Assembly (NCBI RefSeq): GCF_043290135.1
Contig: NC_134710.1
Coordinates: 8,386,821-8,450,820, forward strand
Length of the DNA: 64,000 bases
Origin: Rhipicephalus microplus
Lineage: Eukaryota; Arthropoda; Arachnida; Ixodida; Ixodidae
Direction: 5' to 3'
Made by a program: the position numbers and the translations under genes. Below are positions 1-64,000 of the stretch, one piece after another (position 1 is the stretch's first letter; each line of letters starts with the position of its first letter). The notes beneath the pieces are model-generated. The model searched no databases. It saw only the letters and a program-made list of their open reading frames with translations, and had not been told where the DNA came from.

Positions 1-400
1 GCTCGAGCTGAAGTCACGAAAGCACAAAGGAAATGAACCGTCCACAAAGCACGACGCCATGTGCATGTCGCAAACAATAAGATTGGATTCGATTCGATTC
101 GATTTTGTCAGCACAAGGTTGAAAGATTGCTAGGTTTGTCGTAGCCATTTTAAGGGGGGACGTGGGTTCTAAAATTTTTTTTTTAATTTTTTGCTCAATC
201 TTAACCAAACTTCATTACCTAAGCTAGTTTTTCATGCTGATTTCAAATATCTAATTTGTTTCTTAATATTCCAAGTGGTTTAGAAAATATGAAGGTCTGA
301 ACCTTAATTAATTGCGTACTTCTTACGGGACTTCTTGGCAACTTATTCTTTTCAAATTCAAAAAGTGAATGCATAATCCCAATGCTGGAGACTTGCTGTA

Positions 401-555
401 GGGGGTGATGCTATTTTTATCCATTTGAAGGCATTTTATAAGCAAGAAAACGGAAGAACACTTATGGTCACTATATTACAATAAATTTCTCTCACTAAAA
501 TCTTCAATGGTAATTTTTGAAGTGATGCTAGAGAAATAGAAATAGCATCACCCCC
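401..555. mobile_element. 155 bp TA-flanked MITE
   Basis: The sequence GGGGGTGATGCTATTT at the left is mirrored by AATAGCATCACCCCC at the right, and TA stands on both outer sides (399-400 and 556-557). No coding capacity is visible. TA duplication with short inverted repeats fits the Tc1/mariner or pogo type. It is nested in the TTAA transposon, so it is younger than that element. Confidence 0.7.
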
Positions 556-1024
556 TAGATCATGTCAAGACGAATAAAATGATACCAACTTTGTCGCATT
601 CACTCAAGTTTAACAGGAAAAAAACCCCGTAAAGCTGAATGCAATGTACGAAAACATCGAACTGAGAAAAACGCGTTTAAAGTTCCTAGCAACATTAACT
701 TATGTTAAAGTGAAGCTACAACGATATTAATGACATCATTCTGAAGCTGTATAATATAGGATAAATGGCCATGCTAAATTTCACTATACGCACCCAGAAT
801 ACTGCTCACAGCTTGTTCTAGAACTATAAAATAGTCATTGACTCAGCATGAGAATTATTATTTTTTTACTTTGTGGTCGTTCCAGTGCCTTGCAAGTGAA
901 AGGAACACAAAATATCATGTAATAATGTTCTCCTTGGATAGACAATAGATTTACACAATGTTTAGGTCGAAAACTAAGAATATTTATTTTTGCAAAAATT
1001 CTCACTATTTGCCATCATGACTGT

Positions 1025-3011
1025 TTACAGCAGACCAGGGCTGTAAGCAGAGTCCCCTGCTGGCTTGTGATGCTTTGAAAGTCTTTCCTTTATTGAACTG
1101 CTGTCGAGATGCGCTCTTCGCGATTTTTGCAGCCTGCCCTTGTCCTTCTCAAGGCTGCGACGCACCAAGTTATTGCCAGCGCTGTAGCCCAGCTTCTCGG
1201 CAATTTCCACGTTGCTCTTGGTTGTGCCTTGGTTGAAGCGGCTGATGGCTTCGGCAACTGCCCTTTCAATGCTCCACAAGGATGCATGCTGAGTTTTGGG
1301 GGCCTGCTGCCAAATCATAGCGTGCAGGCTCTCACTTGGCTTCTGGGTAATCCCATCGCTGCACCTTTCCAAGAGGGCATTGTCGCTCAGCTGCCTAAAC
1401 ACAGGCTCCAATGCCTCAGTTACGAAATCAGGCAGGCTGTCCTTGTGTGGGGGCGGCTTCTCATTTTTCGCAAGAGCTCTCTGAAATTTGCACCAGGATT
1501 CAGGGCCTTCAGGGCAAAGGTCATGCTTTGGTGCCTTGTCAGTTGAAGACATGTGGTTCAAAGTTGCTAGAACAGCCTTCTGCATACCTGGAACACCGTT
1601 CCTGTGGCTTCTCAATACGTAGCCATAGTATGAGGTGATTTTCATCTTTTGTTGCGTAAGTCTGCCCTTTCCACCAAGTGAGCCACCTTGAGCTTTTTTT
1701 TTTCTCTACAAGGGTACGTAAGGCAGCTCTCATATGCTTGTGTACATGATTTATGCAGTCCTTTTTGGCCACCTTTATGAAGCCGTACACCCCTTTTTCT
1801 GTGAGTGCATGGAATGTCCTGCTGTCGCCGTCCGACAGCATTGTCGTATAACGAAGCTTGTGCTTTTCAAGTGTCTGCTCAAACAAGCGTAGTGCTGCCT
1901 CCACTTTCATCTGGGCAGCATTGCAATCAACATTCCTCTAGCACAGAGGGGCATCCTGAATGAGCCAGGCAGAATGTCCTGCTTCTCTTTCCTTGGGTCC
2001 TGTGGTGCAAGCCAGGCAAAAGTTCGATAGCACGATATGGTCCATTACAAGGCCACTATACATCTCAACAATGCAGCCAACACATATATGCGAGCTATGT
2101 CCACGCGAAAGCCAGGTGCCGTCATAAATGACGTCCACATTTCTGGGCGCGTTGCCGAACTCCGCATAGAGCTCCTTGACGCGAGCATTGCTCGCCGCTT
2201 CGCATTCGGCAGCAGTCGCACAGCAGGCTTCTTTCATTATATTCATGTTGCTTTGGTAACTCTGGTGGTGAACCCCTCGATGCGAAATATTCATCCTGGC
2301 GAAGAAGTCTGATAGAGCCGTTGCCCCCTTGCCGATACTGTTGACGGCCTTCATGGCACGCATATTAACTTCAAACGGCCTTATTTTGGCGTCGGTCTCG
2401 TCGGCTATACGTGGGGACGAAAAACGCTCTTCGCGAAAGTCACAACTGCCGCACGTCACTATGAGCTTCGAACACAGCCCGTACTCTTTCTTGGCCTTTA
2501 AAATAGTGACGCTTCTGTCACCGCATTCTGGGCACGCGACAAGTCCAAATAACGAGCGTATCGCTGCCAGATCAACAATAACAAATTCTGTCCCGTTTTC
2601 TTTGCCACCATCCTCCAGATCAATATCTAGTAACCCGAACTTACGTTCCGTCGCGCACTGCGATGGGAGTGATGCCTTCAAGCCCGCTGCATTTCTCGCA
2701 CACTCAGCAAACTCGTCCGCTGAATAAAATGCCATATCAATGCGGTCTAGGATGCTGCTGGAAGTGCAAGATGGTGATCCAACGACGACACAATCCGATG
2801 AGGTGCTGCTGCAAGGCACAGGAGAGTGCACCGCTTCGGACACAAGCGGCCGCAGCTGCGCGCTGTCGTCTAAATACGCCACTTCGGCGGCATCGGGCGA
2901 AATCGGCTGCACGTTGTCGGCTGCTTTCCTCTGGCGGGCGTTCCACGGGCGCCTCCGTTTCTTGCCGTATGTTTGGCGCGACTTTTTCTTTAGACGAGCA
3001 TCTCCAATCAT
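1025..3011 (-). pseudogene. Kolobok/Mutator-like DDE transposase, broken by one stop and one frameshift
   Basis: A roughly 660-codon transposase that would cut and rejoin element ends in the nucleus. I take the ATG at 3011 (MIGDARLKKK), because the open frame further upstream has no ATG. The N-terminus is basic (KKRRRPWN). A cysteine-rich insert follows (CPECG, then CGSC). The likely catalytic triad is D in YDGTWLSRGH, D in LSDGDS and E in SESLHAMIW. The frame is cut by a TAG at 1938-1940 and resumes directly in the same frame. A second break lies in the A10 run at about 1693-1702 (minus strand), where the downstream part (LTQQKMKITSYYG) is in another frame. The C-terminal part, with the STD, HDLCP and GPESWC motifs, runs to the stop at 1025. 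The homopolymer break could be a sequencing error, but the TAG could not. The copy is probably inactive. Confidence 0.85.
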
Positions 3012-3599
3012 GCCGGCAAAAGACGGAAAGTCAGTGTGTCGGTCGCGTAGCGCAAGCAGGCATGTGAAGGAAGCAGACAAACAACGTGCGCGAACGGGAA
3101 CCGGCGGCCGACGAACAATATACAAAAAAAAGCGCAGGCAACTTTGGCCGCATCAGCCAATGGGAAGCGAGGAACAGGGGGCTCACCTGGTGCGCGCGCT
3201 CCGGCCAATCAGCGGCCCGGAAGGGGGCTCCGGAAAGGGGCGAGGGTAGCTGTTCTGTTTAAGCGATGCCATTTTGAAGGGTGGGAAAAATGCGCACAGA
3301 GGAATCAGCTTCAAAACAAGCCCAAGGTGGCGGCGATCAGCCGACTGCCTCGGCGGCGGCGCGCGCGGGAAGTTTGAACGAATTTGACATGCCGTGGGTT
3401 GTTTTGCGGCTCCCGTGGCAACTTCATAATCAATTTTAATTCATTTGCTGATCGAATTCAGCGTTCACAATTTGAGGACACGTGCTTATAGGTCTAAAAA
3501 TCTCAAATATCGCATTTTCTCAAAATCGACTTTTTGGCCATTTTTCACCAGCCTAAGACCCGCGTCCCCCCTTAAGGAATCAGTGGGGTGGCACTGCCA

Positions 3600-3694
3600 A
3601 GGCACAATTTGAGGTGTTTTAATTATAATGCGCACCCCCAAATCACGTCAAAGAAATTTTGGAAAAAACTCACGTTAGATTCGAGTAAATACGA
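3600..3694 (-). repeat. Isolated end of a pogo-type element
   Basis: Read on the minus strand, this begins with CGTATTTACTCGAATCTAAC. It resembles the terminal repeat of the TA-flanked element at 14,146-15,027 (CCGTATTTACT...). Only one end is visible. Confidence 0.4.
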
Positions 3695-4212
3695 TAGTGA
3701 ATGCAATAGCGACAAATTGCAATGTTATACGTAGTTAGGCTAGCAGCTAACTGTTTTGTATCCGATCTCACATAACTACAAAACGCTGGTGTAAGAGAAA
3801 GCAGTCACTCCAGGAAGAGATGCTCTTTTCGCCCAGTCTCTTCACGTCGAAAGCGCAGCACTTGGAAGGGTATACGAGCCAGTCGCTGATCACTGTCGAG
3901 ATAGCACACGCACGACCGTGCCCTTATAATCAGAGTTCCTGCTCGAATGAAACCCCTCTCTCTCAATTTTTCTTCATGCTCATTCAAGACGGACGGCACA
4001 CTTCCTTTCTGCTTGGGCATTCCACGGCAAGTCTCAAAATGTGGTGAGATGTTATCGCATGCGCCTTCCAATTGATGAAGATAGGCCGTCTCGTTTGATC
4101 CTGGCTTGAGCAGCACTTGTCGACCCCGCTCGTGCGCTTTTACCCGCAGGTGAAACATACAATCTTGTCAACTTTCCCTTCAGGTGAAAATTTGTAACTG
4201 AGAATTCCAACT
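3695..4212. other. No recognised gene
   Basis: A minus-strand open frame of 117 codons (3805-4158) has no recognisable motif, no visible splice context and no repeat boundary. I cannot support a function. Confidence 0.4.
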
Positions 4213-4257
4213 GGTTTCAACTGGTGTAAAGAACAAATTTCTAGTTGGAAATGCATT

Positions 4258-4388
4258 CCCAGTTGGCAACTGGGACGAGTTGCCAATTCCCCGTTGCCTA
4301 CTGGGACCAGTTGGGAAATGATTCCTAATTGACAACTGGGAACAGTTGCTAATTCCCAGTTGGCTACTGGGACTAGTTAGGAATCTCC
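4258..4388. repeat. Two-unit 65 bp degenerate minisatellite
   Basis: Two tandem copies of about 65 bp (4258-4323 and 4324-4388) are each built from two related half-units around CAACTGGGA and CAGTTG. Degenerate pieces extend left to about 4205. The array adjoins the THAP remnant. Confidence 0.65.
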
Positions 4389-4395
4389 CAAGGAT

Positions 4396-4660
4396 TCACT
4401 TCGACGGTAGATTTGGGCTCGTAATAAAAAAAGGGGTTGACAAGGAACTAACCAACGACTGCGTCGTTTGTCAACGGCACTTCGAGGCAACGTTTATACA
4501 AGGAACTTATCGTCATATCATAAGTGGTGAGGCAGTTTGAATTCCACGTGATCGGCCGCTGCTAGCAGAGGACGCCGTATTACAATGTTTCCGGATGTGC
4601 CAAAATACTTCACGAAAAAAACACCAACTAGAAGAAAGGAGAGAAACCTGTGTGAACAAG
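4396..4660 (+). pseudogene. THAP-domain exon remnant (P-element transposase type)
   Basis: The C-terminal half of a THAP zinc finger is readable: LTNDCVVCQRHFEATFI carries the last C-x2-H ligands. It is followed by a proline-rich linker typical of P-element/THAP9-like proteins (IPRDRPLLAEDAV, then VPKYF). A TGA at 4538-4540 and a later +1 shift near 4590 break the frame. The N-terminal C-x2-4-C ligands are missing and would lie where the minisatellite begins. The exon ends at a good donor, AACAAG/GTGAGT, at 4660/4661. The family call is from motif recognition; that it was a transposase rather than a host THAP gene is inference. Confidence 0.6.
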
Positions 4661-4691
4661 GTGAGTCCCCGATTCACCTTGTTCACACAGG
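4647..4691. repeat. Perfect 18 bp inverted repeat with 9 nt loop
   Basis: Arms 4647-4664 (CCTGTGTGAACAAGGTGA) and 4674-4691 are exact reverse complements around the loop GTCCCCGAT. The left arm contains the splice donor that ends the THAP remnant, so the right arm is an inverted copy of the exon end. Confidence 0.8.
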
Positions 4692-5230
4692 AACCGCAGC
4701 GAAGACGCGATGTTGCCTCACCAGATAAGGCACAGTTGGCACTGAACAGCGCACATTGATTTTATCTGCTGGCTGCGGTATAGAATCGAACACAGCTGGA
4801 AAGTATGAGTCTTTTGTTGGCTCGTACTTTTCTTCTAAGTGCAGCCTCACTTTTGTAAGCAAGGGTCCTTGCACACACAGCAAGTATCCATGAAAGCTCT
4901 TGCAAAAGCAACAGTCAGGAAAAAAGCGTGGCGTTTCAGTTAAACGCTTTATAAGGCATGCAAACACTCGCCGTCGTCTGATAGCTCCTAATAGTTTTTT
5001 TTTTTTTTTCACCGTGTTGAACTTTTTTTGCCATGCTCAACTTGTGCATGATCATGTAGAAAAATGAAATGTTTTTGCAGGACCGGCTGGATGCATCATG
5101 CGAGATTTTTTTTTACACTGCCAGAAACGCTTTCTGAATATTCTTAGTGGCAGTAAAATGTTCAAAATGCGGCGTCGTGACATGCACAATATATAAACGT
5201 TCAGGGAATGTAGCCCCATTCGAAACATTC
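4692..5230. other. No recognised gene
   Basis: A 109-codon minus-strand frame (4683-5012) starts at the inverted exon copy but matches nothing I know. T-rich runs lie at 4995-5010 and 5107-5114. Confidence 0.4.
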
Positions 5231-5231
5231 A

Positions 5232-5395
5232 AATTTTTACTTTGGGGTTTAACATCCTGAAACCACCATATGATTATGAGAAACGCCATAGTAAAGGGCG
5301 TCAAGAATTTTGATCACCTGGGCCCGGGTTCTTTATCGTTCACATAAATCTCGGCACACGGGCTTCAAGCATATTTGCTTCCGTCTTGGCGTCGC
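5232..5395 (-). repeat. tRNA-derived SINE fragment (Ruka-type), 5'-truncated
   Basis: The minus strand reads the body and tail of the same SINE seen at 10,136 and 21,113: the blocks around GCCCGTGTG, TAAAGAACCC, TCATAATCATATGGTGGTTT and GTTAAACCCCAAA. The tRNA head is lost. Many substitutions indicate an old copy. Confidence 0.65.
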
Positions 5396-5970
5396 CATTG
5401 CTATGCAAACTATTTGCAAAAAAAATAAAAAAGATGGAGTTGGGCGTTGTCAGAGTGGATGGACGCCAAGGGGCAGTGACGTCGAGGACTGCTGAGTTGT
5501 GTCGTGGGAATGAAAGGCAGAATTATCTTAGCAAGCTAGACTCTGAGAGGTATCCTGAAAGCACTTCTTTGCTACGGCTTTTGTGTGTAGTAGTTGCTTA
5601 TTTTGAATGCTTTGCCAATGTTGTGTGTATCTTGCATATAGGCTCTGCTGGAAGTGCAGATTCTGAAAAAAAAAAATTTTTAATATTTGTTAACAGGGTT
5701 TGTGTACAACTTCAGCCGTCAAGTGTACTTGCCTTCTTTGAGGCTGAAAAGGCAGAAGACAAGCCCACTTGACAGCTTCAGCCGCACACAACCCCATTTA
5801 CGGTTTTTTCCCCTTCCTCTTGTGGTTTTTTTATTTTACTTTTGGATTGCCAGCCTTTGAAGTCATTCATCATGACTTCGCACAGGAAGGCATGAATGCA
5901 ATCAAGTTGTAGTACTGTGAAAACCCAGAAATACGCTTGGCAGTATAGTTGAGGTTTGTTTTCTTTGCAG
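5396..5970. other. No recognised gene; plus-strand open frame of unclear status
   Basis: A 128-codon open frame (5386-5772) overlaps here, but it has no recognisable domain and includes an A-rich tract. It could hold an upstream exon of the candidate at 5971, but nothing proves that. Confidence 0.3.
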
Positions 5971-6046
5971 GTCCCTATTTTTACGACAACTTATTAAGGA
6001 GCTGGAAGAGCTGAAAAGCCAGGTGAACTTTATGTCTGACTCATAG
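5971..6046 (+). CDS. Candidate terminal exon, coiled-coil-like (partial)
   Basis: A strong acceptor (TTGTTTTCTTTGCAG) precedes a short open stretch ending in TAG at 6044-6046. In phase it gives LFLRQLIKELEELKSQ, a heptad-like, Glu/Lys/Leu-rich segment that would fit the end of a coiled coil. An AATAAA lies at 6262-6267. I cannot name the protein, and no matching upstream exon was identified. A chance acceptor is possible. Confidence 0.3.
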
Positions 6047-8107
6047 TGAGTTTAGGTAAGTTGATTCTTTAATCATGAGCTTCAGTGATTTGGCTATATA
6101 CTCTAGTTGTGTAACCTTTGTGCCAGGGGCAGCTGCTCTGCTATAGTTTCCTTGTGCACTCTCGTTGCCCAGGAGCAAGCATATTCGAAACAGAGTGCAT
6201 AAGTTCTCATCCTGTCTGACCCCCTGAAGGACCTCGCATGTCATGAATGCCTTCCTAGCCCAATAAAACAAATCCTGATGCTGCCCCTGCTCTGTGCTAC
6301 AAAGTGCACTACAAATCTGTGCAGTATGCATCGTGCGGTAGTCATTTCACTTTTGCAGCTGCTGAGTACATGTTTGCATTAAATAAGTGTGTATGAATAC
6401 CAAGTAGCTTACGAACCAAATACTAAATCAGACTAAAAGAGTACTGACACAAAATATTAGTCAACTCCTATGAACATGCATATGTAATCTACCAAATTTC
6501 AACAGAAAATATAGCTTGGAAGCTAACTGCACTACGCAACATTGAAGTCATCTAAGCTGTCACCACTGTGGCTGAGCGCATCGGGCACTTTTTCCTTGTT
6601 TTCCTTGTTTTGATTTTTTTTTTTTGCAGATATACTTTTTTTATTGCGCTGTTTACCAGCTGGCAACGCAAAATATCACTTTTCACAATCGGCAAAGGGC
6701 TTGGACTATAGCCACATCCTAGTAATCAAATGCGTGCAGTAAGCGACCTATGATTTTTTGATGGGCACAAATTCAATTAACTGTTTATAGTACTTGTTGC
6801 CCCTGGATCCTAGCATCGAGACTCATAGTCAAGATGTGAGAGCATAAAAAATTGACCACCTCCCCGAAGGAACCCTGATGGGATGCGAAGCAGCTGGGGT
6901 GCGCACGACGTTGACCCAATTGAAACGGGCGTCAATGCGGGTTCTGGAAGAATTGTTTGAAGCGAAACTTGATGTAGCCATTACTCAAGTAAACACCTTT
7001 TTTTTTTTTAACGCAGACACTGGAGGCGACTTGGGTTTCGTGTAAGTTTCATCACAGATAAACAAGATTTTGTCGAGCGTCCGCAGCAGCCGTATGGACG
7101 CAGCCTGCTAGCCATTTTCAGTTGCAGGCCGCGCCTGTACAGCTGCTGCGGATGCGCAACTAGATCTTTCTAGTGTTCCCAATCGATGTGTGGTCGAGCG
7201 TTGCGGGCAGAGAAGCCGGCAGCTGCTGTGGGTGAGGGCAAGAGTGACGTCAATTCGCTGCTGCGACTTGACTTACTTGGCACCGCTCCAAGCTTGCGGC
7301 AAGGGGGTTTGTGCAAACGCATGGAACAGCGTTACACGGCTAGTCAAAAAGCTGCTTTGCATCTAAAAAAGTTCCTGTACGGACTCTATTCGGGATGTGA
7401 CCAGGTTGTATCAACTAGACTATGCTTGTAGACTGTTCTCATGTGTCATATGTCTTTTAGGTTATATAGTATCTACAATAGCCCAAATCTTTAACTATCA
7501 AGTGCGAGTGGCAATTTTTGCTGCATTTATTCACTGTATGACTGAATTATGTTCCAAACAGGATGATGGCACATGCATGTCTACATACCACGTGCCCACA
7601 AAACAATTTTCTGGAACTTCATTCCATCATGTAGAGCTGACAGGCGAAAAATCGCTGCTGCGCACGATACTTAAAGATTTGGGCGAGTGTACAGAATGCC
7701 TTTGATTATTTTTCTTCCTTTATTCATTTTATTTTTATCTTTGTGTGCATCTTGTATATTACTACCATGATGTTGGGATAGCTGTCTCTAACGTAGCCTG
7801 CCTTCTCGCGCTTTTTCATATGCATAGATAAATAAAAAATAATTTACACATGCGTACACGAAGCACAGCATGAACACGATAAAAGCAGCACAAACGGCAT
7901 CACGACAACTCCAGACATGCACTAACATACATAACAGACAAGCACTAACATACACCGGCGCGTGTTAAAAACCCTACAACAAACATGCGTGTTGAAAACC
8001 CGGCAACAAGCATTTCTGCCTGCCGGCCAAGGTTGGAAGGCATCGCTGGCACTGGCACTGGCACCTCCTCCCATATGAACGCACACTAGGCCGCACACTA
8101 GCCAGTA
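6047..8107. other. Intergenic, no recognised gene
   Basis: Scattered short open frames (for example 7186-7431) show no motifs. A short irregular repeat of ACATGCGTGTTGAAAACCC type lies near 7,910-8,010. Nothing further is supported. Confidence 0.45.
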
Positions 8108-8109
8108 TA

Positions 8110-8964
8110 CAGTAAAACCTCGTTGATATGTTTTACGGAGAAAAAAAAATGCGAAAAATAATTGTAAGTTCCGAGCCCAGCAAAAAATGAGGCTGACAAG
8201 TTCATATAGAGGTGTAAGAGAAAGAAAACATTTATTTCTCAGAAAAACATTGCAATTTCCTGCTACTGCCTCTCACCCTTGAACAAGAAAAGCTCATTTT
8301 GCACACGTTGCAGACCCTTGTCTGCATTTTCATTGATTTCCCTGCAAAAGAAGCTTTTCAAAGCTTTCAGTCTTGCAAGGGCTTTGGCGAAGTTAGCCAA
8401 TGGGCGCACGCTTTAGTTCTCGCCAATGTCTTTCGGTGCCTCGTCCCCCACATCCTCCGCTGCGTCGCGCCACACCACCTCCGCGACAACCTCAGCAACA
8501 CTTTGCAACTCGCAAGTCGGGACGTTGTCGTCTATAGAGGCAAACTCGGTGCAGAGTGCGTCGGCGCGCCGGTGGAGAGGAACTCCTCATCGATGTCGTC
8601 ATCGATGTCAGACGCGCACGCCACATGGTCGTCTTTGCTGTGCTCTGTATCCTCTTATGCACGATGCTGCCGAAAGCAGCACTTCTTGAAACAACTGCAC
8701 ACTGCCATCAAAGTCAATTCTAGAGGCTCATGCTTGCTTCCAACTCCCCATGGCAAGCTCCACGTGCTTACTTTGTTGCGCCACTGAATACCAAGGCCTT
8801 GGTCTCGATATCTTTCCGCTTGACCCCACGGTATTGACAGTAGACACTGGCAGTCCAAGTGTGTCTGCTATGTCGATTCGCTTCCTCTTCGGGTTCCTGT
8901 CGACGACCGCAAGGATATTCAGCTTCTCCTTAATCGACAAAAGCTTGAACTTCCTCGACGCCAT
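8110..8964 (-). pseudogene. Tigger/pogo transposon remnant: HTH N-terminus and acidic C-terminus, catalytic core deleted
   Basis: The minus strand starts at an ATG (8964) with MASRKFKLLSIKEKLNILAV and continues RKRIDIADTLGLPVSTVNT, the CENP-B/Tigger N-terminal helix-turn-helix. A frameshift follows in the next few codons. Soon after come C-terminal tail features: an acidic DIDDDIDEEF block, then CELQSVAEVVAEV and LANFAKALARLKALKSFF, in shifted frames with stops. The roughly 300-residue DDE core is absent, so this is an internally deleted copy. At 8110 a canonical Tigger end, CAGTAAAACCTCGTTGATAT, is preceded by TA. The matching right end was not found in 8,965-9,300. Confidence 0.72.
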
Positions 8965-10123
8965 GCTGACACAACTGTCTCGAATCGCGAACTATGTACA
9001 CTGAGCAATGTGCAAGCCTCGCACAGGGCCCAGCATCGCCTGCATATCCCTAAACCGTTCGGCATTGATGTCAGAGTGGAGAGTGGTCTCCATTGGCTGT
9101 GATATCAGTTATGTCTTTCTAGGTGTCCTAAACCAAGTGTGCCATTGGCTGCATTCAAAGTGACGTCGTCCATCTCGTCACTGCCATGGCGCAGAGCACG
9201 CTTGCTGTAGAAAGACTCCACATAAGTTGGCCATGGACAACTATCGCAGAGTGTAAACAGTGTAAACGTGCGAGAGCTCATCTTCGCTGGGCCGATAGTG
9301 GAGTACGGTTATGAAAACAGGCTCGGGAAGCCGAGTGCCGGCAGCAGCAATGCCAACCCTAGGAATTTATCCCTAGATCTATGGATTTTAAAATCCTTCA
9401 GGGATTTGGTTTCTTTTTTTGTTGAATCTAGGGATTTTTGTAAGACTCTGGAATTGGCATTATGCGGTCTGATTAGAGGCATTATTAAGTGATCACGCTC
9501 TTTCAACTAGAAGCGCTGTAAAAACTGACAATATAGGCGAACTGATGTGTTTTTTTTTTTTTTTTTGTAATTTAAGGTCCTTAGTCTTGGTATTCAGTCT
9601 TGGTATTATGAGGACCATATGAAAGGGATAGCAGTTTTGTAAGGCGAGATTATTATAGTCTGAATTCCTAGGAAAATTAAACTCTCTAGTTGTAAATGTT
9701 AAGCAGGCATATCATTAGCTTCCTGAGTGATTGCACTGTGCAACTAAGATAAATTTTGTCTTTGTGACAAAATGTGAAACACGTGTTAATATTACGCTCA
9801 CTGCGTTCCTTTGCTGAGCAATGTCTCCATTTGAAATATCCAGGAATATTATAGGAGAACAGAGAAAAAGTAGGACTGAATATTTGGTAAGGTGGTAAGT
9901 ACGAGTTTAATATAGCAGAAATGGTGTGATCAAAAGAAACAAGAAGGCTGTTCGGGCGTTTCAGTCTTTCCGTCATACTATTTACATGAGAGCGAAAAAG
10001 TGACGAATAGATTCAGATCAAAAGTACGGAGGAAAAATACATAGCTATCAGCAATAGGGCGCTCACTCACATCTACTGAAAATTTTGCAACATTGATTGC
10101 AAATATGGAAAATTAATAATCGA
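8965..10123. other. Intergenic, AT-rich, no recognised gene
   Basis: T-runs lie at 9550-9566. Short open frames have no motifs. The block 9355-9440 repeats GGATTT/AGGGATTT words and may be an old element end. Confidence 0.4.
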
Positions 10124-10135
10124 CCACCAGCTGTT

Positions 10136-10358
10136 GCCCCTCCTCGGATGCTGACTCACAGGTCATGGGATCAAATCCCTGTGGCAGAGGCGGCTGCATT
10201 TTCGATGCAGGCAGAAATGCTGTAGGCCCGTGTGCTCAGATTTGGGTACACATTAAAGAACCCCAGGTGGTCGAAATTTCTGGGACCCTCCACTATGGCA
10301 TCTTTCATAATCTTATTGTGGTTTTGGGACGTTAAACCCCACATATCAATCAATCAAT
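10136..10358 (+). repeat. tRNA-derived SINE (Ruka-type), 12 bp target duplication
   Basis: The copy is bounded by direct repeats CCACCAGCTGTT at 10124-10135 and 10359-10370. A pol III B box, GGATCAAATCC, lies at 10168-10178. The body has the CTCAGATTTGGGTACACATT, TAAAGAACCCCAGGTGG and GGGACGTTAAACCCC blocks and ends in an (ATCA)n tail. The head is more degraded than in the copy at 21,113. Ruka was described from Rhipicephalus; this assignment is from recall of its sequence. Confidence 0.85.
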
Positions 10359-10623
10359 CCACCAGCTGTTACGCTGCAAGTACAAGAAAGGCTTGCGGTT
10401 GACTCGAATGATCACATCTAAGTCAGAAACTCTCTATGGTCATAGTAACTCTCTGTGGTGGCTGCATTTGGAAAGGAGGGAAGCATGTTTTCTAGTAGTG
10501 TATATTTAATTAGCCCTACTTAGTATGTCTTTGGTTTTGCAGTTGTAGCAGGGGGTGGAAACACCCTATACCTCCTCTGTATTCGCTCTCGCATGATGAT
10601 ACGCAGTGGCAGCGCTGCTTTTA

Positions 10624-11882
10624 CGGGGTTCGTACTGGTCCTTGAAATCTTTAAAAAACCCTTATATTTGAAAAATGCATTTTCATGGCCCTTGAAAGTC
10701 CTGGAATTTTCTGCCATCCTTGAAAATTCTTGCATTTCCTGAGCAGTGCACTCTCATATTGACATCACGACCTCCTAAATGTGGTACATCGGCGTGTCAA
10801 CCTGTCAAACTCCCCATTTCTAAAGCAGTAATGCGGCGCGGGTCCCATTTTGCAAAAGTGCAAGTGAAAAAAAAGTTTGTGGCGAGGGTGAAGCAGCGAA
10901 TGTGATAGCAAGAAATTTGAATGTCACACGAAGAAGGGCAAGCAAACAAAGAAGGGTGCTAGAAAGAAACACACATGTATGCATAGTGTAAATTAACCAC
11001 TGTCACAGTTGTTACTTCTTGGTTGTTAAGCAACAAGCTGCGAGTGTCAACTGTGCACAAGTCGACACTCTTGATGGGGTGGTGCCATCAAATTTCATGG
11101 CAAGCGCCGTGCGAGTTTAAGAATAAATTTTAAGTCACTTCCCAAGTGTACCTAGGCCCATTGTGAGTGCATCCAACACTGACGTAGCTCTATAGGAAGG
11201 GCAACGAAAGTTCTAGGGACTTCACGCCAGATTTGTAGTCAGCTGAGTGACCTCCGGACATCTGCCCCGTACATACTGGCAAAGTATCGCAGTTGCTGCA
11301 GGTAGTGGCATGTTTGTTTTGCAGCTGCTTGTGTGGCGCATGTGTATGAGAGCTGACAATACTTGGCATAACGCAAGCAAAGCTTTGTGATCACGTGACT
11401 AAGACAGCTACACTGCTTAGTACCTGCCCAACTCGGTCGCCACAAACAGAAACTGAAAATTATCTATATCAAAAAGGCGACAAATTATATAACGAGAATA
11501 AATGAATCTTGGTGCGTGTGTCGTGCTTATTGGAGCTATAATTAAAGCTCGCAGCAAAGAGCGTGCAGCTTCGGTCTTCAATGATGGGGTTCAACACATG
11601 AGCGTCGAAGCCCATTAGCACGTAACTTTCCGACATGGCATCGTGCCCTCTCCCTATGAAGAGTGTGGGGGGCGGTGCGAGAAGTTATCAAGACTCTTTT
11701 TTATATAATTGCGATATTCATATATTTATTGTAAGTGCAATAAAACTGGTCATTTTTGAAAATTTTAGAGTGAAAAATTCCAACTTAGCGTGCCGCTTTG
11801 AGTCCTTGAAAAACTTTCAGCAGGCCCTGAAAAGTCCTTGAATATCCTTGAATTTGCACTTTGGAAACCTGTACGAACCCTG
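10624..11882. mobile_element. Candidate non-autonomous DNA transposon with CCTTGAAA-type subterminal repeats
   Basis: The left end (GGGGTTCGTACTGG, from 10625) and the right end read in reverse (CAGGGTTCGTACAGG, from 11882) are inverted repeats. Both ends carry clusters of CCTTGAAA/TCCTTGAA words (10640-10740 and 11800-11865). TTTTA flanks both sides, but the target duplication is not clean. No transposase is visible inside. A hAT-like origin is possible but unproven. Confidence 0.5.
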
Positions 11883-13149
11883 TTTTATCACTGGCAGTTG
11901 CCGGGCATCCTATTAAAAAAAGTCACGAACAGAAAATTTATTTCATGGCGTCACTGCTCAGGTCATCAAATAGAGGGAAAGGACGAAAAATGAGAGGAGG
12001 GTTGCTGCAAAAGCCCTCCTTTCCTACTTCGCATGCAAGCGCTCATGCGCTCGTGCCTTCTTTCAGGTCCACTGGCCACTTGGTGCGGCCACTCATACAA
12101 TTTTGTTAATGTTTTTTTTTTTATTTTTTTCATGTGTTTTGAAGAGGCGAAAGTTAAGCGGATGAATTTCTTAGTAAGACGAAAGTTGATATGCGCAAAT
12201 GAAATGAAGTTTTTTATTGCACGTTTTGTACAAAAACAGACATACATGTAGTGTGAAAGTGTCAATCAATAAAAGCAGCTTTAACTTACAACTGACATTC
12301 GCGCGTAATGAGCAAACATTGAACCCAGAATATCTGAACCAATGCAAAAACTATTAACAACCGCGAGTTGAACACGTCGTATTTGACGCAATCACGTTTG
12401 TTCTTATGGCGCGCATAGTTTTCTTATAGAACTTGACTACCAAACAAAACTGAAGTTCAGAGACATGGAGAGAGAAAGAACATCACTGAAAACAGTGTTT
12501 CTGCAGGCTGACTTGGAACTAGTTTGGGCAACAGCATTGCTTTGATGAAGAAAAGTTCACTTGTCAGAATGTTAGCTCAATTGGCATTCTCTGTAATAAA
12601 TATTAGAAGCATTTGGTCCATCACTTGTATTTGAATGGCAGTATTAGAAGTAAACACTCACAAATTTTCAAGCCACAGGTACAAGAATTTCACGAGAAGG
12701 AAGTAGCCTAACAGCGCTCATTTAGTACACATACATGCAAAAAAGAATATTATGCCTTTAGGGCAAGTCTATGTTGCAGTAAAAAAAAATAAGGCAGCCT
12801 ATAATTATTTGACACCATTTGAACTACACGCCAAAAATTAAAAAAAGCTAAAAACTGAAAAGCTAAAACTATGTAGTCAAGCCAACTCAAATTGAAGCCT
12901 TTCAATAAACGCATTTTTCCGACAGCAGCTTGGCTTGACTTATTAGTCAAGCGACACTGCACTTCTGTCAGTCCGGCCAGGCTTGCAGAAAACTGGGTTT
13001 ACTCATGTACTCATGCAAAATCAATACCTGCTCAAATAATGGGTCCAAATTCTTGTGCTCATTCGTTGCCTTGAAAACGTTGAGAAACCTTTGCAAATTT
13101 AGAAATCCCCGGGCTAGCACACTGCACCGCAGCGGAAAACTTGTGTTAC
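11883..13149. other. Intergenic, AT-rich, no recognised gene
   Basis: Short open frames on both strands lack motifs. No repeat boundary was recognised. Confidence 0.4.
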
Positions 13150-13214
13150 CCGATCAAGCCATCTCTGACGAATGCATGTTTGACTTGTTCGGTGTAGCTC
13201 ACTGTGGTTTCCAT
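13150..13214 (-). CDS. Candidate first coding exon of an unidentified gene
   Basis: An ATG at 13214 in fair Kozak context (CACAGAATGG) opens METTVSYTEQVKHAFVRDGL. The frame reaches a donor GG/GTAACA at 13150/13149. The upstream 130 bases stay open and are GC- and CpG-rich, as in a 5' exon. No domain is recognisable and no following exon was identified. Chance is a real alternative. Confidence 0.28.
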
Positions 13215-13344
13215 TCTGTGCCCGCCACAACTTGCTGCCTTTATCTTTCCCGTAGTTGCCGCGCTTCCACCGAGCGAGATAACTGAGCGCGATCCAACTT
13301 CTACTATCGCTGAGCGAGGGGTGAGAAGGAGCGGAGGCAAGCAC

Positions 13345-14143
13345 TATGAACTCAAGTCTATCACTTCCCGCGCTTCGCCTGTTTTAAAATTAACAAATGG
13401 AATAAGAAAAGATATATAAACAAAGGAGAAGCTCTTTACAGTTCTTTACAAAACTTGTGAAAGCCAATAAGTACGAACATTCACAACAATCTCACTTAGT
13501 TCAACCGGATCTTAGGATGCCCAGCAACTGCTACGAGCGTGCATGTTGCTTGAACCTGAAACTAGCACTGAGTGTCCGGGGCCTGGTGTAGTGTCAGATA
13601 GTTAGAAAACTTGTTGTATAACCTGCTAACTTTGTTTTCACTGGGTTTCCTTTTTTTTTCACCTCTCATGCTTGGTCTCCACACTGCAGTACATACTAAA
13701 TAAAATAAATAAATAAAACAAAAGTGAGCAACACACTAAAGCTGCAGCTTTATGTTTTCACATCGCATGCGCACTTCGCAACTTGACGGGGTACCATACA
13801 GTGTGCAGGATTTCTGTCAATATTCCATGTAGTTTCTGTGCAGCGTTTTTTTCACTGAGCAGTCTACATAACCATGGAGTTCTGAGAAATTACTTGGCAA
13901 CTTTAAATGATAGCGCATTGTTTTGTTATCTTCTTCCTGCATTTTGTTGGCAATGCAGGTCTTTGGACTTTGGACATTTGGAACTATCAACAGATGTCTC
14001 ATATCTCGATTTTCGTATAAGTACAACTAATTAATTGATCAGCATGTTGTGCACATGCCTTTGAAAAGGACAGTTGTGGTTATAGTGGCACAAATGTTCA
14101 CAACTTCACTTCATAGACGGTCTGTGCTGTATATCCAGCATAT
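13345..14143. other. Intergenic, no recognised gene
   Basis: An A/T-rich tract (13695-13720, AATAAATAAAT) and motif-free short open frames are all that is visible. Confidence 0.4.
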
Positions 14144-14460
14144 TACCGTATTTACTAGCGTAATCCTCGCACTCGCATAATTCTCGCACCCCCACATCGC
14201 CCAACAAAATACGATTTCTTTTTTTCTTCGAGTAATTATCACACCCCCGAAAACTGCCGCAATAATGTCGTCTGCTCGTTCCAGCCACTGATGATGATAG
14301 CACGCGTCATCTGGCGCCATCTCTTAACCATGAAGCGTACTAGTGCATGGAGATTTCATCCAATCCAAGTCAAGCCGAAGTGGCCAGTGCGCGTTGCAAC
14401 GTGTTTTGTATGTTGTGTCGGTAATCTTGTCACATTATGAGGCGATACTGAAGCTACACA

Positions 14461-14590
14461 GCTGCTTTCAAGTTGAAAGTGATAGATCATGCACTAAACA
14501 ACGGCAACAGGGCCGCCGGTAGGCCCTTTGGAGTCTACGAGTTTTGTGTTTGCTACTGGTGACGGCAGCTGAAAGCCACCAAGACGCTAG
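14461..14590 (+). pseudogene. BrkDBD/pogo-like helix-turn-helix remnant
   Basis: In frame it reads AAFKLKVIDHALNNGNRAAG followed by RPFGVYEFCVCYW, then a TGA in place of the usual W-R. This is the fold found at the N-terminus of many pogo-like transposases and in Brinker-type proteins. It sits near the left end of the TA-flanked element, where a transposase start is expected. The rest of the transposase is gone. Confidence 0.6.
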
Positions 14591-14786
14591 TTATAGCGCA
14601 AGAACAAAACGACAACACAGAGACAAGAAGGACCACCAAGACGCTACTTATAGCGCAAGAACAAAACGACAACACAGAGACAAGAAGGGCACGAGCGCTC
14701 GTGTCCTTTGTATCCTTCTTGTCTCTGTGTCGTCGATTTGTTCTCGCGCTATAACTATCGTCATGCGATACCAACTTGCCCAAGCT
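14588..14786. mobile_element. Penelope-derived fold-back insertion with 13 bp target duplication
   Basis: Direct repeats GCCACCAAGACGC at 14575-14587 and 14787-14799 frame a 199 bp hairpin. The arms are built from TTATAGCGC, AACAAAACGAC and ACACAGAGACAAGAAGG and meet at CACGAGCGCTCGTG. The left arm, with part of the target, is tandemly duplicated (57 bp period; an extra target copy near 14633-14644). The same arm sequence ends the insertion at 32,621. Confidence 0.75.
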
Positions 14787-15029
14787 GCCACCAAGACGCG
14801 TTGGGCCTGCCGTGTGCCTAAAACATGGATTGATGGTAACTTTTAATTAGTACTTCTTAAAGCTTGCTGTTAGTTCCTGGTGTGAGAATCCCGTTTTGCG
14901 GCCACTTCGTTTTCTTTTTCGCTCTGTACGTTTTCGTGGAAAGTTTTTCCCACGTAATTCTCGCACCCCCCAACTTTCCATCGGTTTTCCGGCAAAAAAA
15001 GTGTGAGGATTATGCGAGTAAATACGGTA

Positions 15030-15867
15030 GTACTGCCTGCTGGAATTATGCACATACTGTTTCTTCATGCTTGAAAGGCTATCGTTTAACTCGGAAACCA
15101 TGGGAGTTCTGCTTGTTAGGTCACCTGTATAAGGAACTAATAGCCACTGAACAATCACTGTTGAGCATGAATTTATTCTAAACAGATCCTTCTGCATTGA
15201 TCTCAAGTAATTGGAAGCTCTTGATGTACATGCCGGCCAACTTGTTGTAGGGGCATGTAGATAAGTGTCCTGTAATAGCCCTAACGCCATCATGAGAAAA
15301 GAACAGTAACAAAGGACTGTGGGTCTGCCTTGAAAGACCACAGCAGCTTTCCAGAGGAGCCATGCAACTGTCCCAAATGACCGAATTGGGGGAATGGCAC
15401 CTTTGGTTCTGCATTTAATATACGAACTGCTGCAGCATTGGCGGGTGGCATTTGTTTTTAACTGTCCAGCATGTCATCTTTAATTTCTGTGGGGAACCCA
15501 TAGTAACAGAAAAATATATGTGATTTTTATGTTTCCGTGTTATACCACAGCACACAGCTTCTATATGGCTGTTGTTTTAGGCAACATAATTAGTTTCTGC
15601 TTGCATTGAACAAAGTGACTTGTGCATAAAGGTTCGTTTTCGAAGGTGAATTGAGCTGTGGAACAGTTTTTCAGGGAACTCTCTCGTTTCGCGTCAACAC
15701 TTTCAGGCGCCACCTATGAAGAATTGTCTGCAAATGTGTCAAATCGTTACGTTAGCAAGGCACTCAATAGTCTATTTCAACAAAAATAATGTCATAATAT
15801 GTTAATTTATGTATGCTATAATAGTAACTATCCAAAAAACTGTGGGCAGGAGAAGATGCAAGCTTGC
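15030..15867. other. Intergenic, no recognised gene
   Basis: A minus-strand open frame of 164 codons (14847-15341) runs across the transposon boundary, so it cannot be one real gene. No motif was recognised. Confidence 0.4.
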
Positions 15868-16079
15868 AATGAAAAATCTGCAAACAAGGGTTGTGTCGAG
15901 CTGATGTTTTGACAAGCAGACTAATCTTCCTCTAGCCTAGAACAGAACGAGGTTTGAACAAGCAGACTTGTCTTCCTCAAGGCTGGAACAGAACACTTCT
16001 GTTATAGACTTGAGGAAGACAAGTCTGCTTGTCGGAAACGTGGGCTTGACACACAACCCCTGTTTACAGATTTTTCATA
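15868..16079. mobile_element. Second fold-back with one arm tandemly duplicated
   Basis: The left arm, beginning ATGAAAAATCTGCAAACA at about 15869, is mirrored by the right arm ending TGTTTACAGATTTTTCAT at 16079. The inner part GACAAGCAGACTWRTCTTCC occurs twice on the left (period about 46 bp) and once inverted on the right. The segment AAACGTGGGCTTGACACACA resembles the 3' region of tick Penelope-like elements (recall). Confidence 0.65.
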
Positions 16080-16316
16080 TTAGTAATAGCTGGTAATTCT
16101 AATTAAGTTACGAATTATTTGTTTGTCCTTACGTCATTGGTGCTCTGTTTTTGCATGAATAGAATAAAATCTCAAGCTAGAAATATAGTACAAGTTCATT
16201 TTTAGTTATGTCCATTTCAAGTAAAGAATAATTATACTTTTACATGGCTTGCAGCAAGTCACCAGTCGAACCACTCTTTAAATATGGTATTGCCTTCAGA
16301 AAAGTTATGATATGTT

Positions 16317-16620
16317 GTCACGGGGTCGTGACATGGACGAAAGGTAGCAGGCTGGATGTTCAAATGAAAATGGTTTATTGGATCGAACTTGTGGCCGGTA
16401 AACGAAAAGTCAGATTACAGTAACTCAGCGACAACTGACAGCGCCGAACAGAGCGTCAGCCGTCGATCAACTGACAAGCATTGAAGCGGGTCAGCATTCA
16501 TACACGTGCCGTCAAATGTTCTAGCATTATCGCTAGTGCCCACGTAGGTTCCAGAACAATCTGTAATGTTCGCGAAGTGGGTGTAACAAAATGATCTACT
16601 ACAGTCCTGAAGCTTCTCGA
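16317..16620 (-). mobile_element. Candidate solo LTR or LTR fragment
   Basis: It begins TGTCACGGGGTCGTGACA (a 7 bp-arm palindrome). On the minus strand an AATAAA lies near 16374-16380, as in an LTR R region. No second LTR or adjacent gag/pol was found. The right boundary is a guess. Confidence 0.3.
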
Positions 16621-16835
16621 ACAGTGCAGCGGGGTAGTAACACAACGTAGGAATGAACATGATGATATATGGTAGCGCACACAAAGGACTCGGCAAAGGA
16701 AGGAATGTGGCAATATACAACAGTGCACTATAAAATGTGGTGTAATAAAAACAGATATAATAATGTAAGAGCTTCAATTCATGTAAATCTTCTCACTTTT
16801 TCTTAGTCGCATAAAGTAGATGCTCGTGTTTGCAG

Positions 16836-17103
16836 GTTTAAGGAACCAAGTTGCCACATGGAGCACCGCCGGCAGGACCCGGCGTCCTGCTGTAGCAGCC
16901 TGCCAAGCCTCTTTTTTACACAGTGCCCGGTTTCAAGCAGCGCACTCTTCCCGACCTGTCCTGCGGTCGGCATGCTTGCCATTTTGCCGACTTTTGTACA
17001 TAACGCACTTGACGGGAGACAAAAGTTTTCAAATAGAGATGAGCCTCGTGGCTGTATGCACGGTGAATGGCCACTCAGTGATGCAAAGAGTGGACGTGCA
17101 TAG
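16836..17103 (+). CDS. Candidate terminal exon of an unidentified gene
   Basis: The acceptor CTCGTGTTTGCAG ends at 16835. A frame of 89 codons is then open to the TAG at 17101-17103 (internal ATG at 16858). It is GC-richer than its surroundings and includes a hydrophobic stretch (VGMLAILPTFVHNAL). Possible poly(A) signals lie at 17432-17437 and 17803-17808. I recognise no domain and no upstream exon. It could be a real 3' exon or a chance frame. Confidence 0.3.
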
Positions 17104-18235
17104 CCTTCCGTGTGCCTTGCACGCTTGTGAGTGTTTTGGTAAGTTTGACTAAAGGCTGGTGCATCTGTCTGGCTGCCACAACATGCGTGTTGTACATATA
17201 ATGCGCAACCCCGGTCATGCTTGACCATTCTCCTGGGTTTCTTTTGTTTTCTTTGTTGTATATTTCAATAGCATTTTGAAAAGGGGTTTCAGCTCTTGGC
17301 TGAAAGAAGCAGTTGCAGTGTACATAACATCTCTGTCTTTGCTCTGTGTGTTTTTTCATCACTGCGCATTGGGGTAACTGTACTACATGGTTTTTCATAC
17401 TAGAGTTATGCGGTCGAAGGAATGGACTTTTAATAAACTGATGTGTGCAATGCTTTCTCAACTCCTTGAGCTGTGTAGGATGCCCTGCGTTGGCAACTTA
17501 AAAACATCTTTGCAAGTTCCGTGCAGCCGGGCCCAACACTCTGCACACTTTGTTGATGGGCCCCATTATTGTTGAGCCTGAAGCTGTGTTGTGTGTGCAC
17601 TGGCCATTAAAAGCTTTAGGTTTCTGCACTACTGTTGGGCCTCTCTTGTTGGATGGCTTGATGACAACTCTCAAGAAATGCCCACTGGTGGTGCTGCCAT
17701 TTTGTGCTAATGGAATTCAAAGCATCCTTATTTTTCTGCTCTTCACACATATTTCTTTTTCTGTCCTCGTTATAAAATTATACAATTCTTCAAAAGGAGT
17801 GTAATAAACCGAGTTTGTTGCGCAGCTTTGTGTCAAACTCGCTTGGCTTGTGTGGTGCCAGCATGACATAGCACAGTGTCAGTGAATGCTGTGCCTGCCA
17901 TCCTACAGTGATTAGTAGGACAGTAAAAGCACAAATTGCCCCGTATTGAACCCTTCCGTGTTTCATTAGTTGTATAGTTTTACAGGCTTTCTGATTTTTG
18001 TGAAATGCTGCTTACAGGGAATTCAATTTCTTTCCATTTCTAGCATTGACTGCACAAATTGTGAACACCCTGTGGTGAATACACTGAGCCAAGAAGCACC
18101 CACTAATATTGTTGTGCTTTAGTGTGGAGAATTTCTACTTGAAATCGATAGTTGGACGGAAATCTCTCTGGTCAGAAAGAGGTATGAATGCAACTAGAAA
18201 AACGCACTGACCGGAAAAAAAAAACACGTTCGGCC
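17104..18235. other. 3'UTR-like or intergenic stretch
   Basis: AT-rich, with two AATAAA motifs (17432, 17803) and no recognisable coding. If the exon at 16,836 is real this would be its 3' UTR and flank. Confidence 0.35.
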
Positions 18236-18640
18236 CCCGTTCTTAAGGGAACCTGAAATACTTTTTCGAGTAACCATGGAATGGATTGACTGAAAGAGAA
18301 TATTGCCTCATGAATTCGACGCCGCAAAAAATTTTAAGAATCCGTCCAGTACGAGCGGAATTATCGGCACCATGCAGTCAAGTTACAGTGGCTAGAACAG
18401 GAAAGTGTGATGAGCGGCAAGCGGCGCCTACGGAGCGCACTGAAGCCTCCGAGGAGGAGCCGCGTGGGGGTGAGCGCAGTCGTTTATACATTGTTTAAAG
18501 GTTTCCGACAGTTTCGTCAAGTGCTTTTTTTTTTTTTTTTTGCGGTAGTACCAGTGCTTTTGTATGCACTCTCATGGCGCGAAAACGAAGTCACTGCTTC
18601 GTCCCGAGCTGCACTACAGGTTACAAGTCGAATGTAAACA
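18236..18640 (+). mobile_element. 5' end of a P-element/THAP-type transposon, cut by a Penelope insertion
   Basis: A block at 18250-18360 (GAGTAACCATGGAATG, CGACGCCGCAAAAAATTTTA) is repeated at 28,815-28,935. Near its right end an ATG at 18574 opens MARKRSHCFVPSCTTGYKS, the N-terminal C-x4-C start of a THAP zinc finger. Homology stops near 18,630, where Penelope sequence begins. No catalytic part follows. Confidence 0.5.
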
Positions 18641-18789
18641 TTCGACAGAAGTCTGTCTGGTTGGTTATGAAACTGGGAGATGTTTTAGACTCCAAAAAAA
18701 GCTTTGAAGAAACTCGACGTTTCGAAACCAACTTGGTTCCTTCCTCAGGGGTGACTGCGTAGGCTACGCAGCAGCGGCGTCTTCAAAGC

Positions 18790-19300
18790 ACTCGCGGGGT
18801 GGATAATGACCCCACCTCTCTCTCTCTCGTCTCGTCGTGAAGCGCAGTCCATGTCTATATACTGGGGGAAGGGTTCCGAGGGAGCGGTTGATGTTATGGG
18901 CTGTCCTCTGTGCCACGACTCGAGTAACAACCTTCTCCTCCAGTTCGGCTCGCTTTCAAGGATGGCCGTCGCTTCGAAATTGATCTGGTGATCCAACGTC
19001 TCGGCATGTTCGGTGGCTGCGCTGCGCTCTTTGTAGAACTACCGCACATCGTTGGCGTGTTGCTCCTGTCGTTCCGGCAGGTTTTTCATCTCGCCGATAT
19101 ACGACAAGGGGCACTCGGCGCACAGAATTTTGTAAACGACACCGGGGGTCCTGTCTATTGTTGGCCGGTTTTTCGGGCGGGGGAGGAGGTGGCCCAGCGT
19201 ACACCAACGTGCGCGATGCGAACCCCTTCTTTCTTGAAGATCCGCGCTAACATCTCGCTGGTTCTCTGAACGTATCGAACCGGTACGCGTTTCGGGGGGC
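18790..19300 (-). pseudogene. Penelope-like element, C-terminal GIY-YIG endonuclease fragment
   Basis: On the minus strand, pieces in more than one frame give the Penelope C-terminus: an end-of-RT/linker segment (RIFKKEGVRIAHVGVRW), the GIY-YIG core (VVYKILCAECPLSYIGEMKN), and the downstream [20 protein letters not shown] and [11 protein letters not shown] blocks. The frame shifts between these parts and contains stops. GIY-YIG nicks target DNA for Penelope retrotransposition. The fragment lies between the THAP start and the large fold-back at 19,365, and its 3' untranslated part probably reaches about 18,640. Confidence 0.75.
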
Positions 19301-19364
19301 TGCCAATTAAGGTTGATTGGGGTTTTCGTGTTTGTGTGTGTGTGTGTGTATATATATATAGTTC

Positions 19365-20168
19365 AAAAAAAATCAAGCATGTAGGAAAAATTGTTTTGTA
19401 AAGGACTGACGTTTCGGCCGCGGGACCGGCCTTCGTCAGAGTGATGTGAACATGCGACGGTAACGCAATATAAAAAAGCCAGTAACGTATCATAGCGCTG
19501 TTAATGGCTGACAAGCGGTTGTTAAAAGTACGTGGGAAACAGTGCAGTGCGCGTGATAAGACAAGAAAAAAATGAGACTACAAGCGTGCGAAGACGAAAC
19601 GAATAAAAAATCATTAACAATGAGTAAAAAATTATGAAGCCACATAACGTGTGTATCACTGGCACAAACATCAATACACGTCATAGGTACAACTGCGAGC
19701 GAGTTATCGATAAACATAAACGCGGGTATAACATCTTGTCATGATCCGACAACAAAGCTGAAACAGGGATCATGACAGCTGTTGTCGGATCATGACAAGA
19801 TGTTATACCCGCGTTTATGTTTATCGATAACTTGCTCGCAGTTGTACCTATGACGTGTATTGATGTTTGTGCCAGTGATACACACGTTATGTGGCTTCAT
19901 AATTTTTTACTCATTGTTAATAATTTTTTATTCGTTTCGTCTTCGCACGCTTGTAATCTCATTTTTTTCTTGTCTTATCACGCGCACTGTTTCCCACGTA
20001 CTTTTAACAACCGCTTGTCAGCCATTAACAGCGCTATGATACGTTACTGGCCTTTTTATATTGCGTTACCGTCGCATGTTCACATCACTCCGACAAAGGC
20101 CGGTCCCGCGGCCGAAACGTCAGTCCTTTACAAAACAATTTTTCCTACGTGCTTGATTTTTTTTTTTT
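19365..20168. mobile_element. 800 bp near-perfect inverted repeat (Penelope fold-back)
   Basis: Arms of about 390 bp (19365-19753 and 19780-20168) are almost exact reverse complements around a 26 bp spacer. Each arm contains the block GAAACGTCAGTCCTTTACA with the GGCCGGTCCCGCGGCCG motif. (TG)n(TA)n lies outside the left arm and (AT)n outside the right. The two open frames seen here (75 and 135 codons) are the same sequence read on opposite strands and are not genes. The adjacent Penelope endonuclease suggests these are its inverted terminal repeats. Confidence 0.8.
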
Positions 20169-21095
20169 TTTTACTTTTACTTCCGGGTCCTATGTTAGCA
20201 CTTCATATATATATATATATATAGTCACTTATCCGTGCACAAAGAATATACTAACAGCATTGAATAGTCATTATTAGTGCGACAATCGGGAGGGGTGCAA
20301 AGGTTAAAAGGGTGCTGACACCCCCTGTAAAGTTGTTTGCGCCGTGTGGCGCATGTGTCTCGCCCACAAGCCGCATTTCGGGTTACAACTACCGGGCGGT
20401 AGGTGGCATGTTCGCCTTGAGCACCACTATCATCATCATGGTTGGTAAAGTGGTAGCGCCGGCGGTGACCCCTGGCGGAAGGCAAGCCTTGGTGGCGGGC
20501 GAGAATTGAGCGAGTCTCTTCTGCACGTGGCGGTTGCCACGAACAGTTGTGCGCGAGTCCTCGGTGCGTGGCACCGCGGGCTGCGTGTCGGGGGGCCCTC
20601 GTGGTTAGTCAAGCGTTGGCGACGCTGCCTTGGGTGTGTTATTGTGTTTGTCATAGAGTGTATGGTAATATAGACCTCTCCCTGTTTGTAAACAGTGTGA
20701 CGTCACTGCGGGCATGCCGCCCACCATACCCTCTCTCTGAGCAGGTGCTGGTTGGCAAAAAAGTTTCGCCGGTAGCATTTTTCTGCATAGCAGAGCTGCG
20801 TGTCTGCATTCCTTTGACAGAAATTTCTACATTGCTATGTTCTGAAGTCACAGCTTTAGGAAAAAGGGGGTCACGAAAAGGTAGCTGCTCATAGGGTGGA
20901 AATTTGTTCGTCCTAGATGAATGGATGGAGAGAGACGCGACTAGCACGCAGTGGGTTTCACCCACGCAGAAGACAGCCATAAAAAACCTTATCTTTTCAA
21001 AAGCGAATGTTTTGAATGTACACGGTAACTGGAACTTTGAGAAATATTTACATGGCATGAGTGTAAACTTATTCGATATCCATCGTGGCATGTGT
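20169..21095. other. GC-rich stretch without recognised gene
   Basis: 20,290-20,650 is GC- and CpG-rich with several overlapping frames that look like mutual shadows. It may be an LTR or old element, but no partner was found. Confidence 0.35.
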
Positions 21096-21112
21096 AATGC
21101 AGTTCTAAACTA

Positions 21113-21349
21113 ACCCCGCCGCGGTGGTCTAGTGGCTAAGGTACTCGGCTGCTGACCAGCAGGTCGCGGGTTCGATTCCCGGCTGCGGCGGCTGCATTTC
21201 CGATGGAGGCGGAAATGTTGTAGGCCCGTGCACTCAGATTTGGGTGCACGTTAAAGAACCCCAGGTGGTCAAAATTTCCGGAGCCCTCCACTACGGCGTC
21301 TCTCATAATCAAATGGTGGTTTTGGGACGTTAAACCCCACAAATCAATC
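21113..21349 (+). repeat. Full-length tRNA-derived SINE (Ruka-type), 17 bp target duplication
   Basis: Direct repeats AATGCAGTTCTAAACTA flank the copy (21096-21112 and 21350-21366). Box A TGGTCTAGTGG (21125-21135) and box B GGTTCGATTCC (21169-21179) match the pol III promoter consensus. The tRNA-unrelated body ends in GTTAAACCCC and a CAATCAAT tail. The exact 17 bp duplication and intact boxes mark a young insertion. Confidence 0.92.
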
Positions 21350-21816
21350 AATGCAGTTCTAAACTAGGTACAGAATCGGCGGCAGCATTGTTTGGAGCTG
21401 CTGTGCGTGACGTCACGGATAAGATTCCAATTCAATGCGCAAAAGTCTAATCAGAGGTGAATGAAAAAAAAACACGTCTTGCTGGTGTTAGGCTAAGGTT
21501 ACCATATCCTGTATTGTGAAAATTAAAGCGCAATTCTGGCACTGCATTTCTCAGTAACCCAGTGAAAAATCATCTGATGTAAAGCCCAATAACCTAATAA
21601 TATGTAATATCTGGCACAGTTACCTTGCTGCATTTGACACCCATAATGTGTTTTGGTCCTTTAGGCTTGATACACACACTTCTAATGCACATTGTCACTT
21701 CATAAGGATTGAGCTGTGAAAGTATAAAGTAGATAAGCAACGAAAATTTCCTCTGTTTCCATTTACACATACCAGGTATCCGATAATACGAGCTATAGCC
21801 ATGGTGAAGTGTATAT

Positions 21817-21969
21817 TGTCACGCGCTAAGAGCTCGAACGAACGTACAAAGGGATGCGACTGTCCAAAATCTCAGAGACAAAGAAGGACGCCAGTTGTTC
21901 GTCTTCGTCTTCCTCGTTCACCAGCACAGAACTGACCCACTGTTCACTGGCACAGAACACCAGGTGACA
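21817..21969 (-). repeat. 3' LTR of the Gypsy element
   Basis: 153 bp copy of the right LTR. The neighbouring purine tract (minus strand GGGAGGAGGAGTAA, 21970-21983) serves as the PPT. Confidence 0.9.
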
Positions 21970-22165
21970 TTACTCCTCCTCCCAAGAGAGCATCGACCCG
22001 ATGCTCAAACAAAAGTGTGCACAGCAGTGGGTCGAAGTAGGTAACATAAGGAAAGATTAAACAAATTAGTGCACGAGAGAAAATGCGTCCTGTGCCCGGC
22101 AATCAGAAATAAACGGCATTCACTGTTCACATGAAGAGTTCACTGGCACCAGAAGAAAATTCGCA

Positions 22166-25100
22166 TCAGCGCGTAAAGTATGGTTTTAGGCGGACTACGT
22201 GTACAGTCTCTGGGCGTGGTAACCTGCGCTGGGATGATGGCGAGCCTCCGTCTGGAACCACTTCGTAGTTCACGTCGCTCACACGTCTGAGTACTTTGTA
22301 AGTTCCAAAGTACTTCCTCAAGAGTTTCTCACTGAGACCTCGCCGCCTAATGGGTGTCCGAACCCAAACTTGGTCACCAGGTTCATAATTAACTTCTCGA
22401 TGATGGGTGTTGTACCGCCGTGCATCTGCGCACTGTTGAGTTCAGATGTGCACACGGGCCAGTTGACGTGCTTCCTCAGCACGCTGAATGTACTCATTGA
22501 TGTCGGGGGCTAATTGGTCGAGCTTGTCGATGTCCTCATATGGAATCATGGCGTCCAGCATAGTTCTAACATCTCGACCATAAACGAGCCGGAATGGTGT
22601 GAAGCGTGTAGTTTCCTGCGTTGCAGTGTTATACGCAAATGTTACGTACGGCAGGATGTCGTCCCACGTTTCGTGCTGCACATCCACGTACAGAGAGATC
22701 ATGTCAGCTAGCGTTTTATTTAGCCTTTCTGTTAAACCATTACTCTGAGGGTGATACGCTGTGGTCTTTCGATGGGTTGTGTAACTCAACCTGAAGATAT
22801 CATCCAAGAGTTTCGCTGTGAATGATGTCCCTCGATCAGTGATGACATGTGACGGGGCGCCATGCCGTAGCACAATTTGATGTATAAAAAAACTGGCAAC
22901 TTCAGATGCGGTCCCTCGTGGCAACGCTTTCGTCTCAGCGTAACGTGTCAAATAATCGGTTGCGACAATAATCCATTTGTTGCCAGAAGAAGACAAAGGA
23001 AACAGGCCTAGAAGGTCCATCCCCACTTGTTCAAACGGTGTACGTGGTGGATCGATCGGTTGTAGATGGCCTGCAGGCTTTAAATGTGGTGTCTTGCGAC
23101 GCTGGCATTCACGGCATCCCTTCACATTGCGTTTGACACAGGCAGACATTTTAGGCCAGTAGTAGAGTTGTCGCACCCATCCATAGTTCTCGAGTAGCCC
23201 AGATGGCCAGATGTGGGCTCGTCGTGGCAAGCTAATAAGACGTCATCGCGGAGGGCTTCAGGCACGACGAGAAGATGAGATCTGTCACCAGCACCGGCGT
23301 TCCTTTTGTATAAGACGCCATTTCGTAAGCAAAATGATGGCAACGTTCGCAACATCCGACGAGGAATGGGCGCAGTGCCACCTTCTAAATGATCTATAAT
23401 CATTCTTAGATTGGCGTCATTTCGTTGATGCGACATCAGATCCGGTCCGCTGACAGTTGCCACGAAGGCGCCGTCCTCTTCTGCGCTAGTACTGGCGGAT
23501 TGAAGAGGTGCTCGTGATAGCGTGTCGGCGTCTTCGTGCTTTTTGCCTGACTTGTACACGATGGTGACATCAAATTCCTGAAGGCGCAGACTCCATCGTG
23601 CTAATCTTCCTGAAGGGTCTCGTAGATTGGTCAACCAGCACAAAGCATGATGGTCAGTCACCACTTTAAATGGTTTTCCATAGAGATATGGCCTAAACTT
23701 TGTAATTGCGCAAATGACCGCGAGACATTCTTTCTCTGATGTGGAATAGTTAGATTCTGCGCAAGACAGTGTACGACTTGCGTAGGCTATTACCCGTTCA
23801 ATGCCATCTTGTCTTTGTACCAAAATAGCTCCAAGACCAATATTGCTGGCATCAGTGCGTACTTCAGTGTCAGCATCTTCATCGAAGTGGCCGAGCACGG
23901 GAGGGAAAGAGAGCCGGTGCTGTAGTTCCGCAAAGGCAGTCTGCTGTTTGTCAGCCCAGACAAATGGTGTGTCGTCACGCGTGAGGGGTAATAGTGGCTC
24001 CGCAATGTTAGAGAAATTTTCAATAAAGCGCCGGTAATAAGCGCACAGACCCAGAAATCGTCGAAGACTTTTCTTGTCATTTGGAGGTGGAAAAGCGGTG
24101 ACGGCAGCAGTTTTGTCAGGATCAGGCCGAACACCAACGGCGCTCACGACGTGACCAAGAAACTTTAATTCTTCGTAGCCGAAATGACATTTCTCAGACT
24201 TGAGTGTGAGATCGGCCGATCTAATGGCTTCGAGCACATTCCGAAGGCGACGAAGATGCTCGTCAAACGTTTCTGAAAACACAACGACATCATCGAGGTA
24301 GACGAGACAGCTTTTCACTTGAGGTCTGCCAGGACGGTGTCCATCATTTGCTGGAATGTGGCTGGAGCGGAACAAAGACCGAAAGTGAGCACTTTTAATT
24401 CATAAAGGTCATCCGGCGTTACAAAAGCGGTCTTTTCCCGGTCACGTTCATCGACCTCTATTTGCCAATAACCGGTCTTCAAGTCGACGGACGAAAAATA
24501 CTTTGCGCGTCGCAGCTTGTCCAGAGAATCATCGACTCTGGGCAACGGGTACACGTCTTTCTTTGTGACATTGTTCAACTTTCTGTAGTCGACACAAAAG
24601 CGAAGCGTGCCATCTTTATTTTTCACAAGAACGACTGGTGATGACCAAGGGCTGCTTGAAGGCTGTATCACGCCATCCTGAAGCATTTCCTTAACTTGCG
24701 TTTGAATCGCGTGCCGTTTGGTTGGCGAAACACGGTAAGGCTGCTGCCGTATGGGATGCGCGTTGTCGTAGGTGATAATACGGTGTTTTGTTATCGGTGT
24801 TTGACGTATCTTTGAAGAACGTGCAAAGCATGTGTGGAACTCCAGCAACAGCTCGCTCAAACGCTGCTTGTTCGCTTCAGAAAGCGTTGGATTGATGTCG
24901 ACGCTGCGGAAAGGCGCTTCAGCAGTGCCAATGGCCTCGGAAGCAAAACACTCTGTGACATTGGCGACTGGGTCGGCGTAGGCGATGACAGTTCCAGGAA
25001 AAAGGTGCCGGTGCTCGTAGCTGAAGTTTGTGACAAAAACGTTGCAGTGATCATCACGAAGGTCGACAAGGCTTCTCGCTACGCAAGCATCCTGAGACAG

Positions 25101-25735
25101 CAAAAGCGAGTGATTGCTTTCTACGACTGCTTCACCGTGCATCACTCCGTCCCACGCCACCTGAACCACAACAGTTGCACGGGGTGGTAACGTGACAGCG
25201 TCGTCGACGACGCGAAGAGACACTCGGGAGTGGCTGGGGTCGGCGTAAACTGTTGTGGCGTTTGTGGTCGCAAAAGTGACTAGACGTCGTCGAATGTCAA
25301 TTATAGCACCATGCTCCCTGAGAAAATCCATGCCAATGATGAGGTCTCGAGAACACTGCCGGAGAACGCTCAAACTGGCAACAAATGTACAACCGCGGAC
25401 TTGCAGTCTTGCCGTGCACATACCGAGTGGCGTGACGATATGCCCGCCAGCTGTACGAATCGGCGTTCGGTTCCAAGGCGTCGTTACTTTCTTGAGAAGG
25501 GCGGCCAGCTTTTCGCTAATTATGGAATAGTCCGCACCAGTGTCCACTAAGGCGCTGACTTCACGACCATCTAGCAGAACAGGAATATCTAAGGAAACTC
25601 TTCCGCAATCAGCCGGTGGTGTCGTTGTCGATGTATCGTCGGTACCTTCAGTCCGCGTCGATAGGGGGTCTTGAGCATGACTAGTCTGAGCGGCCTTGCC
25701 CCTGAAGGTCGCTGAGGCTAGTTTTCCCGATCCCG
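22166..25735 (-). pseudogene. pol: Gypsy Pol polyprotein (PR-RT-RH-IN) with three defects
   Basis: In order: aspartic protease (LVDTGADYSII); reverse transcriptase (PSSSPWSSPVVLVKNKDG, then VYLDDVVVFSE); RNase H (TDASNIGLGAIL, then VTDHHALCWL); integrase HHCC finger (HDEPTSGHLG ... CRECQ) and DDE core (D in GMDLLG, D in VITDRGTSF, E in HPQSNGLTERLN); then a C-terminal GPF/chromo-less domain ending at the stop 22166-22168. Defects: a single-base deletion near 24,317, just before YLDD; a frameshift near 23,185, in the integrase finger; and an in-frame TGA at 22442-22444. All catalytic motifs are otherwise present. The protein would process Gag-Pol, copy the RNA and integrate the DNA; as read, it is inactive. 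Confidence 0.92.
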
Positions 25736-27166
25736 ACGCGGGCTAGGTGACTGGCCCTGCGTCATGCCCGAATAGGTGCGATGATTCGGCGGGAACCGCC
25801 GCGGTGATGGAGAGCGTGAGTGGTGCCGAGATGTCGATCTGCGCTGCTGAGCAACGTAGCCAGCGATTTCTGAAGGCCGCTGGCCGAACCTAGGAGGTAG
25901 GGAGTTGGCCGAAAAACCACGAAGTCCCAGCTCTCGATAAGTGCACTGTCGGTAGATGTGCCCAGGTTCACCACAGTGGTAGCAAAGGATACGTCGATCG
26001 GGGGCCCGCCACACGTCCGATTTTCGTGGAATCGGTCGGTGGTCACTGAGGTACGGGCCCGCTTGGACTGCCTGAAGCATGGCTGGGGCTTTGGTATAAG
26101 GCGGACTGAAATGTGGTACAGGTGGGCGCAGAGTTTGATCTGCCGGAAGCACGGCAGGGGCCGCGGTGGGAAGCGGAGGCACAGGTGGTGCTGGCTGGAG
26201 CAGAGTTTGCGCATACGACATGCGAGGGAAGTCATTTAGGGGCCGCGGCTCTGTCTGACAGGACGGTTCTCGTAGTGCCTGCTGAACTTCATCTCGGACG
26301 ATGCCGGACAAAGAACTGACAGTGGCCGCCGAGGGTACAGATAACTTCTGCAGTTCTTCGCGAATTACAGAGCGTATGAGCTCTCGGAAGAAGTCGTCGT
26401 TGGCCCCAAAACCACCCATGTAGTCCGTAGCAGAAGCAAAGTTCACTTGTCGCTCGTACGTCTGGGTCCGTTGCCGAAGCGTGCTTTCAATCAGGACGGC
26501 TTCAGCAAGAAACTCTGACGTAGTCTTGGTGGGGCTGCGTACAAGACCACTGAACAACTGCTCCTTCACTCCACGCATCAGGTATCGCACCTTCTTCTCT
26601 TTCGGCATGTGAGGGTCGGCTCGTCGAAAAAGACGCGTCATGTCCTCAACATACATTGCTACGCCTTCATTTGGCATTTGCATACGGCACTGGAGTTCAC
26701 GTTCAGCTCGCTCTCGGCGATCGGGACTCGCATACGTTTCGAGAAGCCGGCGTTTGAAGTCCACCCATGACGTGAACACACCTGCCCGGTTTTCGTACCA
26801 AACACGTGCCCCGTCATTCAAGCTGAAGTAGACATGTCGGAGCTTGTCTGTGTCATCCCACATGTTATGAGCGGCAACGAAGTCATAGTGGACTAGCCAA
26901 TCTTCTACATCCTCATGGACAGCACCATGAAAGGGATTCGGTGTTCGTGGTTTGAACAGTGTATATTGCAATGGCATTGCGCCTTCCATACCGGCTGTGT
27001 TGGAGTCGCTTGGGACGGCGCTGCCTGGAATAGTTGGGGCCGTCATCTCTTCTGAGAGAAGTCCAAACTCAGGGTCCAGTCCACGGATCCTGCGGCTAGC
27101 ACGGTGAACAGGCATAACCACCGGTATGGGGCTGGAGCTTCTTGTACTGGGAGGGGTTCGGTGCAT
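25718..27166 (-). CDS. gag: Gypsy Gag polyprotein
   Basis: 482 codons from the ATG at 27166. The open frame reaches further up into the LTR without an ATG. The capsid region (about residues 70-250) has the retrotransposon Gag pattern (VEDWLVHYDFVAAHNMW, KKVRYLMRGVKEQLF). A single CCHC zinc knuckle, CYHCGEPGHIYRQC, lies near residue 405. The C-terminus is Ser/Arg-rich (RRSTSRHHSRSPSPRR). The frame is uninterrupted. Gag assembles the cytoplasmic particle in which reverse transcription occurs. The pol frame overlaps the gag end in the -1 frame near a GGGAAAAC tract just before the gag stop, so a ribosomal frameshift is likely, though unproven. Confidence 0.93.
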   Translation of the reverse strand: MHRTPPSTRSSSPIPVVMPVHRASRRIRGLDPEFGLLSEEMTAPTIPGSAVPSDSNTAGMEGAMPLQYTLFKPRTPNPFHGAVHEDVEDWLVHYDFVAAHNMWDDTDKLRHVYFSLNDGARVWYENRAGVFTSWVDFKRRLLETYASPDRRERAERELQCRMQMPNEGVAMYVEDMTRLFRRADPHMPKEKKVRYLMRGVKEQLFSGLVRSPTKTTSEFLAEAVLIESTLRQRTQTYERQVNFASATDYMGGFGANDDFFRELIRSVIREELQKLSVPSAATVSSLSGIVRDEVQQALREPSCQTEPRPLNDFPRMSYAQTLLQPAPPVPPLPTAAPAVLPADQTLRPPVPHFSPPYTKAPAMLQAVQAGPYLSDHRPIPRKSDVWRAPDRRILCYHCGEPGHIYRQCTYRELGLRGFSANSLPPRFGQRPSEIAGYVAQQRRSTSRHHSRSPSPRRFPPNHRTYSGMTQGQSPSPRRDREN

Positions 27167-27172
27167 AGGGTA

Positions 27173-27188
27173 CCCAGCACCTCCACCA
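27173..27188 (-). promoter_or_regulatory. Primer-binding site of the Gypsy element
   Basis: The minus strand reads TGGTGGAGGTGCTGGG two bases inside the 5' LTR. A PBS starts with TGG, the complement of the tRNA CCA end. The tRNA is not identified. A near-identical motif lies at 36,634. Confidence 0.55.
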
Positions 27189-27190
27189 GT

Positions 27191-27354
27191 TGTCACGCGC
27201 TAAGAGCTCGAACGAACGTACAAAGGGACGCGACTGTCCAAAATCTCAGAGACAAAGAAGGACGTCTCCGCTGGCAGGGTTGTTCGTCTTCGTCTTCCTC
27301 GTTCACCGGCACAGAACTGACCCACTGTTCACTGGCACAGAACACCAGGTGACA
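27191..27354 (-). repeat. 5' LTR of the Gypsy element
   Basis: 164 bp, TG...CA ends on the minus strand. It differs from the other LTR mainly by a short indel (a CCGCTGGCAGGG-type block around 27268-27280) and a few substitutions, which suggests a fairly recent insertion. Confidence 0.9.
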
Positions 27355-28814
27355 ATATGCAGATTCAGCAGCGCTACAACATGCTTATAGCTTATGCGTA
27401 GTCGCATATATCACTTGGAGATCATGCGCCTTATTTTTCCGCACGCCGCGCATACGCTGAGATGTACCCACTCGCAGATGATTACTTCAAATGCATTTTT
27501 ACCTCGACTAAAAATGTCAAATCGTAAAGTTCCATCGACAACCGGTTACTGCAACCAGCCCACAACGAATACCAGTGTTTTTGCAAACAGGACACATTGC
27601 GTTATTCACACTGCACACACCACGCACAATATTCCCTGTTTCACCGTCTGTAAACGTGAACCAATATTGACGATGCCTTTCAACGCACACTACCCGCCAC
27701 TCAACACTGCACATTTTCGAAGACGATGCCGCTGTTCCTCACACAGGCTGCCACGTGTGTTCACTTCTCCGAGTTAAACAGCCAGCCAGCGTGGCAAATA
27801 TTTCATCACGCACTTTACCACACACCTAGATGTTCTCTGACACATACCACAGCTAATTTTGCCACTGTTAAATGAAGACTAAGCCTTGAAAAATTAAAGA
27901 AAAACTTGCCCCAAGCACCGAGCGAGTGCACCCTACTCAGCCCCCGGCGGGAGTGTTTTGCCAACCACCGCCTTGCACATGCACCTGTGAGGTCACGCTG
28001 TGACGTACCCCAGTAGAAGTATACTGCTTTTCAAAATAGAAACTGCGTGGTGCGTAGCGCTGTAATATTCAGAAAACGTGATCGCTGCGGTCTAATCTAC
28101 GAATTGCCGAGCTTGTATGGGGGTGTGGGGAAAAAGGAGCGCGCGAGAAATCCTGACACTGGAATCCTCCTCACACTCTTTCTTTTCCCTCTTCCATGCG
28201 ATGCGAAAGAGGGATAACCTTTTCCGGCGCGCAAAACGAGTTTCACCTCCCTCAGCGAGGGAATATACTCTCGTCGGGGAAGAGAAACCGGGACTGTGAA
28301 AAAAAATTGGGGGACCCTTAAGCTTCGCCTTTCAGAGATATACACGATAGCGAAATCCAGCCCCTAGTGCACCCTTCAACCGCGAAGTGCATACTTGTTA
28401 ATGTTTTGTTACACACCACACACACACGCGCGCGCACACAGTAGATTGTACCAGCATTTGCGCGCGAATGGCACATGCAGCTTTTTGATACAAAGCAAGA
28501 GTCGCATGGCCTCCAAGATGCACGCCGCGTGCTCGTCATCTCAGAGGCCATAAAGAGTCTCACGATGCCTCGCAGATGGCAGCATATTATCGAGTGTTTG
28601 CTGTTTGCTTGAACAATGCCTCTGGAAAGGCATGATATGTTTTCCACAAAATTGACATAGTGGTCTATTTTTATAGCTGTTTCAATGTTCCCGTGTGTTT
28701 TTGGTGGCGATGGCTGCACTACCGGCCTTTTTTGGCGTAGTTTGAGGCCTCCTAAATGCGCCTACAAATTGCCGAGTGGGCTCGTTTTCGTCGTGGCACT
28801 TGTCGAACAAAATA
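27355..28814. other. Intergenic, no recognised gene
   Basis: A CpG-rich purine/pyrimidine block lies at 28,090-28,320 and a (CA)n/(CG)n tract at 28,418-28,440. It may contain an old element. No motif-bearing frame. Confidence 0.4.
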
Positions 28815-28935
28815 TGTTAAAGGGTTCTAAAACACTTTTTCAAGTAACCATGGAATGAACTCACTAGAAGAGCTTATTGCCTCACGACTTCCAACGCCGC
28901 AAAAATTTTAAGAATTCGTCCAGTGCGCGTTTGTC
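28815..28935 (+). repeat. Second copy of the P/THAP-element 5' block
   Basis: It matches 18,250-18,360 over about 110 bp (TTTTTCAAGTAACCATGGAATG, split by substitutions; CGCCGCAAAAATTTTAAGAA). No THAP start was found downstream. Confidence 0.5.
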
Positions 28936-29901
28936 GCATGCTACAATTGCATTCTCTCGTCCCGGCGAAAGCGCTGGAAGCTAAACAGGGAGGGGTAGCA
29001 GGGGCAAAGTATGTCACCCGCGCCTCGTGACCTTGAGCCCTTCTTTTTTTCTCATCGAATGCGCGGCTGTTTCAGTGTGATCGCGCTTGCACGCTTGACA
29101 AGTCCCGCGGCGATTTCTGTAACGAGCTTTTTCACTCGCGAACGATTTTTCGCTCACAACCAACGGGGCCGACGACGGAATTTCTGCGACACGAGCTCTG
29201 GAGTTTTGCGGACACGCAGTTGCAACCAATTACGACTACACCGTACGAAACAACTGATGAGCTAAATATAAGATGTATTTGCATATTGAACACCCAGAAA
29301 AAGAGCTACGAATGAAACACTTTAATGCGCAGCAAGCGAGAAATTGATGGAGAATGCAACTGCAAAGCGAAAACCACCAGGGCCATTCAAGCCGGATAAA
29401 GCGAGCTTTGTACCACTGATCGCATAGATAGTTCAAGTATGCACTTGGTTTAGGGCTTGCCTCGAACTAGATATCATTCAATGCTCACTTGCACTTAAAT
29501 TTCCAGGTGCAGCACGCCGAAATAAAAATTAAACATATTTTGGCATTCTGCCCGCATTTCGTTTTGACGAGCTTCCTACTTTTATGAAGCGTGCTTGGAT
29601 TGAAGGAAGAAGCTTGCCAGGTCTTTAATTTTCAAGAAACCGCGCCTCAAGACCGACGAAAGAAGAGGGCCTGTTCATGTTCGCTTGCGGATGGCTCTCT
29701 GAGCACTACCCAATTATGGCCGGCGCGGCAACGGGGGCGCTGGTAGCGTCGTTTTTCGCAGCGCCACCTGGGCAGAGTCTGACGTCTGTCAAACGAGCGT
29801 GCTGACAGGCAGACGCTCTCTCAGGTACCGGCGTCGAAAGGACGAGCCCGGAACCCTCTGGGAGCCAAGGACGACTACGACGGAGGTGTAAGCGTTGTAA
29901 G
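28936..29901. other. GC-rich stretch, no recognised gene
   Basis: Several motif-free frames. The part just right of 29,800 may belong to the LTR-like repeat that follows. Confidence 0.35.
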
Positions 29902-30816
29902 GGGTAGAGAAGTTGATGGTAAATACGGCGGGTTGTTTCTTTAAGGTAGCTGGCTTCTCGCCGTCGTCCACATAGCCGATCTTCGCCAGTGAGAAGATGC
30001 GTTAAGGAGAGGTAGAACGAACGATTTATTTTATTTACATTATTGAAGAAGGAAAGGAACTGTACAGGGATCCAAAAGACCCCTCACTATGTACAAGAGA
30101 GGTTCAGCTCGCGCTTCCGTACAAATTCCGCACATGATGCAGCTCGAGATTCGGCACAACATTCAGCTCAATTTACAAAGATGCTTCGGCTTTTATAGCC
30201 CACCGTCACCGCCGTCCGAAGGAGGCGCTGATCACTCTTGCCACACAGCAGGGGACGAAGTCTTAGTGGTCCACCCACCAGAAAGGGTGCATATATTGCA
30301 CCACTCAGCTGGGCGTACAGTCCAATGGTAACAGGAACGCACCACACAAACGGGCACCTGGCCCACGCCTTGAAGGCACCGCAGGGCGAGGAGGTGGAGC
30401 CCGGAGAGGGAAAGTTGAGCTCCTCTGGGGAGATGGCCGCTAACTCGACCGTCAGCAGCGGTCCACGCTCCTTTCAGCTTCAGGCAGGCCCAACGCTCGA
30501 TTCCGTTGAACAGCTTTTTCGACGTGTTACCACGCTTCCGGGCTGTCGGTACGCTGAGATAGCCTCGCGTAGATGACAAAAGTTGAGTCTTAAGGAGGCC
30601 CGCCACAGTGGTGCCGTTCCCCCGCAGTACCAGCCCGTTCAACAAAATGCTTGCCTCGCGAAGCTTTCGTTGAGACCCGACTGCTTCCCGGAAAGTCTAC
30701 CGGACAGCGTCCTGCAGAATAGGCGCCGATAGGGTTGAAAGTCTCCCCAGTAGACCGGCTTACGCACAATGGCGTCTGCCCAGACGAATTGCTGGACCAA
30801 ACCTAACAGCTCCTCC
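29902..30816 (-). repeat. Left copy of the 0.9 kb direct repeat (candidate 3' LTR)
   Basis: Collinear with 34545-35523 at high identity. It lacks the 44 bp insertion of the right copy. Confidence 0.7.
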
Positions 30817-32620
30817 GCCGCCCGGAAAATCTCGGCTGGCCAGCGCTCCCAACCACTGGGCACGAAGAGAATGGCTGGTGACGAGGACGATGGCCTGGCT
30901 TGGACCCTCCAGCTGCGAACTTGTAACCAACTCCCAAACCACCTCACAATGATCGACAACAGCAAGGAGAACCCCACAACACCGTATCATGCTGCAGTCG
31001 AGCACATTGGACTCGCTTCTCCAGAAACGTAAACCAATTCTACTCTGAAATTTTGACAGAATTTCGTGCCGCCAAAGTTACAAAAATCATGGATGTGGAG
31101 ATGCTTACCAAAGATGGAGCAATTTGCCGTTCGAGAAAAGCACACAAAGGCAAATACAATTTGGCCCCATGTAACCATAATCACACTCTTTCAAAACTAT
31201 AGCTCTTTCCTGTCATCCGCACTACTATGTTGTAACATCTGCTAACTTCTCACTACCTCAATGAAACACAGCTAACTACTTGATTTTTACACGAATGCTG
31301 CCAGACACTATACACAAAATATCTGTGCACATTCTTCATTTCCTCAATACGTACTTTCAAGGCGTAGTCGGGAGTACCTACTTTTAGGACACCCTGACGC
31401 CAACGAAAACTCACTCACAACAGATCAAACTGCGTCTTATAAATTCTAGAAATGTTTCTCTAGCCTCAAAGTTTGGTGAACGCAATGCTCTCATCTCAAG
31501 TGAGCAATCACTAAAACAACAAAATGAATAAACCTCGCATACGAACACGCTCATTTGCTGAATGTAGCCTTATGTCAGCCCATGTTTTAAAGAACGCACA
31601 GGACTTGTGTTTTGCGCCCAAGCACGACATCATACTCTCATCCAAAGAACGCTTAGCATACTAACACACACCTAACCATAGGTCATATCGCTATAACCTA
31701 GGCACCACTAAACACACATCTGAACGTAAATGTTTACAAGGAACAACACGCAGTGAAAACAACACTGGTTGCCGTACACGTCAAGAGCGCGTAACAAAAC
31801 CTGCGTAAGTTTCGCGCTGAGAACCCTGTGCCAAATGTATTTCAAACGTGAGCATCTCGAAAACAGCTTTTGGTTTTATTCTAAAACCTACCTTAACAAT
31901 GCTCATCTACGCTCTTAAGACATTCTACAACTTCGCGCTACCCAAAAATTGGCACGAAGCATACACACTTCGGCTTCGCTCGACCAACGTTACCACGCTT
32001 TCAAATTTAGCGGGCGAACCAAACTTGATTTACGACTTATGTGCTCTTATCTCAAAGAAAAACTCCTTGCACGTAGTCGGTTGACCCATTCAAGTCACTG
32101 CTTCCACATAAGGCTTAACAATTGAACTCTAAGCTCTTACAAAGCTTACAAAAAGATCTATAGGGGGAAAAAACCGTAACTAAACAAAGTAGCTGTGAAG
32201 ACGACAAAGGAATATTACTTCAAAACCGAAAATAAGCAAACATGCTTCCCAGTAAATTCCTGTGTCACACTCTCCAGCTTACAGCTGTCCCTCGTTCTTC
32301 AATCGTACCCGCGGCGGTCGAGGTCTTGGCGGATTTCGAGAACGCCCGGCACCACAATGTCCACGTCCTACAAGCTGAACAGCGCAGTCACGCCTCATTC
32401 GCGATTTCGGCCTGCTTCTGTCAGATTCGCGGAGGAGACCGGAGCAATGCGCGGGAAAGAGTGGCCATGCCCTCTTTGGGCTCGCTCCTGTGCAGCGTTT
32501 AGCAATTGTGGCCTTTCTTCTAGGACTCCTTCGACACTCTTGTCCGCGCAAAGCCCTAAACCTCTGCCACGAATTCTGTCGCAAGGATGCGCGTTGTGGT
32601 CTACGCCGTTTGCCTCTTAC

Positions 32621-32967
32621 CTGACGATAGTTATAGCGCGAGGACAAAACGACGACACAGAGACAAGAAGGACACGAAAGACACGAGCGCTAACTTCCAA
32701 CTGAGTTTATTGCGCAGAGCACGAAAATATATAGAGGAGACAGTTACCATGTGATAAAAACCATATGGCACAAGAGCAGAACATGAGTAAGAAAACCAAA
32801 AACAAACAACACAAATACAAAGGCACTGAAAAACAGCAAAGAAAAAACCTAGAAGAAACCGAAACAGAAAGGTAAAGCTACCTGCCCGCACCGAATCCTT
32901 CGAGGAACCTGCGTTCCTCGAAGGATCGTCATGCCATACCAACTAGCCCAAGCTGCCACACTTCTAA
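32621..32967 (-). mobile_element. Penelope-derived short insertion with 13 bp target duplication
   Basis: GTTTGCC(T/C)CTTAC flanks it at 32608-32620 and 32968-32980. The ends match the fold-back at 14,588: GTTATAGCGCGAGGACAAAA on one side and CCAACTAGCCCAAGCTGCCA on the other. TAACTTCCAACTGAGTTTAT inside resembles the 3' end of the Penelope at 56,505. A perfect 14 bp-arm hairpin (ATCCTTCGAGGAAC, loop CTGC) sits at 32895-32926. Confidence 0.7.
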
Positions 32968-33389
32968 GTTTGCCCCTTACTTACTGTACGCCACAAAGGC
33001 TCTTTCGTCGAACTGGCCGAAGAGCTAGCCTCTCTTCTCTCTCCCAGATGCTTGCCTCCTCCTTCTTGCCTTCGCTTTGTCGCGCGCGTACGCTTCACTC
33101 TTTTACGGCGACGTTTGCGACCGACCCTTTTCTCATAACTAGGAAATTGACCTCGGGCTGCTTCATCGGTGGAATTGCAACTAAAGGGCGCTTCTGCACT
33201 ACCTTCCATAGTACTTTGGCCGTTCGATTTATTGGCATTGTTGCCATGTCGAGCCGATTTATCTGTGGTAACCCTGTGCTCACGCACCCAACTAAACTGG
33301 CGCCTCCCATTTGATTTCATTTGCGAAGGACCCGCTGATTCCTTTTCTTTCGTCCGGCAGTTGAGAGATATACAAATGAACTTTAACGC

Positions 33390-34226
33390 TGACGTAAAAC
33401 TAGTTCTGCGCTGATAGGTTTCAAACCTTTCTCAACACGCGTAGTGCTGCTTGTCTCACTCGCGGCTTTGCGACATCTCTTGCGTCTGCGCCGCTTCTTG
33501 CGACTCGTTTCTGAGCTTCCCGATCTCAACTCCAGCTCGTTAACTCTCTCACAGCTTTCGTCAGCTGTCGAACTCGCGCAGTCTAAATGATTTTCGACAA
33601 AATCATCTTTCTTAACACACTCAGGAATAATGCAGCTGCTTCCCTTCGAAAAATCTTGCTCGCATTCCTGAGAGCTGTCTGCAACTGCACTGATAACATT
33701 CTTTCGCTGCTTCTCCTGAGCTTTCTGCGGTGTCCTTGCCTACTTCCACATTGTCTGCAAGATCCACCGTCGCGACAAACACAGTTGAGGTCTTTACCAA
33801 CTTTCCTACAGCTATACTAGCTGTTTCGCTAGCATATAACTGGCACAGCACCTCCTCGCACTCGCTCTGGCCTTTGTCGGCCTCTCTACTTAGAGTAGCA
33901 TCTTTCGCAGCTCTCACAATTGGTTCATCTTCGAACCTGCTGCGCCCTTCACACGTGCTAGGCTTCTCTAAAACTCTGGGCTGCACCTCACTTATTTGAT
34001 CATCGCACTTCTCGTGCGCTACACTTGCGGGTGGCTGAATCTTCCGTCTCATTGCCTCGACTTTCTGTTCCAATTGTTTGATCTCCAAGTCGCGTGCTTG
34101 ATTACGCTCTTTTCTATCCCTTGTTTCTTTTTCTTCTCTTTCATTCTCCTTCTCATCTCTTTCTCTTTCCTTTTTTTGTTCCCCCAACCTTTTTAAAGCT
34201 TTTAACGCGTATCCAATATCGATCAC
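33390..34226 (-). CDS. Charged coiled-coil, Gag-like frame in the non-autonomous LTR element
   Basis: About 200 codons are open from 34,226 (no clear ATG at the start) to 33,621. A single stop follows and the same frame then continues to about 33,412. The N-terminal third is a strong coiled-coil/charged region (KERERDEKENEREEKETRDR). The continuation is very basic (KKRRRRKRCRK). A further basic frame at 32,964-33,320 (RKRRRKRVKRTRATKRR) may be the same gene after a shift. No zinc knuckle or protease is seen. A nucleic-acid-binding Gag-like protein is inferred from position and charge only. Confidence 0.45.
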
Positions 34227-34544
34227 TGGCGTTTTGCAAAATTAGCTCTAAAATTTGAGACCTGCCCATTGCTTCCTTAACCTTAATACCTAGCTAGGTC
34301 TTCGCAAATATACAAAAGACAATCCTTTAGCAGTGTCTTGACCTCCATGATTACCGTTGTACTTTGGTCCTGCATCTCACAAATTAGGGGATCCCTCTGA
34401 TTCACTCAGTACACAAAAATAGGTGATCTCCCTATCTCACACACAATCCAGCTTCTAATCAATTCACACTCACAAAATGAAGCCTGTAAAGTTATAGCAA
34501 AGACCATGCACTCACCACAGCACAGCACCATGTCGTGAAGTCCA

Positions 34545-35523
34545 AGGGTAGAGAAGTTGATGGTAAGTACGGCGGGTTTTTTCCTTAAGGTAGCTAGCTT
34601 CCCGCCGTCGTCCACATAGTCGATCTTCGCCAGTGAGGAGACGCGTTAAGGAGAGGTAGAACGAACGATTTATTTACATTGTTGAAGAAGGAAAGGAGCT
34701 ATACAGGGATCCAAAAGAACCCTCTTTATGTACAACAGAGGTTCAGCTCATGCTTCCGTACAAGATTCCGAACATGATGCAGCTAGAGATTCAGCACAAG
34801 ATTCAGGTCAATTTACAAAAATGCTTCGGCTTTTATAGCCTATAGTCACCGCCGTCCGAAGGAGGCGCTGATCACTCATGCCACACAGCAGGGGACGAAG
34901 TCTTAGTGGTCCACCCACCATTCGAAAAGGTGCATATATTGCACCACTCGGCTGGGCGAAACTGTCTAATGGTAACAGGAACGCACCTCACAAACAGGCA
35001 CCTGGCCCACGCCTTGAAGGCACCGCAGGGCGAGGAGGTGGAGCCCGGAGAGGGAAAGTTTAGCTCCTCCGGGGATTGGATTGGATAAACTTTTATTTTT
35101 TATTGGATATGTTTTATTTCCTCCGGGGAGATGGCCGCTAACTCGAACGTCAGCAGCGGTCCACGCTCCTTTCAGCTTCAGGCAGTCCCAACGCTCGATT
35201 CCGGTGAACGACTTCTTTGACGCGTTCCCACGCTTCCAGGCTGTGGGTGCGCTGAGATGGCCTCGTGTAGATGACAAAAGCCGAGTCTTAAGGAGGCCCG
35301 CCACAGTGGCGCCGTTCCCCCCCCCCCCTCCCCCCCGCAGTACGAGCCCGTCCAACAAAAGGCTTGCCTCGCGAAGCTTTCGTTGAGACCCGACTGCTTC
35401 CCGGAACGTCTACCCGACAGCGTCTTGCAGAATGGGCGCCGATGGGGTTGAAAGTCTCCCCAGTAGATCGGCTTAGGCACAATGGCGTCTGCCCAGACGA
35501 ATTGCCGGGCCAAACGTAACAAC
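34545..35523 (-). repeat. Right copy of the 0.9 kb direct repeat (candidate 5' LTR)
   Basis: Carries an extra 44 bp (35076-35119) flanked by CCTCCGGGGA on both sides, and an expanded C tract at 35318-35337. Confidence 0.7.
35076..35119 (-). mobile_element. 44 bp retroelement 3'-tail insertion with 10 bp target duplication
   Basis: Inserted in the right LTR-like repeat and absent from the left copy. Flanked by CCTCCGGGGA (35066-35075, 35120-35129). The minus strand has AATAAAA motifs and ends in CCAATCCAAT, consistent with a heavily 5'-truncated non-LTR insertion. Confidence 0.6.
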
Positions 35524-36590
35524 GTCTACCCTTGTTATCTGTAGTCTCTCTATGCTACATTTGCGCGTTATTGCACACGTATAGCAATGAAGCGTTGTTG
35601 TTGACCTAGCCTGAGCCTTATCCGCACGAACCCGTGTGGATGCAATGAGACAAGCTACGGATAGGGGACGTTAATCGTGCACGGTAGGACTGTGTGCGGC
35701 TGGAACATTAGCTATAGGCTTCTGCGTCAGGCGTACATAAGACAGGCCCCCTACAACTTCAGGTTGAGTCAGGAGACATGGTGACAGTAGACCATGATTA
35801 GCAAACTCCTGCCTGACCACAGCTTGAATTAATGTTACCGATGGCTGTGATGGGTCGGTGGCTTGGATTGTGAAAACAGGCTGTTGAATGGGAGCTGGAC
35901 AGGCAGCTTCAAGCTCCCGACGAGCAATTCAGGTGACGTGGTCATAGGGCGGCTGGCGATTGGCTTCACGCGACGAAGTTGCGGTCGTGTTGGGCAGTCG
36001 TGTGAATTTCTGAGTAATACGACGCCGGCGTGTTCAAACCGCCGGCACTCTTTGATGATTTCATCGATGATGCGGACGTTAGTGTAAACAAGCGGGTTGA
36101 AGGCATCGTATGCGATGCCTTTGAGCACATGCGATACCTTCGCAGTATCGGGGGCATGTGTTCTTCAACCAGGCGGCAAAGGGTGATGATATGAATATAC
36201 GCGACATACGATTCGGTAGACGTCTGTGCCCGAGTATTCAACTGAATTAGCGCAGTCGTCTGCCATGCTGCGGTGTTGCCACAAGGGTCAAGAATCTTTT
36301 CTTTGAAAGTCTCCCAGCTGCTGATGTCGGATTCGTGCGTCTCGAACCTCACCCGTGGGGGCCATCAAGGTAAAAAAAAAAGCACGTTGACAAGCATGCG
36401 TGTCGGGTCCCACCTATAGCCGGCGCTGATCAGTTCATACACGTTAAGCCACTGGTCAACGTCAAAGCCATCCTGACCGAAAAATACGCCAGAATCATGA
36501 GCAGGAGGTAGGACAACGTAGGTAGGAGTCGCAGAAGAGGTGGGCGGTGAAGACGATGTTCTTTGAATCTATGACATGGTTGGACTCGTG
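35524..36590 (-). pseudogene. Gypsy gag fragment, interrupted by the LTR-like element
   Basis: Minus-strand pieces in several frames give a tick-Gypsy Gag: FFGQDGFDVDQWLNVYELI, then RFETHESDISSWETFKEKI, then VYTNVRIIDEIIKECRRFE, then IQAVVRQEFANHGL near 35,790. Shifts occur near 36,365 (A-run) and 36,130. Homology reaches exactly to 35,524, where the 0.9 kb repeat starts, so the gag is cut there. A different lineage from the Gag at 25,718. Confidence 0.7.
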
Positions 36591-36633
36591 ATGATACGTC
36601 CGTTGCACAGCTTCGTGATGGGTTTCAGGGAAG

Positions 36634-36650
36634 AACCAGCACTTCCACCA
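36634..36650 (-). promoter_or_regulatory. Candidate primer-binding site upstream of the gag fragment
   Basis: The minus strand reads TGGTGGAAGTGCTGGTT, nearly the same as the PBS at 27,173, just upstream of the gag fragment. 36,651-36,760 would then be LTR remnant. Confidence 0.45.
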
Positions 36651-36779
36651 CAAATATGCCACGTAAAATGAAACGAGACGTGAATATATTGTTTAGTGTA
36701 TTAGCACCATTCAAGATGGAGCACAGCATGCACGGCGGGCAATTCCAGTCCACTTCTTCGATCATTGTCATCTTCTGAT

Positions 36780-37677
36780 CGCTATGTCAGCTACGTAGCA
36801 ATATTAATGAAGTGTTGCAAAGTCGTTATTCTGATCCAACTGTGCAGGGAGATGCTGGAACGCCCGCATGAGTGGTGTCTCGGGCTCAACAAAACCAAAG
36901 CAAGAGCACGGCTTCTTATGTATTGGCCCAGCATGCACAAACAGATTCAAGAGCTACGTGCGAAGTGCAGCACGTGTTGCCAGTTTGCTTATCACCACCC
37001 GTAGGAGCCTGTAATCAACAGCCCTGTCCAAATCTTTTCATGGGAAATAGTCGGAATGGATTTGTGCCAACATTCGTAAGCTAGCTTCGTACTTGGTAGT
37101 GTACTACAATGCATATTCTAATTATCCGGAAGTGTAGCGCCTGGCGCAGACTTCGAGCAAAAGCGTGACCAGAAAAGTTGAGATTATATTTGCAAGGTAC
37201 TGCATCTAGCTGGAGATATACTCCCACGGGGGTCCGCAATTCACCTCCCGCGCTTTTCGCAATTTCGCGCAAGTGTGTGACATGTTATTTCCCGTCCCAG
37301 GTTCCCGAGAGCGAATGGTCTGGCCGAAAAAATTAGTGTACATGGTCAAACGCCCCCTGAAGAAAACTATGCACGCCAGGGAGCCGTTCTGGGTGGTTCT
37401 CCCTAAGTATCGTCTTTCGCCCCTGAAGGCCAGCCAAAGCCTGACTGAGATGTTGATGGGGAGGTGGCTACGCGGACGCCTACCAGATCTCGCTGTTCAA
37501 CCTGCAGCAGATGTAAAGAAGCACATGCAGAAACCCAGAACTGGCACCTCGCTCCCAGTTTTGTACAGAAGAGACACCGTGCGGATTTTGGATGACTCCG
37601 GGTGGACTGTCAAACCACCATAGAGGACCACGTCGATGCCTACTCTTACGTGCTCTGGACCGAAGAGGGACGCACCC
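36780..37677 (+). pseudogene. Gypsy integrase fragment, insertion target of the Harbinger element
   Basis: Plus-strand pieces carry the integrase zinc-finger end (LLMYWPSMHKQIQELRAKC then STC), the core start (WEIVGMDL), RFPRANGLAEK near the catalytic Glu, and a C-terminal domain (KKHMQKPRTGTSLPVLYRR). Many stops and shifts make it a decayed copy. The frame stops at 37,677 because Harbinger is inserted there, and resumes at 50,647. Confidence 0.8.
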
Positions 37678-37680
37678 TAA

Positions 37681-37724
37681 AGCGCGAGACAGACGTGCGA
37701 TTTTCTCTGCGATGCGACGTGCGG
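37681..37724 (+). repeat. Left terminal inverted repeat of the Harbinger element
   Basis: Begins AGCGCGAGACAGACGTGCGA. Followed by GC-rich subterminal words of TGCGRCG type (to about 37,760). Confidence 0.9.
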
Positions 37725-37804
37725 CGTCGCATGGTGCGGCGTGCCGCATGCGACGTTTTGAGACACATGGAGCAAAAACTGCCGGTTGGCCGGAAAGTTG
37801 AGGT

Positions 37805-37832
37805 ACAGTGTACTAGAATTCTAGTACACTGT
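37805..37832. repeat. 28 bp perfect palindrome with flanking 9 bp direct repeats
   Basis: ACAGTGTACTAGAA joins its exact complement around GAATTC. AAGTTGAGG stands on both sides (37795-37803 and 37833-37841), as if a tiny mobile palindrome had duplicated its target. Confidence 0.8.
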
Positions 37833-38110
37833 AAGTTGAGGCTCCGCCTTTCGCAGCGTTGCCTGACCAGCAATGTGTTTACAAAAGAAAAAGCACGTAA
37901 AAGTCCTCTCTTTCTCAACTTTAACATAACGAAATATAAAACAAAACTTAGAAAATTTAGTTACTGCAATCTATTTCGAGAAACGTAGTGAGTTTGTATA
38001 CGCACGTCTGTGTGACTACCACTCAGTTTAGAAGGAGTCGCTTCAAGATGTTGGCAACAGTGGCAGCAGTCAGCGTTGTGTCGTGTTTGATTAAAACACG
38101 TGATTAGAAC

Positions 38111-38689
38111 CATGACCTACTACACTCCTGACCTGTTCAGATAGCGGGGTTCCTATGGGAGCGCGTGTCCCCGCTCTCGTTCAATCGCTCGCCGTAGGTG
38201 GCGCTACCTATAACCTGTTCGTCTGCTTCTTTACGGTTGTTTTGTAGGCGCTGGTATAAGAATGCCTGCTTTCTGTGGTGAACTGTCGGCATATATGTGA
38301 CTATTTCTTCCCATACATTGCTGGTCAAGTAAGCTGTTCAGTGCGCTTAAGAATTTATAGCACACTGGTTGACAAACGTGGAAACCCGTGGATTTACATG
38401 ATTTTGGACAGCCTATGCGTTGTCGCGTGCATTTTATTGCAAAAAAAATTCTGAATGTCTTTTAGTATTATTATTTCTGGATATTTCTAAATTGTGGATC
38501 ATAAATTCGCACTACGAGTGCTTTGTTGGTTAAAATTTGACTACAAAGAGTGAAGGTGACGTCAGCGAACAGGTGCTGCCTAGCGCCACGCCGCTCGTAG
38601 GTGACGGCCCTAGCGGCAGAAGGTATGAACTAGAACGTGGGCGCTGGAAGAGGTGCTCTCTGGGCAGGTCAGGAGTGTAGTAGGTCATG
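38111..38689. mobile_element. 579 bp MITE with perfect 25 bp inverted repeats and 8 bp target duplication
   Basis: The ends read CATGACCTACTACACTCCTG and mirror each other for 25 bases without mismatch. ATTAGAAC flanks it (38103-38110 and 38690-38697). No coding capacity. An 8 bp duplication is typical of hAT and P elements; the CATGA start recalls P. It lies between the left Harbinger end and the first transposase exon. Confidence 0.85.
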
Positions 38690-41600
38690 ATTAGAACTTC
38701 CTCCGTGGATTAGAAAGACCTTTCACTCTAGTTCGGCTGCCTGTTATTGTTGTTCGCGGGTCGCCGACATGATAATGACTAAGCGCCGAAAGCGACTGCT
38801 TCTGTTAAAGAAGAAGGTCCTTTTGGCCCAAGTGATGCTGGAGGATCAACGCCAGCGGAGGTGGTGGGTGCGCCCGTCATGGCGAACGCGGCACGCCGAG
38901 AGTGAATTCTTCACCACGGTACGTATACCAGTTATCGCATTACCGCCAATAAATTACATTGCTAGTTGCGCACGCATTAAAACATTTCGCTGCGCGTTAA
39001 AATGAAGCATAATACTAACTCAAGATGGTTCCTCGTCAGAGCATTAAATGTGCATTGCGATTCTATATTTTCTAAGAAACCGTTGTTTGAAAACGTTCTC
39101 GTCTCGTTTGTTTATGTGATTTTAACGTTCTTCAAAAGTAAGTTGATCATCGACAGTGCGGGCGAGCTGTCAATTAAAAAGAGTTCGCGACGACAAAGGA
39201 CACACGGCAGCACCTCACTCCGCGTGGACCAATCAATAATTGTGACTGCCTGGTTATCAGGCTGGTTCGCGCCTCCCCCCCCCCCCCCTTTTTTTTTTCA
39301 TATTAGTGCACAGCCGTCCTGTGCTCAATACACTGCTTGCTCCGATAAAAATAAATATTTCATGCGTACCTTAATTCCATAAACTTTCATCCTAAAAGTG
39401 AACCACTTCTTTCATTATTCAGATTGGCACAAATCCATTTCACCTTGCATGGAAGTCGTATTCTGCCGGCCACATTTTGTTGAGGGCAATTTCGGGCAAT
39501 CAGTGCACAACTACTTCTTTTTATTTACTTAAAGTTATTCGATTGTGCTTGTGACTGCCAGAGATATGATTTCTAATTTGGTCATCTGAGACTGACTCTG
39601 GAACATATTGAAGTAATCTCCTTGGCCTGTATGGAGCAATACACATGCAATATACGCGACACATATTTCTAGAAGTGTTGAGCTATGGATATGCTGCTCG
39701 CTTAGGTGCCAGTCAACATAAATCTGCATAGTTGTTTTGTGACCTTTGCTGGGAAAGAAAAAAAAAAGCGAAATTATTGTTTCTATTTCAGATGAAAAAA
39801 ATGCATGCTGGGGACCTAGAATACTTCAAAAAGTACTATCGCATGTCCCCATCACAATTTGACTATATCCTCAGTTTGGTCAAGGAAGACTTGGAGAGAG
39901 AGACCTTCATCGGAGAGCCCATATCTTCAGCAGAGCGACTTGCTATGACCCTGAGGTAATACAATTTGCCTGGAACCTTGTGGCAGTACACTTGTATTTT
40001 AAATGTTTGTTTAATGCATGATGAATATTTTTAATGCCAAATGTACTATAGGATTACATGCATAATACACATTTGTAGTGCATTACTTCACCTACTTAGT
40101 AAATACTGTGATTGTTTCTCATGTAAACTTGCTCATAATATTATATCAAGTATGGCGATTCAGTTTGCTTTGTCAGCACCTGTCTATGTTACCCATGGCC
40201 AATTGAACTGGCGTATATTGCGACACCCATGCACAGCAATGGACAATGTGTCATGCATAGGGTACTAAACGGGCGCATGCACGAGGAGACAACACGGCAG
40301 CGGTAGGCGACGGAGTCGGTAGGTACCCGGGCATGTCGGTGGCGCATTTTGGAAGTGACGAAGGAGAAATCTTACAATGTGTCCTGCAGTTCATTCCCGA
40401 TTTGATTGTGCAGCATCACCTTGATTTCAGCTGCATGTGGCCATTGTGTTTGAAGATATGTAAGCTGTAGGCACTCGAACTTTCTGAAAAAACTAGCTAG
40501 CTGATGTGGCTAGGAGTTCCTCAAACCAGTTGGCAGTAACGAAGTCGTGGCAGGACAATGGATAATGTTTTCAAACAAAGGCACAACAGTTTTGTAAGCG
40601 TAATCTATGAGTTGCAGAATTTTTACACCTCTATTGAAAGTATTGCGTTGTGTTGATATATATTATGATTACGTACAAAATTGCTTTGCCTACACAGCTA
40701 TGCACTTCAACTTCAATTTGCATAATTTATGCTACTTTTTAGTGATGACAATATGACAAGAGAAATTGCTTGCCAATATTTCCAAAAATATCTATTGTAG
40801 TTAATCTCTTTTACCACATTTGTCAGTACCTCACATGGTCATTGGGCTAATTGGATGTGCGCACATAAAAACATTGCTGCAGAATAGAATGTGGAGGGCA
40901 CATTAGTTGTTTAAGGAGTACTTCATCAATGGCAAGTTTTGAGTGTTGTACGACTTCCTGTTATTACAGAGCTTTAGTGCCATGGCCCCTAAAGTACTTG
41001 CATACACAAGCTCATTTTGTTACTTGTTTTGTTTCTTTTTTTTTCTTTTATGTGGCCGTTGGAACAAATTTTTTCTTTTATGTGACTGTTGAACAGATAG
41101 AAGAAAGGACCTGTGCAATACGATGCTCAAACAAATATCCAGTGGCTAGAGACCCTTGGAACTAAAGGTTTCTGTTCTCGTGCAACTTTTGTGCCTGTAA
41201 TACACCTAAGGACGACATGTAATAGCTATACAGAATATCCATACTTGGTTCGAGTTGCAATTGAATTTTGTTATGGCAATATAAAATCTTTATATGGCTA
41301 TGCAATGGCTGACTAGAAACCAACTAAATTTAAATGCAGGTATCTGTCCTCAGGAGCCCTCATGCAAGACATTGCCCTATCATTTCGTGTGGGCATATCC
41401 ACAGCTCGTGAGGCCGTGCAAGAGACATGTGCGGCACTTTGGTCCAGACTGAAACCACTGTACATGCCTGTAAGTAGACGAACATGTAAAGGTGCGGCTG
41501 AATATTCAAAACTTGTAACTATAGTTTCCTTCCAAAGGCGATCACACACATGCCATCAGTATAATGATTTCCATATCACAGTGTGGTGTGTGGAAGGTAC

Positions 41601-42702
41601 AGTAAGTCATAGAGTCGGAATCATTAACAGATCTCGGTAACTAATGGCCGCACAGCTGCACATTTGTAATGAACTGTGAAATGCACTTGTACATTTTAAC
41701 AAAATTAAATCACCAATTGCTGACGGTCAACTAAATGAAACAGTGCCTCAATGTGGCACCAACACATGCATCAGAAGCACCACCTTTACAGAATCAACTT
41801 GTTGTGACACAACGTGGTCACTTCAGCAATCGCATGTGCAAGTTATGCTTGAAGTTGAGATGTCGCATTTTATGCCATGCCTGCTGTACATGTGTATTCA
41901 CTGTAACCTAGTTGGCTGTGTTTCGTCTCCTCAGTTTTAGTTCCTGTTTCTGGAGCATTATTCGTGCCCTACTTTTCATGAGCATATTCAATTGCAGTAG
42001 TTAATTCTTTCTTCACCCTACTTGTCAGGCTATTTTATTCTTCTTACTGATCTTGTTGACTCGGTAAAGCGATACTAATATGACAATTTTCATTTCTTCT
42101 TTTCTTCAATCAAATGAAAGGCCATTCCCTTGAAGAACCTAAAAATGTTGTGCTAAGTACGAGTGCACTTAGCACTTGATTTGGTTATGTCACTTGTTAA
42201 TGAAAACAGAGGTCAAAACCTTCAAATGCCTTTCTTGAAATCCATTAAATAAATACAAAGATGATGTTGCAGACATGCAAGAAGTATGCTGTGTAGTTAG
42301 CAAAGCATACTGAAAAAAGAATTGTGTGTTCTGGCTATCTATGGCACCCTGTGGCTTGCCAAATGTAGCCAGAAGTAAAAGTCAAGTCCACTTCAACATG
42401 TCCAGCTTTGTACCTTACTTTAAAATGCACACTTCTGCATGCTTCAAGCCATCGTGAGGATTCGTGAGCTGTCTTTAAGAGGAGAGGAATGACCTTTCAT
42501 TGAAATAGGTGCATATGGAAGGTTATTAGTTTGCCAGTGGCCTGAAGGGGTCAGCAGTGCATAGCGGCTCAGGCAAAAACTACAGTTGGCCATGGTACAT
42601 GAAGCTAAGGTGGACAGTTTTTGATGTTTGAGGCTTCTTCTCAGCAATAAAATGAAGCTTTCACTGGCCTAGATATCTCCACTTCCATGGCACTGATCCC
42701 AC

Positions 42703-42960
42703 AATGTTATTCAATTCAATTTTTATTTCATCCCAAGGATGAGGGCAGGCTCGGGAGAAAAGTGACGTTTTGTCACTTGAGGAGAACCCGAACCTCCCTA
42801 ATACATGGAAAGCAACGTGGACATGGGTAAAGAAACTTAGGCCATGAACATATAGGCAATGAACATAGGCCATGAGATGTTTGGCGCAGTACAAGTTGGA
42901 AGATGCACGTACAGTAATGCTATGTACAGTGACTAATATGCGTAAGTAGTTTCTTTTGGC
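42703..42960 (-). repeat. Non-LTR retroelement 3' tail
   Basis: The minus strand ends GAAATAAAAATTGAATTGAA, a short-repeat tail after an AATAAA, inside intron 3 of the transposase. The 5' limit is unclear because the microsatellite follows. Confidence 0.4.
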
Positions 42961-43081
42961 ACAAATTCCGAAGTACAATGCAAAATATGACAGAATACAA
43001 AATACTGTATATATGACAACAATGCTATGCATAGAAATTGTGTGTACACACATACACATAAATATACACACATATATGCAG

Positions 43082-43222
<141 letters not shown>

Positions 43223-44396
43223 TACACATATATATATAGACAGTTCCACGAATGCCTGGACCACCATTTTCTCGATTTTCACGATAAAAGCACTTCCCTA
43301 ATGTCACGTGCACTGCATTTCTCAAGGATTATTTTTGCCTCCAGTGATGATTTATCATTACTGATAAAATCACTGCTTCTTTCATTTTAGGAGCCAAAGA
43401 CGGAGACATGGCTGCATATCGCTGAAGGATTCAGCCGGACATGGCAGTTTCCGAACTGTATTGGGGCTGTTGATGAAAAGCACATACAGATTAAGTGTCC
43501 TCCGAACTCTGGAAGTATGTACTTCAATTATAAGGTTAGTATGTATAATGTTCTGATGCACTCTGCAGACAATTTAATTCTGTTAAAATTGCTGTCTATT
43601 GCGCATGAATTTTATGTGCCGTTGTAAGCACTGAACACATAGTACGTTTCAGTGTGTTGTCTGAATGCTTGCATCAGATGTTTCGATGTGTGGAATATGA
43701 TGCCATGATCTTTACAAAGCACACATGCACGTTGGTTTGTCATACAGTACATCGTACTTGCAGCAAGTATGATAGTATTCTCTAACGCTCTCACGAACTT
43801 TCTTCTGGTAACATGTATTATAACAGGGCACTCTAGGTAATACAATGAGAATATTATTAGGAGTTTGCTCCTACTTTTTTTTTGTCAAGTTTGCTTTGAA
43901 CTGTTACAAAATAATCAAGAAATAATACAATTGGCTTCACACCAAAAATTTTGCTATTCACATAGCTCTACCTATGTCCCTTTCTCTTCTTGAAGCTAGG
44001 ATGGAATGTTGGTGCTTGTGCAGTTATAAATTACATTACAGTTTTCATGCATGCATTGTTAAAAGGTAATCTTGTGTTTGATTAGAAACACTAGATGTGA
44101 ACTCTTATGTTGCAACCCCATTAATTTGGCCTCTCAGCACATCAGCATTCTAAAGCATCTAGAATAATGTTACACAATCCTGTTGTATGCATACTCATTG
44201 CAGGGCACATACTCCATTGTTCTGCTTGTCGTGGTCAACAGCGACTACAAGTTCGTGATCGTCGACGTTGGTGCTTACGGCAAACAGAGTGATGGTGGAG
44301 TCCTAGAACAATCAAAGTTCGGGTGTCGCTTGGAGAATGGAAAGCTTCATATCCCGCGAGACCTGGAACTTCCGAACACGTCCCACTAATAAATTT

Positions 44397-45437
44397 AAAA
44401 TAAAGCATCAAATTTAGAAACACAGTTCGCAAAGGTAAACAAAGTTTTTCTAACGGGCACAGAAGCTGAGAACAGTGGCCGGCAAAAGGTTGTCAGCAAT
44501 AGAGGAACCAAATGCATGAGTGAGTGAGAAACCATACTAAGAAACTGCACCGAGCGCACTGGAGTGGGGACAGTGCATGTCATCAGGTGCTTTCTTCTGC
44601 GTCTTCAAGGGGTAACCATGTACTATGTGGATCAGTTGCTGACAAATGGTGCACCTTGCCCGAGAAACGCACAATCACAAAAAGCACAAACAGGCCCTTC
44701 AATGTGTGATTGTGATCAGGTTGTAGAAGGAGAGTAGAAGTTGTTTTGAGGCCACAGCACTCTGCCCCAATTCGTGTAGGTGTTGATTGGACAGCACTAC
44801 AAGCAGGCAGCGCAATGGCAAGTCAAGGCGAACTCCCTGTATCATGGGCATTTGCTCAGAATAGGACGACCAACAGGAAGGCACTGAAAAGAATGCCCCA
44901 CTACAGCATTCCAAGGCTCTGCTATGTGTTTAATATTGTTTTGTACTGTCATAAATTACTTACTTGTAATAATCAAGCCCATCATTACATTGTTTCCGGC
45001 GGCATCTAAAACTGTTCTTACTAACAACATGCAACACCTGAATATATATGTATGTGTATATATATATATGTGTTTAAATACGGTTATATGCATTTATGTG
45101 TACGTGTATAGGTTATGAAGTAACACTGTATTAGTGATATGTATGTGTTATGTTATAGTCATTTAATCCAATTAGTTATCTCCTGTTTTATCACTTTCAT
45201 GTAAATATCTTGAACTACCACAAGTTTCAATAATAATTTTCATTACGTTCATTTTGTTTTATTCGCTTGCTGTTTTTTCCTTAGTTGCCAATCTTTGTTC
45301 TATATTATTATACATAAATTCACAGGAGGTCCCCCTAACAGTTTTCACTTTGGGACCTCCTTCTGTATTATATCAACTTTTTACTTGCACTGTATTGTAC
45401 TGAATAAACTGACTGGATTCCCAGAAAAAAAAAACAG
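44397..45437 (+). mobile_element. Probable non-LTR retroelement 3' UTR inserted at the end of transposase exon 5
   Basis: It ends ACTGAATAAACTGACTGG followed by CCAG and A10 (45424-45434). A 10 bp-arm hairpin (AGGAGGTCCC...GGGACCTCCT, 45324-45361) precedes the tail. Candidate target duplications CTAATAAATTT (44386-44396) and CTAGTAAATTT (45438-45448) agree at 10 of 11 bases. No coding motif was found inside. Confidence 0.5.
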
Positions 45438-45448
45438 CTAGTAAATTT

Positions 45449-46697
45449 GCCTTGCTTACATGCAGATAAGAAAACAGTTATGTGGTATTACCAATGGATA
45501 AACTGGGAGGTCTTTCTGTGTTTTGAGTTTCACCATACGTGTTCAGCAACATCTTCGTTTAGTGTGTTTAGACTTTTGATAGTGACTGGTTATATTAACC
45601 AAGGTACTGTGGATGATGCTGCTATTGTATAATTAAATTCAATCAAGCACTTCTTGTGTCATATAACTGCAGTGTCCGGCCAGCACAGTACATTGCTCCC
45701 AAAAGCTGTCTCAATTACAATAGTCGCAAAGCAAAGTTAAAAGAACTTGCAAACCTAAAATAATCCTGAACGTTTGTCAAGCCAGAACACACTAAAACAG
45801 GTGCTATATGCTACACTACCACTTGACTATTGCATCTGTACTTCACTATCGCATTTGTAGCTTGTCGTTCCTTGTTTCTTTGTATCTGATCTTCAGGTGC
45901 AATTTTTTTAATGATTATTCCAGAGTATCGGCCCAGTCTCTGCATTAACGATATTTGTGCCCTGGCTAATAATGCGGTTTGTGTTAAGTCGTAGCAGATG
46001 ACATGGTTCAACTCTACACTCTTTAAGCGTCTGCACATGCACGAGCTGCTGCCGGTGCACGATTGCAGCGCTAGTCGCATCACGATGCGAGGTGCTCCGA
46101 GATATCCCCCAATAGCGAAATGGCCTAATATTCTATAGAACCCCAAGCATTCAGAAAATTGCACATTATGCACCTTGGTGTCGTCCATACGAGAGGGGCA
46201 CTTTTGGTGTAACAACAATGCACTGCAATTAGAAGCATATCCAGCAGAATAGGTCTTGCTTGTCATCAGAGGCAGAATATACGATTCTTTTGAAAGCTTG
46301 CAGTAGTATTTTTTTGAACACCAAGCCTCTGTGAGGCCACGTGGCCTTTAGCTCTTGCGCCACTTTCTGAAAAATAAAAGATAATAAACTCTGTAAAACT
46401 TAAATAAGTGTAAAAAAACAATAGTTGTATTGCCTATGCAATAGCTACACGTTCTGGGTGCTACATGGCCAATAGCAATTCACTTGCATAATGGTTCTGC
46501 CTTGATTAAAAAATTTGTATATTGTGCTTCATATGAGAGAAAACTGTACTTCAGCATCAATCGTATACTCTGCCTCTGATGACCTATTTTGTATCACCTC
46601 CCTTTCACGAAGTACTAGGGCTCAAGTGCTGCTTAGGCCCCAAACTTTTCATGAAGACAAAACAAACTTTACGCAATCGGGAAAAAAATCAAAAAAT
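45449..46697. other. Region between the two Harbinger genes, no recognised gene
   Basis: A 151-codon minus-strand frame (45811-46266) has no recognisable domain. I searched both strands by eye for the missing DEAF-type transposase exon and did not see it. Confidence 0.4.
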
Positions 46698-46726
46698 TTT
46701 ATTTACAATACTTCTGGCAACACTCA

Positions 46727-49700
46727 TTACTGTTGGCTTGCTTCAGCCGGCCCTTGGATCGTCAACAATACAGTCGGCACTTGTCCTACTTCATAGTGCA
46801 TTAGCACTTCAAGTAGGTGCATTTTGCATTGCCCCCTCAGGTGTTCAGGCACCTTGTCCATGTGCTCCGCCAGCGAAAGTAAAAATTGCTCTGTTCTGTT
46901 TTCTTTCTCGTTTTTCTATTCCTCATCAACTTTATCCAGCAAGCTGGCTGCTTGTTTTCTTTTGTTTGTTTTCTTTGTGTTGTGCGTCACGTGTGACATA
47001 GTGGGATGGGCGTTAAAGAGGTAGACAGGACAGGTGTTGAGGTGGACGGTTGTGTGGAAAGGGTGGAAAGAAGGGGAGCAGAAATAGGTCGAAAGAAAAA
47101 GTTACTGTTATCTAAAGTGGGAGAAGCGGGTATGGTGTGGTCTGGTGTGTCAGAGCAATAATTACTTTCGCTCTGAGCACTGGCACACCGAGGGGGCAGC
47201 ATTGATGCAAACACCACTGCTGCATTGTCGGTGGCATCTCCGCTCTCTTCGTCCAGGTTACTGCTTGTTCTATGAGAAAAACAAGCAGCTACATAATTAG
47301 TGCCATGAAGAATACAGCAGTAACAAATAGATTTCTTTGAATGCATGTACTAGCTACTATGCATTATTGCACCGAAAATAAGCATCTAGCTGCTCTAGCA
47401 ATCTCTATGTTGCCAGTCTGAGATAGTTGGGGTTACATTACGATTTTGCGTAATGGAGAATGTGTACTTGATGTAAAAATAACAACCTGCAAATTAACAA
47501 TATTAAGACCAAATTTGTCGTCTTTTCCTCATATCAGCATTGTCTCTACAGCATTTGTAGGTCTGGAACTTGATCACCATCTACATCTCTCCAACATGAA
47601 AAAGAAAATGGCCTAAAGTGTACACACTCTCAACAAAGCTCAACTGCATTTCTTCTTCTCTACTCTCATATCACTATTATGCTTTTGTTCATTCCCTTCT
47701 TAGCTACAACATTGAACAGTGGGGGCAACATGTACAATAGCCACCTTACAAGCGCAGAAGGTACCATTTCAGCCGATGTCTAGAGCACCTCCTGTATATT
47801 CTTACTATTTACTTATTCCTTTGTTTGATTTGAAATAAATGATTATAGTGACTACTAGCAGCAGTAGCAGTCATCACTGGTGGCGTTGCCGAAACACAGA
47901 CCTCTTCTGCTTTCACAGGGGGGGCAAGGGCTCAAGTTTCGCCACTCATCTCTATGCTGGCATGCTCCGTCGAAGTGGATGGATGGATTGATGTGGCTCT
48001 ACCCTTTAGGTCGGGCGGCAGCTAACGCCACCTAGCCGTAATACTTAGTGAACAAACAACTACATTTATCTTTTTGTCCCTCCAAATAGTGAAGTATAGG
48101 GCTGGTACTTTGCAGTGAATGGCTTAATTTTCACTCGTGCCTTGACTTTAGCCACCAATCAGATAACCTCCTTCTAGTTAATTCTACCCGCTTAAAGTCT
48201 ATTTTGCCCTCCCTGTCTCTAAACCCCAGTGCTTTGAAAAACTCTGCGCCATTATCCTGAACTATAGATTGAAGCCCTTCACAGAACATTATCAAGTGTT
48301 CGGCAGTTTCCTCCTTCTCTCCGCATGCACTGCATACCATGTCTACCCCTTCGTATTTGGCCCGATATGTCTTGGTTCGCAATACTCCTGTCTTGGCCTC
48401 AAACAGTAGAGAACTATTCCGAGTATTATCATAGATCCATTCCTTTGCAATTTTGTGCTTAAAAGTTCGATAGATCTCTAGTGCGGACTTCTTAATCATG
48501 CCAATTCTCCACATGTCAGTCTCTGTTTCCTTCACCTTCTTCTTAACCGATGGTTCTTTTTTGTGTGGCCCCCTGCTCTTTTCTAAGTATTTACCAGTCA
48601 ATTTTCTAATTTGCTTCCACCATTTTGTATCGACATCCTTCATGTACAAGTAGCTGAAAACCTTCCTAGCCCAACGCTCCTTCCCCATTTCTCTCAATCG
48701 CTTCTAGTGTGCAGGCCCGAAAGCACCACCTTCCTAATTGCTATTATGCTGCAAACTGTGGTAACAATCTAAACATGAAGAAATCGATTCCACAAGTGAA
48801 ATTCTACCGATTTCCAAATGAATGACAATATCAGATGAATGGTATATGAGGGGAACTTGTTGCTAGTTAGTGAAAATTTAGTTGCAAATTAGTTGAAATA
48901 GTTATACGAAAATACTTCCAAGAAGTGCACCTAATTCTAAGTACATGAGCCTCACTGATACACTTCAAGTGATAATCAGTCCAATGTTGTGTCCTTTTTT
49001 TTTTTTGTATGTGTCAGTGACACTGTAGCCACAACGAAGGGAGCAGTTTGGGTGTCAGGTGTTTCCGCTCAAAGTAAAACATTTTAAAGTGTCAGCTACT
49101 TTCAACGCTTCAACATTTGCTACAAACCACAAACAAAGCTTTGACTTACGGACGTGGCTCGGTGACGTCCTTCAAGAAGAGGAGGAGGTCGAAGAATTTC
49201 CATTTTGGCGCTGCCTCCACCGCCCCGGCTCCGCTCTTTTTCTTCTGCTCTCGTAGTTTCCTGGAGAAGGTGTCCCTTAAATTGTGCCATCTATTATATG
49301 CAAGCTTCACATTTTCTAGAAAGGAAAAGGTAACAAAAACACATTATGCACTATTTCTCCAAACATTTTAAATGAAATATTGGTGACACAAACTGAGAAG
49401 CAAGAAAAAAGAACTCTGAAGGCAAGATGACATGTGACATTCCACGCTTTTTACTGATTGTTCCATCAATGCTTTCGAATTTGCCACTCAGATATCTCAT
49501 AATACTATGCACCAAATCGGCCAACACAATTGCAATTATAATGCTTGCAATGACAAAGTGGGCAATTGTTCACAGTCGAAAAATGTTTCCATGTTTAACC
49601 TTTCAATGCCACAAACATTGCACGAGCTGTGTACTGTGTAACAATTTCGTACTATATGTACATAACTGATGATTGATGTTAAGACAATTTGGTTGACATT

Positions 49701-50331
49701 AAGACTGCAGCAGCTATGTTAGATGACGCATGAAAAGTGTTTGCAAGACTTTCCGTTAGAAGTGTAAAAAGTGGCTTTCATGTGAGGCCCCTTTACTCGA
49801 GGCTACATAGCGGCTTGAGAGGCGCGGGCTCGTTTGCTCGCCACAACACTTCTATGGGGTCATAATATAAGCGCCGGCGTACATTACTTTATGAAAAGAA
49901 GTCATAGGCGCTCAAAATTTGTCATTACGTTCCGTTTCCAATCACTACGCAGTGTAACCCGATGGAATGTCACTTGCTAATTTGAAACAAGTAAACATAG
50001 CTTTCCAGATTTGCCGTACGTCACGTTTCAAGGTTCGCGCCGTGCGAGTCTAAAACTTATGTGTTTTAAACTTTATCTCACGTGAAAAGCTCAGCTGCGT
50101 GCGCAGTTCACACTACAAAAAAGCGCCCGAAAGAAAAAAATATTTGACAATGAAGTACATGTACATACCATCTGTCAAAGCAAGGCATAGCGTGCCGACG
50201 ACTCGTCTGCAGGCATCCGCACGTGCGTCTACATTTCTGTACGTTGCCGAGCGCTGATTCCACAGTGCCGGCTCCTGCCGCACAAGTGAAATTAATAGTT
50301 CAGTGGAAAATCGGGCCGCTTCTGAACTCAT
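46727..50331 (-). pseudogene. MADF-BESS DNA-binding protein, three exons, Harbinger partner gene
   Basis: Exon 1 (50331-50169) starts at an ATG and holds the MADF beginning (FSTELLISLVRQEPALW, RNVDARADACRRVV). Exon 2 (49315-49150) completes MADF (KLAYNRWHNLRDTFSRKL, PKWKFFDLLLFLKDV). Exon 3 (47269-46727) is Ser/Thr/Pro-rich and later reads a BESS-like motif (FLLSLAEHMDKVPEHL, then MHLLEVL). Exons 1-2 and 2-3 join in phase at GT-AG sites. In exon 3 the frame shifts between about 47,000 and 47,045, and a TAG lies at 46916-46918, so the BESS part is cut off unless there is an unseen intron. An AATAAA (minus) lies at 46698-46703. MADF binds DNA and BESS mediates protein contacts; a role in guiding the transposase to the ends is inferred from related elements. 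Confidence 0.82.
47978..48710 (-). pseudogene. Non-LTR retrotransposon C-terminus, 5'-truncated
   Basis: About 188 codons on the minus strand end at 48,131. A Lys-rich region is followed by FEAKTGVLRTKTYRAKYEG, a Cys/His motif (CSACGEKEETAEHLIMFC) and RVELTRRRLSDWW. This C-terminal pattern is very common in tick non-LTR elements (recall). The tail ends in (TGGA)n at 47,978. It lies in intron 2 of the MADF gene, opposite no exon. Confidence 0.65.
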
Positions 50332-50599
50332 GGCTTTGTTGAAATTGCCGGCACCGATGTAGCTACCTTGTCAGCACAAAAATTTGGCAATATGGCAGCT
50401 CCACTAGTTGGTTCACCTGCTTCGTGGCACGTCATCGTGATGTTTCCTTCTTCGCGCTGTGATTGGCTGCTGCAATGCGGCGGTGCAACGCTGCGACAAA
50501 AATATCTGGCCGGTTTGATGCTCGCCGCACCGGATATGCGGCGGTGCGACGCGAGGATACGTCACGAAACGTCACCACTCCGGCAGTCGCATCGTCGCA

Positions 50600-50643
50600 C
50601 CGCACGCCGAATCGCAGAGAAAATAGAACGTCTGTCTCGCGCT
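50600..50643 (-). repeat. Right terminal inverted repeat of the Harbinger element
   Basis: Reverse complement begins AGCGCGAGACAGACGTTCTA. GC-rich TGCGACG-type subterminal repeats extend to about 50,470. Confidence 0.9.
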
Positions 50644-50677
50644 TAAGACGAAACATGCAGCACATCCTCAAAACAAA
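50644..50677 (+). pseudogene. Tail of the same Gypsy integrase, right of the Harbinger insertion
   Basis: After one TAA copy is dropped, the codons here continue the integrase frame from 37,677 (RRNMQHILKTN), as expected for an interrupted gene. Confidence 0.75.
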
Positions 50678-50764
50678 TGTTGTTGTTTGGTTTGTACCAA
50701 CCGCATTTGCTGTGTTCCTTCACTCAAAGAGCGTGGCGCTCGCTCGCCATATCGAGACCCCACA
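50678..50764 (+). repeat. Candidate short LTR
   Basis: Starts TGTTGTTG and ends CCCCACA, directly after the Gypsy integrase tail and one base before a primer-binding site. At 87 bp it is short and may be partial. Confidence 0.45.
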
Positions 50765-50765
50765 C

Positions 50766-50783
50766 TGGCGCCCAACATGGGGC
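50766..50783 (+). promoter_or_regulatory. Primer-binding site (TGGCGCCCAACATGGGGC)
   Basis: A TGG start followed by the CGCCCAAC-type sequence common in LTR elements. Its position right after an LTR-like end indicates the 5' part of a plus-strand element. Confidence 0.6.
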
Positions 50784-51480
50784 TCTTGGAGCATCGGACA
50801 GTTTTCGCGGTTCGGTACGAGCTTTTGTTAGAGCCGGGATAGAGTAGGCCTAAAGGGGACTTCTTATTGCTAACGTCGGCGGTGTGCTTTGTTAATAGCG
50901 AGGAGATTGGTTTTGTGACGTGTTTGCACTTGTTGGCACGTTGAGTTTTTTTTTTCTGGTCGCAAGTGTTTTTTGTTGTTGTTAGTTTTTAAAGAACGTT
51001 GTTCAGTTGGGACGATAGCCATGCGGTCTACATCCTGGGGTGAGCAAAGCTTAGAGCACGTGGATTGTAGGCCCGACCCGAAGCGAGTGAGTACTGAAGC
51101 CTCGTGGGTAGTCCGATCTTCTGTAAATAGCTTCTTCTATCTCTTTGGGCTCAGGGAGCCGGGCGTCGTTGCTGTCTGGTATTGCGGCTCGACGCCGGGG
51201 CGTTGTAACACCGTTCGGTACGGTGGACGCCGATCAAAGTGGACGTCTCCTCACGGCTGCCTCTTCTGCATCTAGGCTGCGTGGATGCCGGTTGTTGCCG
51301 CGCGACTCATTAGGCCTAAGGCTCTGCACAGTCGCACGTAGCACAACCAGGAAGATCCTGGCGTCGAAGTGTAGCACTCTGCTTCCCTCACTTTTTTTTT
51401 ATCTTGCGATGCACGAGTTAGCAAAAAGTGATTTTTGTTTTATTTTGATGGACGTCTCGGCCGCCGCCGATATATTAGCT
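50784..51480 (+). other. Leader-like region after the primer-binding site
   Basis: GC-rich, with a possible ATG at 51,021, but no Gag motif could be read. The element seems truncated before its gag. Confidence 0.35.
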
Positions 51481-52990
51481 AGCAGTACTGACCATCGTAC
51501 CACGTGGGCGAAAGGCCCGAAGCTCTCTTCCCTAGGCCCTGCTCCATTTTTTTTCCGAGTGTTTTGTAATGTACGCAGCTAAAGTGTTGTAATCCACGGC
51601 TGGCTGTCTTCTGCACATCGTCAGCGCCGCTGGCCAGGAATGCGGTCGTGAGGTTGGGCGATGGAGATGCCTGGGACCTGCGCAAGTGCCTGCAGTCCAG
51701 CGCCCTCGTGAGTGCTGGTCGCAACCGGAAGACGTGTTGGCGCTACCCAGTAAACCATGTAATGCCCAGTACACGTTCGTCATAAAATGATTGTATATTT
51801 TCGCCTCATTTGTTTTTTTTTGGCCGAAAATTTTAAAATTACGCATTACGCTTAATGAGACATGCGTACTTAATCATCTTGGGTATCGAACCTGGTATTG
51901 CAAAATGTCCATTTGAAACAGTGCGTTCCTAAATGCCACAGCCTTAAATTAGTCATTATACGCCACTGTAGCGCGTAATAACAAACTAGCAGCTGGCAAC
52001 CACTGATCATTCTGAATAGTCAAGTAGCCAAGCTGGTAGGTGTTCTGTGGCCAAGCCATTCCAAGCCAACTGACTGTCAAAATGGGGTCTGTCAGGAAAG
52101 GTGCTGTGTACTAGCGAAAGTTCGTGTCCTTTGTTGTTTGTGAGCATGGTTGAAAGTGAGATATGTGTGAGAGTTTAAGTCGTAGGTGACGACAGGAGGT
52201 GAATTGCCGTGTTGATCGTGCACTGAGCTGCTCAACGTTCAGACTGATCATGGATGTATTGTCATCGGCCGACCGCGGCGAGGTGTGGTACGAAGCAGCC
52301 TGGAGCACCAGCGAATCGCGATCAATTGTGCTTCGAAGCAGCCTGGTCCCAACGTGAAAGGATCGATTTCTGCATCTGACACATGGCCCGACCTCGGGCA
52401 AGTCAAGTCAAAGCCCATGTAGAGTGTACTGATAGGCTGTCATAGCGGAGACTCTAACACTAGTGAGTGCATTGGGCATGATACACGTGGTGATGAGGAC
52501 ACTGTGTCAAACTTTTGAGGAAGGGTACAAATGTGGTTGATTGAGCTGTGTTGACTGCCTTGATACTTTTTTGCAGACTATACGTGGACTCGAACGCCTG
52601 ACAAAGCTGTAAGTTGTGATTAATTACTGTTAAATAAATTTCAGTCAACAAGCTTTGTTTGTTTTGTCACCTCTCTTGATTGATACAGTATATATACACA
52701 AGACCTCGCAGGTGTTTTTCTTTTGATGTATGGAAATATCATGAAAACAAGTAAATCCTAAGTAGTATCGCTGCCCACAGTATAGAACCGGCCACGCAAT
52801 CATTGTTCCAAAAAGATACTGAAAAAGTCCTGAAGTGTTGTTTTGAGGATGTACTGAGGTTATGTGTATGGACAAGGGGACGAGATTAGTGCCATTCTAG
52901 TACCTTAAGAAGACATTCTGAGGGCGTCATAATATTGTGCTCACGGAAGCATACTGAGGACGTCCTGAGGTCGTGTTTGTGTTGTCTGGA
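51481..52990. other. Intergenic, no recognised gene
   Basis: Motif-free short frames. GAAGCAGCCTGG occurs twice at 52,280-52,345, and CTGAGG(A/T)CGTC-type words recur at 52,850-52,975, suggesting an old repeat. Confidence 0.4.
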
Positions 52991-52994
52991 AAGG

Positions 52995-54972
52995 ATCACG
53001 GCCAAAGAGAAGATAGATAAAATGGTGAGTAGCCGGAAGTTTCATGACTGTGGACGGGTTGTAGGCGAAGGTTACGAACGGAAGGGCAGTATCTCGATCG
53101 GTGTGGTCGTCAGAAACATACATAGCAAGCATGTCTGTCAGTGTGCGGTTGAGGCGCTCAGTAAGTCCGTTGGTCTGAGGATGGTAAAAAGTCGTAAAGT
53201 TGTGCCGCATAACACAGGATCTAAGGAGGTCATCAACCACACGAGACAGGAAGCAGCGGCCACGGTCCATGAGTAGGTGAGAAGGAGCGCCATGCTGAAG
53301 GATGATGTCATAGAGTAGGAAATCTGCGACGTCCGTTGCTTAGCTGGTCGGTAGCGCTCGAGTAATTGCATACCGAGTGGCATAATCCGTAGCTACTGCT
53401 ATCCATTTGTTTCCCGTTGCCGATGTTGGGAAAGGACCTAACAAATCCAAACCCACAAGATGAAACGGCTTGGCTGGGACTTCAATAGGTTGAAGGTGAT
53501 CGGCAGGGAGAGACGTAGGCTTCTTCCGACGCTGGCACAGGTCACACGCTGCAACGTAGCCGCCAACGGAACGATAAAGGCCCTTCCAAAATACCCGTCG
53601 GCGGACGCGATCATAGGTTCTGGAGACACCTAAATGTTCGGCAGTAGGGGCGTTGTGAAGTTCTTGCAAAATGTCCTTGCGCAGATGACGTAGGTCGACG
53701 AGCAAAAGTTCCGCGCCATCGGGCTGTAAGTTGCGGCGGTAAAAAACGTCTTGAAGAAAAAATAGGCTTAGTGAAGGGTCTTTATGGCCGGATTGAAGAC
53801 GGTCAATCATCGATAGCAGCGATGCATCTCGGTGTTGTTCGTCGGCTATTTGCAGGAAATCTGTAATGGCTAGGATGTTGACATCAGCTTCTAACTCAGA
53901 GGAGTCAGGTGGATCAACAGGGTGTCGAGATAAGCAGTTGGCATCGCTGTGAAGCTTGCCAGACTTATACACTACAGAGAAAGTGTACTCCTGCAGTCGC
54001 AATGCCCATCGCCCGAGTCTTCCTGTGGGATCCTTCAGGGTTGACAGCCAGCAGAGCGCATGGTGGTCTGTGATGACTGCGAACGTGCGTCCATATAGGT
54101 ATGGTTGAAATTTTGCGATAGCCCAGATGAGAGCCAGGCACTCTCGCTCAGTAATTGAATAATTCCTTTCCGACTGAGAAAGTAGGCGGCTGGCGTATGC
54201 TATGACACGGTTTGTGCCGTTCTGCATTTGTGCGAGTATAGCCCCTATGCCATGGCCACTTGCGTCGGTGCGTAGCTCCGTTTAAGCGGCTGGGTCACAA
54301 TGAGCCAACACAGATGGAGATGTGAGCGCAGAAATCAACGACGAAAAGGAATGTTCTTGGTCTTCACGCCAGGAAAAAGCCACGTTCTTTTTGAGGAGAC
54401 CCGTGAGGGGCCAAGCAATTTCCGTGAAGTTGCTGGCAAAGCGGCGGAAATACGAATAGAGTACCAAGAAGCTGCAGACTTCTTGCGTGGAACGTGGGAC
54501 TAGAAATGCGCACCACACGGACTTTATCAGGGTCGGGTCGTACACCAACAGCGTCAACAAGGTGGCCAAGTAGCTTTATCTGACGGTGCCTAAAGGTGCA
54601 CTTAGACGCGTTAAGTTGGAGGCCAGCACAGTGAAAAACGACAAGGATGGCCGACAGACGTGGAAGATGGCTTTCGAAGGTTGGCGAGAAAACGATGACA
54701 TTGTCTAGATAGCACAGGCACGTCGACCATTTCAAACCACGAAGGAGGGAGTCCATCATGCGTTCAAAAGTTGCTGGCGCATTGCACAACCCAAAAGGCA
54801 TGACTTTAAATTGATAAAGCCCATCGGGTGTTATGAATGCCGTCTTCTCGCGGTCATCAACTGAAATTTGCCAGTATCCAGATCGTAGGTCCAGGGAAGA
54901 GAAATACTTGGCACCATGAAGGCAGTCAAGCACATCATCAATTTGAGGTAGAGGATACTTGAATTCTATACC
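52995..54972 (-). pseudogene. Second Ty3/Gypsy pol fragment (RT to integrase core)
   Basis: Minus strand: RT from KYPLPQIDDVLDCLHGAKYF to the connection domain, with YLDN in place of YLDD; RNase H (ITDHHALCWL); integrase finger (VAACDLCQRRKKP) and core (GLDLLGPFPT, HPQTNGLTERLNRTL). Shifts or stops occur near 54,500, 54,280 and 53,340. Both ends are cut: RT begins mid-domain at about 54,972 and integrase ends after FGRDP. No LTR was found. It is of similar lineage to the element at 21,817 and clearly dead. Confidence 0.88.
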
Positions 54973-56490
54973 CGTGACAATATGTATGTGTATAAACACC
55001 ACTGTTGACACAGCTAACATAAAATTGATGCTCAAAGAGCAGTGTATGAAGCAGGTTTGCAGAGTATAATCTGGACTTTGAAAAATTATCTCAACAACAT
55101 TACAAGTGCAATGACAGCAGTTCCAATAATGAGTATCACCACCATATGGGGTATTTAATCTAAACATTTTAAACATGCTGTTTATAAACCAATGAATTGC
55201 ACCAGCAGAGCATAATTATGAAAAAATTAGGTTCTATGATTGTGATGGTTACCAGACCTATTATATAAATGCACATTCTAAAGGGTGAAAAGCACGCAGA
55301 TTGTTTGATGTGTACACATTTATGCGTGCATGAATACAGCCCTGTTTGATTACATTATCCGTTCACAATGCAAGATTATGCACGAATTAGTAGTCTCTTT
55401 TACCATAATGTTTAATCTATTAATACAGAGTAGCCAGCCAGTCTGAGAACTGGCTAACTTCCCTGTCTTTCCTTCTTCCTATTTATGTGCAATTTGAACA
55501 TTAAAGCCACTTCGGTGCTTAACAATAAGTTATAAACTTTCATAATTAATCCAGACACTGCACGCAGGACAGAGACAAGAGAGTCTACAAACACAGTAAT
55601 GTCCCTCTCTTGTCCATGTCCTTCATTCTGTTTCAGGATTAATTACTAATAACCAAGCCCAAGCTACCCTTATACATTTTCAGTTGCTGCAACTGCTCAC
55701 CTTTCTATATGCAACAGGAATGCAAAACTGGCTGAGAATAACAGCAGCTGAAATGGTACTTCAGCTTTCAGCTACATATACAGCACTGCTTGCAGCTCGT
55801 ACAGAGGGCAACATGTTGGTCTGAACGCCAGAGTGTCAGGCTCTGCACTGCATGGCTCACATCCACACACAATACCAAGATTGATATAGGCCACATGCAA
55901 GTTGGGCAACCCCCAATGAAGAGTGTTTTTTGAGATGCGGATGCAACTCTTTTGGCTGTGAGAAGCCCTGCTTGAACTAGCTCAGAAAAACAAACAGCGG
56001 CGAATCGGCCTAGTTAGTTTCCTAATAATTTACGCTATGTGGCAAAATTTTTCTGTTAGCAGTGTTATCATTCCTGCAGCCTGTTGCAGACATATCTTAC
56101 AGAATGTTCTCCGTTCTGTTCTACTTATTACCAAGAGCACTTCTGACTGCTTTTAATGTCCAAAACACTTGATTCAGCCGCAGTGACAAATATACAAAAA
56201 ACGCAAGAAATGCACGTCGTTGGAACTACACGCATGACTACATGTGGCCTATATGCTCAGCTGCAGCCCTGAGCGCAACGCTCTGCCGTTTATACATGTG
56301 TACTACAAACAGTGTACATTAGTGAACATATTAGAGAAATCAAATTTTAAAAAATGACACATCACTGCTCAAAAGTGGTCACAAACACATATGTTTGACA
56401 AACACACATGTGCTTACGCACCGTCAATAGAGTCAAAATTTAACTTACAGAAAAGGTCTTTCACTTTCATGTCTTAAAGAGCTGAAGTGG
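54973..56490. other. Intergenic; one small fold-back
   Basis: No gene recognised. 55566-55583 and 55605-55622 form an imperfect hairpin (AGGACAGAGACAAGAGAG and its complement) with AAGCCCAAGCTACCC to the right, reminiscent of the Penelope fold-back ends at 14,588 and 32,621. Confidence 0.45.
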
Positions 56491-57240
56491 TAAAAGGTAA
56501 CAACGGTCTAAGGAAACAACGAGGACAAGCGTTAACTTCCAACTAAAATTTTATTACAAAGCAGCAAGAATATATACCTGTCACATGACATCACAATGAA
56601 ATCAATCAATGCATAAAAATAAAGACAAAGACGAGGTAGCAGTGAATTTACAGAAAAAAATCTTGCACCGGTGAGTTCAAGTAATCTAGTTATTTTTTTC
56701 TGTTAGTGCGACGGATGGCTTGCTGATGCAGCTTTGATTTTTTTTTTTATTGTAACTTTCACATCCATGTAACAAAAAACTTTGCAAACACTTGTTTGGT
56801 CCCACAGCCTAACTGGCTAGTAGAGGGACCACTTGTGTGACATACCTACATACTTGCGCAAGCGGTTACACAGCGACAAAGGACCTCAACCTGGATACAA
56901 TGTTTAAAACAGAAAAACGCAAAAACATATGATTGAACTATACAAAGAAACATAGCGCAGAACATGGCTACTTATAACACAGAATAATAATAGCACTAGA
57001 ATAATACTAATCATAATAATAATAATAAAATACTAAATGACTATGCAGACGTGTTATTTAGAAAGTTCGCATGAAGTGCATGCTTCATGGCCAATGGAAA
57101 ATTTCTAGCCTCTTTCACATCAGTCGGTATCGCATTCCATATGAGAGCGCCGTGAAATTCTATGAGCCTTCGACCGTAGGCATTTCTGGCTACTGGTAAA
57201 TTAAAACAGTGATTCGCTGCAGCTCTTGTACAGCGTGCGG

Positions 57241-57416
57241 GTAACGTAAAGGTGCTTAATGGGAATGGGTCATCACGTTTTATTATCCCATGCACTATAT
57301 CAGCAACACTAAACACGTGAACGTGCAGGTAATGTAAAGGTGCTTAATGGGAATGGGTCATCACGTTTTATTATCCCATGCACTATATCAGCAACACTAG
57401 ACACGTGAACAGAGTC
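57241..57416. repeat. 88 bp tandem duplication within element A
   Basis: GTAA(C/T)GTAAAGGTGCTTAA starts at 57,241 and again at 57,329. The copies differ at a few sites. 88 is not a multiple of three, so the RT C-terminus is frame-shifted. Confidence 0.85.
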
Positions 57417-57626
57417 CAGTGGAAGTACACACATAATTTGAAACAGTGGTTTTGCAGTATCCATCCTGTTTGAGTGTGTAATAATCTGGACTGCCCTCTT
57501 TTGCAGGCGGCTAATACATTTCAAATGAGTTTTATATGTACTGCCCCACGATGCTATACAGTAGCTCAAGTGACTGTGCACGAATGCAAAATATAGGATG
57601 CGCAAAATTGATGCGCCAAAACATTC

Positions 57627-58783
57627 AATCAATCAATCAATCAATGAAGCTTTATTTTCATAAATAGATATATGCAATTACAGGGATTATTTGGACCGAT
57701 AGCCTAAAGTGGCTAGTGGACGGTCCAATACAATGTGCAACATAAAAAAGTGTACAGGTCAGCTCTGAGGTAACAACATAAAAAAACAATCATGTGATAC
57801 AGATAACACAGTAATACATTTTTTCTTGCAGATATGCATACTTATTAGCTTGCAGCTAGTTTCTATACATAGGCACTTATTAAAAAAATACAATGAAAAT
57901 CGAATCACACACACATGCTTACATGTCTTGACTCCACAGAAAAAATGATTTACATGCCATGCTGAAATTACGTGCCGTTTTAATCTCTAGGGGGACCGTG
58001 TTCCATATTTTTGTTCCACTAAACTGTATCAGTCTTTCTCCGTAAACATTAAAACATTTGGGCAGATTGAAATTACCATTCGAAGCATGTCGCGTATTGC
58101 GTTTAGGAATTGAAAAAAGATCAGCAGGCAAAGGTGAATTTCTATTAATTATGTTATTTACTGAAACAGCAATTTTGTAGTCACGCAACATCGGAACTGA
58201 GAGAATGCGTTGTGATTGGAAAATATTACTTACTGATTCACCTTGGCTTATGATTTTCAGTGTACGCTTTTGAAGTCGCTCAAGAGTTTTTAGATAACTG
58301 TTGTACGTCACACCCCACGATTCCAGACAGTAACCTATGTGACAATGACACAATGAAAAGTAGAGTGTGCGGAGAATAGCTTGTGGAAAATATTGGCGAG
58401 CTTTTATTAGAGAATAGCAGCCATAGGCTAGCTTTGCGCACACACTTTGTACTTGCTCATGCCAGTGTAAGTGTTCATCAAAAGTGACGCCTAAATATTT
58501 AAAACAAGGAACTTGTTGAATAGGAGTGTTGTTTATTGTTAGGTTAAGAGATTCAGCGTCAATATGTTTCCTACGAGAGTGAAACACCATATACTTTGTT
58601 TTAGTACAGTTAACAGTCAGCTGATTCCTGGCAAACCATTCCGAAATGTTCGATAAATCGGTCATCGCGTCATTTTGTAAATCTGCTAAGGAGTGTCCTG
58701 TGAAAACTAAAACAGTGTCGTCCGCGTACATCAGTGCCCTTGACCTTTGTAGGGATCGCGGGACATCATTAATATAAAGAGAG
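57627..58783 (-). mobile_element. Non-LTR retrotransposon B, nested inside A
   Basis: It starts within the RT (LYINDVPRSLQ, then MYADDTVLVFTG) and remains open for 289 codons to 57,919, including FKYLGVTFDEHLHWHEQV and WGVTYNSYLKTLERLQKR. The 3' UTR ends with AATAAAG and a (GATT)n tail. AACATTC flanks it (57620-57626, 58784-58790). Its frame is intact, unlike A, so it is the youngest of the three. Confidence 0.85.
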
Positions 58784-59230
58784 AACATTCACGGGCTTTT
58801 AGTAGTGTGTGACACCCATATGCTAGCTTGGAGCATGTCTTTTCTATATGCGATTTCCAGTTCATGTCCGAGTCAAACATGACCCCTAAGTACTTAAACG
58901 AGGCTACTGGCTGTAGCAGTGCCGTATCTAAAACCAAGTTGAAACCTGCAAAGTCGAGTTCTTTTTTCCTAGAGTGAAAGACCATGTATTTAGTTTTCTC
59001 TGTGTTGATATTAAGGTGGTTTCGTTTAAACCATACTTGTACTCTCTGTAACTCTTCGTTGATTTTATCTTCGATGTCTCTTAAGCTGTCACCAACAAAG
59101 ATTAGTGCCGTATCGTCTGCGTACATTAAAGCTTCTGAATATAGTAGGATGGAGGGAAAATCGTTAACGTACAGGGAAAAAAGAGTGGGTCCAATAACTG
59201 AGCCTTGTGGTACCCCGGAGACTATTGATT

Positions 59231-59687
59231 AAGTAGAGGACTCGACGCCATTCATCACTACTTGCTATCGCCGCCGCCTCAATGATGAGCCTTACACTAT
59301 CGTTAGAGTGATTAGCCAGCACAGTTGTTTTATCAAACACAGGCTGGCACTTGCATTCTGTGCAATGAGTCGCCAGGAAACCATCAGATCCTTTTTTTAC
59401 TTTCTGGTTATGTTCAGGTAATCACACATTAAGGCATCTGTCTGACTGTCCGACGTAACTGACCGCAGGTGCAGGGTACTTCATATACTGGCTTCTTCAC
59501 ACATTGAACAAACCTATTCCGGTGCTTAATTTTACACTCGTTAGGAGGCCTTCTTACAGGATAAGTATTTGCACATAACTGCAACAACTTATTCTGCACA
59601 GAAAATACCACCGAGACACCCGCTTTCTGACCAATTTTGTTTAAGTTGTGTGAAATTCCATGCATGTATGGGATCACAACCACTTTA
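59231..59687 (-). pseudogene. Penelope linker and GIY-YIG endonuclease fragment
   Basis: VVIPYMHGISHNLNKIGQ is the conserved Penelope block at the end of the RT. VVFSVQNKLLQLCANTYPVR follows, then the endonuclease core VYEVPCTCGQ. The later parts of the domain, including the ASSDEWRRV-like end, lie in shifted frames. The upstream RT is missing here; an inverted piece of it lies just to the right. The endonuclease would nick the insertion site. Confidence 0.8.
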
Positions 59688-59699
59688 TCACTCTAGGCT

Positions 59700-60060
59700 G
59701 CCTGAGAAACAGTCCCTCTAAGAGGCTTTTGACGCTGTTCAAGTGCACGAGATCCCCGAAAATGGATCCCTGAGGTTCTTGGACCTGAGGCTTTCGTTTT
59801 CAAGTAGCCATATATGTCGGAGCTACGAGCCTCGTTTTAAAAAAACCTTTGTTGCCTTTCGCCTCGGAATATAGCAAGCTGGTCAAGCACGGCGTTGTTT
59901 GTGCTTGTTCGTCTAACGCTCTCACGAAGTCATGCCATCATTGAATTCAAAAAAGTTTCAGAGGGCAGATAGCCTGTATGAGGGCAGCTGGGTATCCTAG
60001 CCACTTGCTGGTATTCGTATCAGGAAAACTGCGAAAAGACTCTAAAGTCAGTGCCACGTG
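59700..60060 (+). pseudogene. Inverted Penelope reverse-transcriptase C-terminal piece
   Basis: On the plus strand FDAVQVHEIPENGSLRFLDL and SHICRSYEPRFKKTF are followed, in other frames, by YSKLVKHGVVCACSSNALTK and GYPSHLLVFVSGKLRKDSK. This is the RT segment that should directly precede VVIPYMHG, but it lies on the opposite strand to it. Inversion within one element or two separate insertions are both possible. Confidence 0.7.
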
Positions 60061-61319
60061 CACTGTTTCTATTATTTTACTATCGTTGCGAACATGAGCC
60101 GTTTCTTTTTTTACTGAAGCATATATAGCCCTGAAAATTGTAATGCTCATCTTTTGAAAATTTTTTACTTCAGGTACCTATTTATCACTCGATAATAGCT
60201 ATCAAATCTCATGTTGCAGACGAGCACTTCCTCACACAACAAAATTCTGCTTCAGTATATTCCTCATTACGTTATCTGAATACTGGCCAAAAGCTATGAT
60301 TCTAGATATTGAGGTTGCTGATAAAAAAGGAACATAAGTACAAAAGAGCATGTTTTGAGATAATCACATGTAAAGCTGAAAATTGGCATTATTCAATATT
60401 CAAACGCATTAAATAGGTACCAGCCAGATACTCATCACCAATATCATTTTTTCTTTTTATGTTGAAACGTCTTGCCTGGCGAGCCTCATTTGTCGCCTGC
60501 TATGCAGCACAGTACTGTCGAAGCAGTTCAAGGGTGTGTAGGCCCTGCACTGTGCAGTGCCCAGGGTAATTTCCAAAATAGTTCAGCACATTAACACGGG
60601 TTATATTGCTATTATTAAAAGTGAACACAGCATCAAGAGTACATATTTACAGTGTTTCTTTTGTAACACGCTCCCACACGACAATCCAATGACTTGTTAC
60701 GCTTTAGAAATTTCTCATGGAGGCATTTAGCAAGTAATTCGGGATGAGCTTAACAGCCTCAATAACAGATGCTCAAAGGTGTTCTTTATGAACGAATGGT
60801 TCACCATTTAACTGGGCTTAGTTGAATTCACACAAAATTTGAGCATCCTTCGAGCAAACGACGCGTATCCTTTGATGCCATGTGAAACTATGTAAAGTGG
60901 ATAGCTTTTCACATGTCCTTTAAGCTGGCTCTATTCCTTTTATTGGCCCAACAATAATCTTTGGTCCTTGCCAATGACTAAGACGTCCGCAACAAAACAG
61001 AGATTTCCTGAGAGAAAGCCTTATTCCTCTGCTTTCTCTTGTTTTCGCAGTTCTGGGTTCATTCTTTTCTGAATGTGCCAAATGCTTTTCAGCTTCCAAA
61101 CTTCTCCATGTGTCTATGATGCTTGAACTGCAAGGAATCCCTTGCTATGCGAGTATGGAGTCATGACAGGCCACTGCACAAGTTTTGAACTATGTCATTT
61201 TTAGAGAAAAAAAAATCATACTAGAGCAAACAAACGGCTGATTCTGGTTCAGAAAAAGCTGCAGATTTCAAATAAAATAAAAAAAGACATTTTTCAATAT
61301 TTTTGCTTACTGTGTCCCC
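60061..61319. other. Intergenic, no recognised gene
   Basis: AT-rich with motif-free frames. A 67-codon minus-strand frame (59,947-60,150) overlaps the inverted Penelope piece and is likely its shadow. Confidence 0.4.
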
Positions 61320-61322
61320 TTA

Positions 61323-61977
61323 GGCCGCGTTCACACTGAGCATTCCGGCTGCCGAAAGTGCTCCGAATCCGGTTCGGCGGCGGCGAGATCCGCCGAAAGG
61401 GCCTTCTCCGCGCTGATTGCTCTCGGACCGATTTTTGTGGCATCTGCCGCCGAATCGGTCACCGCGGACTAATAGGAGCGCTAGTCAAGGAATTTTGAAA
61501 AATGGCGGCCAAGCCCTACTCACTTGTTATGCCGCAGTGCATGTAACTGAATGTTGAAACCAACGGGAGTTTAACCTGCTCTGTGCCTACTTCGCCTCCA
61601 TATTTCGTGAGAGGTGACCGAGCTTGCTGTTGGCGTGACCGAGCTTGTTGCGGTCTTGCAAAGCAAAACGAACCCACCAACGCCGCTGGCGTCGGTGGTT
61701 TTTTTGCTCTTAGTGCATTACAAGACATCCACTTGCCAGCAAAGTAAGCAGTACTGTCTTTTCTTTCTTCTTGCGTACGAGAATCGTAGAAGTATACACC
61801 ACCGGATAGCGTAGTAGCATTGGCGAGCCGCGACAACAACCGGGTGACAGCGCATCCATCCCGCGTTCGCCCCGTAGTCGGCGGCGCGGGGCCCGTCCAG
61901 TGCAAACGACGCTGCTTTTCGGCGGCAGGGGAATTTCGGTCGCTGTAGAAAGCGGATGTTTCAGTGTGAACTAGGCA
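61323..61977. mobile_element. 655 bp non-autonomous Harbinger-like element
   Basis: Ends GGCCGCGTTCACACTG and, inverted, TGCCTAGTTCACACTG. TTA on both outer sides (61320-61322, 61978-61980) gives the 3 bp TWA-type duplication. The interior is GC-rich without a transposase; the 129-codon minus-strand frame (61516-61905) has no motif. The ends differ from those of the 13 kb element, so it is a different family. Confidence 0.65.
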
Positions 61978-62291
61978 TTAAAGTGTTATGTCAAGGGGGA
62001 AAGGTGTTCTTCAAGTGTTCAGACAATCAGTGACAACTCTGAATCCAACCCCAAGGCAACCTACTGTGAAAGTACTAAGAAATCGTTCACAAATCTCAAG
62101 AATGAGAAATTGGGTTCCTGGGAACCACTGCTGCAAAACAAATTGAAAACAAATGCAAGGGTAGTAGGGGCTTGCCTGGTCATTGCCAAACATGTATTTC
62201 GAATTTCCTGAAAAAGGGAAAGAAGGCACTTGCTCGGGATTTTACGGCAGCTGTGCACACTAGAACAAAGCTTCTTCTTGGTTGTGTTTAG

Positions 62292-62684
62292 GCTCGCTGG
62301 ATGGTCACAGGTCGTGTTCGGGAGGTTCTGATTAGTTACTTGACCAAAATTGCAGTTTGGAGCAACATTTTTTTTTTTTTTGGTGCAATGGGAGCGACAC
62401 TTCTATCCCTGGTAGAGCATCAGATGTATTGTGAAGGTCACAGGTTGAGTATTTATTTATGGGAAGTGTTTTTCTTGTCTACATTGATTTCCCTTTGTCT
62501 CACAATCATTACACTTTTTCAAGCAAAGCCCCCTATACATTTTTGCTTCATAAGGTTGGGTCTAACAAAGATAAGTATACAATCTATTTCTCTTCTTTTG
62601 TTCATTGCACTTCTGCTAGTATGCTTCATGTTTATATGGTCATATGAAAGCAGTAAGGTAGAATCACATGCAAACATGAGCTAG
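62292..62684 (+). CDS. Candidate terminal exon, multi-pass membrane protein (uncertain)
   Basis: After an acceptor (CTTGGTTGTGTTTAG) the frame is open for 130 codons to the TAG at 62682. It would encode an Arg-containing start (ARWMVTGRVREVLISYLTK) and three or four hydrophobic segments (NIFFFFGAMGATLLSL, VFFLSTLISLCLTIITLF, SISLLLFIALLLVCFMFI). AT-rich sequence and a T15 run inside the frame weaken the case. I cannot name a family. Confidence 0.28.
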   Translation, partial: ARWMVTGRVREVLISYLTKIAVWSNIFFFFGAMGATLLSLVEHQMYCEGHRLSIYLWEVFFLSTLISLCLTIITLFQAKPPIHFCFIRLGLTKISIQSISLLLFIALLLVCFMFIWSYESSKVESHANMS

Positions 62685-62734
62685 TATTAAAACAGTAATT
62701 GTTGTTCCTGAATACCCCTCTAGGAATGATTCCT

Positions 62735-62945
62735 GGGCATATATGAGATTTTACATCCCAAAACCACAACATGATTATGTAGAATGCAGTAGTGGAGGAC
62801 TTTGGAAAATTCAACCATTCGGTGTCCTTGAATGTGCAGCGCAGTAGATCATTTCGCCTGCACTGAGATGTGACCACAGCAGCTGGGATCCAACCCATGG
62901 CCTTCCGAGTCAGTAGCCACTGTTCCACCGCAGTGCTGAAGCCTT
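62735..62945 (-). repeat. tRNA-derived SINE (Ruka-related), minus strand
   Basis: The minus strand has a B box-like GGTTGGATCCC, the body blocks and TAATCATGTTGTGGTTTTGG before the end. Diverged. Confidence 0.65.
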
Positions 62946-63240
62946 GCATTCATATCAATGCAGAAGAGCTATACGCCAAACAAGCTATCTGACCGGAAAA
63001 TAAGTACTGTGACCACAACATCAGGCATGGTGCTTTAATAGGTAGCAAACCAAAGGATTTTATTTTGATCAATTAATCAATCAATCTATTCTTATTTATC
63101 CATTCAGCTGTCTACATGAGTGCTCTTGTATTTGTCTCATACTAAAATTGGCACTGGAGGATGTGTGTACGAAGCATACGAGTGACAGGGCACAGCATGA
63201 ATAACATGACATGCCAGTTGCGAACATCGTAAACACCACG

Positions 63241-63257
63241 CCCCCCCCCCCCCCCCC
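63241..63257. repeat. C17 homopolymer
   Basis: Seventeen consecutive C directly left of the 28 bp hairpin. Confidence 0.95.
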
Positions 63258-63259
63258 AA

Positions 63260-63322
63260 GTCACGTGTGGCACATACCCACCTACCACAGCCCATGGTAG
63301 GTGGGTGTGTGCCACACGTGAC
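63260..63322. repeat. 28 bp-arm hairpin, 27 of 28 paired
   Basis: Arms 63260-63287 (GTCACGTGTGGCACATACCC...) and 63295-63322 are reverse complements with one mismatch and a 7 nt loop. A CACGTG E-box palindrome lies in each arm (one per arm). Confidence 0.85.
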
Positions 63323-63344
63323 GCGAACCAAAGAACAGGGAGTT

Positions 63345-63607
63345 TTAGAGGACAATAGCAATTGCTGTGGTTTTATGTGCCATAACCTGGATATTACTAT
63401 GAGGCACACCATGGTGATGGACTCTGGATCGATATTGACTTCCAAGGGTTCCTTAACATGCACCCAAATTTAACCACACGGATGTTTTTTTTTTTTTTTT
63501 TCATTTTGCCCTCATCGAAACACAACCGCTATGGCTGGTAATCGAGCCCACGCCCTCAAACTTAGCAGCATGACACTTTATGAGCGAAGCTATCACAGCG
63601 GGTAGTC
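63345..63607 (-). repeat. tRNA-derived SINE (Ruka-related), minus strand, with A-run
   Basis: Minus strand: tRNA-like head with GGCTCGATTACC, then an A-run (T run 63485-63501 on plus), then TTTGGGTGCATGTTAAGGAA and TAATATCCAGGTTATGGCAC. Diverged from the 21,113 copy, with a different 3' subtype. Confidence 0.6.
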
Positions 63608-64000
63608 TTATAATGCATCTTGTGTGACCAGCCGCTTTGTGTGCTAGACAAAAGAAAAACGTATTGCTGGTTATAGTTGGCAATTTAATTTAGCAGGCAA
63701 GCGCTCACAAACACGTAGCAGTCACCCTGAGCCAGCAACCATGTGGCACAGCTTGTAAAGTGTTTTACATGAGCTGCTGTGGTGGCAGTTGCCAACTTTA
63801 AACTGTGATGATAGTGTTTGTAAAATTTCAATTGTAATTGCAGTGTTAGCTATCCATTCTTACAATGACGTAAAAAAAAATGCTACATATGCATGCCTGC
63901 AACTCAGCAAGCTATTTTCATGTGTTGCTTGTCTCCGCAGTAATATACGCCATTGGACGCTGTTTACGTAATGCACATAAGCACACCGTAGCATATACTT
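63608..64000. other. Intergenic, no recognised gene
   Basis: Only short motif-free frames. Confidence 0.4.

Follow-up and report, generated by a model that had tools for sequence, protein, structure and literature searches.

A dead two-gene PIF/Harbinger copy and its transposon family in the tick Rhipicephalus microplus

Element ends, target site and host sequence

The 64,000-nucleotide stretch of Rhipicephalus microplus DNA analysed here (referred to as the window) contains, at positions 37681-50643, a copy of a PIF/Harbinger DNA transposon with the remains of two spliced genes, a transposase gene on the + strand and a MADF-BESS gene convergent to it on the − strand. The two ends of the element are formed by the exact 16-mer AGCGCGAGACAGACGT, located at 37681-37696 (+) and 50628-50643 (−), which occurs nowhere else in the window even when up to 3 mismatches are allowed; in the shuffled control for this pairing, two or more matches (mismatches allowed) occurred in 5 of 100 shuffles. 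Inverted-repeat alignment places the 16-mers within terminal inverted repeats (TIRs) that have a 44-bp core on the left (37681-37724, +) and right (50600-50643, −), with gapped similarity extending to about 84 bp and a score of 89 against a shuffle maximum of 31 (n = 300). The first letter of AGCGCGAGACAGACGT is of the kind found in PIF/Harbinger TIRs (A or G) at both ends, and a TAA, conforming to the 3-bp TWA duplication of this superfamily, abuts the element on the left (37678-37680, +) and on the right (50644-50646, +).

The joined flanks of the element were found uninterrupted at 6 other places in the genome (among 40 scored matches), and the 13 kb are therefore an insertion. Two of these six empty sites were aligned at base level; both contain a single TAA and omit exactly 37681-50643 plus one TAA. 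The host of the element is a pol remnant of a retroelement (36705-37680, +) with Integrase_H2C2, presumably Ty3/gypsy-like, whose reading resumes at 50647 once the element and one TAA are removed. These results bear out the inverted repeats of about 44 bp, the TAA duplication and the insertion boundary proposed in a sequence-only reading of this DNA.

Assignment to piggyBac, which duplicates TTAA, was rejected, as the flanks read TAAA on the left and TTAA on the right, the empty sites show a 3-bp TAA and the transposase domain is DDE_Tnp_4 instead. Within the two 300-bp ends, three 8-mers, and no 9- or 10-mer, are present three times. Exact occurrences of the 16-mer at 6 loci in viral_contigs (L001-L006) were taken as chance, and phage records gave zero matches to window positions 41000-42000.

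Two decayed genes and younger insertions

Five exons of the transposase gene are left in this copy, all on the + strand: exon 1 (38769-38918, from the start codon to a GT donor), exon 2 (39792-39955), exon 3 (41340-41469, the HTH_Tnp_4 region), exon 4 (43391-43534, containing the first catalytic D) and exon 5 (44204-44386, severed after ...LPNTSH). The HTH and DDE_Tnp_4 domains of a PIF/Harbinger transposase are represented by Pfam matches of 1.1e-4 to HTH_Tnp_4, which is below the curated cut-off, and 5e-12 to DDE_Tnp_4. The first catalytic D motif reads GAVDEKH in the window and GAVDGKH in ten aligned relatives. At 44386/44387 (+) lies the breakpoint of an internal deletion of about 3 kb, where sister copies hold GDEAF and RRCAENAF coding sequence; the exons that encode GDEAF and the AEN segment, where the catalytic Glu is expected, were removed by the deletion, and both stretches are present in the sister copies, although decayed in some. 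The window copy thus has an incomplete DDE catalytic set, its C-terminal exons being absent, and past about residue 256 of the 419 in the transposase no credible match was found in the window. The best match to the lost part within the element has an E-value of 0.024 and falls in a stretch containing a stop, and ‘CRRRVEV’ near 44.7 kb, considered as a decayed last exon, proved a weak look-alike that tblastn did not support. The transposase has 237 homologues at E ≤ 0.001, the best among the 120 matches listed being from ticks, and a PDB sequence search with the tick transposase alignment returned 0 matches.

The MADF-BESS gene consists of exon 1 (50169-50331, −), whose start codon lies 312 bp inside the right end, exon 2 (49150-49315, −) and exon 3 (46987-47269, −), which has a premature stop at its end. 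Its MADF match (9.3e-17, Pfam) identifies the second, Myb/SANT/MADF-type gene of a PIF/Harbinger element. The BESS-coding segment (46736-46930, −) lies beyond the stop and a frame change, and its match (0.0011) is just under the Pfam cut-off; an AATAAA is located near 46.7 kb. The superfamily assignment made from the sequence alone is confirmed, as is the pair of spliced, convergent genes; the claim of a complete two-gene architecture fails, since the deletion cost the transposase its 3′ portion and a stop interrupts the MADF reading ahead of BESS.

The NCBI gene LOC142777420 (R. microplus, 203 aa) is identical to the MADF reading of the window in all three exons and is very probably a transposon pseudogene. 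In the Dermacentor silvarum gene model P0127, MADF-BESS exons are joined to a peptide that resembles transposase exon 5 read in antisense, a fusion that may be only a prediction artefact. It is conceivable, but improbable, that ticks harbour an exceptionally long, intron-rich, convergent Harbinger lineage in which MADF transcripts run antisense into the transposase and could damp its expression.

Alignment to other copies reveals a younger insertion at 38103-38697, with an inverted-repeat-bounded body (38111-38689), which we take to be hAT-like, between 8-bp direct repeats ATTAGAAC at 38103-38110 and 38690-38697; element positions 413-1028 are absent from six other copies (L016, L018, L019, L020, L021 and L023). 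A TG/TA microsatellite stretch (42711-43352), absent at this place from L018-L021 and L023, is also a younger insertion, and a LINE-like fragment of approximate extent (47976-48703, −), with a weak zf-RVT match below cut-off, is nested in MADF intron 2.

Long copies and miniature relatives

Searches of the R. microplus genome with the 120-bp element ends show a multicopy family with paired ends. The left-end query gave 41 matches (from 446 candidates, of which 40 were scored), among them the window and one second piece lying next to another match, and the right-end query 40 matches, including the window (377 candidates, 40 scored). The family survey rests on 20 left-end loci that were fetched and read, comprising 7 long copies, one 3.4-kb deletion derivative, 8 MITE-type copies of about 1 kb and 4 left-end-only loci. 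Right ends were sought for four of the seven long copies and found for two; these copies measure 14,557 and 15,570 bp, are bounded by both ends with matching duplications of TAA or TTA, and have MADF exons in antisense adjoining the right end. Interior sequence recurs at 86-94% identity from the left end inwards in all seven, and between both ends in these two. The transposase sequence lost from the window copy is still visible in six of the seven, and none of the seven is intact as far as fetched, each showing at least a stop or a frame break.

A TWA triplet flanks the left end in 16 of the 20 fetched copies and is missing in 4, with the caveat that the flanks of L024-L026 are similar and may not be independent. 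Both ends were seen at 11 loci, the window among them; the flanking triplet is the same on the two sides in 6 of these and differs in the other five, all MITEs. The MITEs carry both ends of the element (about 90 bp on the left and 200 bp on the right) around cores of about 700 bp that have no match to the interior of the window element. Tandem neighbours were seen at L018 and L033. The end search suggested in the sequence-only reading thus yielded multiple copies with TWA duplications and a shared interior, including two long copies with both ends. A literature search covering titles and abstract openings of open-licence papers retrieved nothing on the R. microplus Harbinger family, and passages of PMC9179366 likewise yielded nothing.

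Origin of the locus and relation to known systems

Given the observed ends and target duplication, the empty site, the structure of the genes, the sister copies and the MITEs, the segment 37681-50643 is almost certainly an old, dead member of a cut-and-paste PIF/Harbinger family with two genes in R. microplus. A functional copy would use its DDE transposase and convergent MADF-BESS protein jointly to recognise the ends, the parts that the MITEs keep, and then to cut the element out and reinsert it at TWA with a 3-bp duplication; relatives described in PMC9710019 suggest this joint action and the binding of the ends by the MADF protein. The window copy is unable to move itself because the C-terminal exons of its transposase are lost, and it could have been moved in trans because both ends are kept; non-autonomy is a property of this copy and not of the family. 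Sister copies and miniature copies exist elsewhere in the genome, and the element is therefore a genuine but unremarkable representative of a well-known superfamily.

Domestication of the transposase/MADF pair as tick host genes, as in some insects, is very unlikely: published work describes such pairs as co-domesticated (PMC9710019), and the MADF part is an NCBI-annotated gene (LOC142777420), but the TIRs, the target-site duplication and the many copies argue against it, and the truncated transposase and the MADF reading that stops before BESS show decay fitting a dead transposon. It is scarcely credible that two separate MITEs flank unrelated genes and that the 13 kb are not one element. The ends alone are indeed abundant (446 and 377 first-look candidates), MITEs of about 1 kb have the same ends and tandem neighbours occur, but the empty sites lack precisely the whole segment and one TAA, the interior recurs in seven other loci, in two of them between both ends, and the MITE cores showed no match to it. 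The sequence-only reading had proposed that this copy could be the founder of a tick Harbinger family and its MITEs. The family and its same-ended MITEs were found, and the window copy retains its two ends and portions of the two genes; a founder or source role is nonetheless hardly tenable, when there are eight or more long copies, six of the seven others seen retain transposase coding lost here and the MITE core has no match in the window copy.

As a member of a PIF/Harbinger family, the window copy can be compared with the PIF/Harbinger group of the PHIS superfamily as described in PMC4482050, with which it shares the TWA duplication, an HTH+DDE transposase, a second Myb/SANT-like (MADF) gene and a TIR whose first base is A and whose 44-bp core, like about 93% of TIRs in that group, is shorter than 60 bp. 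Candidate autonomous families there average about 4,124 bp, whereas the two measured long tick copies span 14.6-15.6 kb, and the tick transposase differs in being divided into six or more exons by long introns. The pairing of a transposase with a MADF protein also resembles that of insect PIF elements and derived genes (PMC9710019); unlike the domesticated insect pairs, the tick copy is a transposon with TIRs, a target-site duplication and convergent genes. The tick DDE_Tnp_4 proteins P0001 (Hyalomma asiaticum, 93%) and P0004 (Dermacentor albipictus, 76%) belong to the same transposase lineage, and P0004 and others retain the C-terminal part that the window copy is without.

For this important livestock tick, a Harbinger family with two genes is now defined by an empty site, relatives and MITEs, providing annotators with element ends and landmarks; the tick element is several times the usual length, much of it introns, and opens no long-standing question. 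The same genome contains a second Harbinger-like element (L030:1149-6602), which likewise has transposase matches with a convergent MADF match, with identity to the tick queries used of only 32-47% for its transposase pieces and 27% for its MADF piece.

Element ends and insertion site

The element (37681–50643) carries AGCGCGAGACAGACGT exactly at both ends, at 37681–37696 on the forward strand and 50628–50643 on the reverse strand, and the inverted similarity of the ends extends over ~84 bp, with a score of 89 vs a maximum of 31 in 300 shuffles. TAA abuts each end. The sequence-only reading had described such ends and placed the element in PIF/Harbinger; its description stands and its superfamily call is right, the element being a new family-level member of this known superfamily. 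A perfect 30-bp palindrome, TACAGTGTACTAGAATTCTAGTACACTGTA, lies just inside the left end (37804–37833).

The element is flanked on both sides by a pol remnant (Integrase_H2C2, 8.8e-7), which we take to be Ty3/gypsy-like, and the flanks, once joined, stay in one reading frame. A genome search with the joined flanks (741 candidates, 40 scored, 40 matches listed) found them unbroken across the junction at six other places among the matches listed, with 78–84% identity, the rest being the window's own two flanks and 32 right-side-only matches. Both of the unbroken places that were aligned, the empty sites L041 and L042, have one TAA exactly at the junction. Insertion of the element into the pol remnant is proven.

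A truncated transposase and a convergent MADF-BESS gene

The transposase gene lies on the forward strand in five exons (38769–38918, 39792–39955, 41340–41469, 43391–43534 and 44204–44386), its four introns having GT-AG edges and compatible phases, and its Pfam matches are DDE_Tnp_4 (5e-12) and HTH_Tnp_4 (1.1e-4, under its cut-off). Tick transposases compared with the window by tblastn matched up to residue ~256 of 419 and gave nothing credible past it; under less strict settings, with the element by itself as target, the top C-terminal match had an E-value of 0.024 and an internal stop. The C-terminal part is kept in some long tick transposases, such as P0004 (418 aa), and transposase sequence past the position equal to 44386/44387 is present in six of seven long sister copies (L016, L018–L021 and L023), with ~3 kb extra at this position in L018, L019 and L023. 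A GDEAF stretch and an RRCAENAF exon both occur in L018–L020 and L023 (altered in L020 and L023); the exon bears the glutamate that is presumably the last catalytic residue, with which an alignment of transposase relatives is consistent. The window copy has therefore lost ~3 kb by deletion at 44386/44387; it had been read as having a complete two-gene architecture and is in fact broken.

The MADF-BESS gene is convergent to the transposase, with reverse-strand exons at 50331–50169, 49315–49150 and 47269–46987. Its MADF domain is recognised by Pfam (9.3e-17), and a BESS segment (0.0011, slightly under cut-off) is separated from the exons by a stop and a change of frame. A related protein of 297 aa, P0122, is uninterrupted across the MADF and BESS parts (73% over 90%). 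The uncharacterized R. microplus gene LOC142777420 (NCBI) is identical to the window MADF reading in each exon, and its gene model is very probably the window MADF locus.

Two stretches of the window copy are younger than the copy itself. L016, L018–L021 and L023, six of the seven long sister copies, lack element positions 413–1028; the nested element in this stretch (38111–38689), presumably hAT-like, has inverted repeats and is flanked on both sides by the 8-bp direct repeat ATTAGAAC. The microsatellite-bearing positions 5031–5672 (window 42711–43352) are absent from L018–L021 and L023. Weak evidence points to a LINE-like fragment in MADF intron 2.

Long copies and MITEs

A 120-bp left-end query gave at least 41 matches (446 candidates, 40 scored); among those listed, one is the window and one a second piece next to another match. 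The right-end search gave at least 40, including the window (377 candidates, 40 scored). Twenty left-end loci were fetched, each ~10 kb. Seven are long copies (L016, L018–L023) sharing internal sequence with the window at 86–94% weighted identity, one (L015) is an internal-deletion derivative of 3,409 bp with TAA at each side, eight (L027–L034) are MITE-type, and four (L017, L024–L026) share the left end alone, the flanks of L024–L026 being alike. Right-end stretches were fetched for four long copies; two include the end, which was missed in L036, covering the BESS region, and in L035, where nothing matched; the copies measure 14,557 bp in L020 (TAA/TAA) and 15,570 bp in L023 (TTA/TTA).

TWA stands at the left flank in 16 of the 20 fetched loci (exceptions L018, L021, L026 and L027). 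Both ends were seen in 11 loci (the window, L015, L020, L023 and seven MITEs), and the flanking triplet is the same at both in six and unequal in five (L027, L029, L030, L031 and L033). To the left of L018 and L033, a neighbour's right end stops 3 bp before the left end, giving tandem members with one common triplet.

As far as fetched, the transposase of each of the seven other long copies is interrupted by a stop, by a frame break or by both; the stretches for L016, L021 and L022 stop short of the gene end. Splice edges were compared in L015–L016 and L018–L023 (exon 1 donor, both edges of exons 2–4, exon 5 acceptor), and AG or GT is kept at 48 of 52, the departures being the exon 2 acceptor in L021, both exon 3 edges in L018 and the exon 5 acceptor in L019. 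Nothing supports the earlier proposal that the window copy, itself broken, founded the family.

The MITEs are 834–1,014 bp long where the right end was found (7/8 loci; in L028 the element's last 44 bp were unmatched and the length was set to 1,000 for alignment), with pairwise identity of 84–94%. All eight begin with 90–97 bp that correspond to the element's left end, and near the right end the match covers 148–214 bp in seven and 61 bp in L031; at E 1e-5 the core of ~700 bp matched nothing in the element. The MITEs have the element's ends, yet are not simple internal deletions of the window copy.

Convergent layout, transposition and relationships

Antisense MADF exons occur in the right-end stretches L036–L038; those of L037 and L038 adjoin the right end. 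P0127, a Dermacentor silvarum gene model, has MADF-BESS exons fused to a peptide matching antisense transposase exon 5 (window 44371–44201, 53%), which suggests the same convergent layout in that species. Directly beside the MITE in L030 lies a distant second Harbinger-like element (L030:1149–6602), which a weak MADF match (E 2.4e-4) faces in convergent orientation.

According to PMC9710019, rice and zebrafish PIF/Harbinger elements need both proteins, and the Myb-like protein of zebrafish Harbinger3_DR binds the transposase, is required for nuclear localisation of both proteins and recognises a subterminal motif. By analogy, the best reading for the tick family is that its two proteins together would cut and paste the element at TWA.

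The two measured copies are 3.5–3.8 times the average length of ~4,124 bp given for candidate autonomous elements in PMC4482050. Much of the long-copy length is native because intron sequence is common to the copies; nested insertions vary between them.

In a FastTree of 27 transposases (the window and 26 of 120 listed homologues), the window groups with R. microplus and Hyalomma sequences, and the adjacent group holds Dermacentor, R. sanguineus, Ixodes and Ornithodoros sequences.

Elsewhere in the window, 800 bases at 19365–20164 match their own reverse complement at 95%, and 29902–30808 and 34546–35521 show direct repeats of ~530 and ~400 bases (91% and 89%), possibly retroelement LTRs.
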